A stretch of 64,000 nt of DNA from Paenibacillus sp. JNUCC32 (GTDB taxonomy: Bacteria > Bacillota > Bacilli > Paenibacillales > Paenibacillaceae), in assembly GCF_014863545.1 (NCBI RefSeq), contig NZ_CP062260.1, positions 682,001 through 746,000 of the forward strand. Reading direction: 5' to 3'. A model generated the notes under the pieces. It had not been told where the DNA came from and searched no databases. It saw only the letters and a program-made list of their open reading frames with translations. Below are positions 1 to 64,000 of the stretch, piece after piece. Within the stretch, counting starts at the first letter, position 1, and each line of letters opens with the position of its first letter. Both the position numbers and the translations under genes were made by a program.

Positions 1-762
1 TGTACGAAAAGGGAGCTGGTTCAGGCCGGATTCCACTACTGGGCGCTCGGGCATATCCACTCCCGCCGCACCCTGCAGGAATCTCCTTATATCGTGTACC
101 CGGGCAATATCCAGGGACGCCATGTCCGGGAGACGGGCCCGAAGGGGTGTTACGTCGTCGATGTGGACGGCAGCTTCAACACGAAGCTCAGCTTCCATGA
201 GCTCGATTCGATGCGATGGAACGTCGTTGAAGCGCCTATCGATGCTTGCCGGGACGTCGACGACTGGCGACGCTCCCTGGAGTCCATCCTCACCGATACA
301 GCCAGAGCCAACGCGGATCGGTTAAGCATGATCCGCGTTCGGGTTACGGGACGAAGTCCGGTTCACCGTCAGCTAGAGGGCGGATACGTGCTGGACGAGC
401 TGCTGACCGATCTGCGGAGAAGAGAGGCCGCAAAGGGCAAGACATGCGGCTATCGGGGCTGCGTCTGGATCGAGAGCTTCTCGCTTCAATCCGGGGATGC
501 GATCGATACGGAGAGGCTGTTGGCGGAAGACAGCTTTACGGGGGACTTGCTTCGCCTTGTCCGGAAGGAGCAGGAACGAATTCATGATCCGGACGGGGTT
601 GTTGCCAAGGGTTTGGAGCCTCTTATGGAACATGCGGAGATCCGCTCGTTGCTTGACGAGACGAGCCCGGAGGAAATGCTGGACTGGGTTCGCAGGGCGG
701 AGGAGCTGACTTTAGGGTTATTGCTGCGCGACCGTTCGCGGGAGGAAGGTGCCGGAAGATGA
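1..762 (+). CDS. yhaO: DNA repair exonuclease, SbcD/YhaO-like metallophosphoesterase (5' truncated by window edge)
   Basis: The reading frame is open from base 1, so the gene starts before the window. A GHIH motif near the left edge is the last metal-binding signature of SbcD/Mre11-type calcineurin-like phosphoesterases, which are Mn-dependent nucleases trimming DNA ends. It is followed by the usual YPGN segment. The rest is the C-terminal capping region, rich in acidic helices. The stop overlaps the start of the next gene (ATGA), so it is translationally coupled to the SMC-like partner, as in the yhaO-yhaN pair of Bacillus. The first two-thirds of the catalytic domain, with the other metal ligands, lies outside the window. 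The family call is firm; the exact substrate is inferred from homologues. Confidence 0.88.
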   Translation, partial: CTKRELVQAGFHYWALGHIHSRRTLQESPYIVYPGNIQGRHVRETGPKGCYVVDVDGSFNTKLSFHELDSMRWNVVEAPIDACRDVDDWRRSLESILTDTARANADRLSMIRVRVTGRSPVHRQLEGGYVLDELLTDLRRREAAKGKTCGYRGCVWIESFSLQSGDAIDTERLLAEDSFTGDLLRLVRKEQERIHDPDGVVAKGLEPLMEHAEIRSLLDETSPEEMLDWVRRAEELTLGLLLRDRSREEGAGR

Positions 763-3700
763 GGCTGGAACGGATGAACATACAAGGATTCGGAGCCGTC
801 CGGGACATGAGCATTTCCATCGATGCCCCCGTAACCGTGCTGTATGGGCCGAATGAAGCGGGGAAGAGCACGGTCCTGCATTTTATCAGCGCCATGCTCT
901 ACGGGTTTCCGGGCAAGGGCTCGCCGGCGGAACGCGGAGAGCCCTCCGGGGAAGGCGTTCACGGAGGCGAGCTGCGTTTTCTTGATAAGGAGGGGATACC
1001 TTGGGTGGTCCGGCGCTATAACCGGTCCAGGGAAGGGAATGCCGCCTCCGGCAAGGGCGAACGTGTACATATTCATAAACAAGCGGATAATGGGGTCGTG
1101 ATCGAGCTCGGGCAGCAGGAGCTGGAACAATACGCTTTGGGCGGCGTGTCCAGGGACATGTTTCGCCAGCTGTTTGCCATCTCTTTAAGCGAACTGCAGG
1201 AAATCCGCGGTCTGCACTCCGCCGAGATGAGCGGCTACCTGTTCCATGCCGGGATCGGCGGCGGAGCCAACATCCTGGAGGCCGAACGCAAGCTGTCCCA
1301 AGAGATGGACAAGCTGTATAAGCCTCGCGGGAAGGTACAGCAGACAGCCAAGCTGCTGCAGTCCATCGAGGATTTAAGAACCCGGGTTGCAGACAGCCGG
1401 GCTTACGTATCCCGCTATAACGAGGTCGTAAGCTCCATTCTGGAAATAGAGCGCCGTTTAAACTTGCTGGAGCAGGAACGTGCCAGGACCGGCGAGGATT
1501 TATCGCTGCTTCGCAAAGCGCTGGACATCCGTCCGGCTTGGCTGGAATGGCAAGAGGCCGGGGTTGAATTGAAGGATCTGATGGACAGCAGCCATTTCCC
1601 CCCGGATGGAATGCCCCGTTATGAGAAGATACTGGAGGAAGAGCGGGTCCTTCATGCCCAGTCCATCCGCGTAGAGCAGGCGATCGAGGATGCGGAGGAT
1701 AAACTGGGGGCTCTGCCCGTGAACGATTTCTTGGAACAATACGGCGAGCGGATTGAGGAGCTGTGGGCAAAACGAAGTCTACATGAAGCCGGGAACCGCG
1801 AGCTTGCCGAGCTTACGGCCGAATATAAAGCTCAGGAAAACCGGCTGGAGCAGCTGCTCCGGGATATCGATCCGGCATGGACCCGGCAAGAGCTGCTGTC
1901 GTTGCCGGTGTCCGCCTCAGACCGTGAGGAGGTACGGCGGATCGGTGCTGCCTTTGCCGGGTACGATCGCCGGATGGAGGCGCTGTTCATTGAACAGCGC
2001 GGGGCCCAGCGCTCGGCGGCTGCAGCCGAATCGACGCTGCGGGAAGCAAGGCGCCAGCTGCGCGAGGAGTCGGAGCGGGGCCAGGAGGCCTTTGCGATGA
2101 TTAAGCCTGCTGCGCCGCAGGAGACGGCTGCGCTGTGGAATCAGCTGCAGCTGGAAATCGAGCGTTGGCGCGAGCGCAGACTGTCCGGTGCCGAGCCCGT
2201 GCCTGTTTCGACACGCCGGCCGGGGAGAGGACGACTCCCCCGGATGTATGCGGGGCTGCTATCGGGCATGGCGGTCATGACGCTGCTGCTTGCAGCCGTG
2301 TTGTTATGGACGGGAGCCGCGGAAGCCGCCGTGGTCTCGGGCATCGTGATGCTGCTTGGTATGGGATATATATACTGGAGCGCTCAACGCGGGCGCGAGA
2401 TTCAGGAAGAAGCTTCGGAAGGCACTTCCATGCTGGACGGTCAGGGAACGGAACATGTGGACCATCTATACTCCAGTCTGGTCTCAGCTCCCTATGCCGC
2501 GGCAACAGGGAGCACGATTCCGGGCAGCCGAAGGGATCGAAACGCTGTTTTGACTCGTGACCCCCTCATGGTGGAGGCGAGAATGCGCGAGCTTCGGTCC
2601 GTGATGGAGGGTTGGCAAGCCTGGCGGCAGCGGCTCGATCGATTGACGTCTGATTGTGCGGCGGCTGAGGAGAAGTCTGCCCTGCAGGCGGCTGAATTAA
2701 AAACGATCCATAGCGCCATCGAGCAGGAAGAGAAGCGGTATTTGGAGCTGGAACGGCAGTGGGAGTCCTGGCTGATGTCCCGGTCACTCCCGCAGAGTCT
2801 GTCGCCTGATGTGATGCTGGATGTATTCGTGAAGGTTGAGCAGGGACAGGAGCTGATCCGCCAGCAAAAATCGATTGGTCTGAAGATGGATGTCCTGTTA
2901 AGAGAGGCCGAGGATTATATCGTCCAATGCCATGAGATCATTGCGGCGGATCCCGAAGCCGACCCTGACGGCAACCGAAATCCGGGCGTTGCTGAGCTTA
3001 GCGGCATCCATTCCCGTTGGAAGGCGTACCAAGAGGATTCAAGGCAGCGTAAAGTCCTATCCGAGCGCATCCAGGAGCTGCGCAAAGAGGCGGCTGCGAT
3101 GGAAGAGGAGCGGGAAGGGCTGCAGCAGCGCAAAGCGGCATTACTCGCCACGTCCCGATCGGCGGACGAGGAAACCTTTCTTCGCATGGGAGCCGCCGCC
3201 AAGCGCAGGGAGGAGCTTGTCCGCACGATCCGCCATCATGAAATTACCATGTTCAGCGGATGGGACGAAACGGGCCGCAGGCGGCTGGTGCAGCTGCTTG
3301 AGCTCACCGACGCTGCCGAGCTCGAAGCTCAGTGCGTCGAGAAGGAGGAGGCCGCATCGGCCGCGCACAGCCTAAGGGACGAGCTGCAGGAACGGCGCGG
3401 GCGGCTGCTTCAGGAGAGGGAGTCGCTGGAATCGGCGGGCAATCAGGATTCCGCCCTGCAGCAGCTGGAGGAGCAACGATCCGCTCTGCGGGAAATCGTG
3501 TCCCAATATGCGGTGCGTTCGATGGCCTCCGAGTTTATCAAACGCACGAGGCGTTTGTATGAGGAAGAGAAGCAGCCGCAGGTGCTGCAGCTGGCTTCCC
3601 GGTTCTTCTCGATGCTGACCGGCGGTGCGTATAGCCGGGTTGTGATGCGCTTGGGAGACCAGAGCCTGCTGGCTGAGCGCCCGACGGGTGAGCTGGTGGA

Positions 3701-3971
3701 GAGCAGCCGATTGAGCCGGGGAACGGCGGAGCAGCTATATTTGGCCATGCGGCTCGGGTTGATCCAATCGATGCCGCATGCGGCGGGCCTGCCGCTGCTG
3801 CTTGATGATCTGTTCGTTAATTTTGACGGTGATCGGCTGCGGCATGCGCTCGGGGCTATCCTGGAGCTGTCCCGTAACCGGCAGGTTGTCATGATGACGT
3901 GTCATCGACATGTCGCCGAGCAGACGATGGAACTCATGCCGGATGCACGGCTCATCCCGATGCAGCCATAA
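759..3971 (+). CDS. yhaN: SbcC/Rad50-like AAA ATPase, YhaN type
   Basis: This 1070-residue protein has the split ABC-ATPase layout of SbcC/Rad50. The Walker A motif GPNEAGKST lies at about residues 30-38. Near the C-terminus are a signature-like LSRGTAEQ (about 985) and a Walker B LLLDDLFVNFD (about 1012). Between them are long Glu/Arg/Gln-rich coiled-coil helices. Unlike classical SbcC, the centre (about 495-550) holds two hydrophobic helices that could form a membrane hairpin, as in YhaN-type proteins. It is the expected partner of the upstream nuclease and overlaps it by four bases. The likely role is ATP-driven tethering or opening of DNA ends for the nuclease, perhaps at the membrane. 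A rho-independent terminator follows the stop directly. Confidence 0.88.
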   Translation: MRLERMNIQGFGAVRDMSISIDAPVTVLYGPNEAGKSTVLHFISAMLYGFPGKGSPAERGEPSGEGVHGGELRFLDKEGIPWVVRRYNRSREGNAASGKGERVHIHKQADNGVVIELGQQELEQYALGGVSRDMFRQLFAISLSELQEIRGLHSAEMSGYLFHAGIGGGANILEAERKLSQEMDKLYKPRGKVQQTAKLLQSIEDLRTRVADSRAYVSRYNEVVSSILEIERRLNLLEQERARTGEDLSLLRKALDIRPAWLEWQEAGVELKDLMDSSHFPPDGMPRYEKILEEERVLHAQSIRVEQAIEDAEDKLGALPVNDFLEQYGERIEELWAKRSLHEAGNRELAELTAEYKAQENRLEQLLRDIDPAWTRQELLSLPVSASDREEVRRIGAAFAGYDRRMEALFIEQRGAQRSAAAAESTLREARRQLREESERGQEAFAMIKPAAPQETAALWNQLQLEIERWRERRLSGAEPVPVSTRRPGRGRLPRMYAGLLSGMAVMTLLLAAVLLWTGAAEAAVVSGIVMLLGMGYIYWSAQRGREIQEEASEGTSMLDGQGTEHVDHLYSSLVSAPYAAATGSTIPGSRRDRNAVLTRDPLMVEARMRELRSVMEGWQAWRQRLDRLTSDCAAAEEKSALQAAELKTIHSAIEQEEKRYLELERQWESWLMSRSLPQSLSPDVMLDVFVKVEQGQELIRQQKSIGLKMDVLLREAEDYIVQCHEIIAADPEADPDGNRNPGVAELSGIHSRWKAYQEDSRQRKVLSERIQELRKEAAAMEEEREGLQQRKAALLATSRSADEETFLRMGAAAKRREELVRTIRHHEITMFSGWDETGRRRLVQLLELTDAAELEAQCVEKEEAASAAHSLRDELQERRGRLLQERESLESAGNQDSALQQLEEQRSALREIVSQYAVRSMASEFIKRTRRLYEEEKQPQVLQLASRFFSMLTGGAYSRVVMRLGDQSLLAERPTGELVESSRLSRGTAEQLYLAMRLGLIQSMPHAAGLPLLLDDLFVNFDGDRLRHALGAILELSRNRQVVMMTCHRHVAEQTMELMPDARLIPMQP

Positions 3972-3975
3972 GATT

Positions 3976-4022
3976 GGGCTCCCCAAAGGCAGGCGTTACG
4001 CACCTTTGGGAGAGCCCTTTTA
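3976..4022 (+). terminator. Rho-independent terminator after yhaN
   Basis: A GGGCTCC..CAAAGG arm pairs with CCTTTGGGAGAGCCC, followed by TTTTAT, just after the yhaN stop. It touches the end of the convergent transporter gene and may limit read-through from both sides. Confidence 0.8.
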
Positions 4023-5066
4023 TTTACCCCTGATTTCAGGTGTTCCGAATAAAGTCAGCCGGAGCACCCAGAGCAGGCACAATCCCCCGAACATCGGATA
4101 GAGCAGAGAAAGCAGGGAGCTGAAGCCGAACTGGCTGAAGAAATAACAGAACACCATGATGCTAAGGGTGATCACTCTCGGGGAGAGCGAGGTTCGCTGC
4201 TGAACCTGCAGGGTGATGCCGTAAATATTGGCAACGAAGGTGCTGAAAATTTCTAGGAAGATGAGGATGAGATAGATGATCTGTACAAACCAGCCCAGCT
4301 GGTTGGCGATGCTGCCCATCGGAATCTCGTATTGGCTAATGCCGGGCATATGGGCGGACATCGCAAAATGCGCCGCCATCAGCATAAACCCTACGCCCGT
4401 CCCTCCAATGATGCCTCCCCAGGTTACGGTTCGCACGCTTTCGGTCTGGCTGCCGAGCGGGACCAGCACCGGCATCGCCATCACCAGGTTAAAGGCGGTG
4501 TAGAGCAGCGGCGCAAGCCAAACCGAAGGCAGGCTGTGGTCGGTGGTCAAGGTTAAAAAACGGGTAGCGCCCGGGGACTGAAGCGTTTGAGAGATCACCG
4601 CGACCGATAAGGTCAGCATCATGGGTACGACGAGACTGTTCATCGTCATGATGGACTGGATGCCTTTTCTGAGAATAAAATAAGTCCCGATCATCGTGAC
4701 AAACAATCCGGTTTGATAACTCAAATTCAGATGCTCCACAAACACGGAACCGGCACCGGCAAGCATGATGCTGTTCACCCCGAGCAGAATGACAAACATG
4801 AAGAGGCTGATCCAGACGCCGGCTTTCTCGCCAAACAGGAATTTGTTCAAATCCTCAAAGGATTTGGCTCCGATCCGCCTCGATATCGTCATGATTTTCG
4901 TGCCGAGCCAGATGAATAATCCCGTCGTAAGCACAATGGTCAGTGTAGCCCAGTGGCCGTACTGGGTAAAGAATTGAAGGATTTCTCGGCCGGTAGCAAA
5001 GCCAGCGCCAACGACGGTTCCGATATATGTAAAGGCGATCTGTAAAACACGTATAAAATTACGCAA
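4020..5066 (-). CDS. YkvI-family integral membrane protein (APC-superfamily-like transporter)
   Basis: This is a 348-residue, highly hydrophobic protein with about ten predicted membrane helices. The N-terminus carries the first-helix signature GTVVGAGFATGRE, a Gly-rich broken helix like those of sodium-coupled LeuT/APC-fold carriers and characteristic of the YkvI family. Substrate is unknown; the family is usually annotated only as a membrane protein. The gene stands alone, converging on yhaN and divergent from xpt. The assigned ATG gives the full first helix. Family identification is good; transport function is inferred from the fold signature. Confidence 0.8.
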   Translation of the reverse strand: MRNFIRVLQIAFTYIGTVVGAGFATGREILQFFTQYGHWATLTIVLTTGLFIWLGTKIMTISRRIGAKSFEDLNKFLFGEKAGVWISLFMFVILLGVNSIMLAGAGSVFVEHLNLSYQTGLFVTMIGTYFILRKGIQSIMTMNSLVVPMMLTLSVAVISQTLQSPGATRFLTLTTDHSLPSVWLAPLLYTAFNLVMAMPVLVPLGSQTESVRTVTWGGIIGGTGVGFMLMAAHFAMSAHMPGISQYEIPMGSIANQLGWFVQIIYLILIFLEIFSTFVANIYGITLQVQQRTSLSPRVITLSIMVFCYFFSQFGFSSLLSLLYPMFGGLCLLWVLRLTLFGTPEIRGK

Positions 5067-5318
5067 GCCTCGCGTCCCCCTTGAAAGTTAATCGTCTGCA
5101 TAGTACAAGGTATGCTTGGCTGAGCCGGGACATGACTTCTACCTGTCCAAGGCCTTCGACTGGAGGGGATTTGGACGCATAGCGCCAAGCAAGCGGAAAG
5201 CTATGTCAGGAATTATGACGGGAACTAGCAAGTTAAATGACGGAGCATCCGTTTGTACTTGCCGTACAGGGAGGAATATGTTACTTTTACGACAAAGGAA
5301 TCATGGGAGGTCTTTGGG

Positions 5319-5888
5319 ATGGATTGGTTAAAGGAGCGGATTGTTAAAGAAGGCGTCGTGTTGTCGGATCAGGTGCTGAAGCTGGATGCCCTGCTGACGC
5401 ATCAGGTTGATCCGGCATTGATTATGGACATGGGCCGGGAATTTGCGGCGAGATTTAAAGAGAGCGGCGTGACCAAGGTCGTTACGCTGGAATCCTCCGG
5501 CATATCGGTTGCCTTTGCCGCAGCGCTTGAATTGGGAGTCCCCATGGTATTCGCCCGGCGCAAAAAAACGCTGCTCGCCGATCCAGACGCCTTGTGCGAG
5601 CGGGTGCCGTCTTTCACCAAAGGCATTGTCACGGATATCATGGTGTCGCGCCAGTTTATCGGCGAGGGCGATAAAGTGCTCTTCATCGATGACATTATTG
5701 CAAACGGAGACGCCGCGAGAGGGCTGATCAAAATCATTGATCGGGCCGGGGCGGAATTAATCGGGCTTGGCGTTGTGATCGAAAAGAGTTTCCAAGCCGG
5801 GGCGAGAACGCTGCGCGAACAGCATGTTCACGTGGAATCGCTTGTCACCATATCGTCGCTTGAGGGTGGGAAGATTTCGTTCAGCTAA
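5319..5888 (+). CDS. xpt: Xanthine phosphoribosyltransferase
   Basis: Xpt converts xanthine and PRPP to XMP for purine salvage in the cytoplasm. The 189-residue product has the Xpt N-terminus (KEGVVLSDQVLKLDALL), the ESSGI segment, and the PRPP-binding loop VLFIDDIIANGDAARG. The start at 5319 is chosen because a GGGAGG ribosome site lies eight bases upstream and the protein then matches the usual Xpt length of about 190; an upstream in-frame codon at 5253 would add an unrelated tail. In Bacillus xpt sits with pbuX under a guanine riboswitch. Here it is monocistronic, and I could not find the riboswitch core in the 250-base leader. Confidence 0.93.
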   Translation: MDWLKERIVKEGVVLSDQVLKLDALLTHQVDPALIMDMGREFAARFKESGVTKVVTLESSGISVAFAAALELGVPMVFARRKKTLLADPDALCERVPSFTKGIVTDIMVSRQFIGEGDKVLFIDDIIANGDAARGLIKIIDRAGAELIGLGVVIEKSFQAGARTLREQHVHVESLVTISSLEGGKISFS

Positions 5889-6099
5889 AACTTAAGGTCT
5901 CCTTAGGCTTGTCTTGGACCGATTGTCACGGGCCGGGTCTTAGGTCATGAACGGTTGTACCCTAGTCTAAACGAAGAGAAAAAATGGTAATTTGAAGTGA
6001 ATGATAATGGGATTTCCGCCTAAAATCTCAACTAAATCTTTTCGCCTCCGTGATTTTCGCTTATAATAAAGAGGTAGGCAAGAGAGAGGAGGCAGCAAC

Positions 6100-6429
6100 A
6101 TGGGGAAACAACCTGTAACCGAGCCGTTTTTGATTGAGAAGCTGAATGAAGCGAAGGTACATTTTGAACGTGCTTTGGATTGTAAACATACGGAGTTTGA
6201 TGATCTATATCCCTATATGATTGAACATCCTCAGTTCTTCTGGTACAAACGCTATGTTGCCTGGTCAGAACTGCTGACGATTGCCGGATTGTGCGAGGAG
6301 GTTTCCTTCGAATGGAAGGAACAGTTTACGCCTCAGCAGGTCGAATATATCGAGAAGCGCGTCATGTCTTCCACCGTGCTGGATTATTGGTACGAGAAGA
6401 ATGACAGCATCGAGCCGGCTCAGCGTTAA
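6100..6429 (+). CDS. Conserved hypothetical protein (109 aa)
   Basis: This is a small, soluble, acidic and aromatic-rich protein with no signal peptide or membrane segment. Tyr/Trp-rich stretches such as FFWYKRYVAW and a helical C-terminus suggest a compact helical fold. I do not recognise a family with an assigned function. The coding assignment rests on the strong AGAGAGGAGG ribosome site 8-10 bases before the ATG, a TATAAT-like -10 at 6062, codon use like its neighbours, and the terminator just after it. It appears to be monocistronic. Confidence 0.75.
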   Translation: MGKQPVTEPFLIEKLNEAKVHFERALDCKHTEFDDLYPYMIEHPQFFWYKRYVAWSELLTIAGLCEEVSFEWKEQFTPQQVEYIEKRVMSSTVLDYWYEKNDSIEPAQR

Positions 6430-6486
6430 TGGGTATATAGAACATCTCTTAATCGGGATGTTTGTCGATATCGCAACGCATTCAAA

Positions 6487-6520
6487 AGACCTAAATGATT
6501 TCATTTAGGTCTTTTTTTGC
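6487..6520 (+). terminator. Rho-independent terminator
   Basis: A near-perfect stem AGACCTAAATGA / TCATTTAGGTCT is followed by seven T residues. It ends the preceding monocistronic gene. Confidence 0.92.
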
Positions 6521-6547
6521 ACAGTAAGTGATGAAGGAGGCATGGCG

Positions 6548-6766
6548 ATGATCAGCGATGAAAGACTCGATGAGCTGCGGATCTCCGGCGAACTGGTCCG
6601 GGTTGTGCGGGATGGGCTGGAGACCAATGATATTATAGGGTTCGTCGTAGCCTGGGACCCGGAGCAGGTTATCATCCGCCGCAGAAACCGGCGGGTCGTT
6701 AAACTGGATCGGCGCTACAGCTACCAGCTCAAAAAAGAGCCAAGAGTCAGCCCGGTCGAAGAATAA
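6548..6766 (+). CDS. Small conserved hypothetical protein (72 aa), possibly beta-barrel
   Basis: The predicted protein is short and charged. The core IIGFVVAWDPEQVIIRRRNRRVVKLDR alternates hydrophobic and charged residues like the strands of a small SH3- or Sm-like barrel, so nucleic-acid contact is possible but unproven. The start at 6548 is preferred over 6542: the AAGGAGG site ends at 6540, only one base before 6542 but seven before 6548. I do not recognise the family. Confidence 0.7.
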   Translation: MISDERLDELRISGELVRVVRDGLETNDIIGFVVAWDPEQVIIRRRNRRVVKLDRRYSYQLKKEPRVSPVEE

Positions 6767-6835
6767 GCATAGATCTCGAATTCGTCGGACAACTTAACCT
6801 CGGAACTATTTTTTCGGGAAGAGGTGCTTTTGGTT

Positions 6836-7165
6836 ATGGAAATGTCCAATGACAAGGTCTCGGCATACAAGAATGAAATTCAGAATTTGAAGCAGAGCAT
6901 GCCGGACATGGCAGAAGCGTATCATCAGTTCACCGGCGTTTGCTTTCAGGATGGCGAGCTGGATGCGAGAACGAAGCAGCTGATCGCGCTTGGGATCGGA
7001 TTGTTTGCCAACAATGAGCTGTGTACCTTCTACCATATGGAGGAAGCCCGTGCCAAGGGAGCCTCGGATGCTCAGATCATGGAGGCCGTAGCCGTGGCGT
7101 CTGCCGCCAGCGCGGGACATGCTCTCTCGCAGGGACTGACCCGCGTGCAGCATAACCTTCATTGA
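6836..7165 (+). CDS. Carboxymuconolactone decarboxylase/AhpD-like family protein
   Basis: This 109-residue helical protein has the CMD-family pattern: LDARTKQLIALGIGL, then an NNELCTFYH segment, then the helix EARAKGASDAQIMEAVAVA. AhpD-type peroxidases carry CxxCxxxH in this position. Here the first cysteine is Asn (N-E-L-C), leaving one cysteine and the histidine, so a disulfide-based peroxidase cycle is unlikely as written. A GGAAGAGG site precedes two adjacent starts; the ATG at 6836 is chosen over a GTG at 6824 that abuts the site. The gene is followed by its own terminator. The family is confident; the activity is not. Confidence 0.82.
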   Translation: MEMSNDKVSAYKNEIQNLKQSMPDMAEAYHQFTGVCFQDGELDARTKQLIALGIGLFANNELCTFYHMEEARAKGASDAQIMEAVAVASAASAGHALSQGLTRVQHNLH

Positions 7166-7178
7166 TCTGTGATAGAAA

Positions 7179-7226
7179 ATAACCGCCCCCCACAGCGCTT
7201 GTACAGCCGGGGAGGCGGTTATTCTT
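7179..7226 (+). terminator. Rho-independent terminator (bidirectional)
   Basis: The stem ATAACCGCC (7179-7187) / GGCGGTTAT (7214-7222) is followed by a T-rich tail. It lies between convergent genes and may serve both. Confidence 0.8.
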
Positions 7227-7246
7227 TCGTTTAAGGAACGGCGATG

Positions 7247-7666
7247 TTAGCGCGCGAAAGCAGCGGCAGGAGGATGGGCTTGCTCGGAGGAATCGCTCTC
7301 AGGCGGAACCAGTCCGAGATACGCTCGCATGCGATCCATCATCTCCTCACGGAAGGATGGCCATAGAATGTTCATCGACCCAATGTACCCCCGGCAAGCA
7401 TATCGTGCCTGAATCCCGTCCTTGCTTTGCCCGATGTCATATACCTTGATCGCCCGCTTGGTGAATTCCTGCTTCACCTCGCGAAGAAGCACTGCAGCAC
7501 GTTTGGCGCCGTTTCCTACAACCTCTACGTACAATTGAGGGGTTTTGAATACCCCGCTCTCCTGAATGATCCGGCAATCCCGTTCAAACACTTTATGAAT
7601 GAACATCAGCAGCAGGTAACTCTTGATCAACGCCCGTTCTTCCGTTGTAACAGCCTGAATGGCCAT
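7247..7666 (-). CDS. Conserved hypothetical protein (139 aa)
   Basis: This is a soluble protein with no signal or membrane helix. It has a helical N-terminus (EERALIKSYLLLMFIHKVFERD), a central mixed region and a low-complexity Ser/Pro/Ala tail. I cannot name the family. The start at 7666 (MAIQAV) is chosen because the AAGGCGG site lies eight bases upstream; codons just before it sit on top of the site. It converges on the CMD-family gene, with a shared hairpin between them. Confidence 0.65.
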   Translation of the reverse strand: MAIQAVTTEERALIKSYLLLMFIHKVFERDCRIIQESGVFKTPQLYVEVVGNGAKRAAVLLREVKQEFTKRAIKVYDIGQSKDGIQARYACRGYIGSMNILWPSFREEMMDRMRAYLGLVPPESDSSEQAHPPAAAFAR

Positions 7667-7764
7667 CAACATCACCGCCTTTATATAGAAAATGGATATT
7701 GAATGAGAACTTATGTTCTTATTTTAACCGAAAACAAGGTTTTTAATCAAGTTCAAAAAAAGTG

Positions 7765-7793
7765 TTGACTCGATTTATTTAGCGTGATATTAT
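7765..7793 (+). promoter_or_regulatory. SigA-type promoter of tRNA-Leu
   Basis: TTGACT (7765-7770) and TATTAT (7788-7793) are separated by exactly 17 bases and lie about 50 bases upstream of the tRNA. Confidence 0.85.
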
Positions 7794-7844
7794 ATATCTT
7801 GTCGCCGCTGATAAGAGCTTGGCTCGAAGGTGGACAACATACAT

Positions 7845-7928
<84 letters not shown>

Positions 7929-7940
7929 TCTAATGAGAAA

Positions 7941-7977
7941 GCTCGTAAACTGTTCTTGCAGTTTACGAGCTTTTTTG
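7941..7977 (+). terminator. Rho-independent terminator of tRNA-Leu
   Basis: The perfect stem GCTCGTAAAC / GTTTACGAGC, with a short TGTTCTTGCA loop, is followed by six T residues. Confidence 0.95.
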
Positions 7978-8046
7978 CTTTGGAATTCTATGGGACTGTT
8001 CGATGCAATCGATAGCCAATGCGGCAGAGGCCGAAATTACCGCTGA

Positions 8047-8157
8047 CCTCTGCGGCACGAAACGAATAGGAGAGCCAACGATCTTACGGTGGCCGGCAAT
8101 CTTCTGCAGTCCGTCGGAAATGCGCTGCAGGTGATTGCGGAAGCGGAGGATTACTGA
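8047..8157 (+). pseudogene. Possible gene remnant: repetitive LQ..GNALQ-type protein, 3' end only
   Basis: An in-frame stretch bounded upstream by a stop reads NDLTVAGNLLQSVGNALQ and ends at TGA (8155-8157). The N-L-x-Q-x-x-G-N-x-L-Q periodicity is like the small repetitive helical proteins found in Bacillales (DUF6944-like, from memory). No start codon with a ribosome site is present. It may be a leftover tail between the tRNA terminator and the next gene. Weak support. Confidence 0.28.
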
Positions 8158-8254
8158 TTAACATTTATGCCTGTAATTACATATTTGAATAGCTTTTCTC
8201 AAACAATACGGTTAGGTAAGGCTATCATGATGATGAGTGGAAAGGGGCGTAACA

Positions 8255-9136
8255 ATGCGGAAAAGATATAGAAAATCGATTATCTTGCTGTGTTTGGTAT
8301 GGGGGATCTCGAACGGAGCACAGATCGGGTACGGGGCGGGGGTGGTCAATGCTCCTGATTCTTTCAACCATGATACTCGAAAAATGCACGAAGAATCCGA
8401 TCACAGCAGATCCGGCCAGGAAAAGAAGCCGAATAAGCTGGCTGTCATTATCGATGATTTTGGCAATGATCAGAAAGGGACCGAGGAAATGCTCAATCTG
8501 CCTGTCAAAATCACGGTGGCCGTGATGCCGTTTTTGCCGACGAGCAAGAAAGATGCCGAGGCCGCGCACCAGCAAGGGCATGACGTCATTATTCATATGC
8601 CCATGGAGCCTAAGCAGGGCCGGTCTTCCTGGCTTGGACCGGGTGCTATCTTAAGTTCGCTCACCGATGAGGAAATTCGTAAACGCATGGAGGAGGCAAT
8701 CGATTCGGTTCCTTATGCCGTTGGGATTAATAATCACATGGGCTCCAAGGTTACCGGGGATGAACGGGTCATGTCCATCGTGCTCGACGTTTGTAGGGAG
8801 AGAGGGCTGTTTTTCATCGACAGCAAAACGAATTACTACAGCGTAGTCGGCAAACTGGCAGCGAAGAAGGGAATGCCTTCCATCGCCAACGATATCTTCC
8901 TGGATGACGTTCATACCGTTCAGCATGTGAGCAAGCAGCTGCAGACCGCGGCGCAGCATGCGGAAGAGAGAACTTCCTGCATTGCAATCGGCCATGTTGG
9001 CGTATATGGAATCCGGACGGCAGAGGCGCTGAAAGGCACGATCCCGGAACTGCAAAAAAAGGTGGAGTTCGTCGGGATCAGCGATCTCGTCAGGGAGCAC
9101 TCAAGCTGGCGGCCTGATCCGCTGCGCTCGTATTAG
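8255..9136 (+). CDS. Divergent polysaccharide deacetylase family protein (YibQ/DUF610-like), secreted
   Basis: This 293-residue protein has an N-terminal signal-type segment (KRYRKSIILLCLVWGI). The domain has the NodB-like barrel features of divergent polysaccharide deacetylases: LAVIIDDFGND near the start, VAVMPF, GHDVIIHMPMEP, the conserved GINNHMGSK, and FFIDSKT. The double Asp and the NHMGS His are the expected metal ligands. The family is secreted and probably acts on cell-wall or extracellular glycans, but the substrate is not established. The ATG at 8255 follows AAAGGGGCG and gives an intact signal peptide. The gene is monocistronic. Confidence 0.85.
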   Translation: MRKRYRKSIILLCLVWGISNGAQIGYGAGVVNAPDSFNHDTRKMHEESDHSRSGQEKKPNKLAVIIDDFGNDQKGTEEMLNLPVKITVAVMPFLPTSKKDAEAAHQQGHDVIIHMPMEPKQGRSSWLGPGAILSSLTDEEIRKRMEEAIDSVPYAVGINNHMGSKVTGDERVMSIVLDVCRERGLFFIDSKTNYYSVVGKLAAKKGMPSIANDIFLDDVHTVQHVSKQLQTAAQHAEERTSCIAIGHVGVYGIRTAEALKGTIPELQKKVEFVGISDLVREHSSWRPDPLRSY

Positions 9137-9226
9137 ATCTTCCTTGAGCACAGAACAGGTCCGGAATCGAGTGACGAGACCGGTGGAAGGTCCAAACGTT
9201 AAGATCAGCCGAGACCGGGTATGAAT

Positions 9227-9290
9227 ATAAAACGAACGGCCTTCCGCGCAAGAGTCCCGGTGATTCAGAGTTTCATGCTTGGAAGGCTGT
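9227..9290 (-). terminator. Candidate terminator of the chemoreceptor gene
   Basis: Arms ACGGCCTTCC (9236-9245) and GGAAGGCTGT (9281-9290) pair across a 35-base loop. On the minus strand the second arm is followed by a short T-rich stretch. Confidence 0.55.
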
Positions 9291-9307
9291 TTATATGTTG
9301 CGCTATA

Positions 9308-11548
9308 TTATCGGATGCGGGCATCGGTGAGTTTGAATTGACCTACCAGCTGCTGCATCGATTTCGCTATGGCTTCGACATTGCCTGAGGTGTACCTTAC
9401 GCTTTCGATTTCCTGCGACAGCTCCTGCACTTTGCTCTCCACATCCTTGGAAATCTTTCGGTTATCCTTGCTGACCGAAGCGATTTTCTCCATCAGCTGA
9501 ACCACTTCATCTACGGCCTGGTGCTTGCGGAGATCGTCTTCGGCTGCGGCGGCAAGCAGCTCGGAAGCCGCGGAAACCAGCAGGTTTCCTTCTTCCACGA
9601 CCCGGGTCCCTTCCTTCATCGAGAGCACGGCGTGCTGGGCGTCCTGATAGATATGACCGATAATCCGGTGGACCTCTTCCGTGGACTGTCTGGTCAGTTC
9701 GGACAGCTTGCGGATTTCGGTTGCAACGACGGCAAAACCTTGTCCGTGTTCTCCGACCCGTGCCGCTTCAATGGAAGCATTCAGGGCCAGCAAATGGGTT
9801 TGGGAGGATATTTGTTCGATCGCGTGCAGTACGCCTGTAACTTCCTGAACGGTTCCCATGAACGTGCGGATGGTCTGATTGGTTTCCTCGACTTTCGCAG
9901 AAATATGAGACATCTTGTCTCCGATCCGGACGACTTCATTCTTGGCCACATCAATCTGCTCATTTGCTTGCCGTTCCAGCTGGCGGAGCGTCTCCCGCAT
10001 CCGTTCCGCGCTGTCCTTCACGGCATCGATATCCTGCAGCTGGCTGCGCATGCTGCGGATCATCTCGCTAATGTTGCTGCTGACACGCCGTGCGGAAGTA
10101 ACGGTGACGGCGGTGGTGTCGTTCATTACCTGTTGGCTGGAGGAAACATCGCCTGCCGTCAACTTCACCTGCATCATGATGCTTTCCAGCGAATCGATCA
10201 TATTGTTGATCCATTTGGCTAATTCGCGCGTTTCATCCTGATCGAAATGGCGGGGGTCCAGCCGCTGCGTCAGATCTCCGCTGCCCTCGGCATTCAAGCG
10301 GATGAAGCGGTTGAGGCTGCGTAGACGATCCGCGATTCGTCCAATTTCTTTATGGCCGACCAGGGAAGAGGTGAGAAGGCCGGTGACCAAACAGGCTAAC
10401 CCTCCCGCCATGGCTGCGAATGCCGGAGATAAATAAACAGCCGTAATAAAAACAATGACAGCCGTCAGGAGGCTCGAGATAAGGGTAGACAAGCCATGGA
10501 GCTTAGCATGTCTGAAGCGAATGCCGCGAATACGGTAAACCTCTTCGAGATCCCCTTCGCACATCATCCCCCAAACATCCGGACAATGGGGCAGGCGGAA
10601 CGTCACACCTTTTCCGATCACCGGAATGTGGCGGTAATCGGAATAACCGGGGAAGTCCACGAACAGATTGCTTCCGTTCGCGATGGTGTTGGCTACGCCT
10701 GGATGAAGCTGACCCGTTGCCGGGTCGGTGAACATCAGCTCCAGCTCCGTATGTTCCTGTACCGACACGGTCCCCCAGTCGGTCGTTACACCGTCCTTCA
10801 GGTTCTCCCCGTGTGTGAAGGTCCGGTCTTCAAAGCGGCTTCTGGAAAGGGCCGTGCCCGGAGCAATATGGCGATTCATCTCGGGCTTGGCCATGAATAT
10901 ATAGTTGTCGCCGGAATCGGGATAGACGTGGCCGGATTCCCGCTGAATTAAATCCCCGATCACGTCGTTTGGCACCCGGCCGCAGAGGATGCCGGCGAAC
11001 GTATCGTCGACGTAAATGGCATTCATGAACAGCAGCGTCATTTTGTCGTGAAAAGCAGAGGAGCGGGGACCGATAGTGAACGTGACGGAATCCGCATACG
11101 GCCCGAAGAGCAATTTGCCGGTATCCGAGCCGGCGAGATGAATGATTGCCTGTCCCAATGGACTGCTCTTGCTGTAGCTGGTTCCAACGTGCGGAGCGTA
11201 TGTAGAGTACGTGACCTCACCCGAAGGGTTCAGCAAGAATAATTCCGTGAAATCGGCAGCGCGCGAGTACAAAGCGGAGAAGAGTTGCTCCTGGCTCAAT
11301 GGGGCACTAGTAGAGAAGAGATGAGAATGCTCGCCGCCGACTAATGAACCATGGGGCTTGTCCTTGTCCAGCTGCTCCTTCAGTCGATCCAGATGTCCCC
11401 AATATTCATGGCTCCAGGAGAACAGCAGCTCTTTGCGCGTCTCGGCAATGCCTTCGAATATGTCTTCGATGTCTTCCTTCAATTTACGATTCAGACGCCA
11501 TGAAATCCAAAGCGGAAGTCCTTGGCGATACCCAAGCCAGTCAAACAT
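9308..11548 (-). CDS. Methyl-accepting chemotaxis protein with N-terminal cytosolic Cache-like sensor
   Basis: This 746-residue chemoreceptor has the hallmark MCP tip at about residues 575-610 (LALNASIEAARVGEHGQGFA), flanked by long coiled coils, and would signal through CheA/CheW. A HAMP-like segment (IADRLRSLNRFI) precedes it. The layout is unusual: no hydrophobic helix lies before the roughly 300-residue sensor-like region, which includes a PDC/Cache-like stretch (TELFLLNPSGEVTYST). The only two membrane helices form a hairpin at about 352-400, after the sensor. The sensor would therefore be cytoplasmic. The ATG at 11548 is chosen because GGGGGAGA lies just upstream; an earlier in-frame TTG lies upstream of that site. 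Confidence 0.88.
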   Translation of the reverse strand: MFDWLGYRQGLPLWISWRLNRKLKEDIEDIFEGIAETRKELLFSWSHEYWGHLDRLKEQLDKDKPHGSLVGGEHSHLFSTSAPLSQEQLFSALYSRAADFTELFLLNPSGEVTYSTYAPHVGTSYSKSSPLGQAIIHLAGSDTGKLLFGPYADSVTFTIGPRSSAFHDKMTLLFMNAIYVDDTFAGILCGRVPNDVIGDLIQRESGHVYPDSGDNYIFMAKPEMNRHIAPGTALSRSRFEDRTFTHGENLKDGVTTDWGTVSVQEHTELELMFTDPATGQLHPGVANTIANGSNLFVDFPGYSDYRHIPVIGKGVTFRLPHCPDVWGMMCEGDLEEVYRIRGIRFRHAKLHGLSTLISSLLTAVIVFITAVYLSPAFAAMAGGLACLVTGLLTSSLVGHKEIGRIADRLRSLNRFIRLNAEGSGDLTQRLDPRHFDQDETRELAKWINNMIDSLESIMMQVKLTAGDVSSSQQVMNDTTAVTVTSARRVSSNISEMIRSMRSQLQDIDAVKDSAERMRETLRQLERQANEQIDVAKNEVVRIGDKMSHISAKVEETNQTIRTFMGTVQEVTGVLHAIEQISSQTHLLALNASIEAARVGEHGQGFAVVATEIRKLSELTRQSTEEVHRIIGHIYQDAQHAVLSMKEGTRVVEEGNLLVSAASELLAAAAEDDLRKHQAVDEVVQLMEKIASVSKDNRKISKDVESKVQELSQEIESVRYTSGNVEAIAKSMQQLVGQFKLTDARIR

Positions 11549-11735
11549 AACGATCTCCCCCAATTCCCATTTGATTCATCCATCTTTATGTATGTTAGAT
11601 ATACTACCATAATTTTCGGAAAAATCGACTAAAAATTTTGAAAAAAATGATGCTTTTTTCATATTAATGTTAGTTTTTATGACGTAAAAATGGGTTCGAA
11701 GGCCTGGAATCAGGATTCTATAGGCCAGGCGCCCA

Positions 11736-11766
11736 ACAAAAAACAGCTCCTATTTAAAGAGCTGTT
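11736..11766 (-). terminator. Rho-independent terminator overlapping the amidase stop
   Basis: On the minus strand, AACAGCTC pairs with GAGCTGTT, followed by a run of T. The first arm lies inside the last codons of the amidase gene, so the stop codon (11754) is part of the hairpin. Confidence 0.85.
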
Positions 11767-12557
11767 AAATAACTGATAATCCCGTCAGCAATGGCTTCGG
11801 CAATCATCATTTGGCCGTTACGGCTAGTCAATAATTTCCGGTCCTCCATATTGCTGAGGAAGCCGGTTTCCACGATGACGGCAGGTACTTGGGTTTGATT
11901 AAGCAGATAATAAGGCTTGCCTACCATGATGCCATTGTTGTTGCGATATACCAAATTCAATTGTTCCTGAATGGTTTCCGCGAGCAAGGTGCTTCGGCCC
12001 TCGGATTGATGCAGTACGATGCCGCCGCGCTTGGACGCATTTTTTCCCCAATTCACGTGAACGCTGACTACCAGCTTGGTCGGGATTTCGCTGCTGAGCT
12101 GCTTGCGCTGCGACAGATCGCGGCGATGCCTGGAGGAGCTTCGATGCCAGCGGTTATCGTCGCTTAGCGCGTAATCGGCGTCGCGATTCAGCACGGCATG
12201 ATAGCCTTCCTTGCGTAGCAGCATGAACAGTCTGCGTGAAATGGCCAGATTGATATCTTTTTCGAGAATGTCTCCATGCGACGTTCCGCCGTCGATTCCG
12301 CCATGGCCCACATCGATCAGCACGACATCATGTGCAAATGGGTGGAGGTGTCTAAGCTGTGATTGGTCGATTTCCCGTCCTGAGGAATGGGTTGATTCCG
12401 GCGTTTCGGACATAAGCTGGGCTGCCGGCATCACTTTCGGATGAACGGCATGTGCTGGAAGCTTCAGTGCCTGCTTCTTTACTGGGCTTGCTTCCGTGAC
12501 AGAACCGGGGAGTACCAGCGTCAAGAGAAGCAAACATACTCCTGCTGACTTAATCAT
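11754..12557 (-). CDS. N-acetylmuramoyl-L-alanine amidase (Amidase_3, CwlD-like), exported
   Basis: Amidase_3 enzymes are zinc hydrolases cleaving the amide bond between MurNAc and the stem peptide. After a signal peptide (AGVCLLLLTLVLPGSVTEA) and a spacer, the catalytic domain begins at about residue 77 with VVLIDVGHGGIDGG (first Zn His). It continues with the second Zn ligand Glu (LEKDINL), SVHVNW (third Zn ligand) and the catalytic Glu in VIVETGFLSN. The length of 267 fits CwlD-type amidases. CwlD makes cortex muramic lactam in spores, but the sequence alone does not assign this copy to sporulation. The gene is monocistronic. Confidence 0.9.
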   Translation of the reverse strand: MIKSAGVCLLLLTLVLPGSVTEASPVKKQALKLPAHAVHPKVMPAAQLMSETPESTHSSGREIDQSQLRHLHPFAHDVVLIDVGHGGIDGGTSHGDILEKDINLAISRRLFMLLRKEGYHAVLNRDADYALSDDNRWHRSSSRHRRDLSQRKQLSSEIPTKLVVSVHVNWGKNASKRGGIVLHQSEGRSTLLAETIQEQLNLVYRNNNGIMVGKPYYLLNQTQVPAVIVETGFLSNMEDRKLLTSRNGQMMIAEAIADGIISYLTAL

Positions 12558-12704
12558 GAGGGATTCCTTCTTTCACGTAAAATTTCGGCTTTATTAGAAT
12601 GTGCATTAGGCAGAAAAATCATGCCGTTAAACAGGAGTCTAGAATCGGTCGGAATGGAGCACACTGATACTGGGAAGCGGATAAACCATAAGGAGTTGAT
12701 TCGT

Positions 12705-12896
12705 ATGGCAAGCGGAGATGAATTGATCAAATATATTACCGAACGCGTGGTTAACTATATAGATACGCCTAAGGAAGTTCGGCGCAGGGCGAAGGTGAAG
12801 GAATCCTGGACCACAAGGTGGTTCGGCATGATTCCGTTCTCCATGTCGCTGTGGAAAGACGACGTATCCTCCAAGCGCAAAAAAAGGCAAAAGTAA
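12705..12896 (+). CDS. yqzE: YqzE family small protein
   Basis: This 63-residue protein matches the YqzE pattern: an N-terminal helix with YITERVVNYIDTPKEVRRR and the family hallmark TRWFGMIPFSMSLW, with a basic tail. YqzE lies near the comG operon in Bacillus, and its function is unknown. The start at 12705 (MASGDEL) follows AAGGAG at a nine-base spacing and gives the normal family length; a longer frame from 12621 adds unrelated sequence. Confidence 0.85.
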   Translation: MASGDELIKYITERVVNYIDTPKEVRRRAKVKESWTTRWFGMIPFSMSLWKDDVSSKRKKRQK

Positions 12897-13072
12897 AGCT
12901 GCTGCTGTTCATTTGCTGTATGTTCCTTAACGAAATCAGCTATTGTACAGCGTGCGCACGGCACCCTGTGCAGCCAGATGCCAGACTTGGGGCATGTTTT
13001 TGCATTGTATTGGCTGGCAGCCTACGCTTGGAAGTACGGAAGTACGCACTGAAAAAAACAGGTGAAACGATG

Positions 13073-13108
13073 AAGGACGCGAGCCCTGATCAGGGCCGCG
13101 TCCTTTTG
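13073..13108 (+). terminator. Strong rho-independent terminator
   Basis: The GGACGCG..GCCCT arm pairs with AGGGC..CGCGTCC around GATC and is followed by TTTT. It lies about 180 bases after yqzE; no other gene is visible between 12897 and 13194. Confidence 0.8.
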
Positions 13109-13194
13109 TCCGTCTGGGATGCTGAAGGCATGAGGGCTTATGGTTGGTTCGCATGAATGACGGACTTGTTAGCCCGCTTACTTGTACTTTCGCG

Positions 13195-14310
13195 TCATTT
13201 GGGTTGAGCATAGAACTGGCCTTGTCCGATCAAGCGGGATGCCGGCAGGAAACGGAAGGTATCTGTGTTCCGCAATGGAACCGACACATAGAGCGCTGCC
13301 GAATGCTTCTGAATCCCTGTCGACCAGCGGTGCCACCCGTTTAAGGTAAAAGGGGCTCCGAAAGCGGCGTTGCTATTTTTGGACTTGAATATCAGGCTGG
13401 AGTGCTCCTGCAGCAATTTACGCAGATCGGCACTGCTTCGGGCCGTCAGATTGCTTGAGGTCAGCCACAGCAGATTATCGTAAGGATCCCGGGCATCGCC
13501 GGCTGCAATGGTTGGCGCTCCGGCAATCCAGCGAGCGGATGAAGTTACCAATCCCTTGCTTGCCGCCGGCATCGAAGCCGATGCCGGCTTGACCGCCGTC
13601 GTTGTCTGCTTGAGTTCTTCCGGAAGGACTTCGCTATTCAGTGCACTGATATAAACCGGCTTCTTGCCGGGAAGCTGAACCTGCCAGACAGGGGATACGT
13701 CATACAGCTTGCGCACGCTGCTTCCCTTCGGCAAAGATCCGCCGGCCTTCAGAAATCCCTCGGCCGCAAGCCGTTCATTCAGCGGTGCTTGACTGTAGGG
13801 AAGGGTGGAGCCGATCCCGTATTCGCTCAAGATATATCCACCGTCTTCTCCTGCGCTGATAATCATGTAGCCCTGAGGCAGTCCCTGATCGGAAATCGTG
13901 ACCAGCCAGCCGTGGGTGCCCGGACCAAGTGGGGTGAATTCCAGCTCTGCTCCGTCCCAGGCAGTAAATGGCGCATGCACCGATAGTTGATCCACGGTCT
14001 GTTCTGCAAAGTCTACCAAACTTTCCGGTACTTGAGCCCGGGCGCTGCTGTAGGCGAGGCTGGATGCAGACTGGACTGCAAGCAGAGCGTCTGCCGCACG
14101 GACGGCGCTCGCAGGATTGGGGGTGTCTGCTTCACGAGCCGCAGCCATGCCTGCCTGCGGGTGGGTCGTGCTGAACCACAGGAGTGCCGTTACGATGACG
14201 GAGGCAGACCACCTTCGATATTGGATAAAGCGTTTGTTGTCGATTGATTTAGGTTTGCGCTTGTTGTCCTTGTCATCCTGGTAATGGGGTTCCATGTTCC
14301 ACAGCTTCAA
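13195..14310 (-). CDS. Hypothetical exported or membrane-anchored protein (371 aa)
   Basis: The basic N-terminus is followed by one hydrophobic helix (SASVIVTALLWFSTTH), then an Ala-rich extracellular region. The middle contains GYMIISAGEDGGYILSEYGIGSTLPY, which recalls the propeptide/inhibitor fold of C10/C47 cysteine proteases (the 'GY-I-S-...-P-LGYS' pattern), but no catalytic domain is present. The remainder has no motif I know. A TTG at 14310 is proposed because AAAGGCGG lies eight bases upstream; the ATG at 14346 has no ribosome site. It could be a cell-surface or spore-associated protein. Function unknown. Confidence 0.6.
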   Translation of the reverse strand: MKLWNMEPHYQDDKDNKRKPKSIDNKRFIQYRRWSASVIVTALLWFSTTHPQAGMAAAREADTPNPASAVRAADALLAVQSASSLAYSSARAQVPESLVDFAEQTVDQLSVHAPFTAWDGAELEFTPLGPGTHGWLVTISDQGLPQGYMIISAGEDGGYILSEYGIGSTLPYSQAPLNERLAAEGFLKAGGSLPKGSSVRKLYDVSPVWQVQLPGKKPVYISALNSEVLPEELKQTTTAVKPASASMPAASKGLVTSSARWIAGAPTIAAGDARDPYDNLLWLTSSNLTARSSADLRKLLQEHSSLIFKSKNSNAAFGAPFTLNGWHRWSTGIQKHSAALYVSVPLRNTDTFRFLPASRLIGQGQFYAQPK

Positions 14311-14455
14311 ATCGCTAACCGCCTTTCCTTGGCCCTTACGCGCCATGGATGTGATGGAATCATCATATCGGACAAGCTCTGCAAAGGCTGTTGCAAGCTG
14401 TCGCGGCAGGGGAAGGGAGAATGGTTCTTTTTTTGCCTGCTTTTGTAGAGAGGCG

Positions 14456-15418
14456 TCATGAAGTCGCGCCCACGGGCGAACACAGATGAAACAGACCGCA
14501 GGTTATGGCGGACAGGCTCACTTTCGGCTCGTACTGCCACTGCATTTCCGACCGGCGGTTCTTGTACTGCTCCTCGATTTGCGCCTTTTTCTCTTCGTCC
14601 TGCTCTTTGAGCAAATCCTCGTAGTAGCCGTCGATGACCATCAGCTCGTCTTCGAGGCGTTCCTTAGCTTTCGCCGCCCAATCGTAATCCAGCTTGCTCA
14701 GTTTGTTGATCAGATGATTCTCCAGGGCAGCTACGGCCTGCTCAAGGGTGAGAGCCGCCGGTCTGACGTGAACGCTCTCGGGCAGGCGTGGAGTCAATTC
14801 GCGCCCATGCAGAATGGCGGGGAAGTCTTCGGTAATCGCGCGGCTGGACAGCGAGATTCCGAGAAAAAACAATTCCTCGCGCTTCAGATCGCAGCTGAAC
14901 TCCACCTTGAAGCAGACGCCCAGCCACTGCTCATAAGGCGTGGAACGGCCCCTGGGACGCGGTTCGGCATCCCGCTGCTGGAACAGATACACGCATTTGC
15001 CCTCTTCGCGGGAGGCATTCCAAATCTGGGCGAGCCGGCTGCTGCCGTAGCCGATATTCTCCCGCTGAATCCGGCCTGGCCCCAAGATCGGCAGCACCGG
15101 GGCGTTCCCGTAATAGCGCGCCAGCAGCGGATCCTGCGCAGGTGCGTTGAGCTGGGTTTTGGCTTTGGCTTCTTCCGCCTTGGCGAGCCGTTCGTCGTAT
15201 TTTTCCGGATCAAACACGAAGTTGAACGACAGCGTTTCGGCGGGAGCCCCGGTACGTTCCACGAACCCCCAGTAATAGGGGCGGTTGGTGAGCATTTTGT
15301 CGGCCTGCGGCGACAGTTTCACGGTGACATGCTCGGGCGATTTTTCGATGACGGTGCATTCGGTGGCTTCCAAATAGGCCATGAAGTGCTGCTGCACCTC
15401 CTGCGGCGTCATGGTCAT
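14456..15418 (-). CDS. yqhG: YqhG family protein
   Basis: This 320-residue soluble protein begins MTMTPQEVQQHFMAYLEATEC and has the YqhG core segment NRPYYWGFVERTG plus a coiled C-terminal third. In Bacillus, yqhG lies directly downstream of the SNF2-type helicase yqhH, the same order as here. The function is unknown; conserved pairing suggests it works with the helicase. The start at 15418 is two bases beyond the yqhH stop, with a GAGGAAG site inside the end of yqhH, so the genes are coupled. A longer upstream frame is only yqhH read out of frame. Confidence 0.85.
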   Translation of the reverse strand: MTMTPQEVQQHFMAYLEATECTVIEKSPEHVTVKLSPQADKMLTNRPYYWGFVERTGAPAETLSFNFVFDPEKYDERLAKAEEAKAKTQLNAPAQDPLLARYYGNAPVLPILGPGRIQRENIGYGSSRLAQIWNASREEGKCVYLFQQRDAEPRPRGRSTPYEQWLGVCFKVEFSCDLKREELFFLGISLSSRAITEDFPAILHGRELTPRLPESVHVRPAALTLEQAVAALENHLINKLSKLDYDWAAKAKERLEDELMVIDGYYEDLLKEQDEEKKAQIEEQYKNRRSEMQWQYEPKVSLSAITCGLFHLCSPVGATS

Positions 15419-15419
15419 A

Positions 15420-17177
15420 TTAGGCTTCTTCCTCTCTGAGAGTTTCTTCGGCCGTGCTTTCCAGCTCGACGTCCTGCTTGATATGGTGAATGGAGTCGCC
15501 CAATGTGCTGATGCGCTGGCGGATTTCATCATCATTGCCGGACTCCAGCATGATTTTGTACAGGCTCTTCTCGATCGATTCCTTCTTCTCGAAGCGCTCC
15601 AGGATAACGTCAAGCCCGCCGATGACCATCTCGAACATATTGATCTTCTCGTGCAGCAGGTTCAGGATATGCTCCTCGATGGTTCCCGAAGTCGACAGGT
15701 TGTAGATCTTCACGTCATTGGTCTGGCCTAGACGGTGCACGCGTCCGATCCGCTGCTCGACCCGCATCGGATTCCAGGGCAGGTCAAAATTGATCATATG
15801 GTGGCAGAATTGCAGGTTGATGCCTTCGCCGCCGGCTTCCGTCGCGATCATGACCTGCGCCTTGCCGCGGAAAAGGTCCATCATCCAGTCCTTCTTCCCG
15901 CGGTTCATGCCGCCCCGGTATGGGACGGAGACCAGCCCGTGATCGCGGAAATAATTGAGCAAGTATTCCTGCGTGGCCCGATATTCCGTGAACACGATGA
16001 CCTTCTCGTTCATTTGCTGAATGAGCTCGATGGCTTTTTCCGCCTTGGTGTTTGCTTTGATGGCCTTGATGAGATAGACCAGCTCCCAAATTTTATCGCG
16101 CAACGGAGAGTCCTCCGGCAGCTTCTTGGACAGATTAACAAGGGTCACGAAGACGGCATCCCGGCTGCTGCATACTTCCCGCTGCAGGGTGACGAGCGAC
16201 AGCATACTGCTTAAATTTCCCCCAGCTGCCTGATACTGATCTTTGACGAAGGACGTAACGCCGTCGTATAATGACTGTTCTTCAGGCGAAAGGCTGAGTC
16301 CCACGTTGCGGACGGACCGCTTCGTGAACTTCACTTCGCCTTCGCCCCGACGGTTGCGGATCATGACCTTGGACAGCTCATCCTTGAGCTGGTCTTGGTT
16401 CTTCGGTCTTCGTTTATCCACGACAAAATTTGCGGCAAACTGTCCCTGGCCGCCAAGCTGGCCCGGTTTCAGCAGCGTGATGAGATTGAAGAGCTCGCTG
16501 AGGTCGTTCTGCACCGGCGTGGCGGTGAGCAGGAGACAGTATTTTTTGCGCAGCTTTTGGATGAATTGATAATTGGATGTTTTCTTGTTCTTGAGCTTGT
16601 GGGCTTCATCGATGATGAGCATGTCGTATTCCTGGTTCAGCAAAATCTCCTGATGCGGATCGCGCTTGGCCGTATCCATGGAGGCGACAACGATGTCATT
16701 GCCCCAGGAGTACGCTTTTTTCTGCGCGACCGCGGGAATGCCGAACTTGGAGTTCAGCTCGCGGACCCATTGGAGAACCAGGGAAGCAGGTACGAGAATC
16801 AGCACTTTGGATACCAGTCCGCGCACGATGTATTCTTTTAAAATAAGACCGGCTTCAATCGTCTTGCCAAGTCCCACCTCATCCGCCAAAATGGCTCTGC
16901 CCGACATCTCGAACAAAACGCGTCTTGCGGTATCGGTCTGATGGGGGAGCGGGGATAAACCGCCAAGGTGCTTGAGGCACTGCAGTTCTTCAAAGCTTGT
17001 AACGAGGCGCGATTTCTCGCCCTCAACGGCAAGCTGGGCCAGACGATAGTCACCCCAAGGGCCTCCTTTGTCCAGTCGGCCAGAGAGATCGTCAAACCAA
17101 GAACGGTCGATCTGCAATGGAACGGGAAGGCGCGGGTCGAAAATCATGCCTGAGTCGGCAGATGGCTGTTGGTTCAT
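15420..17177 (-). CDS. yqhH: SNF2-family DEAD/DEAH helicase, YqhH/RapA-like
   Basis: This 585-residue ATPase has the Swi2/Snf2 motifs in order: Walker A DEVGLGKT (about 95), DEAH in LIIDEAHKLKN (about 187), motif III LLTATPVQN, then the C-terminal RecA lobe with TEAGGEGINLQ and the arginine-finger motif QRIGRVHRLGQ. Such proteins translocate on double-stranded DNA; RapA-like members remodel RNA polymerase, though YqhH lacks an established role. The ATG at 17177 follows AGGAGGAG with optimal spacing. It is the first gene of a two-gene operon with yqhG. Confidence 0.9.
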   Translation of the reverse strand: MNQQPSADSGMIFDPRLPVPLQIDRSWFDDLSGRLDKGGPWGDYRLAQLAVEGEKSRLVTSFEELQCLKHLGGLSPLPHQTDTARRVLFEMSGRAILADEVGLGKTIEAGLILKEYIVRGLVSKVLILVPASLVLQWVRELNSKFGIPAVAQKKAYSWGNDIVVASMDTAKRDPHQEILLNQEYDMLIIDEAHKLKNKKTSNYQFIQKLRKKYCLLLTATPVQNDLSELFNLITLLKPGQLGGQGQFAANFVVDKRRPKNQDQLKDELSKVMIRNRRGEGEVKFTKRSVRNVGLSLSPEEQSLYDGVTSFVKDQYQAAGGNLSSMLSLVTLQREVCSSRDAVFVTLVNLSKKLPEDSPLRDKIWELVYLIKAIKANTKAEKAIELIQQMNEKVIVFTEYRATQEYLLNYFRDHGLVSVPYRGGMNRGKKDWMMDLFRGKAQVMIATEAGGEGINLQFCHHMINFDLPWNPMRVEQRIGRVHRLGQTNDVKIYNLSTSGTIEEHILNLLHEKINMFEMVIGGLDVILERFEKKESIEKSLYKIMLESGNDDEIRQRISTLGDSIHHIKQDVELESTAEETLREEEA

Positions 17178-17426
17178 GTCGATCTCCTCCTGTGATGAAA
17201 GATTCCGGGCCAACGGTGTATATGTAGTATGGACGAAAAAAGAAGTCTTCATAACCTTGCACGGATTCGGGAGCCGCGGAATACCCTATAGAGCGCACGG
17301 CTGCTGGAATTGGATATTTTCATCCTTTTTTTCATAGGGATCAGCGAAAAAGAGAGCGAGAGGAAGAAAGCGGAAGCTTGCGCGCGGGAGCTTGGAACTG
17401 TCGGCTTAATTTTCACATTATCGGCA

Positions 17427-17480
17427 TAGTTAACCTATATATAGTGTAGTATAATGAATAAATAGCACTATATGTGGTGT
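17427..17480 (+). promoter_or_regulatory. nrdJ promoter with two NrdR boxes
   Basis: Two 16-base boxes match the NrdR consensus (ACACTATATATAGTGT-like): AACCTATATATAGTGT at 17432-17447 and GCACTATATGTGGTGT at 17465-17480. Their starts are 33 bases apart, about three helical turns, as is typical for paired NrdR sites. A TATAAT (17450-17455) lies between them. Box 1 covers the -35/-10 spacer and box 2 the start region, so NrdR with bound ATP/dATP should repress nrdJ. Confidence 0.85.
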
Positions 17481-17588
17481 ATATAGTGGTTTTGGATGTT
17501 TGACCGGCTACATAACAGGTTATGTTGTTGGTGAGCACATACTTGGGAATCTTTTAAATTTTATATCTTATATAGGAGGTAGTTGCAC

Positions 17589-20240
17589 TTGAGTACGATG
17601 CAGAATCAGCGGCTGGAAGGTTTAAGCGAGAAGATCTTTTTGGACCGGTATGCCTGGAAGGATGCGGACACCAACAACGCCAAGGTCGGCGACGTGGTGC
17701 TCGTGCTGACGAAGGATGATCCTAAATTTCCGACCAAGGAAGTTGGCGAAATCGTGAAACGCGAAGGCCGCAAGGTCACCGTGAAGACACGGAAGGGCGA
17801 GCTTGTGGAGTCGGATGTGGAGAAGCTGACGTTAACCATCGAGAAAACGCCGGAAGAAATGTGGGATCGTCTCGCGGCAGCCATGTCATCGGTTGAGGCA
17901 ACGCCGGAACTGCAGGAAGAGTGGCGCGGGAAGTTCCGCGAGATTCTGGATGATTGGAAGCTGGTGCCGGGCGGACGGATTGCGGCCGGAGCGGGTGCAA
18001 GCGATGAATTGACGCTGTTCAACTGTTACGTCATTCCTTCCCCGAAGGACAGTCGGGGCGGCATCATGGAAACCCTGAGCGAGATGACCGAGATTATGGC
18101 GCGCGGCGGCGGTGTCGGCATCAACTTGTCTTCCCTTCGTCCTCGGCGCGCGATCGTTAGAGGCGTGAACGGCTCCTCCAGCGGTGCGGTATCGTGGGGC
18201 GGATTGTTCAGTTATACGACAGGCCTGATCGAGCAGGGCGGAAGCCGCCGCGGCGCGCTCATGCTGATGATGAACGATTGGCACCCGGACGTGGAGGATT
18301 TCATTACGGTGAAGCAGACGATGGGACAAGTCACGAACGCGAACCTGTCGGTATGCGTCAGCAACGCTTTCATGAAAGCCGTGAAGGAAGACCTGGACTG
18401 GGAGCTCGTGTTCCCGGATACCACCGATCCCGATTACGATGAGCTGTGGGACGGCGATTTGGATAAATGGAAGAAAGCCGGACGCAGCGTCATTCCATAT
18501 AAAACGGTTAAAGCACGCGAGGTATGGCACACCATTATCGAATCCGCATGGAAATCGGCAGAGCCGGGCGTGGTCTTCATGGAATACTACAACCAGATGT
18601 CCAACAGCTGGTATTTCAACCCGATCATCTGTACCAACCCTTGCGGCGAGCAGGGACTTCCGGGCTGGGGCGTATGCAACCTGTCCGCGATGAACCTGTC
18701 GAAGTTCTACGATGAAGCGAATCATGACGTTGCATGGGATGAGCTGGCTACGACGACGCGTTACTCCGTGCGTTTCCTGGATAATGTCATCGACCGGACG
18801 CCTTACCATTTTGAAGAAAACGAATTGAACCAGAAAAAAGAGCGCCGCGTAGGCCTCGGAACAATGGGTCTGGCCGAGCTGATGATCAAGCTGAACATCC
18901 GTTACGGCAGCCCGGAATCGCTGGAGTTCCTGGATAAGCTGTATGGCTTCATCGCGCGCGAAGCGTATCTTGCATCCGCGGATATTGCCGAGGAGAAGGG
19001 CTCGTTCCAGGCATTCGATGCCGAACTGTATCTCCAAAGCGGCTTCATGAAAAATATGGCCGAGGTGTATCCGGAAGTTGCCGAAGCGGTCCGCAAAAAA
19101 GGCGCCCGCAACGTTACCGTCATTACCCAAGCGCCGACGGGAAGCACGGGTACGATGGTTGGAACTTCGACGGGCATCGAGCCGTACTTTGCCTTCAAAT
19201 ACTTCCGTCAAAGCCGTCTCGGCTTCGACGAGCAGTTCGTGCCGATTGCTCAGGATTGGCTGGACAGCCATCCGGGCGAAGAGCTTCCGGACTATTACGT
19301 CACCGCGATGAGTCTCTCCGCCGAGGATCACATTCGCGTGCAGGCGGCGATTCAGCGCTGGGTGGACAGCTCCATCTCGAAGACGGCGAACTGTCCGTCC
19401 GACTTCACGGTTGAAGATACGAAACGCCTGTATGAGCTGGCATTCGATCTGGGATGCAAAGGCGTAACGATCTACCGCGACGGCAGCCGCGACGTGCAGG
19501 TCCTGCAGACGGAGAAAAAAGAAGACAAAGCCGCCGAAGCGACAACAGCTTCTACCGCGGAAGCGGCGCTGGAGCAAAGTGCGGCAGGCCAAGCCGCTGA
19601 GGAAACGGCGAGCGTGGAGCCGGCTGCTGCAAGCATGGCCGTGACAGCCTCGCCGAGCAAGAGCGGACTGGATAAACAATACAAGAAGCGTCCGCAAGTG
19701 CTGCGCGGCGCAACCTATAAAATGAACACGCCGTTCGGCATGGCGTACATCACGATCAATGATCTGGACGGCATTCCAAGCGAAATCTTCCTGAACGTCG
19801 GCAAAGCCGGATCGGATGTGTTCGCGATGGCGGAAGCCCTGGGCCGCGTATGCTCCCTGTTCCTCCGTTACGGAGACCACGGCAACAAGGTGGAGCTGCT
19901 GATCAAGCACCTCAAAGGCATCGGCGGCACCGGCGCGATCGGCTTCGGCGCGAACCGCGTCGAGTCCATCGCCGACGCCGTGGCGAAGGCGCTCGAGACG
20001 CACGTGGCCAACAACGCCGAGGCGGATCATGACCATGATCCGGCACCGGTCGCAGCCACGATGGCGCCTACCGATGCAGGCGAAGGCGGGGCAACGGCAG
20101 CCGCGGGCCACGGCGGACATGGCGCGCACGCAGGCGGCAGCATGTCGCTGGATCTGTGCCCGTCCTGCGGCGGGGCATCCTTGATTAACATCGAGGGATG
20201 CAAGACGTGCGGGAACTGCGGGTATAGTAAGTGCTCTTAA
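17589..20240 (+). CDS. nrdJ: Vitamin B12-dependent (class II) ribonucleotide reductase
   Basis: The enzyme makes dNTPs by reducing ribonucleotides using an adenosylcobalamin-derived thiyl radical, independent of oxygen. The 883-residue protein has the substrate-site cysteine in LTLFNCYV, the active-site NPCGEQ motif (about 348-353) with radical Cys and proton-shuttling Glu, and the phosphate-binding APTGSTGTM segment. An Ala/Glu-rich linker (about 640-690) precedes a C-terminal domain ending in a Cys-rich tail (CPSC..CKTCGNCG) that probably re-reduces the active site. The TTG at 17589 has TAGGAGGT nine bases upstream; a nearer in-frame TTG is too close. Regulated by the NrdR boxes upstream. 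Confidence 0.95.
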   Translation: MSTMQNQRLEGLSEKIFLDRYAWKDADTNNAKVGDVVLVLTKDDPKFPTKEVGEIVKREGRKVTVKTRKGELVESDVEKLTLTIEKTPEEMWDRLAAAMSSVEATPELQEEWRGKFREILDDWKLVPGGRIAAGAGASDELTLFNCYVIPSPKDSRGGIMETLSEMTEIMARGGGVGINLSSLRPRRAIVRGVNGSSSGAVSWGGLFSYTTGLIEQGGSRRGALMLMMNDWHPDVEDFITVKQTMGQVTNANLSVCVSNAFMKAVKEDLDWELVFPDTTDPDYDELWDGDLDKWKKAGRSVIPYKTVKAREVWHTIIESAWKSAEPGVVFMEYYNQMSNSWYFNPIICTNPCGEQGLPGWGVCNLSAMNLSKFYDEANHDVAWDELATTTRYSVRFLDNVIDRTPYHFEENELNQKKERRVGLGTMGLAELMIKLNIRYGSPESLEFLDKLYGFIAREAYLASADIAEEKGSFQAFDAELYLQSGFMKNMAEVYPEVAEAVRKKGARNVTVITQAPTGSTGTMVGTSTGIEPYFAFKYFRQSRLGFDEQFVPIAQDWLDSHPGEELPDYYVTAMSLSAEDHIRVQAAIQRWVDSSISKTANCPSDFTVEDTKRLYELAFDLGCKGVTIYRDGSRDVQVLQTEKKEDKAAEATTASTAEAALEQSAAGQAAEETASVEPAAASMAVTASPSKSGLDKQYKKRPQVLRGATYKMNTPFGMAYITINDLDGIPSEIFLNVGKAGSDVFAMAEALGRVCSLFLRYGDHGNKVELLIKHLKGIGGTGAIGFGANRVESIADAVAKALETHVANNAEADHDHDPAPVAATMAPTDAGEGGATAAAGHGGHGAHAGGSMSLDLCPSCGGASLINIEGCKTCGNCGYSKCS

Positions 20241-20315
20241 GGAAGTCTTAGGGAAGAGCTCCCTCCAAAATTTGATTTTCCCGCGCAAGCTAACGAATAT
20301 GAGAGATCAATAAAT

Positions 20316-20367
20316 AAACAGCGGCAGTCAGGACATGATTTTCTCGTCCATGGCTGCCGCTGTTTCC
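20316..20367 (+). terminator. Candidate terminator of nrdJ
   Basis: AAACAGCGGCAG (20316-20327) pairs perfectly with CTGCCGCTGTTT (20354-20365), extended inward by GGAC/GTCC. The T-run is short. Confidence 0.7.
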
Positions 20368-20447
20368 ATGATTAGAGCATGGAATAAAACGCTTACGCCA
20401 TTCGTAACGTATATATTAAACATATTGAATGAAATGTGGTGATTCGG

Positions 20448-21608
20448 TTGAGCTCTACGGAAAGAATGCCTTTGTATCAGAGGGTTCAAGAGTATATACG
20501 CGACTTGATATCGTCGCAGGTACTGAAGGTTGGAGATCGTATACCTACGGAAAAGGAACTCATGGAGCGTTTTGGAGTAAGCAAGATTACGGTCGTTAAT
20601 GCCCTGGCCGGCTTGGTTAACGAAAAAATCATAACCAGGGTGCCCGGAAAGGGGACTTTTGTAAGCGAGCCCGAATCTCAAATGCCGGCCACTCCTCCTA
20701 TAAGTACCGTAAAACCTGTCCATAAGACTAGCGGAGAAATGGGGACGCGGTTGATCGGGCTCATTATGCCCAGCATTTATGATTATTTTACGATTCGACT
20801 TATACAAGGTATTCAGCAAGCGCTGAAAGAGAACGATTACCGCTGCGTTATCTATTTATCAGAGGGCGATATTGATAAGGAAAAAGAGGCGATCCAGACA
20901 TGCAGTAACATCGGAGTGGAGGGATTGCTGATTTTCCCGGTGGACGAGGAATTATTCAACGAGGAAATATTAAGCATGAAATTTGCGGGGTTTCCGTTTG
21001 TTCTCATCGACCGTTACCTTCCCGGGGTGGAAACTCACTATATCGCATCGGACGGCAGGCTTGGCGTTAACATGGCTGTCAATTACCTGTGGGAACTGGG
21101 GCATCGTGAAATCGCCATCTGCTCCGATTCGCCCATACAAACCGTAACCGTTCAAGAACGGATCGATGGATATATGAATGCCTTCAAGGAAAAGGGAGCA
21201 CTCATTAACCCTGCCCATATCGTAACCGGTTTTGAAATCGGAAGCCTTGAGCAAGCTGAAACCCATCCATTGTACCGCTATATCAAAAATCGGATGGCAA
21301 CGGCTTATATTACGCTTAATGGAATTCTTGGAGTAAAAATCTATCAGATTGCGCGTCAAGCCGGATTGAAGGTGCCTGAGGACATATCCATCATCAGTTT
21401 TGACGATCCGACTTCCATCATCGAAGGATATAGCACGTTCACGCACGTTAAACAGTTTGAACGAGACATGGGCTACCGTGCAGCTTACACGCTGCTTGAG
21501 GTGATTAACAGTGATGACGGACAAGACGGAAAATACTTTAAAACCCTAGTGGAGCCGGAATTGGTCATTGGCGAGACGACGGGAAAAAACGTTTCATCCA
21601 CTTTCTGA
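20448..21608 (+). CDS. GntR/LacI hybrid transcriptional regulator (AraR-like architecture)
   Basis: Residues 1-75 form a GntR-type winged helix (PLYQRVQEYIRDLIS, then GDRIPTEKELMERFGVSKITV). The remainder is a periplasmic-binding-protein-like effector domain of the LacI/GalR type (LIGLIMPSIYDYFTIRLIQGIQ, then DISIISFDDPT). This combination is known from the arabinose repressor AraR, but the effector here is unknown. It is divided from the transporter operon by 497 bases and probably controls it. The start is uncertain: TTG 20448 (GTGGTG upstream) is preferred; GTG 20436 or ATG 20466 are alternatives. A terminator follows, so it is transcribed separately. Confidence 0.85.
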   Translation: MSSTERMPLYQRVQEYIRDLISSQVLKVGDRIPTEKELMERFGVSKITVVNALAGLVNEKIITRVPGKGTFVSEPESQMPATPPISTVKPVHKTSGEMGTRLIGLIMPSIYDYFTIRLIQGIQQALKENDYRCVIYLSEGDIDKEKEAIQTCSNIGVEGLLIFPVDEELFNEEILSMKFAGFPFVLIDRYLPGVETHYIASDGRLGVNMAVNYLWELGHREIAICSDSPIQTVTVQERIDGYMNAFKEKGALINPAHIVTGFEIGSLEQAETHPLYRYIKNRMATAYITLNGILGVKIYQIARQAGLKVPEDISIISFDDPTSIIEGYSTFTHVKQFERDMGYRAAYTLLEVINSDDGQDGKYFKTLVEPELVIGETTGKNVSSTF

Positions 21609-21648
21609 TACCAACACCCGCTTCTTCCTATATATGCAACCTAATAAC

Positions 21649-21709
21649 GAGTCCGATGCGCTTTCTATTCGAGCCTGACAATGCAAGCGATGGCTGCGCG
21701 GACTCTTTT
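21649..21709 (+). terminator. Terminator of the regulator gene
   Basis: GAGTCCG (21649-21655) pairs with CGGACTC (21699-21705), with further GCGC pairing inside, followed by TTTT. Confidence 0.65.
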
Positions 21710-21863
21710 ACTAGGTCGGCCATAACTTCCTCTCATGAAATCCTCCCCCCATAATAGTTTCCCAAAATCAAATCAATAAAGAAATCCAGCAGAAGCTCAT
21801 CAAACCCTACACAGGTCGCTACATCTCAGAATATTACTTTTTATCAGACCATTTCATAAGGAT

Positions 21864-22013
21864 ATATTGAATATAATGTATCCTTGCCAAGGAATAAAAA
21901 CACCTGAAAAGAAGGTTGGGGATAGGGGCTTTTGCCCCGTTTATCTATAACTTAAGGTTACTTTTTAACCAAATGAGGAAATTGTGGAATGATTCCTACA
22001 CCATATTGAATAT
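21864..22013 (+). promoter_or_regulatory. Two identical palindromes ATATTGAATAT, candidate operators of the sugar operon
   Basis: The 11-base palindrome ATATTGAATAT occurs at 21864-21874 and 22003-22013 upstream of the permease gene. A partial copy (ATATTGAATG) lies at 20422-20431 just before the GntR/LacI regulator gene. The distribution suggests operators of that regulator. Between the two full copies is a GGGGC/GCCCC hairpin (21925-21938). The rest of the 21609-22105 gap shows no gene. Confidence 0.4.
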
Positions 22014-22029
22014 ATTTAAACTATAAAAT

Positions 22030-22043
22030 TGAAACCGCTTGCA
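22030..22043 (+). promoter_or_regulatory. Candidate cre (CcpA) site
   Basis: TGAAACCGCTTGCA fits the cre pattern TGNAANCGNTTNCA at every defined position. It lies about 65 bases upstream of the first transporter gene, a position suited to carbon catabolite repression. Another LacI-family regulator could use the same sequence. Confidence 0.6.
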
Positions 22044-22105
22044 ATGGAGGAGGGGGAGACAGTCGCTATATACCGTACGACGAAGATGTAGGAGGTGTTC
22101 GGAGA

Positions 22106-23056
22106 ATGGTACCAAAGGGTGCTCTTATCCCTGGATTGGAGCAATTAAAAAAGAATAAGAAACTAACTAGAATATGGTATTTCAGGCACATATACTTATT
22201 TTTGCTTCCTGCTATCATCTGGTTCCTGGTGTTTGCTTACTATCCGATGTACGGCATTATCATCGCATTCAAAGATTACAAATTCAATTTGGGGATATTG
22301 GGGAGTCCGTGGGCGGGCTTTAAATATTTCGAGCAGTTTTTAAACGATTCCAGTTTTTACGATGTGCTCCGAAATACGTTATCTATCAGCGCCCTTAAGC
22401 TTATTTTCGGATTTCCAGCTCCCTTGATCCTAGCCTTAATGCTCAATGCCGTCATGCACAAAAAAATCAAAAGAGTGTTTCAAACGATTTCCTATCTGCC
22501 GCACTTCGTTTCATGGGTCGTTGTCGTTACCTTGCTTCAAAAAATCCTGTCTCCGAACGTAGGACTTATCAATGACATTAGGTACCAAATGGGTTTGGAT
22601 CCCATCTTTTTTATGGGAAAGCCGGAATTATTCTATCCATTGGTCCTCATATCCGACATCTGGAAAGGCGTAGGCTGGGGTTCGATCATTTATTTAGCCG
22701 CGTTAACGAATATCGATCCACATTTGTATGAAGCTGCGGAAATCGACGGGGCTGGAAGGTGGAGCAAACTATTCAAGATCACGCTTCCATGTCTTACGCC
22801 AACGATCGCCATATTGCTTATTTTCTCACTCAGCGGAATACTGAACGCGGGTTTTGACCAAATCTGGCTGATGCAGTCCCCGGCAACCTTAAGCGTCTCG
22901 GAGATCTTGGACACTTATGTCTTGAAAACAGGCCTCCAACAGGGGCAATTAGCATATTCCACGGCCATCGGTTTATTCAAATCTGCGATCTCGCTGCTGC
23001 TCATCGTTGCTGTCAATAATATATCCAGACGCGTGAGTAACGTATCGTTATGGTAA
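22106..23056 (+). CDS. Sugar ABC transporter permease, LplB/YtcP-type (first subunit)
   Basis: This 316-residue inner-membrane permease has six predicted helices and the CUT1 LplB-type N-terminus (YLFLLPAIIWFLVFAYYPMYG..IAFKDYKF). The cytoplasmic EAA loop, EAAEIDGAGRWSKLFKITLP, contacts the ATPase. It pairs with the next gene and the lipoprotein after it. No ATP-binding subunit is nearby; in this group such importers generally share a MsmX-type ATPase. An AGGAGGTG site precedes the ATG. Substrate probably a (modified) oligosaccharide or uronide, inferred only from neighbouring oxidoreductases. Confidence 0.9.
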   Translation: MVPKGALIPGLEQLKKNKKLTRIWYFRHIYLFLLPAIIWFLVFAYYPMYGIIIAFKDYKFNLGILGSPWAGFKYFEQFLNDSSFYDVLRNTLSISALKLIFGFPAPLILALMLNAVMHKKIKRVFQTISYLPHFVSWVVVVTLLQKILSPNVGLINDIRYQMGLDPIFFMGKPELFYPLVLISDIWKGVGWGSIIYLAALTNIDPHLYEAAEIDGAGRWSKLFKITLPCLTPTIAILLIFSLSGILNAGFDQIWLMQSPATLSVSEILDTYVLKTGLQQGQLAYSTAIGLFKSAISLLLIVAVNNISRRVSNVSLW

Positions 23057-23089
23057 TCAGCTAGCACTGAAGATGAGGAGGTGTGTGTT

Positions 23090-24010
23090 ATGGGTGCAAG
23101 TAGGCTGTCGCCGGCAGACAAAATGTATATGACGCTTAACTATGCGGCGCTGCTTTTATTCTGCGCTACGGCGTTATATCCATTTATCTATTTTCTAGCC
23201 CTGTCTTTCAATGACGGCTACGACGCGATGAAGGGGGGAATCTATTTTTTCCCCAGAGTGTTTACATTAGAAAACTATGCAAAAGCTTTTAGCAACACGT
23301 TGATCCTAAATTCCTTCTATATTTCCATTACCCGAACCCTTGTGGTTACGGTTGCCTCCGTATTTTTGACGGCCTTATTAGCCTACGCCCTTTCGCGGAA
23401 AGGTTTGCCGGGAAGAAAATACATCGTATTCTTCTTTTTCTTTACCACGTTGTTCAGCGGCGGACTGATTCCGACGTTCATACTGTTCCGGCAAATCCAC
23501 ATCCTGGATACGTTTTGGGTGCTGGTGCTGCCGTCCCTATATAACTTTTTCAATGCGATTATCATGAAAACCTTCTTCGACGGGATCCCTGAAGGTCTGT
23601 CGGAATCCGCCCGAATCGACGGCGCAAGCGAGTTGTCCGTATTTGCCAGAATCATTCTGCCTCTATCGATGCCGGTGCTTGCTACCATTGCTTTGTTTGT
23701 CGGGGTGGGCGTGTGGAATGACTGGTTTACCGGTCAGTTTTTCATACAGAATGAAAAGCTGCAGCCTGCCGCTACGTTCCTGAACAAGATGATCAGCGAA
23801 GCGTCTTTCCAGTCGATGACGTCGTCGTCGGGAAATAGCGGATCCGCCATACAAAACATGACCGAGACGCAGATGGAACTGCGAGGCGTTACGCCGGAAG
23901 CCTTGCGGATGACGTTTGTCATCATTATAACGACGCCGATCATCTGCGTGTATCCGTTTCTTCAGAAATATTTTGTGAAAGGCGTACTGGTAGGTTCTCT
24001 TAAGGAGTAG
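23090..24010 (+). CDS. Sugar ABC transporter permease, LplC/YtcP-type (second subunit)
   Basis: The 306-residue partner permease has the typical LplC opening (YPFIYFLALSFNDGYDAMKGGIYFFP), an EAA loop (ESARIDGASELSVFARIILP) and the conserved C-terminal ending KYFVKGVLVGSLKE. The ATG at 23090 follows GAGGAGGTG with six bases of spacing; codons before it lie in the ribosome site. It is 33 bases after the first permease gene and forms the heterodimeric channel with it. Confidence 0.9.
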   Translation: MGASRLSPADKMYMTLNYAALLLFCATALYPFIYFLALSFNDGYDAMKGGIYFFPRVFTLENYAKAFSNTLILNSFYISITRTLVVTVASVFLTALLAYALSRKGLPGRKYIVFFFFFTTLFSGGLIPTFILFRQIHILDTFWVLVLPSLYNFFNAIIMKTFFDGIPEGLSESARIDGASELSVFARIILPLSMPVLATIALFVGVGVWNDWFTGQFFIQNEKLQPAATFLNKMISEASFQSMTSSSGNSGSAIQNMTETQMELRGVTPEALRMTFVIIITTPIICVYPFLQKYFVKGVLVGSLKE

Positions 24011-24069
24011 TCGGTATAGAAGGCTATGCCTTTTATATAAAAAAACTTCCAATGGAAGGGGATTGTAGG

Positions 24070-25761
24070 ATGAGGAAGAACAAGCGCAGGAGTGTTCTTG
24101 GCATGACACTAATCGCTTTACTGCTTCTAGCAACCATGACGGCATGTACGGGAAAAGGCGGAGGGGAGGATGCAGGTACGGTTGACACAGGTCCGAAGGA
24201 GCAAGGTACTGAAGAAATAAAACCGGTGACCTTGTCTTTCCTCAGTGCTTGGAACGGTGGCGGAGCCGGTTTCCCGCAGGACCAGGAGAATAATCCCGTA
24301 GCCGGGCAGATCAGGGAAAAAACCGGGGTCACGTTGAAACTGGAATCCATCACGACAAGCGAAGTAGAAAAGCTAAACACCATTTTTGCTTCCGGTACGG
24401 TTCCGGATATCGTTAACGCACCTTTCTGGTCTACGACAGGAGGAGAAGGACAAGTCATCAAGAAGGCGGCCATGGAAGGGCAGCTTCTGGATTTAACCCC
24501 TTATCTCGATAAATACCCGAATATTAAAAGACTTGTGACTACCGGGATCGCGAAGGATTTTGCCGAGTTCGATCTCAATAGTCCCGAATTCGAAGGCAAG
24601 ACGTATCTCATTCCTACGGAGACCCCGGACGGTACCCCTGAGAGCATTCATAATTGGAATTACGGCCTTTTTGCCAGGGGAGATATCCTGAAAGCTTTAA
24701 ATGTAAAAGCGGAGGATATTGATACGCAAGAAGAACTAGTGGATCTATTGATCAAGATCCGGGACGGCGGTTTCAAGGATATTGGCGGGAAGCCGGTCAT
24801 CCCTGCCGGAACCATGTGGAACGGATGGGATTACGGCCAATTCCTTGCCGGATGGACGGATTACACGATTTCGGACTACCGTGAAGTGGATGGAAAACTG
24901 ATTCACTGGACGCAGTCCAAGGACCATGAAGCTAGGTTGTTATACATGAGAAAGTTATTAACGGAAGGTTTGTTTGATCTTGAAGCCTTCAACAATACGA
25001 GTACAACAGCGAATGAAAAGCTGACGACGGGCAAGCTTGCCGTATTCGGAGCCCAGCCTATGTTAGTTGATTTACAAAAAACGCTGTATAAAACGAATCC
25101 GGAAATGCAATATGAACTACTCGGGCCGATGAAGAATAAGAGCGGAGAGATTCGAACGCAAGTGGAAAAACCCGGCCGTTCCGGATTCCCTGTCCTTTTC
25201 TTAAGCGCTAACATCAAAGATCCCGATGCCGCATTGCGGTACATTGATTATGTCAACAGCGAAGAAGGCCGATTGCTTGCATATTTCGGAATCGAAGGAA
25301 TGCACTACACGATGGAAAACGGGGTACCCCAATGGATCTCTGATGTGAAAAAACAATTCGATGAAAACCCGGATCTGAAAAGAGACGCAGGGCTTAATTA
25401 TCTTCCAGGAAGGTTCATCGGAGCATTCTCCTCTGAAGTCACTTGGCCTACGCCCGAAGATCAAAAAACGGAGTGGCAAAAGCTGGAGGAAAGTTTCTCG
25501 GCAAAAATGCCTATCAAAATCATAGACAAAGTAAGCGCCAGCTACCTTGCAAGAGAGTGGCCTAAATATCAGGAATATATCGATAAAACCAGCAGTTTGA
25601 ATTTCGATGAGGAATTTAAGAAAGCGTTTTTTGCAGGGTCAGATGAAGAAGCTCTCAATATGCTTCATAGCGTTCAAGAAAAATTCAGAGCGGCCGGCGT
25701 GGAAGAAATGGCGGAGTTCGTGGCTCAAAAAGCTGCAGAACGTGATGATGTCGGGTTCTAG
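24070..25761 (+). CDS. Extracellular sugar-binding lipoprotein (LplA-like)
   Basis: The signal peptide ends in a lipobox (TMTAC) with the lipidated Cys at residue 26. The 563-residue mature protein has the long LplA-type binding fold (NNPVAGQIREKTGVTLK, then DIVNAPFW, then NTIFASGTVPD near the start). It captures the substrate outside the membrane for the two upstream permeases. The ATG at 24070 follows GAAGGGG at nine bases. The order permease-permease-binding protein is common in Paenibacillus lpl-like operons. Ligand unknown. Confidence 0.9.
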   Translation: MRKNKRRSVLGMTLIALLLLATMTACTGKGGGEDAGTVDTGPKEQGTEEIKPVTLSFLSAWNGGGAGFPQDQENNPVAGQIREKTGVTLKLESITTSEVEKLNTIFASGTVPDIVNAPFWSTTGGEGQVIKKAAMEGQLLDLTPYLDKYPNIKRLVTTGIAKDFAEFDLNSPEFEGKTYLIPTETPDGTPESIHNWNYGLFARGDILKALNVKAEDIDTQEELVDLLIKIRDGGFKDIGGKPVIPAGTMWNGWDYGQFLAGWTDYTISDYREVDGKLIHWTQSKDHEARLLYMRKLLTEGLFDLEAFNNTSTTANEKLTTGKLAVFGAQPMLVDLQKTLYKTNPEMQYELLGPMKNKSGEIRTQVEKPGRSGFPVLFLSANIKDPDAALRYIDYVNSEEGRLLAYFGIEGMHYTMENGVPQWISDVKKQFDENPDLKRDAGLNYLPGRFIGAFSSEVTWPTPEDQKTEWQKLEESFSAKMPIKIIDKVSASYLAREWPKYQEYIDKTSSLNFDEEFKKAFFAGSDEEALNMLHSVQEKFRAAGVEEMAEFVAQKAAERDDVGF

Positions 25762-25855
25762 TGAAGAGGTTTGCGGGATGGTGTCACTGCCATCCCGAAT
25801 ATTTCATGAATACTAGGTCAGTCTTCTTTTAAATATGCAAGAGAGGGGACAACTC

Positions 25856-26644
25856 ATGTTAAACCCGGTCGTTTCAGCAGGCGCATTCACTGAACTCGAT
25901 AAGTTTATGTTCGAATCGTGGGGTTATTTTGTCATTCCGAATGTGCTGTCGAAAGAGGAGGTCAAAGCATGCCTGCAGGCATCCATTCGAATTCATGAAG
26001 CGGCAGGTACGGTCGGTTGGGGTCAAGTCGGCAGAGGGTATGAGTCTGAACACGCTCTTGAAAACTTAATGGATCATCCATCGGTTTTACCGAAGATAAG
26101 GGGTTTACTTGGCGATCGATTCATTATGCAGTCCGGGTGGAATACGATGCAGCCGGCAAGGGGGAGGATGGGAGGCTGGCATCAAGACGGATCCAGCGCT
26201 TTCGATTTTAAGAATCTGGGGTACCCAGTCCCCCTTATTCAGCTCCGTGCTTCATTTTTATTGACCGATCAGGATGAACCCGGCATGGGGAATATGGAGT
26301 TCATTCCAGGCAGCCACCGCAGTCTCGTTCCACTACCGGATTCGATCCGGACTGCAAATTCGGGTACGCCGATCAGCCATGTGGTATGTGCATCTGCAGG
26401 ATCAGTCCTGGTGTTTCACAACGCCGTATGGCATCGGGCGCACGAACATAATTGGGATTACGACCGCTATACCATGCATTACATCTATAGCCCTCCGTGG
26501 GTAAAGCCCTCGGACCGTTTTCATAACGATGTCAACTTTATGCAAAGAACTACGCCTGTGCGAAGAGCTTTAATGGGGGATTTTTCAAGGCCTGATGCGC
26601 CATTTGGAGCAAGTTATACGCCACCTCCCTTTGAAGAAAACTAA
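25856..26644 (+). CDS. Phytanoyl-CoA dioxygenase (PhyH) family protein
   Basis: PhyH proteins are Fe(II)/2-oxoglutarate oxygenases with a double-stranded beta-helix. The 262-residue protein shows the facial triad: GGWHQDGSS supplies His and Asp and the distal His comes from the NAVWHRAHEH segment, with downstream Arg (YDRYTMHY) suited to hold 2-oxoglutarate. Upstream is the substrate-entry helix (TELDKFMFESWGYFVIPNVLS). Bacterial members hydroxylate or oxidatively cleave varied small molecules, so lipid metabolism should not be assumed. The ATG at 25856 follows AGAGGGG. It lies in the sugar operon between the binding protein and two dehydrogenases. Confidence 0.88.
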   Translation: MLNPVVSAGAFTELDKFMFESWGYFVIPNVLSKEEVKACLQASIRIHEAAGTVGWGQVGRGYESEHALENLMDHPSVLPKIRGLLGDRFIMQSGWNTMQPARGRMGGWHQDGSSAFDFKNLGYPVPLIQLRASFLLTDQDEPGMGNMEFIPGSHRSLVPLPDSIRTANSGTPISHVVCASAGSVLVFHNAVWHRAHEHNWDYDRYTMHYIYSPPWVKPSDRFHNDVNFMQRTTPVRRALMGDFSRPDAPFGASYTPPPFEEN

Positions 26645-26684
26645 AATCTTGTAAAAAATATAAACGATGACGGAGGGGAAACGC

Positions 26685-27668
26685 ATGTTGAACGTTGCGA
26701 TGTTAAGTAAGTGGCATGTGCATGCAGATGATTATGCAAGAAGGTTGCTATCGCACGGTAACGTCAAGCTCACGGCAGTCTGGGACGAACAGCCTGAACG
26801 GGGAAGCGAATGGGCTGCCCAATTGGGAACGGATTTTGAAGCGGATTTGGATACGCTGCTAGAGCGGGAAGACATCGATGGGGTCGTGGTGGATGCTCCT
26901 ACAAGCATGCACGCTGACGTCATGGTAGCTGCCGCTGAGGCCGGCAAACACATCTTTACCGAGAAAGCCATGGCTCTTACCGTAGAAGAATGTAATCGAA
27001 TTTCTGCAGCGGTACGCAAAGCAGGCGTCAAGTTCTGCATTTCATTTCCGGCTCGCACAAGGCCTCACCAATTGTTCGCGAAGCAGCTGATCGATGACCA
27101 TGTATTAGGGGACGTGACGCTTTTGCGCATTCGGAACGGCCACGACGGCGCATTGAACAATTGGCTCCCGGAATACTGGTACGATGAGAAGCAAACCGGC
27201 GGCGGCGCGATGATGGATTTGGGATGTCATCCGATGTACTTAGCCAGCTGGATGTTGGGTCAGCCCAAACGAATCACCTCCATGTTTCATTATTTCACCC
27301 ATCGTGCAGTGGAAGATAATGCGCAGTGCTCCATTGAGTTCGTCAACAATGCGGTCGCACTGGTCGAAACAAGCCTTGTGACGTACAGAACCCCTTCTGC
27401 ACTTGAGATTTACGGTACGGAGGGCACCTTGATGATCTCGGATGATACCGTTAGAGTCATCTCGAAGAAGCTCGATTCCCCCTTTTCCGGATGGATCTCA
27501 CCCACTCAACTCCCTAAAGAGCAGCCGCTTCCGATCATCCAATGGGCGGATGCATTGATTCATGACAAGCCGATGCCCTTCGGTTTGGAAGAGGGAACGA
27601 AATTGACGGAGCTATTGGAAGCGGCATACATCGCTCATAAGGAAAACCGAACGGTAGAGTTCAAATAA
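26685..27668 (+). CDS. Gfo/Idh/MocA family NAD(P)-dependent oxidoreductase
   Basis: This 327-residue protein has a Rossmann fold followed by the Gfo/Idh/MocA alpha/beta domain. Typical motifs are the second-strand acidic WDEQPERG, AGKHIFTEKAM (the EKP-like catalytic Lys motif, here EKAM), and GGGAMMDLGCHPMYLASWML, whose Asp/His are the usual catalytic residues. The Lys of the EKP motif is kept, but Pro is replaced by Ala. The first-strand nucleotide-binding loop is atypical (LSKWHVHADDY rather than GxGxxG). ATG 26685 follows GGAGGGG. It should oxidise or epimerise a sugar or polyol imported by the operon. Confidence 0.86.
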   Translation: MLNVAMLSKWHVHADDYARRLLSHGNVKLTAVWDEQPERGSEWAAQLGTDFEADLDTLLEREDIDGVVVDAPTSMHADVMVAAAEAGKHIFTEKAMALTVEECNRISAAVRKAGVKFCISFPARTRPHQLFAKQLIDDHVLGDVTLLRIRNGHDGALNNWLPEYWYDEKQTGGGAMMDLGCHPMYLASWMLGQPKRITSMFHYFTHRAVEDNAQCSIEFVNNAVALVETSLVTYRTPSALEIYGTEGTLMISDDTVRVISKKLDSPFSGWISPTQLPKEQPLPIIQWADALIHDKPMPFGLEEGTKLTELLEAAYIAHKENRTVEFK

Positions 27669-27686
27669 CGCGAGGGAGGGAATGCC

Positions 27687-28769
27687 ATGAGAACCGTAAA
27701 AGTAGGGATCATCGGTTGCGGAATGATTGCGAACGGGAAACATATGCCGTGTTTATCCAAGTTAGACAACGTGCAGATGGTGGCCTTTTGCGACTTGAAG
27801 CCGGAAAGAGCCGAGGAAGCCGCGAAAAAATACGGCACGCAAGGCGCTAAGGTGTTTACGAATTACAACGATCTGCTTGCCATGGAAGAGATTGAGGTCG
27901 TGCATGTGCTAACACCGAACAGCTCGCACGCGACGATTTCCATTGATGCGCTCGAAAGCGGCAAACATGTCATGTGCGAAAAACCAATGGCCGTCACAGG
28001 TGCGGAGGCCAAGGCGATGTACGAAGCCCACTTGCGAACAGGCAAGAAGCTCACCGTCGGGTACCAGAATCGTTCCAACGCCAAAAGCCAGCTGTTAAAA
28101 AAGATGATTGCCGATGGAGAACTTGGAGATATCTATTTGGCAAAAGCGGTCGCTACCCGAAGAAGAGGCGTTCCGACATGGGGCGTGTTTCTGGATAAAG
28201 AGAAGCAGGGTGGCGGTCCCATGATCGATATTGGAACCCACTCCCTGGATCTGATCCTATGGTTGATGGATAACTATGAACCGGAGAGCGTCGTCGGCAG
28301 TGTCTTCCATAAACTGAAGTATACCGAAAATGCCGCGAACGAATGGGGGGCCTGGGATCCAAACGAATTCGAGGTAGAGGATTCGGCCTTCGGGTATGTG
28401 AAATTTAAAAACGGAGCGACGGTCATCATTGAAACCAGCTGGGCCCTTAACATTGCGGAAGGTGGCGGCAACCTGCTGTGCGGAACGAAGGGAGGAGCGG
28501 ATTTTGCTAAAAATGAACTGCGGATCAATGGCGAGCGGGACGGAAGCTTGTTCCTGAATAAAATCGAGGTGAATCCGAATGCGCGAGAACAATTCAGGGG
28601 AGAAGAGTTGACCGATTTCGAGTATGAAGCCAAACAATGGATTCACAGTATCGTGAACGATACCGAACCCTTGGTTAAACCGAGGGAAGCGATGATTGTT
28701 TCACAAATATTAGAGGCCGTGTATATATCCGCAGAAACAGGAACAACCGTTTATTTTGATAAAGAATAA
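27687..28769 (+). CDS. Gfo/Idh/MocA family NAD(P)-dependent oxidoreductase
   Basis: This 360-residue enzyme has a classical start (VGIIGCGMIANGKHMP), with the GxGxxA-type nucleotide loop. It also has HVLTPNSSHATI, the complete catalytic motif GKHVMCEKPMA, and GGGPMIDIGTHSLDLILWLM carrying the catalytic Asp and His. It is 18 bases after the previous dehydrogenase, with GAGGGAGGG as ribosome site. Two different family members in tandem often catalyse successive steps, for example 3-keto-sugar formation and reduction. Here that is inference. It is the last gene before a terminator. Confidence 0.92.
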   Translation: MRTVKVGIIGCGMIANGKHMPCLSKLDNVQMVAFCDLKPERAEEAAKKYGTQGAKVFTNYNDLLAMEEIEVVHVLTPNSSHATISIDALESGKHVMCEKPMAVTGAEAKAMYEAHLRTGKKLTVGYQNRSNAKSQLLKKMIADGELGDIYLAKAVATRRRGVPTWGVFLDKEKQGGGPMIDIGTHSLDLILWLMDNYEPESVVGSVFHKLKYTENAANEWGAWDPNEFEVEDSAFGYVKFKNGATVIIETSWALNIAEGGGNLLCGTKGGADFAKNELRINGERDGSLFLNKIEVNPNAREQFRGEELTDFEYEAKQWIHSIVNDTEPLVKPREAMIVSQILEAVYISAETGTTVYFDKE

Positions 28770-28775
28770 GGACCA

Positions 28776-28808
28776 GGAGATTTCCGCGAAGGCGGGGATC
28801 TCCTTTTT
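28776..28808 (+). terminator. Terminator of the sugar operon
   Basis: GGAGATTTCCGC pairs with GCGGGGATCTCC around a GAA loop, followed by TTTTTTA. Confidence 0.9.
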
Positions 28809-28811
28809 TAT

Positions 28812-29084
28812 TTGCGTCATCGGTCTGAACCCTTAGATGAACTGTTGATCAATGGAATCCAGTATGCTGTTTTATTTACGACGGGCAATTCATTCTGGCA
28901 GGAGACGAGACTTTATCCGATGGTTTTGCTTCCCTTTATTTTCTTATTATTTGCAGCGGCCATGATTAGTCGGAGCTTATACAAATTGACAGGAAACATT
29001 TGGCTCGGTGCAATGGTGAATACCTTGATCATCACGATGATTGGAGTTGCGAACACGGCTACCTTAGCTTCTTTTCAGAACTAA
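28812..29084 (+). pseudogene. 3' fragment of a multi-pass membrane protein (remnant)
   Basis: About 90 codons read as two or three C-terminal membrane helices (YPMVLLPFIFLLFAAAM, then GNIWLGAMVNTLIITMIGVA). The T-G-N-I-W-L-G-x-x-V-N segment is like the end of larger Bacillales membrane-bound alpha/beta-hydrolase or CPBP-like proteins. There is no ribosome site, and the frame begins immediately after the upstream terminator. The most likely reading is a gene tail left after a deletion or rearrangement. A free-standing small protein is less likely. Confidence 0.5.
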
Positions 29085-29146
29085 GTGTAGCTGAAGTGGC
29101 CCCTTAGGACATTGGAGTGAATCTTAATTTATTCGATGACATTAGG

Positions 29147-29998
29147 CTACTCGAATTTCGAAGGAGGCACGTTGTAATATTTCTTGAACGCTTTCGAAAA
29201 TGTGAACGGATCGGGATATCCGAGGAAGCCGGCAATCTGCTGGATCGTATATTTTTTTTCGTATAGATAATCTCTTGCTCGGTTCATTTTGATTTGAGAA
29301 ATATATTGCCCCGGCGTGATGCCCACGGTTTTCTTGAACAAGGAGATAAAATACTTCTCGGAGACGCCGGCAATCGCCGCGAGCTCGTTCATCCGAATGG
29401 AACGCTGCAAGTTCGCATCCACGTATTGGAATACGTCCTGCAGGACATCCAGGCTTCCTTCTGTTCTTCTCGGCTTCCTGCCGTTCAGGAACTTACCGGC
29501 GTAGGCCCCTTGCCCATGAAGCTCGAGAATCTTAGCTATCACGACGAGAAGAGAAGCCTTTAAGTAGAGTTGGTTTCCCGACGTACCGCTGCCTTGCTTC
29601 AACCGACGATAAGCCTTGGTGAACAGCGTTGCTTCCTCACGGATCAGGTCGCCCGCCACAATACCCGGGAGTTGAAACTCGCCCAAAATTCGCTGCTGTT
29701 CTCCGATCCCGAAATCGAAATGTATGTATAAAAATCGGCAAACATCCCCGGTCGTCGAAGCGATATAGGGCATATCGGGGTAAAAAAACACGACATCTCC
29801 GGGGACAGCCGTATGTTCGAACCCGTCGATGGTGATCTTCACCGAGCCCGATTGAATGAACCAGAGATCGTAATCGGGATGCGACTTGTGTTCGATCCAG
29901 CCCTGATCATGAGCCTGTTCTAAATAGGAGCTCATCCGGAGACTTATATACTCCGAGAGTTCGTTGATTATACTCATGTTCATTTTCTTGGCGCACAT
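29147..29998 (-). CDS. AraC-family transcriptional regulator with cupin-like sensor
   Basis: The N-terminal half is a jelly-roll sensor (DLWFIQSGSVKITIDG, then AVPGDVVFFYPDMPY). The C-terminal 100 residues hold the two AraC helix-turn-helix motifs (IRMNELAAIAGVSEKYFISLFKK, then TIQQIAGFLGYPDPFTFSKAFKKY). It is divergent from the GH4 gene, so it probably senses a sugar and activates that gene. The start is uncertain: 29998 (MCAKK) is preferred, but the AGAGGAGA site is about 13 bases away; an ATG at 30031 would add 11 residues. Confidence 0.88.
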   Translation of the reverse strand: MCAKKMNMSIINELSEYISLRMSSYLEQAHDQGWIEHKSHPDYDLWFIQSGSVKITIDGFEHTAVPGDVVFFYPDMPYIASTTGDVCRFLYIHFDFGIGEQQRILGEFQLPGIVAGDLIREEATLFTKAYRRLKQGSGTSGNQLYLKASLLVVIAKILELHGQGAYAGKFLNGRKPRRTEGSLDVLQDVFQYVDANLQRSIRMNELAAIAGVSEKYFISLFKKTVGITPGQYISQIKMNRARDYLYEKKYTIQQIAGFLGYPDPFTFSKAFKKYYNVPPSKFE

Positions 29999-30136
29999 CG
30001 GATTTCCACTGTCTCCTCTACCGCATGACATTCTTAGTTTTAAGCAAGTATACTAAAGAATTTATGAGATGTGAATTATCATACTATATGACATGTTTTG
30101 AAAACCATCGTACATTCCGCTTTTCGGCCACTCTCC

Positions 30137-30163
30137 TATAATGGACTTATATCCTATGAGGAG
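30137..30163 (+). promoter_or_regulatory. Probable -10 element and ribosome site of the GH4 gene
   Basis: A perfect TATAAT (30137-30142) lies upstream of GAGGAGGG (30158-30165), but no good -35 is found at 16-18 bases. That fits a promoter needing an activator such as the divergent AraC protein. Confidence 0.5.
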
Positions 30164-30171
30164 GGTTAATC

Positions 30172-31563
30172 ATGAATGGTTCCAACATGCAGCAGCCGAA
30201 GGTGGTCGTCATCGGAGCAGGCAGCCTGTTTTTCGGTCGTCAGTCCATATGGCAGATGGTCCACTCCCCCTACCTGAATCGGGGAACGCTTGCTTTGGTC
30301 GATACGGATGAGGAGAGGCTGTCGAAAATGGTGCGACTTGCCCAGATGGTGGCCCGGGAGAATAACGTCTCCTTGAAGGTGGAGGGCTCGACGGACCGAA
30401 GACAGGTGCTTCCCGGGGCCGACTTCGTTGTACTCAGCTTTGCCGAACAGTCGGTGAAATATCGGGGGATCGATTGCCAAGTATCTTTGAAGTACGGCAT
30501 CCGCATGTGCTCCGGAGATACGATCGGACCGGGCGGCATATTCCGAGCGATGCGGGAGCTTCCGGTCATCATGGAATGCGCCAAAGACATCGAGGAGTTG
30601 TGCCCCGACGCCTGGGTGATCAACTATATTAACCCATCTACCGTCCATGGTATCGCATTGCACCGATATGCGCCGAAGCTAAAATCGTTCGCGCTGTGCG
30701 ACAGCCATCATATGCCGCATAAGAAGGCCCATTATGCCGTGCGGGCCGGCATTATCGGGGACCAAAGCGAGTTCACCGCGGAGATTGACCGGAAGTTCGA
30801 CTTCCGCGTCGCCGGCGTCAATCATTTCACGTGGCTGCTGAAAGCGGAGTTCGATGGAAAGAATGTCATGCCTACGATTGCGGAGGCCATGCGCAAGGCG
30901 GCTGGCGAAGAGAACAACGGCGGCGACCACGGCGCAAAAGCGCTTCATAACGACGCCATCACGTATGAACTGTACGATATTTTCGGATACATTCCTACCT
31001 GCACGGCCCATACAAAGGAATATGTCCGGTACTGGCAAGCTCTCGGCAAGACGCAGGACTCCATTCCGCCGTTATCGATTTGGGAGACGGAGGACCGATA
31101 TCAGCGACACGACGAGATGTGGCGACAGGTGGACGACTTTCTCTCGGGGAACATTCCGATTGCCGATTACATGAGCACTTTCGGCCCGGATCATGCGACG
31201 GACATTATCGAGAATATGGTGGGAAATCTGGGAAAGCGGTTCTTCATCAACACGCTAAACCGCGGGGCGGTAACGAACATGAGCGACGACTCGTTCCTGG
31301 AGCTCCTGTGCGACGTAAGCATGGAAGGGGCAAAGCCGGTCCACGTAGGCGAGATGCCGCGGGGAATTCGAGGCATGCAGGAGCTTGTGCTGGATACGCA
31401 TGAGCTTACGGCTGAGGCCGTCGTGGAACAGAGCTACGAGAAGCTGAGGAGAGCGATGCTGACGGATCCGCTCGTGAATTCCATCAGCGACGCGGACCAG
31501 ATCATCAAAGAACTGCTAGTGTTGGAGCGTGAGATGATCCCGGACGCTTGGTACGAGGATTGA
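30172..31563 (+). CDS. Glycoside hydrolase family 4 (alpha-glycosidase/alpha-galacturonidase type)
   Basis: GH4 enzymes cleave glycosides by an NAD- and Mn-dependent oxidation-elimination mechanism. The 463-residue protein starts with a Rossmann loop VVVIGAGSLFFG. It contains GDTIGPGGIFRAMRELPV, the NYINPST motif, a metal-binding Cys in FALCDSHH and the metal His in AGVNHFTW. The lack of a phospho-sugar pocket cannot be judged from sequence alone. The related LplD/galacturonidase members occur with LplABC-like importers, which matches the neighbouring operon, so a uronic-acid-containing substrate is plausible. The divergent AraC gene is the likely regulator. Confidence 0.9.
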   Translation: MNGSNMQQPKVVVIGAGSLFFGRQSIWQMVHSPYLNRGTLALVDTDEERLSKMVRLAQMVARENNVSLKVEGSTDRRQVLPGADFVVLSFAEQSVKYRGIDCQVSLKYGIRMCSGDTIGPGGIFRAMRELPVIMECAKDIEELCPDAWVINYINPSTVHGIALHRYAPKLKSFALCDSHHMPHKKAHYAVRAGIIGDQSEFTAEIDRKFDFRVAGVNHFTWLLKAEFDGKNVMPTIAEAMRKAAGEENNGGDHGAKALHNDAITYELYDIFGYIPTCTAHTKEYVRYWQALGKTQDSIPPLSIWETEDRYQRHDEMWRQVDDFLSGNIPIADYMSTFGPDHATDIIENMVGNLGKRFFINTLNRGAVTNMSDDSFLELLCDVSMEGAKPVHVGEMPRGIRGMQELVLDTHELTAEAVVEQSYEKLRRAMLTDPLVNSISDADQIIKELLVLEREMIPDAWYED

Positions 31564-31978
31564 CCTGAACTTAAAGTTTATGCGGAGTACATCAGGACCC
31601 CGGTTATAAGGAAGCCATTGGCTCTAAGTGAAGCATTTGCTCTCAGGTTTCCGCCGAAGCTAAAGAAGCAGAGCGATAAGACCACAAGATTCCCTTACCA
31701 GGAATCATGTGGTCTTGGGTTTTGATACTGTCGAATTGCGTTGTGGAAGCTTTATTTGCTTGCCCTGCCCGGAAGTTTGTACTTTATGATTTCAGGTGTT
31801 CGAATTTTATAGTGGTTTTTTAAACGATGGGTCGTTAAAACCTCTGCTTAGAGACAAGGTTACAATATGATTTTCATCTATGAAAAGGAATCACTGGAAA
31901 ATAACCTAGTACTTAAACTTATCAATTCAAAAGAGAACTGCTGTTATGAAATTGAAATCAAGTTTGCGGGGAAACCAA
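31564..31978. other. Non-coding gap with terminator at 31678-31720
   Basis: The stem AAGACCACAAGATTCC / GGAATCATGTGGTCTT (about 31678-31716) with a TTTTG tail ends the GH4 transcript. Beyond it, AT-rich sequence contains a 51-codon open stretch from 31867 without a ribosome site. Nothing else is recognisable. Confidence 0.7.
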
Positions 31979-32329
31979 TCACCTCGAATATCGCCGCTGA
32001 ACCGCCTCAGGCAGTTCCTTGAAGGCAACCTCTTCCCAGTGCGTGACCCCCCGAAGCAGCGTGTGATATAGCTGTATATAAGCTCCTTCTCTTAATTGCT
32101 TTCCGGCCGAAAACCCAAGCCTGCGTTCAGTTCCTTTCTCATTGTATGAAGTCAGCTCATAGTTGTAACGTCCTTCCTCATCTTGAATACCGAGGCCGGT
32201 TATCACCGTATAATAGATGTTTTTTCCTGCAGAATTTTCAGGGGTCAGCTTCTCCGAGTCGAAGAAGAACATCCACAAGCATGCTCCAATCACGATGATG
32301 AGCCCCAGGATTTGTACTGTCTTTTTCAA
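31979..32329 (-). CDS. YxeA family protein
   Basis: This 116-residue protein has a single N-terminal membrane helix or signal (LGLIIVIGACLWMFFF), a small extracellular domain with YYTVITG and YNYELTSYNEKG, and then GAYIQLYHTLLRGVTHWEEV typical of YxeA/DUF1093. In B. subtilis yxeA belongs to the yxdJK-yxdLM-yxeA peptide-antibiotic response cluster. Here it is the last gene of an ABC operon next to a two-component system, a parallel arrangement. Start is TTG with AGGAGG eight bases upstream. Confidence 0.85.
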   Translation of the reverse strand: MKKTVQILGLIIVIGACLWMFFFDSEKLTPENSAGKNIYYTVITGLGIQDEEGRYNYELTSYNEKGTERRLGFSAGKQLREGAYIQLYHTLLRGVTHWEEVAFKELPEAVQRRYSR

Positions 32330-32351
32330 TATAAAATCCTCCTAAGCGTAA

Positions 32352-33083
32352 TCAGGATGAGACAATGTCTTTATTCTTCAACCGGCGAATAGACATCGAT
32401 GCAAAAATGATAATGAAAGCCAAATTGATCATCCAAAACAGAATGTTTTGCATGTCAGTTAACTTGTCTTGACTCATCACACTCATCCCGATGTTGAGTA
32501 ATGAGTACGGGAAAAATAGGCCCAACTTGGCAACATACATACCCAGACCGATAAAGACCGCGGACAAACTAATGCCGATCGGTGTGGCAAAGCTGCGGAT
32601 CCGAAGCGAAAGTCCCAATTGTAGAGCAACGATGGACATACACGCATACCATCCACGGATCATCCAACCTATAGTCTCTACAGGGAAAGGCCCGGGTAAG
32701 GAGAACAAGGTGCCTGCAAGCCAATAAAGTCCAATGAACAGTACTTGCGCGAACAAGATTAAAACGCCGACTACCATCCATTTGGCAAGAAACACGCTGG
32801 CAATCGAAACTGGAGAGGTCATAACCATATTCCAATTTCGGTTTAAATGCTCCAGTCTACCAATATAAGAACAGCAGATGGAAATCAGAATAGGCAGGAA
32901 AAACACACCGTAGAATAGTGCGACCTGGGTCCACAGGCTGTACCAACCATTTTGCAGGGCGTCCTGGTTAAAATAATAATTCGCACATCCAATCAACAAA
33001 CTTAGAATCGGAAGTACAGCGATGATAAGGCCAATTCGAGAATGACGCAGTTTGAGCCATTCAGCAGAAATACTTCGTTTCAT
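32352..33083 (-). CDS. ABC-2 type permease, lantibiotic/bacitracin resistance-like (second subunit)
   Basis: This 243-residue protein has six hydrophobic helices and the N-terminal KRSISAEWLKLRHSR signature of ABC-2 permeases in MutE/MutG- or BcrB-like immunity transporters. It follows a related permease by 12 bases and shares the ATPase at 33845. A GAGGAGG site precedes the ATG. It probably removes a peptide antibiotic from the membrane; the substrate is unknown. Confidence 0.83.
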   Translation of the reverse strand: MKRSISAEWLKLRHSRIGLIIAVLPILSLLIGCANYYFNQDALQNGWYSLWTQVALFYGVFFLPILISICCSYIGRLEHLNRNWNMVMTSPVSIASVFLAKWMVVGVLILFAQVLFIGLYWLAGTLFSLPGPFPVETIGWMIRGWYACMSIVALQLGLSLRIRSFATPIGISLSAVFIGLGMYVAKLGLFFPYSLLNIGMSVMSQDKLTDMQNILFWMINLAFIIIFASMSIRRLKNKDIVSS

Positions 33084-33095
33084 AAACGTTCCTCC

Positions 33096-33848
33096 TCAGA
33101 TTTCCTGCCTGCTTACATGGAAGTTCCCCGCGAAATAGAACAGGACGGTCATAATCAAAGAGCCCAGTACGATTCCAACACTTTCAGGCTGTACGATGTA
33201 GACGCTCGCAGACTCGGTGTATAGATAAGTAACCGGGCTGAGATCCAAATAGTAAGACCAAATAAAAAGATGTCGAATAGCAGCCGGAAATAATCCGGCG
33301 GTCATACCGATGAAGCCGCCCAGCATGCCCAAACACAGCGCAAAAGCCTGATTTTTGATAGCAAAAGAAATCCACTGTTGAAGGGCTGTGACAGCAAGGG
33401 TCGTCAGGAGAGTGCCTCCAACGAACCGGAATAATAAATCGCTAGGCAGCGTACCGGAGAAATCCTTTGTGAGACCGATCACGATTATGAATAAGGCCTG
33501 TACCCCGATTCCAAACAGGATCAGACTATTGGTGCATATATACTTCGCTGCGTAGAGCCGTCCGCGTCCCACATTGGTAGCAGCAAGCATTTTCCAGGTC
33601 GATCCCTTATGTTCCATATCACAAATACGTGAGACAACAACAGCTGACATAATGGGCATAAACAAACCATTCATGGATGAAATACTAAAAAAAACGGATT
33701 CCCAAACGGCGTGATCCGGGTTGCTCGCAATGGACCTGCTTATGGACATAAAAGCCCACAGCATCTCTATGATAAGAAATAATATCATCATGATCCCTAT
33801 TTTTTTGCGACGGATTTTATAATACTCCAGCCCTAACAACTTGATCAC
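33096..33848 (-). CDS. ABC-2 type permease, lantibiotic/bacitracin resistance-like (first subunit)
   Basis: This 250-residue six-helix protein opens with IKLLGLEYYKIRRKK, a typical ABC-2 permease N-terminus, and contains CDMEHKGSTWKMLAATN, the short loop seen in MutE/EpiE-like permeases. Its GTG start overlaps the ATPase stop (GTGA), so subunits are made in a coupled way. Confidence 0.83.
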   Translation of the reverse strand: MIKLLGLEYYKIRRKKIGIMMILFLIIEMLWAFMSISRSIASNPDHAVWESVFFSISSMNGLFMPIMSAVVVSRICDMEHKGSTWKMLAATNVGRGRLYAAKYICTNSLILFGIGVQALFIIVIGLTKDFSGTLPSDLLFRFVGGTLLTTLAVTALQQWISFAIKNQAFALCLGMLGGFIGMTAGLFPAAIRHLFIWSYYLDLSPVTYLYTESASVYIVQPESVGIVLGSLIMTVLFYFAGNFHVSRQEI

Positions 33849-34762
33849 AAGCTCCGCCCCTTTCCTGTCAGCTCCAGGAATATATCCTCCAAACTTTTCT
33901 TCTGCTCCTCGATCCGAGTGACTTCGATTTTATGTTCAACAAGCAGCCTGTTCATCTCCGCCACTTCCGTATCCTGTAGCGTGCAGAGCTCAAGCCGGCT
34001 GCCACTTTGTGTCGGGTTGTATCCTTGATTGAGTAGTAGCTGCTCGGCTTTAGCATTATCCCCGGTTTTCATATAAATGGCGTTTCTGTTTTGTTGCCTC
34101 AAACTTGCCATACTCCCCTGATACAGTAGATTCCCTTGAGTGATAATGCCTACGGAGGTAGCGATTTGTTCGATCTCCGAGAGGAGATGGCTGGAGAGCA
34201 ATACAGTGATTCCATAGCGTTCAGGCAATGACTTGATGAGCTCCCGAATTTCTCCAATGCCTGCGGGGTCAAGTCCGTTTGTCGGCTCATCAAGGATCAG
34301 CAACTTGGGGAATGCAAGCAGTGCCATCGCGATGCCCAGCCGTTGCTTCATTCCTAGCGAATATTGTTCCGTTTTTTTGTTTTTCTGATTTTCCAGCCGC
34401 ACAATACGAAGGGCCTCGTGCACGTTTTTATCGGGTACATTCCGAAGGCGCTGCATAACCTTCATATTCTCAAGCCCGGTCAAATGCCCGTAATAAGAGG
34501 GAGATTCAATCAGCGACCCGGTACGCTGCAGAATGGATGGCCGATGTTTGCTCAGGTTTTCCCCGAAAATATGGATGGTCCCTTCCGTAGGCTTGATGAG
34601 ACCGAGCAGCATTTTTAGCGTCGTTGTTTTCCCTGCACCGTTCGGGCCCAGAAATCCATAGATTTCTCCCTCTTGAACACGTAAATCCACTTTATTTACG
34701 CTGTTATTTGCCCCATACGTTTTAGACAGATTTTGCGTTTGCACAATCGCGAGTGCACTCAT
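33845..34762 (-). CDS. ABC transporter ATP-binding protein, BcrA/MutF-like
   Basis: This 305-residue ATPase has Walker A GPNGAGKTTT, a Q-loop region (TGSLIESPSYYGHLTG, typical of BcrA/lantibiotic immunity ATPases), signature YSLGMKQRLGIA, Walker B LLILDEPTNGLD and the H-loop SSHLLSE. A C-terminal extension follows. It powers the two permeases downstream. The gene is divergent from the response regulator, and the intergenic repeats suggest direct control by it. Confidence 0.92.
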   Translation of the reverse strand: MSALAIVQTQNLSKTYGANNSVNKVDLRVQEGEIYGFLGPNGAGKTTTLKMLLGLIKPTEGTIHIFGENLSKHRPSILQRTGSLIESPSYYGHLTGLENMKVMQRLRNVPDKNVHEALRIVRLENQKNKKTEQYSLGMKQRLGIAMALLAFPKLLILDEPTNGLDPAGIGEIRELIKSLPERYGITVLLSSHLLSEIEQIATSVGIITQGNLLYQGSMASLRQQNRNAIYMKTGDNAKAEQLLLNQGYNPTQSGSRLELCTLQDTEVAEMNRLLVEHKIEVTRIEEQKKSLEDIFLELTGKGRSL

Positions 34763-34821
34763 AAGAAAGTCAGCTCCATTCCAGTCTTTAATTTCTCCTT
34801 CGTTTCAACCATAAAGAATCT

Positions 34822-34861
34822 ACCTTACTTCAGTCTTTAGACAACCTTACGCTAACCTTAA
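34822..34861. promoter_or_regulatory. Phased direct repeats, probable response-regulator binding site
   Basis: ACCTTAC occurs at 34822-34828 and 34844-34850, and ACCTTAA at 34855-34861. Spacings of 22 and 11 bases equal two and one helical turns. OmpR-family regulators bind such tandem repeats. The array lies between the divergent ABC operon and the two-component operon. A TATAAT for the rightward operon is at 34900-34905, without a good -35. Confidence 0.6.
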
Positions 34862-34923
34862 ATAGATTTTGAAAAAGACGGCTCATCCACTTGTTCATGT
34901 ATAATAAATTCAGGTGATGGGGC

Positions 34924-35637
34924 ATGGAGAATTTAAAAGACAAAAAAATATTAATTGTAGATGATGAACCGGAAATCAGAATTATGATCGAACGATTTTT
35001 AAGAAAAGAGGGCTTTTACCGTATTTACATGGCAGGCGACTGTGCTTCGGCTCTGTCGATCTGCCGAGAGGGTAAACCGGAAATCGCGATTCTCGATGTC
35101 ATGCTGCCTGATGGCGACGGATTCTCGCTTCTTTCTTCCATTAAACAGTTGACAGATATACCGATTCTTTTTCTCACCGCGCGAGGTGAGGATGAAGATC
35201 GATTGCTTGGACTGGGTTTGGGGGCAGATGATTACATTGTTAAACCTTTCCTGCCGAGGGAGCTGGTATTACGGCTTATGGCAATACTGAAGCGGGTTTA
35301 CTCCTCTCCCATGGCAGAGCGTCTGCCCGTCTTCCGATTGGGGGAACAGACGATAGACCTTGAGAGCGCTGTCGTGCACAGGAACCGAAAGGAACTGTCA
35401 TTGACGGCAAAGGAGCATGCGATTCTTGTGAAGTTGTACGAGAACCAAGGCCGAATCGTCACGAGCGATGCCTTATGTCAAGCCGTTTGGGGAGATGACA
35501 GCTACGGATACGAAAATACCTTAATGGTCCATATCAGACGGCTACGCGAAAAAATCGAGCGGGATCCTTCTAGACCGATTCATCTACTCACCGTTAGGGG
35601 ACTGGGATATAAGCTGATGGTGAAGGAGATACGTTAG
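34924..35637 (+). CDS. OmpR/PhoB-family response regulator
   Basis: The 237-residue protein has a receiver domain with the acidic pair DDEPE (13-15), phospho-acceptor D58 in AILDVMLPDG, the switch Thr in FLTARG and Lys in VKPF. It is followed by a winged helix with the transactivation loop and LMVHIRRLREKIE recognition region. Its stop overlaps the kinase start. The expected target is the divergent ABC operon. Confidence 0.93.
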   Translation: MENLKDKKILIVDDEPEIRIMIERFLRKEGFYRIYMAGDCASALSICREGKPEIAILDVMLPDGDGFSLLSSIKQLTDIPILFLTARGEDEDRLLGLGLGADDYIVKPFLPRELVLRLMAILKRVYSSPMAERLPVFRLGEQTIDLESAVVHRNRKELSLTAKEHAILVKLYENQGRIVTSDALCQAVWGDDSYGYENTLMVHIRRLREKIERDPSRPIHLLTVRGLGYKLMVKEIR

Positions 35638-37058
35638 TGGAGGGGATTATTCGCATATTACGGCGGTTTGTCGCCGCAACCCTATTGTTATCGTTATTTC
35701 TGCTTCTTTTTAATTTCGTATTACTAGGCACGCTAGTGTTCACGGAAAATGACCAGCATTCGTCCCCGGAAGGCATGGTTCAGCAAGTGGCCCAAGGCTT
35801 GGAGAAGCAGAAGGACAGCTTTCAACTGGACGGGCAAGCTACCGAGCTGCTGCGGCAGAATCATGCTTGGGCTATGCTGCTCGGTGAAAATGGTCATGTA
35901 ATCTGGGATTATCATTTACCTCATGATGTTCCTGATTCCTACAATCTAGTCGATGTAGCCAAGTTCTCACGATACTACCTCATGGATTATCCGGTTTATA
36001 CGTCGGAACATCAGAATGGCCTGATGGTCGTAGGGTATCCCAAGGAAAGCCACTGGAAGTATCAATTGGACTTCCTTGCAGAATGGATAAGCTCGTTGCC
36101 CCTGCGGATCGTGCTGCTGCTACTTTGTAATTTGGCGTTGGCTCTACTGATATCTATTGCCATTGGCACGCGGCTCATCAGAAAGATACGGCCTCTGGTG
36201 GATGGAGTCCACAATTTAGCTAGAGAGCAAGAGGTTCAGTTGGACACCAAAGGGATATTCGGTGATTTGGCCCGGAGCATGAATTCAGCGTCAGCAATAC
36301 TCCAGAACAAGACAGCCGCGCTGCAGTCACGGGATGAAGCACGCGCCAACTGGATTGCTGGGATCTCTCATGATATTCGGACGCCGCTCTCCCTCATACT
36401 CGGTTATGCCAGCGAAATGGAGGATCAATCGGACTTGACGGAGGAGCAGAGGCATCAGGCCGGTATTATCCGGAGCCAAGGCGAGAAGCTGCGTTCACTG
36501 GTAAGCGATCTGAATCTGGTCTCTATGCTTGAATATGAGATGCAGCCTTTGCACTTGAAGTACATCCGGCTATCGGTTCTGGGTAGGCAGGTTGTCACGG
36601 AATTTGTGAATCATGGTTTGGATGACCGGTATGACATTGAATTAAAACTAGCCGATGAAGCTATTCGGGTTCATGGGGACGAGAAATTGCTGCTTCGGGC
36701 AATCAGCAATCTTGTCCAGAACAGTGTGCGTCATAACCCGCAGGGCTGCAAAATTACAATAGAAACCTCTCTATCCCAAGACCGCTCCCAATATCGCATG
36801 ATCGTAAGGGATGATGGGCGAGGAATCCCGCAAGAGCAATTGGCGGAGATTACCGAATTGTACTTTTCTGCAAGGAGTAAACGCCCTGCCAAGCAAGGTC
36901 ACGGTCTGGGGCTTCCGATGGTAGCAAGGATTGCGAAGGCGCATCACGGCCATCTCATTCTTGCAAGTGGTGTGGACCAAAGAGGTCTAACAGCGATCAT
37001 GGAATTTCCTGTGCAGTCACGGAATGAAAAAGTGGAAGAAGGGGGTAGCCATCGATGA
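35637..37058 (+). CDS. Membrane sensor histidine kinase
   Basis: This 473-residue kinase has two membrane helices (about residues 10-32 and 155-180) bounding an extracellular domain of about 120 residues, and a HAMP-like linker. The phospho-acceptor His is in AGISHDIRTPLS, the N-box is NLVQNSVRHNP, and the G-boxes are DDGRGIP and GHGLGLPM. The extracellular loop is longer than in BceS-type intramembrane sensors, so it may bind its ligand directly. A GTG start overlaps the regulator stop by one base. Confidence 0.92.
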   Translation: MEGIIRILRRFVAATLLLSLFLLLFNFVLLGTLVFTENDQHSSPEGMVQQVAQGLEKQKDSFQLDGQATELLRQNHAWAMLLGENGHVIWDYHLPHDVPDSYNLVDVAKFSRYYLMDYPVYTSEHQNGLMVVGYPKESHWKYQLDFLAEWISSLPLRIVLLLLCNLALALLISIAIGTRLIRKIRPLVDGVHNLAREQEVQLDTKGIFGDLARSMNSASAILQNKTAALQSRDEARANWIAGISHDIRTPLSLILGYASEMEDQSDLTEEQRHQAGIIRSQGEKLRSLVSDLNLVSMLEYEMQPLHLKYIRLSVLGRQVVTEFVNHGLDDRYDIELKLADEAIRVHGDEKLLLRAISNLVQNSVRHNPQGCKITIETSLSQDRSQYRMIVRDDGRGIPQEQLAEITELYFSARSKRPAKQGHGLGLPMVARIAKAHHGHLILASGVDQRGLTAIMEFPVQSRNEKVEEGGSHR

Positions 37059-37093
37059 GACCCTAAATCCAATTGAAATGAGGTGGAGATATC

Positions 37094-37360
37094 TTGAAAA
37101 AGATGAGCTGGCACGGAAGATCGAAATTGGAGCGATTTGAGATGGCCACCACTTTTATAATGGATGTGATTCTCTATATCCCGCTTTTGATTATGAAGCT
37201 GATTAATTGTTCCGATAACTTTGACCGCAATCTTTCTGCTGACCAAAACTTCAAATTCAGCAAACCCTGCTATAACTCAAGAAGGCATAATATGAACAAA
37301 CAGAAACGGACTAATCAAGCTAGTCCGTTTCATTCTGCTTATATATCTAAGTTCCAGTAG
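37094..37360 (+). CDS. Small membrane protein after the kinase gene (C-terminus doubtful)
   Basis: The start is TTG 37094 (or ATG 37103) with AGGTGGAG upstream. The first 35 residues (KLERFEMATTFIMDVILYIPLLIMKLI) look like a real one-helix membrane peptide. The rest is unstructured and runs through the terminator hairpin at 37304, which is not expected of an intact gene. A frameshift or loss of the original stop near 37200 would explain this. Confidence 0.4.
   Translation: MKKMSWHGRSKLERFEMATTFIMDVILYIPLLIMKLINCSDNFDRNLSADQNFKFSKPCYNSRRHNMNKQKRTNQASPFHSAYISKFQ
37304..37336 (+). terminator. Terminator of the two-component operon
   Basis: AAACGGACTA pairs perfectly with TAGTCCGTTT around ATCAAGC, followed by a T-rich tail. 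Confidence 0.75.
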
Positions 37361-37591
37361 AGTCAAAAGGCTTCAATCCTATTCTACAGGAAATCAAGAA
37401 CTACTTGATTGAATTCATGAGGTGTCTAAGACCCAAAGGGGAGGTGGCCACAGTCTTGCATGGTTAGTCGTTTATGTAAAGTTTCAGCCGTCTGTTAATT
37501 AACAGCAACTGAGAGGAAATCTGCAATAATTGTTAGAGGTCGGTTTATCGACTAAAGGTGGAGATTTATACTAAAAAGGAGCGACTGGCGA

Positions 37592-37777
37592 ATGAAAAAG
37601 TCACTACTTCAATGGGTTATCATGCTATCGGCAGTTTACTGTATAGGACATATCTTATTTGATTTTAAAGAAACGCGATGGATGAGGATTCTTACCGGGG
37701 CAGTTGAAATATCATTCTTTGGAAGCATACTTCTCTATATTTATTTAAAAAGCGCCGAGGGAAATGAAAGGAATTAA
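37592..37777 (+). CDS. Small two-helix membrane protein (61 aa)
   Basis: It has two hydrophobic segments (LLQWVIMLSAVYCIGHILF, then ILTGAVEISFFGSILLYIYL) with a short polar loop. The ribosome site is AAGGAG, about 11 bases upstream. It is followed after two bases by the next gene, so the two are probably co-transcribed. No family recognised. Base composition is AT-rich compared with the flanking operons. Confidence 0.6.
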   Translation: MKKSLLQWVIMLSAVYCIGHILFDFKETRWMRILTGAVEISFFGSILLYIYLKSAEGNERN

Positions 37778-37779
37778 GT

Positions 37780-38253
37780 ATGAAGAGATATATTGAGTTT
37801 TCTTTTTATCTACCGTTTTTTGATTTGATAGATGATACGGACGAGGTATTCAATTTAGAAGAAATAATGAGACAACTAGATATTAGTTTTAATAAGATGG
37901 AATTGTATAACCAGTATTTATCTTATGGTGAAGGACCATTTAGGGCAGGAAAGGGAGACATTTTTGTCTTTTTTAAGAAAAATGATAAGGATAGTTTTAT
38001 ATTAATAGATTTGTTTAACGATTTTACCGATCAGCATAACATGGTGAAATTAGGAGTGCGTTGTGAAATTAAATATGATAAACAGATAAGGAATATACTA
38101 TATAATATTCATTCTGGGGCAGAGATTAAAAGTAAAACAAAAGAGAGTCATGATGATTTACTGAAGTTGGAGATCAGCAGCGAAGATTATCCAAAAGAAA
38201 TCCGTTATGGGGATCGAAAATACATAAAAAACATTTATTATGACGCTTTCTAA
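37780..38253 (+). CDS. Hypothetical protein, AT-rich accessory gene (157 aa)
   Basis: This soluble acidic protein with many Ile, Asp, Lys and aromatic residues has no recognisable motif. Codons are strongly AT-biased (AAA, ATT, TTT, GAT), unlike the neighbouring operons, which suggests recent transfer. The size and charge would suit an immunity-type protein, but nothing proves it. It is co-directional with the preceding small membrane protein and followed by a repeat element at 38293. Confidence 0.6.
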   Translation: MKRYIEFSFYLPFFDLIDDTDEVFNLEEIMRQLDISFNKMELYNQYLSYGEGPFRAGKGDIFVFFKKNDKDSFILIDLFNDFTDQHNMVKLGVRCEIKYDKQIRNILYNIHSGAEIKSKTKESHDDLLKLEISSEDYPKEIRYGDRKYIKNIYYDAF

Positions 38254-38292
38254 ACATCATGTTAGCAGTTCAAGAAGGCAGGAGATACATCT

Positions 38293-38440
38293 ATAACATA
38301 ATATTCGCGTTGCGGGGGCTTACACCCCTCGATCGTCCGATGTATAATCATGGAAGATAACTCGGATGACATCGAGCCGACCTAAGATAGGAGCTATCTA
38401 AGGCCGGCTCTCGTCGTAAATAAAGGAACGTTATTCAGAA
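38293..38440 (+). repeat. Hairpin repeat copy R1 (long form)
   Basis: Starts with TAACATAATATTCGCG and contains GGGGGCTTACACCCCTCGATC, followed by CATGGAAGA. The inner stem TCGTCCGA/TCGGATGA is followed by a second stem GAGCCG/CGGCTC. It ends with GAACGTTATTC, complementary to the left end. It lies right after the unknown gene at 37780 and aligns with R2. Confidence 0.65.
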
Positions 38441-38499
38441 ATTAGTGCAACTTATTAAACCAACAAATCATTTATGTTTTTCATGGGAGGTTATTAATA

Positions 38500-38880
38500 T
38501 TGCAAAGTCCAATTGCAAGCAGGGTAGATACAATCTTTATTCATGTAAGAGACTTAGAGAAGTCTGTAGACTGGTACAGCAAACTCCTTGGAATCGAAGT
38601 TAAAGATATAATCCAAGGACCAATTTATACTTTCGATATGGGACCTGGACGCCCTGGGCTAACACTTGATAATCATTGTTTTGATGAGATGTACGAACTG
38701 AAGACGTCGAATCAACCATTATTTAATTTGAGTGCAGATGATATCAATGCAGCGTATCGGTTTGTAAAAGAATTGGAAGCAGAGATTGTAACTGAAATTC
38801 AAACATTCCCTGATTTATCGGATTTCACATTTAAAGATCCTGATGGGAATATATTAATGATTTGTACTTGTTTCAGTTAA
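38500..38880 (+). CDS. VOC family (glyoxalase/bleomycin-resistance) protein
   Basis: This 126-residue protein has two babab repeats of the vicinal-oxygen-chelate fold: TIFIHVRDLEKSVDWYSKLLG at the start and FKDPDGNILMIC at the end. The first metal position is His and the last Asp/Asn-Ile-like (no clear Glu), so metal binding may be incomplete. Start TTG with GGGAGG upstream. A single gene between two repeats of the same family. Confidence 0.85.
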   Translation: MQSPIASRVDTIFIHVRDLEKSVDWYSKLLGIEVKDIIQGPIYTFDMGPGRPGLTLDNHCFDEMYELKTSNQPLFNLSADDINAAYRFVKELEAEIVTEIQTFPDLSDFTFKDPDGNILMICTCFS

Positions 38881-38922
38881 TGCCGAGATAGACTTATACG
38901 AGTATTTTTGGAGAAGGCACTA

Positions 38923-38965
38923 GCATCATATTGACGCATTGGGCTATTCCTCTCGATCTAAGTGG
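38923..38965 (+). repeat. Hairpin repeat copy R5 (degenerate)
   Basis: ATCATATTGACGCATTGGGC, then TATTCCTCTCGATC, aligns with the left half of R1/R2 (ATATTCACG..GGGC..CCCTCGGTC). The right half is not recognisable. It sits between the VOC and ankyrin genes. Confidence 0.4.
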
Positions 38966-39039
38966 AAAATGGTAAAATATAGGGTTTTTATCGAAAAGAA
39001 GAAGATATATAAATTCTGACGTCAGGAGAGAAAGCACAT

Positions 39040-40095
39040 ATGGGCAAGAAGAAAAAAAACTTACCGAAAAATTTTGATGAACTCATTGAAGCAGGCGATT
39101 TATCCGCATTACAAGAGGTATTTACCCGATGCGAATTGGATGCCCGTGGCGGTTACAGTAAATCAACAGCCTTGAGCTTTTACCAAGTACCGAATGAATT
39201 GGTTCGCTGGCTCGTAGAACAGGGTGCTGATATCAATGCTAGAGACAATTACGGAGCAACGCCTCTGCACAAACATGCCATGAGTTGGTGTAGTCATACG
39301 GAGCTGCTGCTTGATTTGGGTGCAGATCTGGAAGCCGTTGATGATCAGAACGAGACACCGTTATTTGCCGCCGCAGGTTCATTTAAACCAAAAGCGGTTC
39401 ACACGTTGGTTGCTAAAGGCGCTAATATCAGCGCAATAAATAAAATGAGACAGACTCCATTAGAAAAAGCTTTGGCCATGTGCAGGAACGCGGACATTGT
39501 CAATATGGCGGAAGTTGCCGATATTTTGCTAAACGCTGGAACAACTGTAACGCCGGAGATGCAAGACTCTATTAAGCGAATCGGAAACGACTTTGAATTT
39601 CACAGAGAAGGTTTTAATAAAGAATATTTGAATCAAACCGATGAGGCACTTTTACGTCTATATGAGCTATTTGATGTTCCTCCAGTAGAGAAGCGAAAGA
39701 CGCACGACGGCGCCTCTTCGATAACAGTATCAACAAAGGGATGGCAGGCACAACATCATGAACTCTGGAATTTACTCATTCCTTCAAAAGGACATGCAAA
39801 AACCGTACAGGGTGAGGTTATCCGGATTACTGGTAAAGTGTCATACGAAATTTTAGATAATGGCGGTATGAATTGGGATGATCAATATCGTAAAATGCTC
39901 AATCGTTTGATACATTACTTTAGCTTGGGTACACCATTAAATCCCGCTTCACTTCAGGAGGCAGGAATATTAGCGAAAGAACTTCACAACGGAAATGGCA
40001 GCGATGAGCCTGCGAGACTGTGCGAGCTGGCAGTGCATTGGGTTCTCAGCAATCCGAATCCTATTACTCTGGAGCAGCCTGACTATAAGCGATAA
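39040..40095 (+). CDS. Ankyrin-repeat protein
   Basis: The 351-residue protein starts with a basic tail, then four or so ankyrin repeats (about residues 15-165), for example INARDNYGATPLHKHAM, DLEAVDDQNETPLFAAA and INKMRQTPLEKAL. The C-terminal half (about 190-351) is a separate domain with PSKGHAKTVQGEVIRI and WDDQYRKMLNRLIHYF, which I do not recognise by function, although this pairing with ankyrins recurs in firmicute proteins. Probably a protein-protein interaction module. It has its own terminator. Confidence 0.83.
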   Translation: MGKKKKNLPKNFDELIEAGDLSALQEVFTRCELDARGGYSKSTALSFYQVPNELVRWLVEQGADINARDNYGATPLHKHAMSWCSHTELLLDLGADLEAVDDQNETPLFAAAGSFKPKAVHTLVAKGANISAINKMRQTPLEKALAMCRNADIVNMAEVADILLNAGTTVTPEMQDSIKRIGNDFEFHREGFNKEYLNQTDEALLRLYELFDVPPVEKRKTHDGASSITVSTKGWQAQHHELWNLLIPSKGHAKTVQGEVIRITGKVSYEILDNGGMNWDDQYRKMLNRLIHYFSLGTPLNPASLQEAGILAKELHNGNGSDEPARLCELAVHWVLSNPNPITLEQPDYKR

Positions 40096-40147
40096 CATAT
40101 ATTCGACTTATCAATGTATATAATAAGCATTTTTAAGCAGAATACAT

Positions 40148-40195
40148 TCCCTTTTTCTAAGCACTTCGTAGCTAAGAAAAAGGGGATATTATTTA
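40148..40195 (+). terminator. Terminator after the ankyrin gene
   Basis: TCCCTTTTTCTAAGCA pairs with TAGCTAAGAAAAAGGGGA around CTTCG, followed by a T-rich tail. Confidence 0.75.
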
Positions 40196-40288
40196 AATTT
40201 AATACATAAGAAATGTAAAGAGCGAAGTGAAATGAAGGAACTAATGAAGTGCGTTGTAGAATTACTCGAAGAAGATATTGACATCTGA

Positions 40289-40436
40289 TAACACCATATT
40301 CACGAAACGCGGCTTACACCCCTTGGTCTGCCAGAGACATGGAAGAAGTCATTTCAGGCAGACAACCCTGCACCACCTAAATGCATGGTAGCCTGTCGCT
40401 CTGCTCCTTTAAGGGGTTAGGATTCGTGAATACAAG
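40289..40436 (+). repeat. Hairpin repeat copy R2 (long form, best preserved)
   Basis: Ends ATTCACGAA (from 40299) and TTCGTGAAT pair perfectly, and just inside CACCCCTT pairs with AAGGGG. An inner stem GTCTGCC/GGCAGAC encloses CATGGAAGAAG. The left part reads TAACACCATATTCACGAA, then GGCTTACACCCCTTGGTC. It lies in the 388-base gap between the ankyrin and DinB genes. Confidence 0.7.
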
Positions 40437-40483
40437 AACTTTATAGGAAATATCCGCAAAATATTAAAGAAAGGGAGTTTTTT

Positions 40484-40990
40484 ATGGAGCTTCAAGAAAT
40501 CAAACAAAAATTAAAAGAGACCAGAGACGAATTATTTGGAATTCTTACTGGGTTGAGCGGAGATCAATTAAACCAACAGAAAGACTTAAACAGTTGGAGT
40601 ATTAGTCAGGTCTGTCAACATCTTTTTAAAACAGAGGAATTATATGTCGTAGCTATAAAGAAAGGGTTAAAGAGCAAAGAAGATTCGTTTATAGAAAATA
40701 AATCAGTCGAATTTCTGCTTGATAGAAGTCAAAAGCTAGAAGCTCCTGACATCGCTAAACCAACGGATGAATTTTTAGAATATGAAGAGATCATTGAGAA
40801 ACTAAACAATTCAAGACAGAAGTTACTTGAGCTATTAAATACAGTAGAAGACGAGTCAGTGCTGAGTAGAAGACATTTTATGCACCCAGTCTTTAAAGAT
40901 ATGTTATTAATTGAATGGGTTAAATCACTGTACTTACATGAACAAAGGCATATTAATCAAATAAATGAAATTATAGATAGACTTAAGTAA
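40484..40990 (+). CDS. DinB family protein (DinB_2)
   Basis: This 168-residue four-helix protein has the DinB/YfiT metal-site arrangement: His in SISQVCQHLFKTEE and a C-terminal HEQRHINQI that supplies the other two ligands. Many members act as thiol-dependent transferases (bacillithiol S-transferases), but this one's activity is unassigned. A strong AAAGGGAG site precedes the ATG. A single gene between repeat copies, AT-rich. Confidence 0.85.
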   Translation: MELQEIKQKLKETRDELFGILTGLSGDQLNQQKDLNSWSISQVCQHLFKTEELYVVAIKKGLKSKEDSFIENKSVEFLLDRSQKLEAPDIAKPTDEFLEYEEIIEKLNNSRQKLLELLNTVEDESVLSRRHFMHPVFKDMLLIEWVKSLYLHEQRHINQINEIIDRLK

Positions 40991-40997
40991 ATAAGCT

Positions 40998-41059
40998 GCA
41001 TATTCGAAAAAAAGGTGGATACAACCTATAGTTGGACATCGTGAATACATTAACGTTAG
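40998..41059 (+). repeat. Hairpin repeat copy R6 (truncated or degenerate)
   Basis: Left end GCATATTCG and right end ATCGTGAATACATTAACGTTAG resemble the outer ends of R2 (ATATTCACG, CGTGAATAC). The middle is missing. It lies between the DinB and phosphotransferase genes. Confidence 0.35.
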
Positions 41060-41098
41060 CCGAAACAACAAAAACCTAAAAGACAGGAGTTACCTTTA

Positions 41099-41953
41099 AT
41101 GTTATATACATTAGGACAAAAAATCGGAGAAGGTGGATGCTCTGAGGTTTTCGAAGTAGGGAATAATAGAATCATAAAACTAGCCAAAGAGAATACAAGT
41201 TTCGAAGCTTTAAGAAGAGAGTATTTGAATAATTGCATCGCTTGGGAATGTGGACTCCCTATTCCTCAGCCTTTTGAGTTAACGAAAATGAGTGGAAGAC
41301 CGGGGATTGTATTCGAACATATTGCAGGTAAAACTATGATGGAGCGTTTTTTTAATCAGGTTATCGTTAGCCATAACAACGAAGTTAAACAAGCGGACGT
41401 CCAGCTTACAGCTCAACTACTATTTCGCGTTCACCAAGCATTAGCTGAAGGTAAGGAATTGCCCTGCCAGAAAAGCATAATAAAATCAAACATTTTGAGT
41501 GTTAATTACCTGAGTGCCAGTGAAAAAGAGAGCGCAATTTCCTTATTAGAATCGCTAGAAACGAAACAATGCCTGTGTCATGGTGATCCAAATCCACGCA
41601 ACGTAATCGTCAAGGATGACGGAGAAGCAATCTTGTTAGACTGGATGAATGCAACCATAGGAAATCCTGAAGCAGATATTGCTGAGTATATTGTAATGAT
41701 TCGATATGCCGTATTGCCGTCCTCCTTTCCCGAGGAAACTAGAGATATGTTTGATTCGATTCGTGAGGATCTAATTGACATATTTATAGACGAATACTAT
41801 AGACTCTCTGGGATTTCTTATGATGATGTAGAGCCTTGGATAATACCGATTTTAGCAAGGAAATTGTCTGCTGATGCCATATCTGATGTTGAGAAGAAGA
41901 AGCTAGTTGCAGAGATAAGAAGAGACTTAGGGAAACAGAAAAATCGAGTGTAG
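41099..41953 (+). CDS. Aminoglycoside phosphotransferase/kinase-like family protein
   Basis: This 284-residue protein kinase-like phosphotransferase has a Gly-rich loop IGEGGCSEVF, Lys in RIIKLAKE, a Brenner-type catalytic loop CLCHGDPNPRNVI with the catalytic Asp, and the metal Asp in LLDWMNATIG. APH-family members phosphorylate antibiotics, choline or other small alcohols; the substrate cannot be told here. The GGAGTTACC site precedes the ATG. A single AT-rich gene, followed directly by repeat R3. Confidence 0.88.
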   Translation: MLYTLGQKIGEGGCSEVFEVGNNRIIKLAKENTSFEALRREYLNNCIAWECGLPIPQPFELTKMSGRPGIVFEHIAGKTMMERFFNQVIVSHNNEVKQADVQLTAQLLFRVHQALAEGKELPCQKSIIKSNILSVNYLSASEKESAISLLESLETKQCLCHGDPNPRNVIVKDDGEAILLDWMNATIGNPEADIAEYIVMIRYAVLPSSFPEETRDMFDSIREDLIDIFIDEYYRLSGISYDDVEPWIIPILARKLSADAISDVEKKKLVAEIRRDLGKQKNRV

Positions 41954-42031
41954 GCAATTCTTTCACGCTGGGGGCAATCCGGCCCTCGGTCCGGCAGAAG
42001 GTTTTCGAGAACCCTGATAACAGATTGCCCT
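41953..42031 (+). repeat. Hairpin repeat copy R3 (short form)
   Basis: GGGCAATC pairs with GATTGCCC at the ends, and GGTTTTCGAGAACC forms the inner hairpin. It contains TTTCACG, then CCCTCGGTCCGGCAG, shared with R4. It starts at the phosphotransferase stop and ends just before the convergent ECF operon, so it could also terminate either transcript. Confidence 0.6.
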
Positions 42032-42034
42032 GTC

Positions 42035-42616
42035 TTATTCAAGTAATCCCTTACTTATTTTCGTAATGAGATACCTGCTTATTTCTACCCATAGCCAGCT
42101 GTAGAAAAGCGAGAACACATAGACGATAGAGATCGTACTTAGGCTAACTGTAGATGAAACTGCAGGGCCCAGAACAGGAAATCGAAAAACGTATAGCAAC
42201 AAAAGGATTCCCGCCCACAAAGAAAACGATCCGGCAATCACGGCCGGCAAGCGTAATTTCAAATATAACAGCGAACCGCCAATCCCAAGCCCCAATAATC
42301 CTGTCGTAAAAGGAAAAACGATCAGTTCGCTAGGTTGGATAAAAAATACAAGCAGCATCGCGAGCAAATAGGCGGTCAGACCGGAACCGACGGAAAGGAT
42401 CGTACATAACACAATGGGGGCTGTGGCGAGGGGACTAATCAAGTAGCCTATCCCTGGCAATAAGCCTCCCATGGATTGAAAAATAGCGGATAACGAGGCA
42501 AGAAAAGCTACCGTAATCATTTTTCTTGTGGCAAATTGTGTCGCTCCATAACGGGTGTGAATCTCTGAAGCTTCTGCACTTACAGGCTTTAGCCAGTAAT
42601 TTTTCATGGAATTCAT
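42035..42616 (-). CDS. ECF transporter substrate-binding (S) component, substrate unknown
   Basis: This 193-residue protein has six predicted helices; GGLLPGIGYLISPLATAP and LTAYLLAMLLVFF resemble Firmicute S components (vitamin-binding EcfS subunits). It is the last gene of an operon with the complete energising module (A1, A2, T), overlapping the T gene by ATGA. The order suggests a dedicated group I ECF importer. I cannot match it to BioY, ThiT, RibU or other named S proteins. Confidence 0.72.
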   Translation of the reverse strand: MNSMKNYWLKPVSAEASEIHTRYGATQFATRKMITVAFLASLSAIFQSMGGLLPGIGYLISPLATAPIVLCTILSVGSGLTAYLLAMLLVFFIQPSELIVFPFTTGLLGLGIGGSLLYLKLRLPAVIAGSFSLWAGILLLLYVFRFPVLGPAVSSTVSLSTISIVYVFSLFYSWLWVEISRYLITKISKGLLE

Positions 42617-43377
42617 CGTTCAAAAACTTCTCCTTTCAACAGCATATGGATCAGAAGCAGAGCCAGCGCAGAAAGGATCGTCATCCAATCGCGCCAACCA
42701 TACTGTAAACGGCGTGCCCGGATTTTATTTCCCGGTAAGTAACAACGAGCGTCCATCGCGAGAGCCAGTTGGTTCGCACGGCGAAGCACGGCAACGAACA
42801 GAGCAACGAGAAGCTGGAGAAGAGATTGTGTTGTGGTTCGAAGACCTTCGCCTTTATAACACGCGTGTTTCACTTTTTGCGATTTCAACATGGAGTCGGT
42901 TTCATCGATAAAGAGCGGAATAAACCGGAAGGCCACCGAGATCATAAATACGAAATTCTGAACTGGAAATCGAACGAGAGTAAGCGGGCGTAGGATGGCC
43001 TCTAAACCGTCTGCCAGCTTGGTCGGAGGGGTTGTTGCATTGAGCGCTATAGCCGTTGTGATAAAAAAAATGAGCTTGCAAGGCAGGAGAATTGCATTTT
43101 TAAGACTGCCTAATAGCATGTGGAAACAAAACAGCGTGAGCAGCAGGGGAAGCAAACCCAGCAGACCGTTCCATAAATAAGCTAGCGGCAATCGGGCGGC
43201 GAGAACCAACGACAATCCAACGATTGCATAGAAAACCACGCTGACTAGATCATTTGAGATGGTTACCAAAGATAAATATGTCGCTGTAAAGATAAGTTTT
43301 GAACGAGGATCCAAGTCTTGCAAAAAAGAGCGCGTGTTCATAGACGGCCCGAAAGACAGCAGCTTCAACCATTGCAT
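42613..43377 (-). CDS. ecfT: ECF transporter transmembrane (T) component
   Basis: This 254-residue protein has the EcfT profile: N-terminal MNTRSFLQDLDPRSKLIF (the DPR motif), five or so helices, and the long cytoplasmic coupling helices with RRANQLALAMDARCY, the Ala-Arg-containing motif that docks into the two ATPases. It starts one base after the EcfA2 stop. It couples ATP hydrolysis to movement of the S protein. Confidence 0.87.
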   Translation of the reverse strand: MQWLKLLSFGPSMNTRSFLQDLDPRSKLIFTATYLSLVTISNDLVSVVFYAIVGLSLVLAARLPLAYLWNGLLGLLPLLLTLFCFHMLLGSLKNAILLPCKLIFFITTAIALNATTPPTKLADGLEAILRPLTLVRFPVQNFVFMISVAFRFIPLFIDETDSMLKSQKVKHACYKGEGLRTTTQSLLQLLVALFVAVLRRANQLALAMDARCYLPGNKIRARRLQYGWRDWMTILSALALLLIHMLLKGEVFER

Positions 43378-43378
43378 G

Positions 43379-44239
43379 TCACAGTTCCTCCCTTGAGAGA
43401 GTTGTGATGAATGATATCAATTGCTCCTCTTTATATACACTTTCGAGCAGTTTGTTGGCGGACCGTTCTTCGAGTGAATCTATAAAACGGAGCAGGGGCG
43501 TTTTCACAAAACCGATTCGCTCCAACCGCTGCCAGTGATCCCGAATGTTACAAGGGTGGAAATCCGCGTATAATTGACCATGGTCCAACACGAGAATCCG
43601 ATCAGCGTATTCGAGGGCCTCTTCAAGCCGATGAGTCATGTAGAGAACCGTCATTTTTTTCTCATCATGAATTTGCTTTATATACGATAACATTCTGCTG
43701 CGTTCCCAGTTATCCAGGCCTGCTGTCGGTTCGTCCAGAATGAGAATTTTCGGCTCCGAAATGAGTACTCCTGCCAGTGCGATCCGCCGCAATTCACCGC
43801 CGCTGATTTGAAATGGCGACCGGTCTTTGAACTGCGAAAAGCACAACCCTACGGCTTCCATCGTCTGTTTCACTTGCTCGGCAACCCATTCCCGCCTCGT
43901 GCTTAGTCGATGTAGTCTGGCTCCGATATGGTTGAAAACCGTATCCTCTATGACTTGGTGCTCGGGGAATTGGAACAAGAATCCGATTGTTTTCCAAAGG
44001 CGGAGGCGGTCGGACTTTTTATGGACTCGGTAAGGTCCGATCCGTACTACCCCTGATTGAGGGAGGATCAGGCCTCCTATCAACTGTCCCAATGTGGTTT
44101 TTCCGCTCCCGGTCGGCCCCATAATCGCCACGAACTGCCCTGCAGGAACATGCAGCGAGATTCGATCAATGGCTTTTGTATTAAAAGGGGTTCTGGCGGC
44201 AAGCATGCAATTGACGTTCTCTAAAACAATATCCATCAC
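43379..44239 (-). CDS. ecfA2: ECF transporter ATPase A2
   Basis: This 286-residue ATPase has Walker A GPTGSGKTTL, Q-loop FLFQFPEHQVIEDTV, signature ISGGELRRIA, Walker B ILILDEPTAGLD and H-loop MTHRLEE. The FPEHQ segment after the Q-loop is characteristic of EcfA proteins. It pairs with A1, whose gene it overlaps by ATGA. Confidence 0.9.
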   Translation of the reverse strand: MMDIVLENVNCMLAARTPFNTKAIDRISLHVPAGQFVAIMGPTGSGKTTLGQLIGGLILPQSGVVRIGPYRVHKKSDRLRLWKTIGFLFQFPEHQVIEDTVFNHIGARLHRLSTRREWVAEQVKQTMEAVGLCFSQFKDRSPFQISGGELRRIALAGVLISEPKILILDEPTAGLDNWERSRMLSYIKQIHDEKKMTVLYMTHRLEEALEYADRILVLDHGQLYADFHPCNIRDHWQRLERIGFVKTPLLRFIDSLEERSANKLLESVYKEEQLISFITTLSREEL

Positions 44240-45075
44240 TCATCCCCAAATTCAAATTCATTCGTAGCAGGTACATTCAGCCCTTTTTGCTTGGCAAGAT
44301 CACGCATTCGAACAGAAAATGGAGGGAGAAGGCCGGAGTCCGTAAAAACGCACGAATTTGCCGCCGCTTCTTGGGGCGTTCCATCGAACCGGATCTTGCC
44401 TTTCTGCATCACAACAAGACGATCGGCAGTGAAAATCTCTTCGACCTCATGGGTCACCTGGATAAGCGTGTATCCGTTACGGTGCAGTTCGGACATAATC
44501 TCATGAATTTGCCGGGCGCTTTGGGTATCGAGCATGGAAGTGGACTCGTCAACAATGATCACTTTGGGCTCCATGGCCAGAACTCCGGCAATCGCCAACT
44601 TTTGTTTTTCCCCGCCGGATAGAAAATATGGAGGACGATCTTTCAGTTCATAGAGTCCAAGCAATTGCAAGACGGATCGGCACCGGGATTCTGCTTCTTC
44701 CGGTGAAACACCGATATTATACAAGCCAAAAGCCGTGTCCTCCTGCACGGTCATGCCAACAATTTGATTCTCCGCGTTGGGGAACACCATACCCACAGTT
44801 TGGCGAATATCCCATAAGTTCCGATGGTCGCATGTTTTCTTTCCGTAAACGGCGACTTCTCCCAATGTAGGTTGGAGCAGGCCGTTAATCAATCGAACTA
44901 ACGTTGATTTTCCGGAACCGTTGCCACCCACGATCGTAAGCCATTCCCCTTCATCAAGGGTTAGATTGATTTCCCGAAGTGTCCAATCCTGGTGCGAATC
45001 GTACCGGAACCATACGTTATTGAACGAAATAACGTTTTCCATCATTCTGGCCGGATTTGGCTCGTTATGAATCAT
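44236..45075 (-). CDS. ecfA1: ECF transporter ATPase A1
   Basis: This 279-residue ATPase has Walker A GGNGSGKSTL, Q-loop MVFPNAENQIVGMTV, signature LSGGEKQKLAIA, Walker B VIIVDESTSMLD and H-loop VTHEVEE. The Ser after the catalytic Glu (DES instead of DEP) is a feature of EcfA1. It overlaps both neighbours by four bases, so the whole operon is translationally coupled. Confidence 0.9.
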   Translation of the reverse strand: MIHNEPNPARMMENVISFNNVWFRYDSHQDWTLREINLTLDEGEWLTIVGGNGSGKSTLVRLINGLLQPTLGEVAVYGKKTCDHRNLWDIRQTVGMVFPNAENQIVGMTVQEDTAFGLYNIGVSPEEAESRCRSVLQLLGLYELKDRPPYFLSGGEKQKLAIAGVLAMEPKVIIVDESTSMLDTQSARQIHEIMSELHRNGYTLIQVTHEVEEIFTADRLVVMQKGKIRFDGTPQEAAANSCVFTDSGLLPPFSVRMRDLAKQKGLNVPATNEFEFGDE

Positions 45076-46499
45076 GGAATAATTTCAAAAACGGTACCTT
45101 GGTTAGCATCAGCCACTTTCATCGAGCCATAAACCCCTAAATAGAGTCTGGTTTGATTCAGATTCGTACCCAGACTAACATAATACGCGGATTGAGACCC
45201 AAACGGATCATCGGTTTCAATAACATGAAAATCATTTAGCTTACCATCCGTTCTTACCTTGGTGTAGGCTAAGACTCCTCTAACGGGAAGTTGAGATTCA
45301 GGCCCTCGAGCCAGGTCGGTAAACACAACGTTTCCTGATAGAGAGGGGATTTCACATCCCATATAGGGCTGTACTCCTGTAAGTGCGGTTGCTCTAAACT
45401 TATCGGTTCGGGAATCTTCATGAAAATAACTTGTCAGAGGCTGAAGACGCCGTACGGAAGTTCTTACGGCTTCCTCGTAATAAGCAATGGTTTTCTCGTT
45501 CAAAGCCGGACTTGCAGAGCAGCCGGTTATGATCGAGGTCGGAAAAGCACCTTCCCACCCGCGCCAGCCCAAATTAATAAATCCTTCATGGTCAGGTTCC
45601 GTTTTCATTAAAGAAGCTTGTATAAGCTGAGTAACCGGTATCGGTTTATAATGAACGAACGAAAAAATCGACTCTACGAGATCCTGTCCGACATTCCCTA
45701 CGTATTTGATATACTGATTGTAAAACCTTTGAAATGAAATGCCGGGTATATTGCGAACGCCTTTGGCGATTACCGTAAGCGTCTCCTGAATGGGTACGGG
45801 CAGTTCATGAAAACGCGTAACGACGGGCGGATTATCGATATACGTATTCTTAACGACATCAATTTCGATGATTTTACCTGCGATTTCCATATCGTCTTGG
45901 CTTAAATTGAACGGATCATAGCCTGATCCGCCATCACCGGTTGTCAAAACAAGCTTTCCTGTTTCAGGGGAAAGGTTTAGGCTATTGACACCGTTATGAT
46001 TTAAAAATGGCCTTCTGATATTAAGTAACGTCCGCCTTTTGTGAGGTTGGCCATTCGATTGCAGAATCCATTCTTCGACTGTATCGATATGATCGTATTG
46101 ATGTTCTCTATTTGCCCACTTTAGGTTTAAGGTGCTAGCATCGCACGGGTTAGGCTTAAAAGATTCAGGAGGAGCACCTGGAAGGGCCCCTGGACCTTGG
46201 GTTCCAGCTGCTGAATAATGGAGATAAAACAGACGATTATAATAAAATTGGGGATGAAATGCCAGCCCTAGCAGTCCCCGTTCATCATATCCGCCGCTAG
46301 AACCACCTAGTTTCAGGATTCGCGGACGAATATCTAAGAAAGTCTCTATAACTCCGTTTCCTATGTAAAAGATCTCGCCTACCTGAGTCGCAATGAATAA
46401 TCTTTCGACGGAGTCGCCCGGAAGAATCGTTGTTTTCAACACAGTGGGTAAATTCAGCTTGCTAACGATGGGCCGCAAACTAACTTTAACTTTCGTCAA
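45072..46499 (-). CDS. PQQ-dependent sugar dehydrogenase-like protein (GSDH/sorbosone dehydrogenase family)
   Basis: This 475-residue beta-propeller has family blocks FIATQVGEIFYIGNG, DERGLLGLAFHP, LTTGDGGSGYDPFN and VRNIPGISF; the last Arg-Asn, the GxGG segment and a His in the first blocks match the PQQ-contact regions of soluble GSDH-type enzymes. A signal peptide is absent, unlike most secreted members, so the site of action is unclear. Start TTG with AAGGAGGG nine bases upstream. It is the first gene of the ECF operon and overlaps ecfA1 by ATGA. Confidence 0.82.
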   Translation of the reverse strand: MTKVKVSLRPIVSKLNLPTVLKTTILPGDSVERLFIATQVGEIFYIGNGVIETFLDIRPRILKLGGSSGGYDERGLLGLAFHPQFYYNRLFYLHYSAAGTQGPGALPGAPPESFKPNPCDASTLNLKWANREHQYDHIDTVEEWILQSNGQPHKRRTLLNIRRPFLNHNGVNSLNLSPETGKLVLTTGDGGSGYDPFNLSQDDMEIAGKIIEIDVVKNTYIDNPPVVTRFHELPVPIQETLTVIAKGVRNIPGISFQRFYNQYIKYVGNVGQDLVESIFSFVHYKPIPVTQLIQASLMKTEPDHEGFINLGWRGWEGAFPTSIITGCSASPALNEKTIAYYEEAVRTSVRRLQPLTSYFHEDSRTDKFRATALTGVQPYMGCEIPSLSGNVVFTDLARGPESQLPVRGVLAYTKVRTDGKLNDFHVIETDDPFGSQSAYYVSLGTNLNQTRLYLGVYGSMKVADANQGTVFEIIP

Positions 46500-46660
46500 T
46501 TCACTTAACCCTCCTTTTATGGCTTTCTTGTATAAGCTTATGATTAGAACCGGTTATTATTCCGGAGGAGCGGCTAGTAGCGTCCATATCATGGTGCACT
46601 ACGGTCCATGGATGAAAAGACGAGCAATGATAAAAATCCTCGGAGAAATATGAGCGCAAA

Positions 46661-46703
46661 ACGATTAGCAGCACATCCTTTCTTTTAATGAGAGATATGC
46701 TGC
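46661..46703 (-). terminator. Possible terminator between the sensor/regulator and the dehydrogenase operon
   Basis: On the minus strand GCAGCATATC pairs with GATGTGCTGC over a 16-base loop, followed by a short T-run. No gene is evident between 46500 and 46729. Confidence 0.4.
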
Positions 46704-46729
46704 CAATGTAAATAATGTAGTAAACATTC

Positions 46730-49102
46730 CTATTGATTTAATCCAGCACATTTCGTAATACTCTCTCTATATTTACCGGGAGTAATGCCTTCGACCTTCT
46801 TAAAAACCCGAATGAATACCGTATCGCTTGTATAACCGACCATCTTGGCAATCTGTGCGTTGGTCAGTCCAGGATCCGACATCAGTTTCTTAGCGTGATC
46901 CATGCGTACGACAGTCAGGTAGTCGTTGAAGTTCTGTCCACTCACTCTTTTAAAAAATTGTGAAATATATTGCGGCGTGATCTGCAAATGATCAGACACT
47001 AAATTCAAGCTCATATTGGGATCGGCGTAATTGGCTTGAATGCAGGTTTGAATTTGCAGCAGGAGCTGTTCATTGTGATCGCTTCGTTCCAGTTTGAACG
47101 ATTCGGCGGCCGATACATACAGGTCCTTCGCTTTTTCAAACATTTCGTCGGTTGTTTTACAGGAAAGCAGGAAACGCACGGGGTGGATGTCACCTTCTGT
47201 AAGCTTCCGGTAGGCCAGCGTATCCGAATCCGATGCCATGATACGCAGCAGGGTACCGGCAAGACTGAATAATAAGCATCTCCCAAGCTCCGGAGTGATG
47301 GATTCGTCCCGAAAATTTCGATCGAACAGCTGTGTGAGCAGCTGGACCACTTGCTCTGTATCGCCGCTTCGAATACAGTTGATTAACTGCAGCTCGGTTT
47401 CGACAGGGTAATAATACTGCAGCTTTTTCTGGCGAATATCATGATAGTAAAAGGTCGACAGCTGCCCATTGACCATCCTGTACTCCAAGGCGGCAGCCGC
47501 TTCCAAATAGGCTTCTCCAATCTGATGCTGGCCCGTATGAACGCCGCTTACGGCTATGCTGAGCACCAGCTTGAACCGAGTCTCCAGCATGCGATGCAAT
47601 TCGGATACGATGTCCTTCACCCGGCAAGCCGGATGATCCATCTGATCCGGCAATAGATTAACGAGCAGGGCCAGCCGGTCTTTCTCCAAGTCGATCGTAT
47701 GTATCGTATGCCCTTCATAGACTGTATCTTCAGCCAAATTGGAGATGATAAATCGCACCAAGGCCCATTGTTTTTCACTTTGGTTCGGTGCGAACCGGGT
47801 CATGTCGTCCACTTGAACGAGAATGACGATAAAATGAGGAAACGGAAAATGGATGCCCATAAATTCCAGCGATTGTTTCATTTGCTCTGGAGGCTCAAAG
47901 TAGCCTTGAAGCACTCGATGTAAATAGTTAGAACGCAGAACGGGCAGTTGTTGAGTCAGTTTGTTTTTAATATGCCTTTCCTCGTCCCAGGAAATTTTCA
48001 TCATTTCCAGGATGTAGTCAAATTCATTCACAGCAGGTTTACGTGGATGAGACTTTCCGGCCTGAATCGCCTCTATCATTCTTTTGATTGGAAAATAGTT
48101 CCTATACGCGATTCCATATGCAGCCGCGCTCCCCGCAAGGATACATAGCAAGAGAAGCCACAGCGCAAGATGCTCCATTTGTTTCACTTTCTGCAAATAT
48201 ACATTCAAAGGCATCACAGCAATATAGTACCATCCGACTTGTCCCGAGGTTGTGAATGATACCGTTACATCTTGACCGTTCAGATTGTAATTGCGTAAAC
48301 CGGAGTTCGACTTCAGTTCATTCAATATCGAGTTTGATAACGGACTTGCACCGGGGGTACTGCTGATGAGTTCATGATTTTGGTTCACGATATAAACGGA
48401 ACTCCCGTTTGCGGACTCGATTTGTCGTGTCATTTCGTGAATCTTGGTTTCATCGATCAGAACCGTTAGACTCCCTTTCATGTTGGATGTTTCTTCGACC
48501 GGCAACGATTGCATAAAGGTAATCACTTGCATGGGGTCATCCTTCAGGGAGCCGTTTCGTTGTAAGGTGGAGGACGGCAGGTAGGTTTGACTATGATAGC
48601 TAGTCATCTGCTTACGCCATTCTTCATAGGTCAGATGTTCAAAGCGATAATATTTATCATAAAAATTGTGAGAATCGGTTACGAGATTCGGTTTGATCAC
48701 AGAATCGCTTCGGTCCAAAAAAATATAGAAATCGTACACAAAATCCTTGGTCATTCTCGAATGCATCGTTAAATAATCTCTTGTAAACTGGACCAAATGA
48801 TACCGTTCTGACAAGTCTTTGATTTCCGTATCCAATAAATAACGCAGCTTCGGATTGAGTATAATCTGATGGGATAACTGTTCAATTTCTTTGAAATGGC
48901 TGTCTATATTGAGACGCATCTGCTCCAGCATGCCGAGATTGGACCGTTCCGCATTGGATTTCATGATATGTTCAATATTGGTATAGAACACAAACCAAAT
49001 CAGGATGGGAAGCAGGAGCAGAAGACAATTGGATACGAGCATCCTGATGAACAGGCTTCTTCTTCTGCTCTCGGCATTCTTTCTTCGAATGATTGAAAAC
49101 AT
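46730..49102 (-). CDS. Membrane-anchored AraC-family regulator (YesN-like) with extracellular sensor
   Basis: This 790-residue protein begins with a basic tail and a membrane helix (MLVSNCLLLLLPILIWFVFY), followed by a Cache-like extracellular region of about 250 residues. A second helix (LALWLLLLCILAGSAAAYGI, about 305) follows, then a cytoplasmic linker, and finally two AraC helix-turn-helix motifs (MSLNLVSDHLQITPQYISQFFKR, then LTNAQIAKMVGYTSDTVFIRVFKKVEG). Such proteins sense sugars outside and regulate adjacent importers. The ATG at 49102 lies eight bases after AGGAG. It is the last gene after the binding-protein/permease operon. Confidence 0.88.
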   Translation of the reverse strand: MFSIIRRKNAESRRRSLFIRMLVSNCLLLLLPILIWFVFYTNIEHIMKSNAERSNLGMLEQMRLNIDSHFKEIEQLSHQIILNPKLRYLLDTEIKDLSERYHLVQFTRDYLTMHSRMTKDFVYDFYIFLDRSDSVIKPNLVTDSHNFYDKYYRFEHLTYEEWRKQMTSYHSQTYLPSSTLQRNGSLKDDPMQVITFMQSLPVEETSNMKGSLTVLIDETKIHEMTRQIESANGSSVYIVNQNHELISSTPGASPLSNSILNELKSNSGLRNYNLNGQDVTVSFTTSGQVGWYYIAVMPLNVYLQKVKQMEHLALWLLLLCILAGSAAAYGIAYRNYFPIKRMIEAIQAGKSHPRKPAVNEFDYILEMMKISWDEERHIKNKLTQQLPVLRSNYLHRVLQGYFEPPEQMKQSLEFMGIHFPFPHFIVILVQVDDMTRFAPNQSEKQWALVRFIISNLAEDTVYEGHTIHTIDLEKDRLALLVNLLPDQMDHPACRVKDIVSELHRMLETRFKLVLSIAVSGVHTGQHQIGEAYLEAAAALEYRMVNGQLSTFYYHDIRQKKLQYYYPVETELQLINCIRSGDTEQVVQLLTQLFDRNFRDESITPELGRCLLFSLAGTLLRIMASDSDTLAYRKLTEGDIHPVRFLLSCKTTDEMFEKAKDLYVSAAESFKLERSDHNEQLLLQIQTCIQANYADPNMSLNLVSDHLQITPQYISQFFKRVSGQNFNDYLTVVRMDHAKKLMSDPGLTNAQIAKMVGYTSDTVFIRVFKKVEGITPGKYRESITKCAGLNQ

Positions 49103-49198
49103 GGCGATCACTCCTAGTATAGAAAAGCTTGCTCAGTCCCATATACTTCGGGAAGAGCAAGCTTGCTCCCTTCATTGGATGACCGATTCGTGTGATGA

Positions 49199-50080
49199 TC
49201 ATTCTTTTAACGCACCGATCAGGACACCGTGCACAAAATACTTTTGCAGAAACGGATACAGGCATAATATCGGAAGTGTAGAGATGATAATCGTCGCATA
49301 TTTGATCGTGATCCCGATGTCCAGCCGATCTGTGGCTGCTGCGCCGGTCGTCATACTGTCCGTACTGTTCGAGATCAGAATTTCACGGAGCACTAACTGC
49401 AAGGGAAATAACTCCCGATCACGCAAATAAATCAATGCGCTAAAGTATGAATTCCAATGTCCCACTGCATACCACAAAACCATGACGGCAATAACGGGCA
49501 TCGAAAGAGGAACAATGATTCTGCTCATAATGATCCAATCATTGGCCCCGTCGATCCGCGCGGATTCCTCCAAACTAACGGGTACCGCTTGAAAGGCGGT
49601 TCGCATAATGATCAAGTTAAATGAACTGATAGCCCCCGGCAAGAGAAGAGCCCACGGCGTATCCAGCATGCCGAGACTGTTCACCAGCAGAAAGGTTGGA
49701 ATGAGCCCCCCATTGAACACCATCGTGATCACGATGATGAGCATGATGGAATTGTTGAAATAGACGTTGCGGCGAGAAAGGGCATAGGCACCGAGCGTTG
49801 TCATGAATAGGTTGATGATTGTGCCGCCAGCGACATAGAAGAGGGTGTTCCGGTAACCGGTCAGAATCATGGGATTATCCATGACGGCTTTATACGCATC
49901 CAGATTAAATCCGGTAGGGAAAAACAGCATGCCGCGAAATCGGGCGATTTCTGCAGGATCGCTTAAAGATGCGAATAATACGTAAAGGAACGGATAAAGC
50001 GTGACGAAGCAAAGCAGGAGCATGAAGCATGTATTGACGACGGAAAATATCGATTCACCCAGACTGCGTTTGTGAAACAT
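49199..50080 (-). CDS. Sugar ABC transporter permease, LplC-type
   Basis: This 293-residue six-helix permease opens with LYPFLYVLFASLSDPAEIARFRGMLFFPTGF, has an EAA loop (ESARIDGANDWIIMSRIIVP), and ends KYFVHGVLIGALKE as LplC proteins do. The GGGAGGA ribosome site is upstream. It forms the channel with the LplB-type protein encoded 12 bases before it. Confidence 0.91.
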   Translation of the reverse strand: MFHKRSLGESIFSVVNTCFMLLLCFVTLYPFLYVLFASLSDPAEIARFRGMLFFPTGFNLDAYKAVMDNPMILTGYRNTLFYVAGGTIINLFMTTLGAYALSRRNVYFNNSIMLIIVITMVFNGGLIPTFLLVNSLGMLDTPWALLLPGAISSFNLIIMRTAFQAVPVSLEESARIDGANDWIIMSRIIVPLSMPVIAVMVLWYAVGHWNSYFSALIYLRDRELFPLQLVLREILISNSTDSMTTGAAATDRLDIGITIKYATIIISTLPILCLYPFLQKYFVHGVLIGALKE

Positions 50081-50092
50081 ACCGTTCCTCCC

Positions 50093-51055
50093 TTACCACA
50101 ATTTATGTTCACTCACTCGTTTGCTAATGGAATTGGCGAGTACAATCAGAATGAAGCTGATGACCGAATTGAATAGTCCAACGGCAGCGGTATAACCGAA
50201 ATCGGCTCCCAGGATACCTTTCCTGAATACATAGGTAGAGATGACATCGGCCGTCTCATAGGTCATCGGATTGTACATCAAAATAATTTTCTCGCTCCCG
50301 ACGGAAAGCATGGATCCCATGTTGAGAATGAGCAATATCACAATGGTCGGCATGATCCCGGGCAGGGTAATATGCAAGGTCTGTTTCCATCGTCCCGCTC
50401 CGTCAATCCTGGCCGCATCATAGAGAGTCGGATCAATGTTGGCTATGGCGGCGAGATAGATAATAGAGCCCCATCCGATTCCCTGCCAGACGCCGGAAGA
50501 TACGTACATGAACCGAAACCATCCCGGCTCCTGCATGAACGCAATCGGTTCAAGTCCGAATATGCCCAGAAGGTGATTAACCAGACCGTCGCGGGCGAAG
50601 AAATCGATCATCATCCCGACCACAACGACGATGGAGATAAAGTGCGGGAGATAGCTTATCGTCTGTACGATCCGTTTGAAAAAACTCCTGCGAATCTCAT
50701 TAAGCAATAAGGCCAGTATAATCGAAGCGGGGAACGCAAACAGCAATTCATAGATATTGATCAGCAGGGTGTTCCGAATCAGTCTCCAGAAGTAGTAGTT
50801 TCCAAAAAAACTTTCAAAATGTGCGAAACCCATCCAAGGGCTTCCCCAAATTCCGTCTGCAAGTCCGTAATCTTTAAAAGCGATTTGCAGACCATACATC
50901 GGTCCATAATGAAAAATGATATAGTAGGCAACGACGGGCAGCAGAATAAGATAAATGTAGCGGTTCCGAACAATGTCCTTTTTGATCATGCTCCATTTCT
51001 TGTCTGCCCGGTTCCCCGTTGCCGTCTTCGCGGTGTTTCCCTGTACATTAGGCAT
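50093..51055 (-). CDS. Sugar ABC transporter permease, LplB-type
   Basis: This 320-residue permease has a cytoplasmic N-terminus (basic), YLILLPVVAYYIIFHYGPMYGLQIAFKDY, an EAA loop (DAARIDGAGRWKQTLHITLP) and the ending NSISKRVSEHKLW. AAGGAG precedes the ATG. It is separated from the binding-protein gene by about 70 bases containing a hairpin. Confidence 0.91.
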   Translation of the reverse strand: MPNVQGNTAKTATGNRADKKWSMIKKDIVRNRYIYLILLPVVAYYIIFHYGPMYGLQIAFKDYGLADGIWGSPWMGFAHFESFFGNYYFWRLIRNTLLINIYELLFAFPASIILALLLNEIRRSFFKRIVQTISYLPHFISIVVVVGMMIDFFARDGLVNHLLGIFGLEPIAFMQEPGWFRFMYVSSGVWQGIGWGSIIYLAAIANIDPTLYDAARIDGAGRWKQTLHITLPGIMPTIVILLILNMGSMLSVGSEKIILMYNPMTYETADVISTYVFRKGILGADFGYTAAVGLFNSVISFILIVLANSISKRVSEHKLW

Positions 51056-51077
51056 GGGCTTACTCCTTCTTCAAATA

Positions 51078-51113
51078 CTGGAGAACGGGAAGCCGCAAGC
51101 TTTCCGTCTCCAG
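51078..51113 (-). other. Intercistronic hairpin between binding-protein and permease genes
   Basis: CTGGAGA..CGG pairs with CCG..TCTCCAG with internal pairing, but without a T-run. Such hairpins after binding-protein genes typically stabilise the upstream message or partly terminate, giving more binding protein than channel. Confidence 0.55.
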
Positions 51114-51126
51114 TGTAGTAGGCATT

Positions 51127-52722
51127 TTATCGGTTGTTATAGCGTTCCAATCCGGATTGCTGCATTTGAATTGCCTCGTCGATCCCCATGCTTTTCATGG
51201 TAGCGACATACTCATCGAACGTATCCAGCGATTCTGCGCCCATAATAAATTTAACGATCATTTCATTTTTATACGTATCGATATCGTTCATGATCGAGGC
51301 ATATCGGCTATTGTTTTCCCGGGCGATGGTGATTGGAGGCATTCTTTTTTCATTCGAAGGTTCTGCCCAGACGGTCAAAGCCTCTTGCTGCTCCGGTCTG
51401 GCCGCATATTGCTCTATATAGCGTACATCCTGCAAGAAAGGACCCGCATCAGCGGACAAGACATGCTTTTTAAGGGATTGGGCAAGCGGCAATCCTTCCG
51501 GATTGTTCATGACGGAATCCATATACTTCGGATAACCGTCATCCATCGTATAGGATGTGCCTTCTTTACCGAAGTTCATGATCATTCGTCCTTCTTCACT
51601 ATAGAAATAATCGAAGAATTTTACGGTTTCAGCGATGTGCTTGTTGCTTTCAGTTATAGCAGTGAATATGCCGACAATCTGATTGTCCATTTGACCGAAT
51701 ATCGGTTTATCGCCAGATTGTAATGTCGGATAGGGTGTGGCAACAAGCTTGAATTGCGGTTCCTTAGACTCCATTAAATCCATAAACCTGCCCATGCCTC
51801 CGCCTACAGCCATAACAGCCGCACCGACCTGATTGCCGGTTATTTTGGCATCGTACATTTTGCTGTCGTTTGCTGCAAAATCTTTGTCCAGCAAGCCTTC
51901 CTCGTACCAGAGGTTCATTGTCTCCAGGTATTGCTTAAACTCGGGTTGAATGGGGCCGTACTTTACCGTATTTCCTTCGTGATAGTAGCCGTTCGGGATT
52001 CCAAAGGCACCGGTGAAGGCGAGTTCGCCTGCTCCCATCATAATCGGAATCTCATCCGCCTTTCCGTTGCCGTTGGGATCTTGTTCCTTAAACGCTTTCA
52101 AAACGGTGTACCATTCGTCGATGGTTCTAGGAATAGGCAAATCCAACTTGTCCAACCAATCTTTACGTACAACCGGGCCGGAGTGGGTTTGCAGTTTTCT
52201 CACGGGGCGGATGAACGGAAAACCGATAATATCGCCATCGTCCGTCGACGCCTGTCTTCTCCATTCCGGGTTTTCGTCCAGCAGCTTTTTGAAGTTAGGC
52301 GCATGGTCCAAATAGTCGTTTAATGGAATGATTTTGCCATCCTTAATCGCTTTTTGAGCGCCACCCGGATAATTATTCCACGTATACTCAACGACATCGG
52401 GCAGCGATTTCGAGGCCATCATCAAGTTGAATTGTTCGCCAGCTTGGCCTTGGGCCGGGTGTTGGTATTCGATTTTGACACCGGTTTTATTTTCGATTTC
52501 TTGAATAGCGGTAATCTCTCCATAGCTTTTCATAATGGCGGCTGCGTCGTGATGCATCTGTTTCCAATACGATAAGTTGCTCAAAGGTTGGGTTGACGCT
52601 GTGGATTCCGTACTCCCCTCTGGTATCTCCTTACTGCTGCAGCCGGCCATCGCTGTGGCAGCCAGTCCCAGACATGTTATAACCGTTACAAGCTTATTGA
52701 AGATTTTTCTGCTCATCTGCAT
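51127..52722 (-). CDS. Extracellular sugar-binding lipoprotein (LplA-like)
   Basis: This 531-residue lipoprotein has a signal peptide ending AMAGC with the lipidated Cys at residue 28. Then comes the LplA-like fold: EIENKTGVKIEYQHPAQ, SKSLPDVVEYTWNNYPGG, and GEKKRMPPI-like C-terminal segments. ATG 52722 follows GGAGGAG; upstream in-frame codons lie in the ribosome site. First gene of the operon binding protein - LplB - LplC - YesN-like regulator. Ligand unknown. Confidence 0.9.
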   Translation of the reverse strand: MQMSRKIFNKLVTVITCLGLAATAMAGCSSKEIPEGSTESTASTQPLSNLSYWKQMHHDAAAIMKSYGEITAIQEIENKTGVKIEYQHPAQGQAGEQFNLMMASKSLPDVVEYTWNNYPGGAQKAIKDGKIIPLNDYLDHAPNFKKLLDENPEWRRQASTDDGDIIGFPFIRPVRKLQTHSGPVVRKDWLDKLDLPIPRTIDEWYTVLKAFKEQDPNGNGKADEIPIMMGAGELAFTGAFGIPNGYYHEGNTVKYGPIQPEFKQYLETMNLWYEEGLLDKDFAANDSKMYDAKITGNQVGAAVMAVGGGMGRFMDLMESKEPQFKLVATPYPTLQSGDKPIFGQMDNQIVGIFTAITESNKHIAETVKFFDYFYSEEGRMIMNFGKEGTSYTMDDGYPKYMDSVMNNPEGLPLAQSLKKHVLSADAGPFLQDVRYIEQYAARPEQQEALTVWAEPSNEKRMPPITIARENNSRYASIMNDIDTYKNEMIVKFIMGAESLDTFDEYVATMKSMGIDEAIQMQQSGLERYNNR

Positions 52723-52919
52723 AAACCGTAGCTCCTCCTCCAATTTAGATGTGCATTTGCCATATTCAGCATAAAGGATGGTTGTTTTTTCCGGTATCGT
52801 ATAAAATCAGGAAAGGGTTGCCATTATTAAGATCAAGCACTGGCGAATATAAAACTGAATCGACCATATTAAAGATTGTCCCTTCTACAGTGGGGAGAAT
52901 GTGTGAGGAGGGGAAGAAG

Positions 52920-53195
52920 ATGACATTTGTTTATTTAATGAACAATCAAAAACCGTTAAATCATGAAATCATTAAGGGTCATGTGGAGTATTTAAGAGGC
53001 TTAGAATCGCAAGGCAAACTTATGCTTTGTGGCCCTTTTGCGGATTATCCTGGAGGAATCGTCATCATTCAAGCAGAGGATTTAATGGAAGCAACGGACA
53101 TTGCCAATTCTGACCCATTTATTGCATCGGGGTGCAAATCATATGAAATCAGAACGCTAATGCTGGCTAATGAAGAAAATAATTATTTACTTTAA
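52920..53195 (+). CDS. YciI family protein
   Basis: This 91-residue protein has the YCII fold pattern: HVEYLRGLESQGKLMLCGPFADYPGGIVII and DIANSDPFIASGCKSYEIR, including the conserved His near the start and the SDPF segment. YciI-like proteins are small putative enzymes of unclear role. The ATG at 52920 follows GAGGAGGGG; a longer frame from 52749 is not supported. Confidence 0.85.
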   Translation: MTFVYLMNNQKPLNHEIIKGHVEYLRGLESQGKLMLCGPFADYPGGIVIIQAEDLMEATDIANSDPFIASGCKSYEIRTLMLANEENNYLL

Positions 53196-53256
53196 GATAT
53201 GATACATCTTGCAATTCAACTGTTAGGGAATTCCCGAAAAACAGAAAGGACAAAAA

Positions 53257-53316
53257 ATGATCTATAGAAGAAAAACTTATATAGTTGAACCATCTTTGAT
53301 CGAGAGGAATTTGTGA
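53257..53316 (+). pseudogene. Truncated start of a NIPSNAP-like gene
   Basis: An AGAAAGGA site precedes an ATG reading MIYRRKTYIVEPSLIERNL and then a stop. The YYRRKTY opening is what I recall from Bacillales NIPSNAP-family proteins, normally about 100 residues or more. Only 19 codons remain, so it is a decayed gene start or the scar of a deletion. Confidence 0.4.
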
Positions 53317-53383
53317 TAAGCACAGTACCTAGAGAAAAAACAATATTAGATTAGTTGAAATAAGAGTAAAGCGAGGTGCTGAA

Positions 53384-53908
53384 GTGTATTTTCTCCAAAT
53401 GTCGGGTTTTCCGGGCTCGGGAAAATCAACGCTTGCTAGACGAATTGCCAATATAACTGGGGCTGTCATTGTTGACCATGATATATCTAAAACGGCAATA
53501 TTAAAGTCAACAGAAGGACTTGATATTGAAATGAAACATCTTGGCAAAATTTCATACACGGTTGATTGGGATTTGGTCGAGTTTTATTTATCGCAAGGTC
53601 ATGATGTTATATTTGATGCTCCTTGTTTATATTCGGAGATGCTTGATCAAGGATTGCGATTAGCAAAGAAATATCACGCCAAGTACAAATATATAGAATG
53701 TTACCTTAACGATTACAAGGAAATTAGTAACAGGCTTCAAAATCGAAAACGAATGATAAGCCAAATATCGGAGACGACTGAAGAATCATTTATATCTGGT
53801 TTAAATGAAAGTAAACGACCATTAGACATAAAGTATCTGACTATTGATTCTTCGCAACCCATTGAAAGTTACTTAAACAATGTCTTGGATTATCTAAAGG
53901 AAAAATAA
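53384..53908 (+). CDS. P-loop kinase-like protein (AAA_33/zeta-toxin-like fold)
   Basis: This 174-residue protein has Walker A GFPGSGKST at residues 8-16 and IVDHDISKTAIL (an acidic second motif). After DVIFDAPCLY come Arg-rich helices (ISNRLQNRKR) resembling the lid of small-molecule kinases. The family includes polynucleotide, chloramphenicol and uncharacterised kinases. The substrate is unknown. GTG start with GAGGTG upstream. AT-rich single gene, possibly acquired. Confidence 0.78.
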   Translation: MYFLQMSGFPGSGKSTLARRIANITGAVIVDHDISKTAILKSTEGLDIEMKHLGKISYTVDWDLVEFYLSQGHDVIFDAPCLYSEMLDQGLRLAKKYHAKYKYIECYLNDYKEISNRLQNRKRMISQISETTEESFISGLNESKRPLDIKYLTIDSSQPIESYLNNVLDYLKEK

Positions 53909-53925
53909 TACTAACAACAAAAAGA

Positions 53926-53962
53926 AAAGAGCACCCCGCAAGATCGAAGATCTCTTGGAATG
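53926..53962 (-). terminator. Probable terminator of the osmoprotectant operon
   Basis: On the minus strand CCAAGAGATC..GATCTTG forms a short stem and is followed, after a GC-rich stretch, by a T-rich region. It lies between convergent genes. Confidence 0.4.
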
Positions 53963-53989
53963 CCCCTTAGAATGTACCCTCTATAAACC

Positions 53990-54691
53990 TCAGTTTATAT
54001 TTTGCATTTTCGCAGGCGATGGAGCCGCACCGGCTGACTTCCGTTTGGCCAGATCCAGCTTACGCTGCAGCATGCCGAGCACGATATCCGCAACGATTGC
54101 CAGCACCGCGGCAGGAATGGCGCCTGCAAAAATCCGCAGGGAGTTGTTGCTGTTTAGTCCAGCGTAAATTTCTCGTCCCAGACCGCCTCCTCCCACGAGG
54201 GGAGCGATCGTTACCACGCCGATGGCAATAACGGCCGCGATACGCAGGCCCGACATGATGTACGTCAGCGCCAGCGGAAAACGTACTTTCACGAGCATTT
54301 GGAAGGGGCTCATCCCGATACCTTTTCCCGATTCCAGGTAGCTGGGATCCACCTGTTTTAACCCCACGTACGTATTCCGCGCGATTGGATTCAGGGAATA
54401 CAGGAAGAGTCCCACCATGACCGTTGTCGTTCCGAGTCCCATCCATAACATGAGAACCACGAGCATGGCCAAGCTTGGTACCACCTGTAGAATGTTGGTG
54501 ATAAACAAAATGACCTTGGCCGCCCATTTACTCTTAGAGCAGAGGATGCCAAGCGGCACCCCGACGATGAATGCCAGCCCCAGCCCGATAACCACCATCG
54601 TAATATGCTGGATGAAATACTCCCAGAGCAATTCTTGATTTCGTGATACATACGACAAAAAGTCGGCAAATGTTAAATGTTCACTTTCCAT
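53990..54691 (-). CDS. opuCD: Osmoprotectant ABC transporter permease, OpuCD-like
   Basis: This 233-residue permease has five to six helices, the SKWAAKVILFITNILQVVPSLAML segment and GLGREIYAGLNSNN typical of OpuB/OpuC permeases. It is the last gene of a four-gene operon in the opuCA-CB-CC-CD order. With OpuCB it forms the channel for glycine betaine, choline or carnitine. Confidence 0.88.
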   Translation of the reverse strand: MESEHLTFADFLSYVSRNQELLWEYFIQHITMVVIGLGLAFIVGVPLGILCSKSKWAAKVILFITNILQVVPSLAMLVVLMLWMGLGTTTVMVGLFLYSLNPIARNTYVGLKQVDPSYLESGKGIGMSPFQMLVKVRFPLALTYIMSGLRIAAVIAIGVVTIAPLVGGGGLGREIYAGLNSNNSLRIFAGAIPAAVLAIVADIVLGMLQRKLDLAKRKSAGAAPSPAKMQNIN

Positions 54692-54703
54692 GCTTACCCT
54701 CCT

Positions 54704-55606
54704 TTAGCTTTTCAAGAAGCCCTGCTCTTTCAAGTACGCGATCGCGACCTCACGCTCGCTTTTCTTCTCAATATCCACCTGATAATTAAGCGATATCATC
54801 GTATCTGCATCCAGATGACCGATTAAAGGCGCTATCGTATCCTCAATTTCAGGATGCTTCTTCAAAAGGTCCGAACGCAATACCGGACTTGCATCATAGG
54901 GAGGGAAGAATTGCTGGTCATCCTGAAGCGTCTGCAATTGGTAGGCTTTCAGCCGGGAATCCGTGGAATAGGCCAACACGATATCCACCTGCTCATTGGC
55001 TACCGCGCTGTAGACCAGGCTGATTTCCATGGGGAAGACCTGACCGAATTTGATGTCGTATGCTTTGGAGAATGCCGGATATCCATCCGTACTTCTCTCC
55101 AGCCACGTCGTATCTACCCCAAGCTTCATGGAGGCCATGTCTTTTTTGACGTCGGAAATTTTGGTGTACCCGTTGGCTTCGGCAAGATCCTTTCTTACCG
55201 TGAACGCGTAGGTGTTCTCAAAACCCAGCGGATTCATCCAGGTGAACCCGAAGTGTTCCTGGAATCCCTCTTGTGCCTCCTTCAAGACTTTATCGCGGTC
55301 TTTGGTGCCGCTGATCGGGAAATGGTTGTTGAATATCTCGCCGGTATATAGCGTCGCCATCTGAACGTCGTTTCGCTTCATCGCATTGATGACCAATGAA
55401 CTTGATGCCAGATCCGGGATAACATCCACCTTCAGATCGGTTTGGTCTTCAATCAGCGCTTTATACATTTCAGCAATAATCTTGGTTTCGGTATAGGTTT
55501 GCGTCCCGATGGTAAGGTCGCTTTGAATTCCGCATGCGGAGGTAAAAGCGGCAAGGGCCATCAGGCAGACTAACATCGGTATCCTTTTCAGCTTGTTCAG
55601 TTTCAT
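54704..55606 (-). CDS. opuCC: Osmoprotectant-binding lipoprotein, OpuCC-like
   Basis: The signal peptide ends FTSAC (lipid Cys at residue 25). The mature protein has DLTIGTQTYTETKIIAEMYKALIEDQTDLKV, then NDVQMATLYTGEI, then a C-terminal PPYDASPVLRSDLL segment, all of the OpuAC/OpuCC type; the aromatic box for quaternary ammonium ligands is in this fold. Start 55606 has AAGGAAGG just upstream. An alternative ATG at 55657 overlaps the opuCB stop but would put extra polar residues before the signal peptide. Confidence 0.9.
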   Translation of the reverse strand: MKLNKLKRIPMLVCLMALAAFTSACGIQSDLTIGTQTYTETKIIAEMYKALIEDQTDLKVDVIPDLASSSLVINAMKRNDVQMATLYTGEIFNNHFPISGTKDRDKVLKEAQEGFQEHFGFTWMNPLGFENTYAFTVRKDLAEANGYTKISDVKKDMASMKLGVDTTWLERSTDGYPAFSKAYDIKFGQVFPMEISLVYSAVANEQVDIVLAYSTDSRLKAYQLQTLQDDQQFFPPYDASPVLRSDLLKKHPEIEDTIAPLIGHLDADTMISLNYQVDIEKKSEREVAIAYLKEQGFLKS

Positions 55607-55653
55607 CACGCCTTCCTTGTTCCGTCCCGTCCGCTGTTTACGGTTGAAGTTAA

Positions 55654-56328
55654 TCATATCGCAGCGTCCCGGGTTTGATTCTGATGGTAGTGCTTGCTCA
55701 GCCAGCCCTCCAGCAGACCAAGCAGTCCGTCAGCTACAAGCGCCAACAGAATTGCACCAATGCCACCGATGAATATCATCTCGGGCTTGTTGACCCCAAG
55801 TCCAGATACGATAAGCTGGCCTAACCCACCAGCACCGATCAAGGAAGCCAGGGTTGCCCAGCTGATGATATACACGGTCGTAATGCGGACACCGGACATG
55901 ATGTAAGGAAGCGATAGGGGAAGCTGAATTTTCAAAATCGTTTGTGCGGTGCTGTATCCCATCCCCCTGGCTGAATTGAGCACGCCTTTATCCACGGAGT
56001 GAAAACCGTCATAGGTATTCCGCAGGATGGGCATCAGGGAATACAGAAACAATGCGAGTATGGCCGGCTTCATGCCGATCCCGAGCAGCGGAATCAGAAT
56101 CGCCAGGAGCGCCAGGCTGGGAACCGTCTGAAACAAATTTGCAACGAAAAAGGTGATGCTGTTCAACCAGCCGACCCGGTTGTAGACCAGCAGGATTCCG
56201 ATCGGTACGGCAATCACAGTACCGAGCAGCACGGCAGAGAATGAGAGGACCAGATGCTCTTGCAATGCCTTCAGAATATCCGGATAACGATCCGTGATGA
56301 AGCTCCAAAATGCATTCATATCACTCAC
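55654..56328 (-). CDS. opuCB: Osmoprotectant ABC transporter permease, OpuCB-like
   Basis: This 224-residue permease has AVPIGILLVYNRVGWLNSITFFVANLFQTVPSLALLAILIP and GAGGLGQLIVSGLG, both typical of OpuCB. It overlaps the ATPase gene by eight bases, so the two are co-translated. Pairs with OpuCD. Confidence 0.9.
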   Translation of the reverse strand: MSDMNAFWSFITDRYPDILKALQEHLVLSFSAVLLGTVIAVPIGILLVYNRVGWLNSITFFVANLFQTVPSLALLAILIPLLGIGMKPAILALFLYSLMPILRNTYDGFHSVDKGVLNSARGMGYSTAQTILKIQLPLSLPYIMSGVRITTVYIISWATLASLIGAGGLGQLIVSGLGVNKPEMIFIGGIGAILLALVADGLLGLLEGWLSKHYHQNQTRDAAI

Positions 56329-57484
56329 CCTCTCCGTTCAGCTCCGGAGGAACGATCGTTGGATAAACCTCTGCCAAATGTTTAACGACGCTACCTCTTG
56401 TAATGAGTCCGAGGAACCGATTATTACTGTCGACTACTGGAAGGTTGCTGAGCTGATGGCTGTCCATGATCTCAATAGCCTGGGCAAGGGTGCTTCCCGA
56501 AGCCACGGAAAAACGGACCGGATGCATCACATCCGCCACGGTTTTGCCTTCCTCGCCGTATTGGTCGAGAACCCGGTAGATCGAAACCGCGCCTTGAAGC
56601 TGACGGTTACGATCCACGATCAGCAGCGAATCGACCCGCTTCATTTCCATCATCTTGATGGCTTCAGCCAATCCCCGGCTCGGGAATGCCGTGACCGGAT
56701 TCGTAATCATCACTTCATCCACAAGCGGAATTTCATAGGCGCTTTCATTCTCATTTTGCAGACGTTTCGAACCGATAAAGTCACGCACAAAATCATTTGC
56801 GGGATGCCTTAAAATGCTGTCCGGTTTACCCGTTTGAACCACTTCGCCATCTTTCATCAGAACGATGGTGTCCGCGATTTTAATAGCTTCGTCCATATCA
56901 TGCGTTACAAAAATAATGGTCTTATTGAGCTCCTGCTGAAGCCGGATCAGCTCATCCTGAAGCTGCTCGCGGCTGATGGGATCCAGTGCGGAGAACGGCT
57001 CGTCCATCAGGATGATATCGGGTTCCGCCGCAAGCGCCCGCACGACGCCTACGCGCTGCTGTTGTCCGCCGCTTAGCTCGGATGGATAGCGAGTGCCATA
57101 AATGGTGTGATCCAGTCCGACCATGTCCAACAATTCATTTACTTTTTGATCTGTTTTGTCTTTATCCCACTTCTTCAGACGCGGAACCACGCCCGCGTTC
57201 CTGGATATATTCATATGCGGAAATAAACCAACGCTTTGAATGACATAGCCGATATTGCGCCGCAGTTCAACCGGATTCAATCTGGAGATATCCTGGCCGT
57301 CAATCAGAACTTTGCCCGACGATGGCGTATTAAGCGCGTTGATCAGCTTCATGGTTGTTGATTTGCCGCAGCCGCTCGGACCGATGAGGACGGTAATTTC
57401 CCCTTTTTTGAATTCGAGATTAATGTCCTTCAGCGCGTGAAAGCCATTATCATAAACCTTATTCACATGCTCCAGTACTATCAT
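56321..57484 (-). CDS. opuCA: Osmoprotectant ABC transporter ATPase with CBS domains, OpuCA-like
   Basis: This 387-residue ATPase has Walker A GPSGCGKSTT, Q-loop VIQSVGLFPHMN, signature LSGGQQQRVGV, Walker B ILMDEPFSALDP and H-loop VTHDMDE. After residue about 250 two CBS domains follow (VDSLLIVDRNRQLQGAVS, then LSNLPVVDSNNRFLGLIT), known in OpuA/OpuCA to sense ionic strength or c-di-AMP. First gene of the operon; no promoter could be fixed with confidence. Confidence 0.93.
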   Translation of the reverse strand: MIVLEHVNKVYDNGFHALKDINLEFKKGEITVLIGPSGCGKSTTMKLINALNTPSSGKVLIDGQDISRLNPVELRRNIGYVIQSVGLFPHMNISRNAGVVPRLKKWDKDKTDQKVNELLDMVGLDHTIYGTRYPSELSGGQQQRVGVVRALAAEPDIILMDEPFSALDPISREQLQDELIRLQQELNKTIIFVTHDMDEAIKIADTIVLMKDGEVVQTGKPDSILRHPANDFVRDFIGSKRLQNENESAYEIPLVDEVMITNPVTAFPSRGLAEAIKMMEMKRVDSLLIVDRNRQLQGAVSIYRVLDQYGEEGKTVADVMHPVRFSVASGSTLAQAIEIMDSHQLSNLPVVDSNNRFLGLITRGSVVKHLAEVYPTIVPPELNGEGE

Positions 57485-58258
57485 TCAATCGCCCCTTTGC
57501 AAGCAGTATCCATATTATGCGGAGCATTTGGCATATCATCCATCGGGGACTCAAAAAAGAGTTGAGGAAAAGTATATTGCTGAGTAGGGAAGGCGGCAGC
57601 CTCGTTATGTAGATACAGAAATGAAGCTAAGCAAGTTAGCTCTAAAAGAAATCAAAATGGAATAGGATTAAGCGCATCATCAAGGGGTGGAGAAAACCAA
57701 GAGGAAACCCTGAGGGTATTAACAATTTAAGCCGGCAATCTTTGTTATGGCATAGACTTACATGCCCCAAATTCCACCTTTATATGCATATTAGCTTTCT
57801 AAGCGGTGTGCAATCCCTTATTACATCCATCCGAAGGAAGTATTCCAAGCCTTTTAGCCCCTATTCGTATATAAGGATCATTTGTGTCTTCATCCATGAA
57901 TCCTGATATACCTGTGAGAATCAAGCAGCTACGCCACTGCTTCTCTCAGCCCAAATGGATATATGCAAAATGCGTTTGCAGGCAACGAGTCCTTGTTGAG
58001 TAGGACCGTATAACTGCAACGGTGCAATAATATGTTTTATACATTTACCCACTTTGTCAAGGGATGAAACATGTACATCGAACGATTTTTAAGATTTGGT
58101 CCCTAGGGGCCAGAAGCGTCCTCGGAGGTAGGAGATATCCTGCCAATGGCTGGGAGTATTTACGAAGAGCGCGAATACACGTAATATGGAGGTGCTGATG
58201 AAGTGCGGAGATAAGATGTTAGCTGAAAAATCACCTGAAGCCGGAGAGGATGGAGACC
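57485..58258. other. 774-base gap without a clear gene
   Basis: The left end must hold the opuC promoter. The rest is of mixed composition with short open frames broken by stops, for example a 36-codon plus-strand stretch around 57890-58005 without a start signal. At 58187-58195 a GGAGGTGCTG site precedes an ATG (58199) opening a 47-codon frame that runs out of phase into the next gene. No RNA or repeat recognised. Confidence 0.6.
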
Positions 58259-58873
58259 ATGAAATTAGAGATTTTAACGGTGCCCTCGTTTTGGAAAACG
58301 GAAATGAAACAAAAATATTATCAACTTCAAGAGGACAATAGTAAATTGGTTGTTCTGTTTCCTGGAAAAAACTATCCCTGTGATAAGCCCATTCTACATT
58401 TTGCTGGAACTTCCGCGATTCAAAGTGGTTATGACTTAATGGTACTTGAATATGGATATCAAGCCGCGAGAACGGATTTGGATATTCATGATCTGCAAAG
58501 AGTAATAGAAGAGTGCCACGAATCGGTTCAACGAATCATAAGCAAGTATAAAGAGGTTGTTTTTATTAGTAAGAGCATAGGCACAATCGTCGCTGGAGAA
58601 GTTCATGAAAAACTTGAAATGCCAGTAAAACATCTATTTTTGACGCCGATTAAAGACACCATTCACTATATCAACAGGTTTAAGGGACTTGTGGTTTATG
58701 GTTCGAAGGATGAAGTGTTTAATCATGAACTTGCCAACCAAGTTATACTAGACAAGGCCACAGAGGTCATCGAAATTCCTAATGCCAACCATTCTTTAGA
58801 GACCAATCATGCTTCGGAAAGCGTTGAGGTTTTAAGCAAACTGGTAGGGATATATACGAATTTTCTAAATTAG
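58259..58873 (+). CDS. Alpha/beta-hydrolase family protein
   Basis: This 204-residue single-domain hydrolase has a first strand KLVVLFPGKNYPCDKP, nucleophile elbow FISKSIGTI (Ser-Lys-Ser-Ile-Gly, first Gly of GxSxG replaced by Ser), acidic residue in YGSKDEVF and His in NANHSLE, so a Ser-Asp-His triad is plausible. Substrate unknown. ATG 58259 is preferred because GGAGAGGA ends just before; the ATG at 58250 abuts the site. AT-rich, and followed by repeat R4, like the cassette genes near 40 kb. Confidence 0.78.
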   Translation: MKLEILTVPSFWKTEMKQKYYQLQEDNSKLVVLFPGKNYPCDKPILHFAGTSAIQSGYDLMVLEYGYQAARTDLDIHDLQRVIEECHESVQRIISKYKEVVFISKSIGTIVAGEVHEKLEMPVKHLFLTPIKDTIHYINRFKGLVVYGSKDEVFNHELANQVILDKATEVIEIPNANHSLETNHASESVEVLSKLVGIYTNFLN

Positions 58874-58908
58874 AGTAAGTTCTGTATGAAAAACAAGACG
58901 AATTTGTC

Positions 58909-58993
58909 TAACACCAAATTCACGATTCGAGACATTCGTCCCTCGTCCGGCAGTGAAGCTATTATATTAGTTCTCGAGTTCGTGATAACAACG
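58909..58993 (+). repeat. Hairpin repeat copy R4 (short form)
   Basis: Starts TAACACCAAATTCACGATTC and ends TCTCGAGTTCGTGAT, whose outer arms are complementary (ATTCACGATTCGAGA against TCTCGAGTTCGTGAT with few mismatches). It contains CGTCCCTCGTCCGGCAG as in R3. It lies 36 bases after the hydrolase stop. Confidence 0.65.
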
Positions 58994-59092
58994 TTTTGTA
59001 AGATAGCTGCGTACAATACATTTGAAACGCTACTGTAAAAATAAACTAATAAAATCCTATAAAACCGTTATAAAATGAGTTATACTGAGGTA

Positions 59093-59218
59093 AGAATGAG
59101 TAAGGAGCCGTGCGGGAACACGACTCCAGAGTACAATAACTGCATAAAGAGCAGTCGGCCACACTAGTTAGGTCGAGAAATAGACCGTTACCTTAGCCAG
59201 GGCGGTCTATTTCTTTTT
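59093..59218 (+). ncRNA. Candidate antisense antitoxin RNA of a type I toxin-antitoxin pair
   Basis: A TATACT (59081-59086) could start a rightward RNA near 59093 ending at the hairpin GAAATAGACCG (59177-59187) / CGGTCTATTTC (59203-59213) with a T-run. There is no open frame. It overlaps the 3' end of the leftward toxin transcript at the shared terminator, as in TxpA/RatA- and BsrG/SR4-like loci. The -35 is weak; the exact start is inferred. Confidence 0.5.
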
Positions 59219-59219
59219 C
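59177..59219. terminator. Bidirectional terminator shared by toxin mRNA and antisense RNA
   Basis: The 11-base perfect stem GAAATAGACCG / CGGTCTATTTC has a T-run on the right. On the left strand the stem begins inside the last toxin codons. Confidence 0.75.
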
Positions 59220-59290
59220 ATGTAGGTGAGCAATGCCAAAATGAACATGCCGAACATGAACATTAAGGAGATAGCATCTTTGACCTCCAT
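59207..59290 (-). CDS. Putative holin-like toxin, 27 residues (type I TA toxin)
   Basis: The peptide is MEVKDAISLMFMFGMF followed by ILALLTYMKKK: a single membrane helix with an acidic N-terminus and a Lys-rich end, the signature of Bacillales holin-like toxins. Start ATG 59290 lies eight bases from GGGAGG; another ATG at 59296 is too close. The ribosome site is inside a hairpin (CTCCC-CGAA-GGGAG), which would limit translation. An extended -10 (TGTTATAAT, 59362-59354) lies upstream. Too short for most gene finders. Confidence 0.72.
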   Translation of the reverse strand: MEVKDAISLMFMFGMFILALLTYMKKK

Positions 59291-59353
59291 GGGCATCACC
59301 TCCCTTCGGGGAGATTAGCCGACCGCCCTTATAGCCGATTATTGTACTAGAAA

Positions 59354-59362
59354 ATTATAACA
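59354..59362 (-). promoter_or_regulatory. Extended -10 promoter of the toxin gene
   Basis: TG-T-TATAAT on the minus strand, about 65 bases upstream of the toxin start. No good -35, which the TGN extension can compensate. Confidence 0.5.
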
Positions 59363-59468
59363 TATAAAACCAGAACACATATCATTGAAATACTAATAAT
59401 TGGAATACATAAGTTTGTAGATACAGAAACGTTTAGAGAAATGACCCAAACCATGTAAGGAGAACAAC

Positions 59469-60017
59469 ATGCCTCAATTCCCCCTATTAGAAACGGAAAG
59501 ATTGGTATTAAGACAAATTAAACCAGAGGATTCTAGAGACATCTTTCATTATTTCTCTATGGACACCGTTACGAAATTTTATGATGTGGAGAGTTTTACG
59601 CATATTGAACAAGCAGAAGAACTGATTCGTAGATGGAATCAAAGGTTTGAAAACTATCAGGCCATTCGTTGGGGAATCACTTTACGGTCGGAAAGCAGAG
59701 TCATTGGAACATGCGGATATCATGGTTGGATGAAACATCACTATAAAGCTGAGATTGGATATGAGCTGGCACCAGAATATTGGCGGCAAGGTTACATGAC
59801 GGAGGCGATTCAGAAGATCATGGAGTTCGGATTTAACCATCTTGAATTAAACCGGATTGAAGCATTCGTAGAGCCAGAGAATACGGCATCAAGAAAGTTG
59901 CTGGAGAAGATGGGATTAAATGAAGAAGGGACATTGAAGCAGCACTTTTATTGGAGGAATCAATTTGTTGATACGGTCATCTATGCATTACTTAAAAGAG
60001 ATTTTCAAGCGCGTTAA
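59469..60017 (+). CDS. GNAT-family N-acetyltransferase (RimJ/RimL-like)
   Basis: This 182-residue protein starts ETERLVLRQIKPEDSRDIF, as RimJ/RimL-type enzymes do, and has the acetyl-CoA loop region YELAPEYWRQGYMTEAI with the Q/RxxGxG-like turn (R-Q-G-Y-M) and the C-terminal NTASRKLLEKMGLNEEGTL. Members acetylate protein N-termini, antibiotics or small amines; the acceptor is unknown. AAGGAGA precedes the ATG. Confidence 0.92.
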   Translation: MPQFPLLETERLVLRQIKPEDSRDIFHYFSMDTVTKFYDVESFTHIEQAEELIRRWNQRFENYQAIRWGITLRSESRVIGTCGYHGWMKHHYKAEIGYELAPEYWRQGYMTEAIQKIMEFGFNHLELNRIEAFVEPENTASRKLLEKMGLNEEGTLKQHFYWRNQFVDTVIYALLKRDFQAR

Positions 60018-60107
60018 GTAGTGGTTTGATGCATCAGTGAATTATGTTGTTTACACACGATGTTGAAATGAAGGGAATCCCAATTTATATAAGGAGGCTG
60101 CGGGGAA

Positions 60108-60461
60108 ATGAGCGTACTTAAGAAATTAAGAAATGACTATGTCATTTGGCATGCCAACCGGGTTAAGTTACCTGAACGCACACCGGGCAACATCGTCAGA
60201 AAAAAAGCTGTTTTTTCCGGTAAGGTGCAGAAGGTAGGATTTCGCTTGGAAATATATTGCATCGCTCGAAGAATGAATTTAACGGGATGGGTGAGAAATT
60301 TACAGGATGGAAGTGTGGAAGCGGAATTTCAAGGGGAAGCGTCACAAATTGATTTTCTGGTCCGTTGCATGCGTTCATTGAAACGGGCGTCCGTAAAGAA
60401 GGTGACGGTAGCTGATCTGCCTATTAAAGAGGAAGAAGAAAGCTTTATGATCGCAGAATAA
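60108..60461 (+). CDS. Acylphosphatase-domain protein
   Basis: Acylphosphatases hydrolyse carboxyl-phosphate bonds in metabolites such as carbamoyl phosphate. Within this 117-residue protein, residues about 32-110 carry the domain: FSGKVQKVGFRLEI with the catalytic Arg (GFR) and GWVRNLQDGSVEAEFQG with the catalytic Asn. A 31-residue basic N-terminal extension is longer than in classical enzymes of about 90 residues. AAGGAGG precedes the ATG. Monocistronic with a terminator. Confidence 0.9.
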   Translation: MSVLKKLRNDYVIWHANRVKLPERTPGNIVRKKAVFSGKVQKVGFRLEIYCIARRMNLTGWVRNLQDGSVEAEFQGEASQIDFLVRCMRSLKRASVKKVTVADLPIKEEEESFMIAE

Positions 60462-60552
60462 AATACATGCAGCAAGCCCCGGATTCATCATGGGGAATGA
60501 TTTGTACATTGCGGAAGAGGATGGAATCTATGAAATCCCGAACCTCTTATTC

Positions 60553-60596
60553 AAGGACCGTGCTGTTGGCATTGCCGGCAGGCGGTCTTTTTTTAT
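60553..60596 (+). terminator. Terminator after the acylphosphatase gene
   Basis: GGACCG/CGGTC closes an inner CTGTTGGC/GCCGGCAG stem, followed by seven T residues. Confidence 0.85.
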
Positions 60597-60682
60597 TGAA
60601 TGGAATTTGGCGCTGCGGGACCGTTTTATAGTAAGCTGATATCAGTATGAATTTATAACTTGGGAACTGTGAGGACATGAAG

Positions 60683-61867
60683 ATGACAAAGAAGCTGTAT
60701 TACGAATCCGCTTATACCCGGGAGTGGGAGACACGAATCACGCAGAAGCTGGAACGGGAGGACGGGACCTACCTGGTACTGGAAGAGACGGCCTTTTATC
60801 CGCATGGCGGAGGACAACCCTGTGATCTCGGGTGGATCGATAAAATCCCGGTTCTTGATGTCGTTCAGGAGGACGGAGAGATACTGCATAAAATTGAACG
60901 TTTTCCGGAGAGGGAAGAGGTAACCTGCCGGCTGGATTGGGACAGAAGGTTCGACCATATGCAGCATCATAGCGGTCAGCACCTGCTGTCGGCCATGTGT
61001 CTGCAGGTATGCGAGGCGGAGACGCTCAGCTTCCACCTGGGTCAGGATTATGCCACCATCGATATCGCCCGATCGGATCTGCCTCAGCATCAGCTGATGA
61101 TGCTGGAGCTGGAAGTCAACGACCAGATTTACCTTAATCGACAGGTAACGAATTATGTTGTGAGCCGGGAGCAGGCGGCCGGCCTGCCGCTGGTGAAGCA
61201 GCCGAAGGTAACCGACGATATTCGGATCGTTGAAATCGAAGGTATCGAATATAACGCATGCGGCGGCACCCATGTCTCGGCAACGGGTGAGATCGGCATG
61301 ATCAAGCTGCTGAGAGCAGAGAAACAGAAGGGACATATGCGTCTTTATTTTAAGTGCGGGTATCGGGCGTTGAAAGAATTTAATGCCGGAATGGAGATCC
61401 TCGGAAGCCTGTCAGCCAGGTTCAATACGGCAAAGGAAGAGATTCTGGACCGGATTGCCAAATGGGATCAGGAGCAGAAGCAGCTCCAAGCTGAACTAAA
61501 CGCAGTGAAGGCCGAGAATGACGCTTACCTGGCCGGGAAGCTGTTGGCTGAGCGCCAAGGCAGACTGGTCAAACATGTTTTTGCGGACAAGCCGATGAAG
61601 GATATGCAGAACTTGGCAGCCAAGCTTACCGAACAAGCCGAGGTTATCGTGCTTTTTGCGTCCAACTCGGACCATAAGGTGGTTCTCGCCCAAGGAGGGG
61701 AGAGCGGACCTGCTTGCGGTGCTTTTTTCAAACAGCATCTGGCCGATTATCGAGGAAAAGGCGGGGGCAGCGATAAGATTGCCCAAGCTGGTTTTAGCAC
61801 CGTGGAGGATGCCATGGCATTTTACCGGTTTACGGCGCAATCATTAGGTCAGCCAGAAGAGGAATAA
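60683..61867 (+). CDS. Alanyl-tRNA editing protein, AlaX-L type with DHHA1 domain
   Basis: It hydrolyses mischarged Ser- or Gly-tRNA(Ala) in trans. The 394-residue protein has the second-additional-domain start (YPHGGGQPCDLG) and the zinc site His residues in MQHHSGQHLLSA and the Cys/His in ACGGTHVSATGEIG. It then has a coiled linker and a DHHA1 domain (ASNSDHKVVLAQGG, then GKGGGSDKIAQAG) used for tRNA binding and dimerisation in AlaRS. The aminoacylation domain is absent. ATG 60683 has GTGAGG at eight bases; ATG 60677 is too close. Confidence 0.93.
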   Translation: MTKKLYYESAYTREWETRITQKLEREDGTYLVLEETAFYPHGGGQPCDLGWIDKIPVLDVVQEDGEILHKIERFPEREEVTCRLDWDRRFDHMQHHSGQHLLSAMCLQVCEAETLSFHLGQDYATIDIARSDLPQHQLMMLELEVNDQIYLNRQVTNYVVSREQAAGLPLVKQPKVTDDIRIVEIEGIEYNACGGTHVSATGEIGMIKLLRAEKQKGHMRLYFKCGYRALKEFNAGMEILGSLSARFNTAKEEILDRIAKWDQEQKQLQAELNAVKAENDAYLAGKLLAERQGRLVKHVFADKPMKDMQNLAAKLTEQAEVIVLFASNSDHKVVLAQGGESGPACGAFFKQHLADYRGKGGGSDKIAQAGFSTVEDAMAFYRFTAQSLGQPEEE

Positions 61868-61991
61868 GCGATCCGATTAGCAGAAGCCGTTCCTCAGCAG
61901 TATGCTTGATGCTAATGTCGAGCATGAACGAAGAATGCACACATGAGGTGAACAGGGGATTCAGTTTCGGCTAGCGAACAGAAGGTACCCT

Positions 61992-62030
61992 CGGGGCTCG
62001 GCTTTCATTGATAAAGGCCGGGCCCCGTCC
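61992..62030 (+). terminator. Terminator after the AlaX-type gene
   Basis: CGGGGCTCGGCTTT pairs with AAAGGCCGGGCCCCG; the T-run is short (TCCTGTTT). Confidence 0.65.
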
Positions 62031-62114
62031 TGTTTCGAGTTCTCTATGCCTCAGTCAGAAAGCACAATGCAATTAAGTCGGGTACTAGTGGATACCAATA
62101 TCATGATCTGTATC

Positions 62115-62873
62115 TTAAGTCGTCATCTTTTTTTGAGTCCGGGTTAAGAATACGATGCACGTGAGCAAAACAACGGTTAATGCGATCCACTGCGAAGTAG
62201 CAAGAGAACCGAACTGGCCTCGGATGATATCGCCTCTGAAAAATTCGATAATAAATCTACCTAAACTATAAAGTATGAGATAAAGACCTGCTATTAGGCC
62301 GTTAGGTCTTTTTCTTCTAGCCATATAAATCAGCAAGAAAAAAATAGAAAAGCTGAATACGCTCTCTAATATTTGCGTAGGAATGAGTTTGACATCATTC
62401 GGGGCAAGCTCGGAATCGTGAAACGTAATTCCAAACCACCCCTCCGTTTCTTCACCATAACAGCAACCGGCGAGAAGGCAGCCGATTCTTCCAAAGCCCT
62501 GCGCTAATGCAAGGGAGGGCACAAAAAGGTCAAGGTATTTTAGAAAGTTTATCTTTTTCTTCTTACAATAGGCATAACCGACCCCAATCCCCCCAATAAT
62601 TCCACCGTACACCACGAATCCTTCCGAAAAATTCAGAACCATCGAAGGATCCTGGACGATATGGTTCATCTGAGTGATCCAAAACAAAAGCTTAGCGCCG
62701 ACCAACCCGCCTAATAAGCTCCAAAAAGTCAGAGAGGAAACATGGGAGAGTTCTACTTGTCTGGAAGCTGCTCTATGAGCAACAACCTTGTAAGCAATCA
62801 GGATTCCGATTGCAATCATCAATCCATAGCCGTAAATGGTCAGAGGTCCGATATGAATGAGTTCATTGTGCAT
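62115..62873 (-). CDS. lgt: Prolipoprotein diacylglyceryl transferase
   Basis: Lgt transfers diacylglycerol from phosphatidylglycerol to the lipobox Cys of prelipoproteins in the membrane. The 252-residue protein has seven hydrophobic segments, the essential YGYGLMIAIG start, FVVYGGIIGG, the signature GRIGCLLAGCCYGEETEG with its Arg, and the C-terminal FFRGDIIRGQFG. A four-residue Lys cluster (YCKKKKI) sits in a loop. AGGAG precedes the ATG. It stands alone rather than with hprK or other genes as the housekeeping copy usually does, so it may be a second copy. Confidence 0.9.
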   Translation of the reverse strand: MHNELIHIGPLTIYGYGLMIAIGILIAYKVVAHRAASRQVELSHVSSLTFWSLLGGLVGAKLLFWITQMNHIVQDPSMVLNFSEGFVVYGGIIGGIGVGYAYCKKKKINFLKYLDLFVPSLALAQGFGRIGCLLAGCCYGEETEGWFGITFHDSELAPNDVKLIPTQILESVFSFSIFFLLIYMARRKRPNGLIAGLYLILYSLGRFIIEFFRGDIIRGQFGSLATSQWIALTVVLLTCIVFLTRTQKKMTT

Positions 62874-62950
62874 ATGTTCATCTCCTATTTGATAAAATTC
62901 TTCCGTCTAAACGCGATGTGATTGAACTACATATTGTAGTGTAATTATTC

Positions 62951-62973
62951 AAAAAAAGGGATTATGAATCCCC
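62951..62973 (-). terminator. Terminator overlapping the stop of the M56 peptidase gene
   Basis: On the minus strand GGGATT-CAT-AATCCC is followed by seven T residues. The hairpin includes the last codons and the stop (62962-62964). Confidence 0.85.
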
Positions 62974-63762
62974 GCCCAACATGAGGAGCAGCAAAATGGA
63001 ACAGGATCTCAGAAAAGGCTTCAGCAGGGCTAACGGAACATTCACGCCTCGATCAGGCTCAAGAACCTGCATGACCCGGTACTCCAATGTCGTATTCGCA
63101 AAATGCACGGCTGTCTCATACCGCTGAAGCTTTCCGAGTTTCGCTAATTGTAATAAGACGCTGCCTAAATACTGCTCCGTACCCATCTGCCGGATGGCGT
63201 AGCGGTCAGCAAACAGCTCTTGCCACGTCTGATAGTAGCGAAGAATCGGTTTAACGATCGGCAAATATCCAAAGGCGTCTGCCAGCAAGGCCGAAAAAAA
63301 CATTTTTAATCCATCGTAATTGCAGCAGTGATATCGTTCATGCAGTAAAATCGCCTTTATTTCCTTGTCAGTAAACATCGCTAAAACGGTAGTGGATACG
63401 ACAATTCTCGGTCGCAGAAGACCCATCGTCAGAGCCACAAAGGCATCGTCCTGTACCACGATGATTTCCGTGCCCCAGTCGCGGTATTTGTAATTGAGCC
63501 GCTTGGTTAATTTGTCGTGCCTGTTGGCACGGAAGTGCCTTAACCATTTGTGCGATAAAACCAACTGCCGGGTACTTCGCCAAATGATCTGACCAAGGGT
63601 ATACGCAATGACAATGTCGATTAAGGCGTAATTCAGTACGGGGCCTTGAACCACTCCGTTTCGAATCTGGTTTGTAATGAGCATTCCCATATGTACCATG
63701 ACAACAGCTACGAATGCGATCATCAGCGCGTAGGCACATCTTAGCCGTATGGTAGGATTCAT
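62962..63762 (-). CDS. M56 (BlaR1-like) membrane metallopeptidase
   Basis: This 266-residue protein has three or so membrane helices around the zinc site HERYH at about residue 140 (LHERYHCCNYDG) and the third ligand region ELFADRYA. It lacks the long extracellular penicillin-binding domain of BlaR1, so it is a short-form sensor protease. It overlaps the BlaI-type repressor gene by ATGA; the pair probably works by proteolytic inactivation of the repressor on a membrane signal. No beta-lactamase gene is visible in the window. Confidence 0.88.
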   Translation of the reverse strand: MNPTIRLRCAYALMIAFVAVVMVHMGMLITNQIRNGVVQGPVLNYALIDIVIAYTLGQIIWRSTRQLVLSHKWLRHFRANRHDKLTKRLNYKYRDWGTEIIVVQDDAFVALTMGLLRPRIVVSTTVLAMFTDKEIKAILLHERYHCCNYDGLKMFFSALLADAFGYLPIVKPILRYYQTWQELFADRYAIRQMGTEQYLGSVLLQLAKLGKLQRYETAVHFANTTLEYRVMQVLEPDRGVNVPLALLKPFLRSCSILLLLMLGGDS

Positions 63763-64000
63763 TGCTTTTTCCCGCGTTTGATATCGTTTAATTTACGCTC
63801 CAGCTTTGCGATCACCTCGGGATCGACATCATCCAGCGCATCGATCATGTGGTTCACGACCAAGCTCCCATATTCTTGAATGAGTCCCTGCGACACTTCT
63901 TTCGTCTGTTCGGTGAGAAATTGCTCCCTCGACTGCAGCGGACTGAACTTGGCTGCCCGTGTCCGGCCGGTTCCCATCATTGCCTTTGTCAGCAGGCCTT
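63759..64000 (-). CDS. BlaI/MecI/CopY-family repressor (5' part beyond window edge)
   Basis: The frame is open to the right end of the window, so the N-terminal winged helix is outside. What remains is GRTRAAKFSPLQSREQFL, matching the wing end and the linker of BlaI-like repressors, and a helical dimerisation tail (SLVVNHMIDALDDVDPEVIAKLERKL). The M56 peptidase that follows is its expected regulator. An internal ATG at 63980 is not taken as the start because the family sequence continues upstream of it. Confidence 0.8.
   Translation of the reverse strand, partial: GLLTKAMMGTGRTRAAKFSPLQSREQFLTEQTKEVSQGLIQEYGSLVVNHMIDALDDVDPEVIAKLERKLNDIKRGKKQ

Follow-up and report, generated by a model that had tools for sequence, protein, structure and literature searches.

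A repeat family in the window

Do the hairpin repeats that separate single accessory genes in Paenibacillus sp. JNUCC32 belong to a cassette system, and which recombinase would serve them? The window, by which we mean the whole 64,000-nucleotide stretch analysed (682001–746000), contains a run of such genes and one further repeat copy behind a lone gene. The initial annotation read the repeats as possible recombination sites of an undescribed cassette system, and named MITE-like hairpins and inserted terminators as alternatives. The features are given by window position:

37592..37777, + strand, small ORF of 61 aa that opens the array; no Pfam family in a Pfam scan
37780..38253, + strand, ORF of 157 aa, 30% GC; no Pfam family in a Pfam scan
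38290..38437, + strand, R1, attC-like site, TCTATAAC ... GTTATTCA; held-out covariance model, 64.0 bits, E 3e-12
38500..38880, + strand, VOC/glyoxalase gene, cassette cargo; Pfam PF00903, E 1e-12
38923..38975, + strand, R5, possible left half of a decayed site; by eye only
39040..40095, + strand, ankyrin-repeat gene; Pfam scan
40285..40447, + strand, R2, attC-like site; held-out covariance model, 111.5 bits, E 6e-23
40484..40990, + strand, DinB-family gene; Pfam scan
40988..41062, + strand, R6, worn site with intact right end (CGTGAATAC..AACGTTAGCCG); 12.8 bits, E 1
41099..41953, + strand, APH-type phosphotransferase gene, cassette cargo; Pfam PF01636, E 7e-12
41963..42066, + strand, R3, worn site; held-out covariance model, 20.0 bits, E 0.024
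58250..58873, + strand, lone AT-rich alpha/beta-hydrolase-like gene ahead of R4; PF20408 at 19.2 bits, short of the family cut-off (27)
58905..59000, + strand, R4, lone worn site; held-out covariance model, 19.8 bits, E 0.026

The covariance model was trained on 27 sites of a locus at 2.82–2.85 Mb only, with the window copies held out, and was run over 144 kb, with E-values that are rough according to the tool. R1 and R2 lie beyond chance, R3, R4 and R6 are probable members, and R5 is unproven. The repeats are thus a real family, recognised by a model trained elsewhere; the copy or degenerate trace annotated in every gap is clear at R1 and R2 and weak at R3 and R6. The final core of R2 is TTT instead of the expected GTT, R6 by eye retains the full right-end motif CGTGAATAC..AACGTTA, and R3 is 83–85% identical over 48–49 bases to sites in arrays of two other species (G018 and G010). 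An Rfam search of the window gave no family matching the repeats. The six genes of the array are co-directional and AT-rich as annotated, with 30–44% GC versus 49% outside the array.

No PF00589 match is present in 682001–746000 and no integrase stands beside the array, in agreement with the initial annotation; a decayed recombinase gene lies about 2.1 Mb away in the same genome instead. The gene flanking the array on the left is found in 6 of 45 genomes and that on the right in 5 of 45 (own genome included), and the one other genome with both, G010, has them far apart. Like a CALIN, the array has sites and cassettes with no neighbouring integrase, and R1 and R2 supply the two or more attC-type sites that the term calls for; canonical attC identity is not claimed, and the window sites differ from those of a CALIN in not being matched to canonical attC. 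The window copy is best described as an integrase-less array with decaying sites, a worn, subsidiary piece of the larger system found elsewhere in the genome.

The main array and the anatomy of its sites

The main array spans 31 kb (2817843–2848596) and contains 29 model sites, 27 of which are the training set. Sites alternate with AT-rich genes on a single strand (median gap 733 bases; GC 0.36 versus 0.51–0.52 in the flanks), giving tandem cassettes, mostly of one gene, each closed by a palindromic site in one orientation, as in an integron; the placement of copies at gene 3' ends is borne out. At the head is the tyrosine recombinase gene, decayed here, followed by an attI-like site ending ..GAC^GTT in this genome. 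At most Paenibacillaceae loci inspected by eye, the first cassette begins at a GTT after a semi-conserved stretch. GNAT genes were found in four of ten scanned cassettes as well as in the first, and cassette 1 of this genome has a twin with swapped flanks.

The folded site has an R stem of TAAC/GTTA, a short asymmetric spacer of 4 and 7 bases, an L stem of 8 bp (TATTCACG/CGTGAATA) and a branched cap in which roughly three hairpins meet, and as delimited here measures 98–194 bases. The attC-type RYYYAAC end seen in the initial annotation holds at the core (AAC in 25 and GTT in 24 of 27 sites) and is loose beyond it, with strict RYYYAAC in 5/27 and strict GTTRRRY in 3/27. Both sides of the stem have changed in 17 of 26 pairs, a value equalled in none of 500 shuffles. 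Folded attC sites have extrahelical L-stem bases, as published (PMC3053210), and these are absent here: 27 of 28 right ends had an ungapped partner with 0–2 mismatches, and L-stem pairing is ungapped, with 94% of cells paired across the 27 sites. Folding of four main-array sites, rather than window copies, with DNA parameters on both strands gave z values of –3.2 to –7.0 relative to shuffles; 2/200 shuffles folded equally well in one of the eight folds and none did in the other seven. The L stem was unbulged in three of these four sites and not fully closed in the fourth.

Cassette joints and moving units

If cassettes pass through a circle, the start and end of each should match across the gene. 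Own-cassette complementarity in the main array, with worn sites and one false site retained, averages 3.85 of 5 outer bases and is perfect in 11/27; permuted pairings average 2.86 (sd 0.15) and reached the observed value in 0 of 100,000. Pairing of the outer bases inside a single site (2.89) showed no gain over the permuted value. The same test on 81 cassette pairs outside Paenibacillaceae gave a mean of 4.09 versus 2.26 permuted (0/20,000 equal); it covered all 80 loci chosen by recombinase, with repeats playing no part in selection, and used a pairing rule whose spacings had been narrowed after a first run on 29 loci that were selected because repeats could be seen in them.

Units also recur as blocks. 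A GNAT cassette present at two places in this genome is 98.3% identical, and identity stops at GTT on both sides. Among 22 stretches shared between arrays, 14 start, 8 end and 6 do both within 20 bp of a site GTT, compared with shifted means of 0.9, 1.0 and 0.16; when 63 stretches were taken and the limit was set at 15 bp, the counts were 13, 10 and 4 against 1.5, 1.4 and 0.16. In the window, 39002–40221, which includes the ankyrin gene, shares 88.8% identity with a stretch of the G018 array that has a model-scored site on either side. The DinB segment (40441–40990) is 88.9% identical to DNA within the span of the G010 array, beginning at (G/T)TTATAGG, with the nearest scored sites there about 2 and 3 kb off. 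A unit joint at GTT and complementary cassette ends, as in a circle, are thereby shown at the level of sequence. The initial annotation had asked whether gene-plus-repeat units vary independently, and the outcome favours its reading of the repeats as recombination sites of a cassette system.

The head recombinase

Integron integrases are defined by an IntI-specific domain near patch III (PMC9668308 and PMC9024848, in the sections cited). By motif spacing and alignment, the head recombinase is not an IntI, as it is without this insertion of about 40 residues. The KDR and HxLRH motifs lie 59–63 apart in 93 of 120 family proteins (those measurable), whereas among 120 IntI1-like proteins the spacing is 100 in 88 and 96–99 in 6, with 11 not measurable and 15 odd values that include 73 in seven and 63 in one. 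Across 80 recombinase loci the spacing is 55–64 in 53 (the measurable ones); a looser motif pattern gave larger spacings (81 to 305) at eight loci, and a stricter pattern returned 59–64 where measurable at the Paenibacillus loci among them. Aligned with IntI4, the family has about 20 residues versus about 60.

All nine scanned proteins fall below the cut-off of TIGR02249 (integron integrase), which is nonetheless the best-scoring family for one of them. Eight full-length proteins score 208.5–225.3 bits with NF040815, near its cut-off of 220, and two pass; this is a likeness to XerA, which resolves chromosome dimers (PMC8138268, in the part cited), from which these proteins differ in heading cassette arrays and carrying an extra N-terminal domain. 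The nearest solved structure is VchIntIA, at 33% identity. In a tree, IntI and the head-recombinase family stand together, apart from eight Xer rows, in a sample where the IntI side is IntI1-like only and long branches meet.

Intact copies have an N-terminal, putatively HARP-like domain, for which PF07443 (the HARP domain of SMARCAL1) was the reference. As the structures listed for the full model say little about the N-terminal part, this was modelled alone. The arrays of this genome are probably frozen, since here the head recombinase gene is without its N-terminal part. Several recombinase copies in other genomes are broken, and G016 is among the hosts with a second, shorter recombinase.

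Distribution of sites and recombinase

The initial annotation had suggested looking for a tyrosine recombinase that co-occurs with the repeats, and one does. Among 197 same-family genomes, sites are present in at least 142 and the recombinase in at least 75, these being lower bounds, from the best 14 or best 48 candidate sites per genome and a capped number of recombinase hits. All 75 recombinase-bearing genomes have sites, and at least 10 of 14 scored sites occur in 70 of the 75, compared with 25 of the 122 genomes lacking a scored recombinase (Fisher 1e-25; tallied by hand). In a comparison of 60 genomes, own genome excluded, the recombinase or its fragments are present in 17 of 22 genomes with at least 10 sites versus 2 of 37, G012 being counted by fragments (E 8e-33).

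The enzyme heads arrays on their own strand. At 80 loci chosen by recombinase alone, 187 sites lie downstream on the recombinase strand, 14 on the other strand and 10 upstream, with 395 kb searched downstream and 624 kb upstream. Relatives of the recombinase head similar arrays in Bacteroidota, Spirochaetota, Nitrospirota and one archaeal bin.

A probable integron-type platform and its alternatives

The repeats are very probably attC-like recombination sites of a recombinase-headed, integron-type platform, of which the window holds a decaying piece. To judge from the sequences, the system works like an integron, and the published definition does not admit it as an IntI integron. A recombinase gene heads the chromosomal array on the cassette strand, followed by an attI-like site and then cassettes, each of one gene (sometimes two) and one folded site. 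By analogy with integrons, the enzyme would act on the folded single strand, and cassettes would be excised in circular form and inserted at attI. With neither an IntI insertion nor bulged bases in the L stem, recognition of strand and site would depend on the uneven spacer and on the HARP-like domain at the N terminus.

With a sedentary chromosomal integron (IntI, attI, attC) the system shares one-gene cassettes on one strand with a palindromic 3' site, the AAC/GTT core and GTT joint, an array headed by a recombinase and an attI-like site, and a cargo of AT-rich accessory genes, many of them GNAT genes. It differs in the recombinase, which is without the IntI-specific insertion, has the HARP-like domain in intact copies and is co-directional with the array; in an unbulged L stem and a branched cap; and in sites of 98–194 rather than the published 57–141 bases (PMC3053210, in the part cited). 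Could these still be ordinary IntI integrons in reverse orientation, transferred into Bacillota, with unremarkable attC sites? The arrays, attI-like site, GTT joint and cores are like those of integrons, VchIntIA is the closest structure, TIGR02249 leads for one protein, NF040815 is named 'site-specific tyrosine recombinase/integron integrase', and the reverse integron of Treponema denticola, as described in PMC4909258 (part cited), likewise has its integrase oriented like the cassettes. We nevertheless consider this quite unlikely: the short KDR–HxLRH spacing, the nine sub-threshold TIGR02249 scores and the ungapped L stem argue against it, and the covariance model matches nothing in 7 kb around a class 1 integron.

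Palindromic, repeated hairpins behind genes could also be terminators, or mobile elements of MITE or REP type, that have come to lie there. We find this scarcely credible. The sites share a nearly uniform orientation that follows the recombinase, complementarity is greater between the two ends of a cassette than between the outer bases of a single hairpin, whole gene-plus-hairpin units move, and the stem shows compensated variation and conserved core bases. On these grounds the MITE and terminator readings were rejected. That the arrays are genuine and the head recombinase a bystander, with another enzyme moving the cassettes, is in our estimate highly unlikely. Many sites without a scored recombinase in 25/122 genomes and the shorter enzyme of hosts such as G016 would fit such an arrangement. 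Against it, every recombinase genome has sites, position and strand at the array head are fixed in several phyla, only one of the six PF00589 matches in this genome is at an array, and arrays without enzyme could reflect the broken copies elsewhere.

A possible second lineage

Returning to the integron-type platform, its occurrence matters because it appears to be frequent in bacteria that are said to have integrons only very rarely. Integrons in Firmicutes are described as very occasional, with one complete integron (Limnochorda pilosa) and a few CALINs found by IntegronFinder 2.0 (PMC9024848, in the part cited), although a review lists Firmicutes among integron-bearing phyla (PMC8618304, likewise). 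An integron-like subgroup of simple tyrosine recombinases was described by Smyshlyaev 2021 (PMC8138268); in the sections cited, members that lack the insertion are not associated with cassette arrays, and the term HARP is absent from the text. We found no published report of these arrays in the open-licence literature searched, preprints being outside its scope.

It is fairly probable that these are integrons of a second lineage parallel to IntI integrons, with recombinases that have a HARP-like domain and no IntI-specific one, and that this lineage has gone unnoticed because the IntI domain is a requirement of the search tools. The HARP-like domain may read branched DNA. IntI may have arisen beside or within the lineage by gaining the insertion, with attC bulges as the matching change. 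If the enzyme works, folded-strand cassette recombination would be possible without the IntI-specific domain, a large cassette reservoir would so far be uncounted, and integron searches that yield little in some phyla would be partly explained. On this reading the lineage would span Bacillota, Bacteroidota, Spirochaetota, Nitrospirota, Atribacterota and at least one archaeal bin, and would be common in Paenibacillaceae. We note that four Treponemataceae loci (L120, L136, L143 and L145) have the short KDR–HxLRH spacing.

A repeat family with a main array outside the window

At 36.8–42.8 kb of the window a palindromic stretch lies between co-directional AT-rich genes. Used as a blastn query, R2, one of six repeat copies (R1–R6) that the initial annotation had assigned to a single family, found nine further places in the same genome, all at 2.824–2.849 Mb. 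This region, the main array, is a minus-strand gene run in which most genes are 27–39% GC, flanked by chromosome of 51–52% GC. From it 28 candidate sites were parsed, and the 27 retained were aligned to build a covariance model. Since the model derives from main-array sites alone, the window copies serve as an independent test. R2 (E 6e-23) and R1 (E 3e-12) were recovered strongly, R3 and R4 scored E 0.02–0.03 and R6 E 1, and R5 gave no match, so that the single family is well borne out for R1 and R2, probable for R3, R4 and R6 and at most possible for R5. A whole-genome search with the model, at an E limit of 0.1, gave 36 places. The main array accounts for 29, the 27 training sites among them, and the window for two; the other five form a third cluster, near which no PF00589 match was found.

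Locations in the genome of strain JNUCC32 (G000, contig C1) and in a compared genome (G016)
G000:C1:682001-746000, the window, in a genome of 7.0 Mb
G000:C1:2272470-2295500, + strand, third cluster (L170, L171), five model-scored sites
G000:C1:2849270-2849986, same strand as the main array, Phage_integrase ORF of 238 aa at the array head
G016:C1:27472-28230, 4596750-4597541 and 4614282-4615040, shorter recombinase type (also at locus L060)

The 27 aligned sites share one plan, from which single sites depart locally: nnnnTAAC, four bases and an 8-bp inner (L) stem, TATTCACG/CGTGAATA or a compensated form such as TATCTACG/CGTAGATA; a variable cap in which a short hairpin, a GGTCYG/CRGAC stem and a further hairpin follow one another; and, at the right end, seven bases followed by GTTAnnnn. 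Both-side changes occur in 17 of the 26 stem base pairs, and the covariation score was matched by none of 500 shuffles, the structure having been picked on the same alignment as tested; when it was slid by 1–3 columns, paired cells dropped to 29–42%. DNA folds of four main-array sites, on both strands, gave z of −3.2 to −7.0, and three of these sites have an L stem that encloses three hairpins on both strands.

Cassette ends and moving units

An integron cassette moves as a circle and its site is read across the joint; the end outside AAC should therefore pair with the cassette's own start outside GTT, and not within the site. Own-cassette pairing in the main array averages 3.85 of 5 bases and is perfect in 11 of 27 cases, versus a permuted mean of 2.86 (sd 0.15; 0 of 100,000 permutations as high) and 2.89 of 5 within one site. 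At the far array end it breaks down: scores there are 1 to 3 over the last six pairs.

The GNAT cassette adjoining the main-array recombinase has a second copy in the third cluster, 98.3% identical, with identity starting at ACGTT and stopping within GTTATA; duplicates within genomes G016, G033 and G012 resemble this case. Among 22 stretches common to different arrays, 14 start, eight end and six do both at most 20 bases from a site GTT (maxima in 1000 shifted sets: 6, 6 and 2), and an earlier run with other limits pointed in the same direction. These boundaries, and the GNAT twin, agree with the earlier proposal that a gene and its repeat would vary together, as one unit.

The recombinase

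Among solved structures V. cholerae IntI (2a3v) is the closest in sequence, and it is also the first Foldseek match of the AlphaFold model (mean pLDDT 86.6, pTM 0.57). The recombinase here has ∼20 residues where IntI has ∼60. Two catalytic-region motifs stand 59–63 residues apart in all 93 measurable of 120 family proteins and 55–64 apart in 53 measurable of 80 genome loci. Of 120 IntI1-like proteins, 88 have a distance of 100 and another six one of 96–99; 15 gave odd values and 11 gave no measurement.

Full-length relatives span 361–397 aa, stop to stop. The N-terminal ∼75 residues form a separate domain, which a motif search picks out at 33 of 80 loci and which is visible by eye at others. 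Pfam HARP matched 15 of the 33, a profile comparison matched the HARP structure of SMARCAL1 at E 9e-4, and XPB and HARP recognition domains are among its top, weak, structural matches; together these suggest a HARP-like domain. HARP domains fused to other SNF2 proteins confer annealing-helicase activity, according to PMC4035279, and we infer that the domain here may help to handle the folded site. By eye, the JNUCC32 recombinase lacks this N-terminal part when set beside its relatives; the gene is decayed. Several array-head recombinases (L045–L064 and the family scan) are broken by stops, frameshifts or truncations beside persisting large arrays, a pattern that reads as repeated enzyme loss. 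A second recombinase type of 288–297 aa, without the N-terminal domain, also occurs in genomes with sites.

Distribution and polarity

Sites were found in at least 41 of 60 genomes, the JNUCC32 genome counted, and, within the family, in at least 142 of 197 genomes, covering 17 of 19 genera. At least 75 of the 197 carry the recombinase (E up to 1e-42), and all 75 also have sites, as expected from the suggestion that a tyrosine recombinase would co-occur with the repeats. In a profile scan of named genomes, the best 80 of 585 matches include Paenibacillus, Cohnella, Saccharibacillus, Halanaerobacter, Fusibacter, Flavobacterium, Arundinibacter, Brucepastera, Nitrospirae, Altarchaeum and others; the archaeal and candidate-phylum cases come from metagenome bins, where misbinning could account for them.

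Polarity was counted with one fixed site rule, its spacings tightened after an earlier look at such loci, on loci taken regardless of repeats. The 14 Paenibacillaceae loci have 64 sites downstream on the recombinase strand versus three on the other strand and three upstream; for the 66 other loci the counts are 123, 11 and seven. Three or more sites occur in 16 of 40 other loci with at least 2 kb downstream, and in 0 of 40 for either control. Sites outside Paenibacillales differ in sequence and have cores and spacing in common. Cassette ends at the non-Paenibacillaceae loci gave 81 pairs, 53 of them perfect, with a mean of 4.09 versus a permuted 2.26. The association of recombinase with sites and its head position are strong, short of proof that the enzyme moves cassettes.

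At 17 of the 80 loci (L075–L154) the contig stops within 500 bases on the downstream side of the recombinase match, and at six on the upstream side, an excess that fits expectation if downstream repeats break assemblies. At one locus, L080, the recombinase stop is followed by an attI-like stretch in which, by eye, a GAAGTTCG-type motif occurs three times. The attI1 site has accessory repeats, which these copies seem to resemble.

Relation to integrons

By mechanism the system looks like an integron, as judged from its sequences. It is not one by the published definition, which in PMC9668308 and PMC9024848 calls for IntI with its specific domain, because that domain was looked for and is absent from the recombinase here. 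Integron attC sites have bulged L-stem bases, whereas the L stem here has no bulges. One such base is contacted by the IntI alpha-I2 helix (PMC3053210), and the missing domain and missing bulges fit one another. Smyshlyaev et al. (PMC8138268) describe the insertion as incompletely conserved in an integron-like subgroup, so these recombinases may have been classed before with their function unrecognised. No report of such arrays was found in the available text of the open-licence literature, exclusive of preprints.

The window array

The ankyrin gene (39002-40221) shares 88.8% identity with G018 array DNA between two model-scored sites. For the DinB gene (40441-40990) the match, at 88.9% identity, lies within the G010 array span, and its left limit is at the GTT core. 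Close relatives of these two window neighbours thus sit in different arrays. The G010 DinB copy has its nearest scored sites ∼2 and 3 kb off and so is without a site of its own. Comparison of the other five window proteins with 21 arrays gave nothing at E up to 1e-8. Sites in the window show wear (the end of R2 reads TTT, and the right halves of R5 and R3 are not recognisable) and no recombinase lies near; for these reasons we read the piece as a decaying array without an integrase.

Single features elsewhere in the window
53384-53908, + strand, lone AT-rich AAA_33 gene (35% GC; surroundings 46–52%)
59105-59346, − strand, BsrG type I toxin-antitoxin RNA (Rfam RF01412, 84.6 bits)

The covariance model scored no site adjoining the AAA_33 gene. 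The BsrG RNA directly follows R4 and may be an array stabiliser; by eye, blocks near-identical to this stretch lie within the main array (∼2825.75–2826.05 kb) and next to the G010 copy of DinB.
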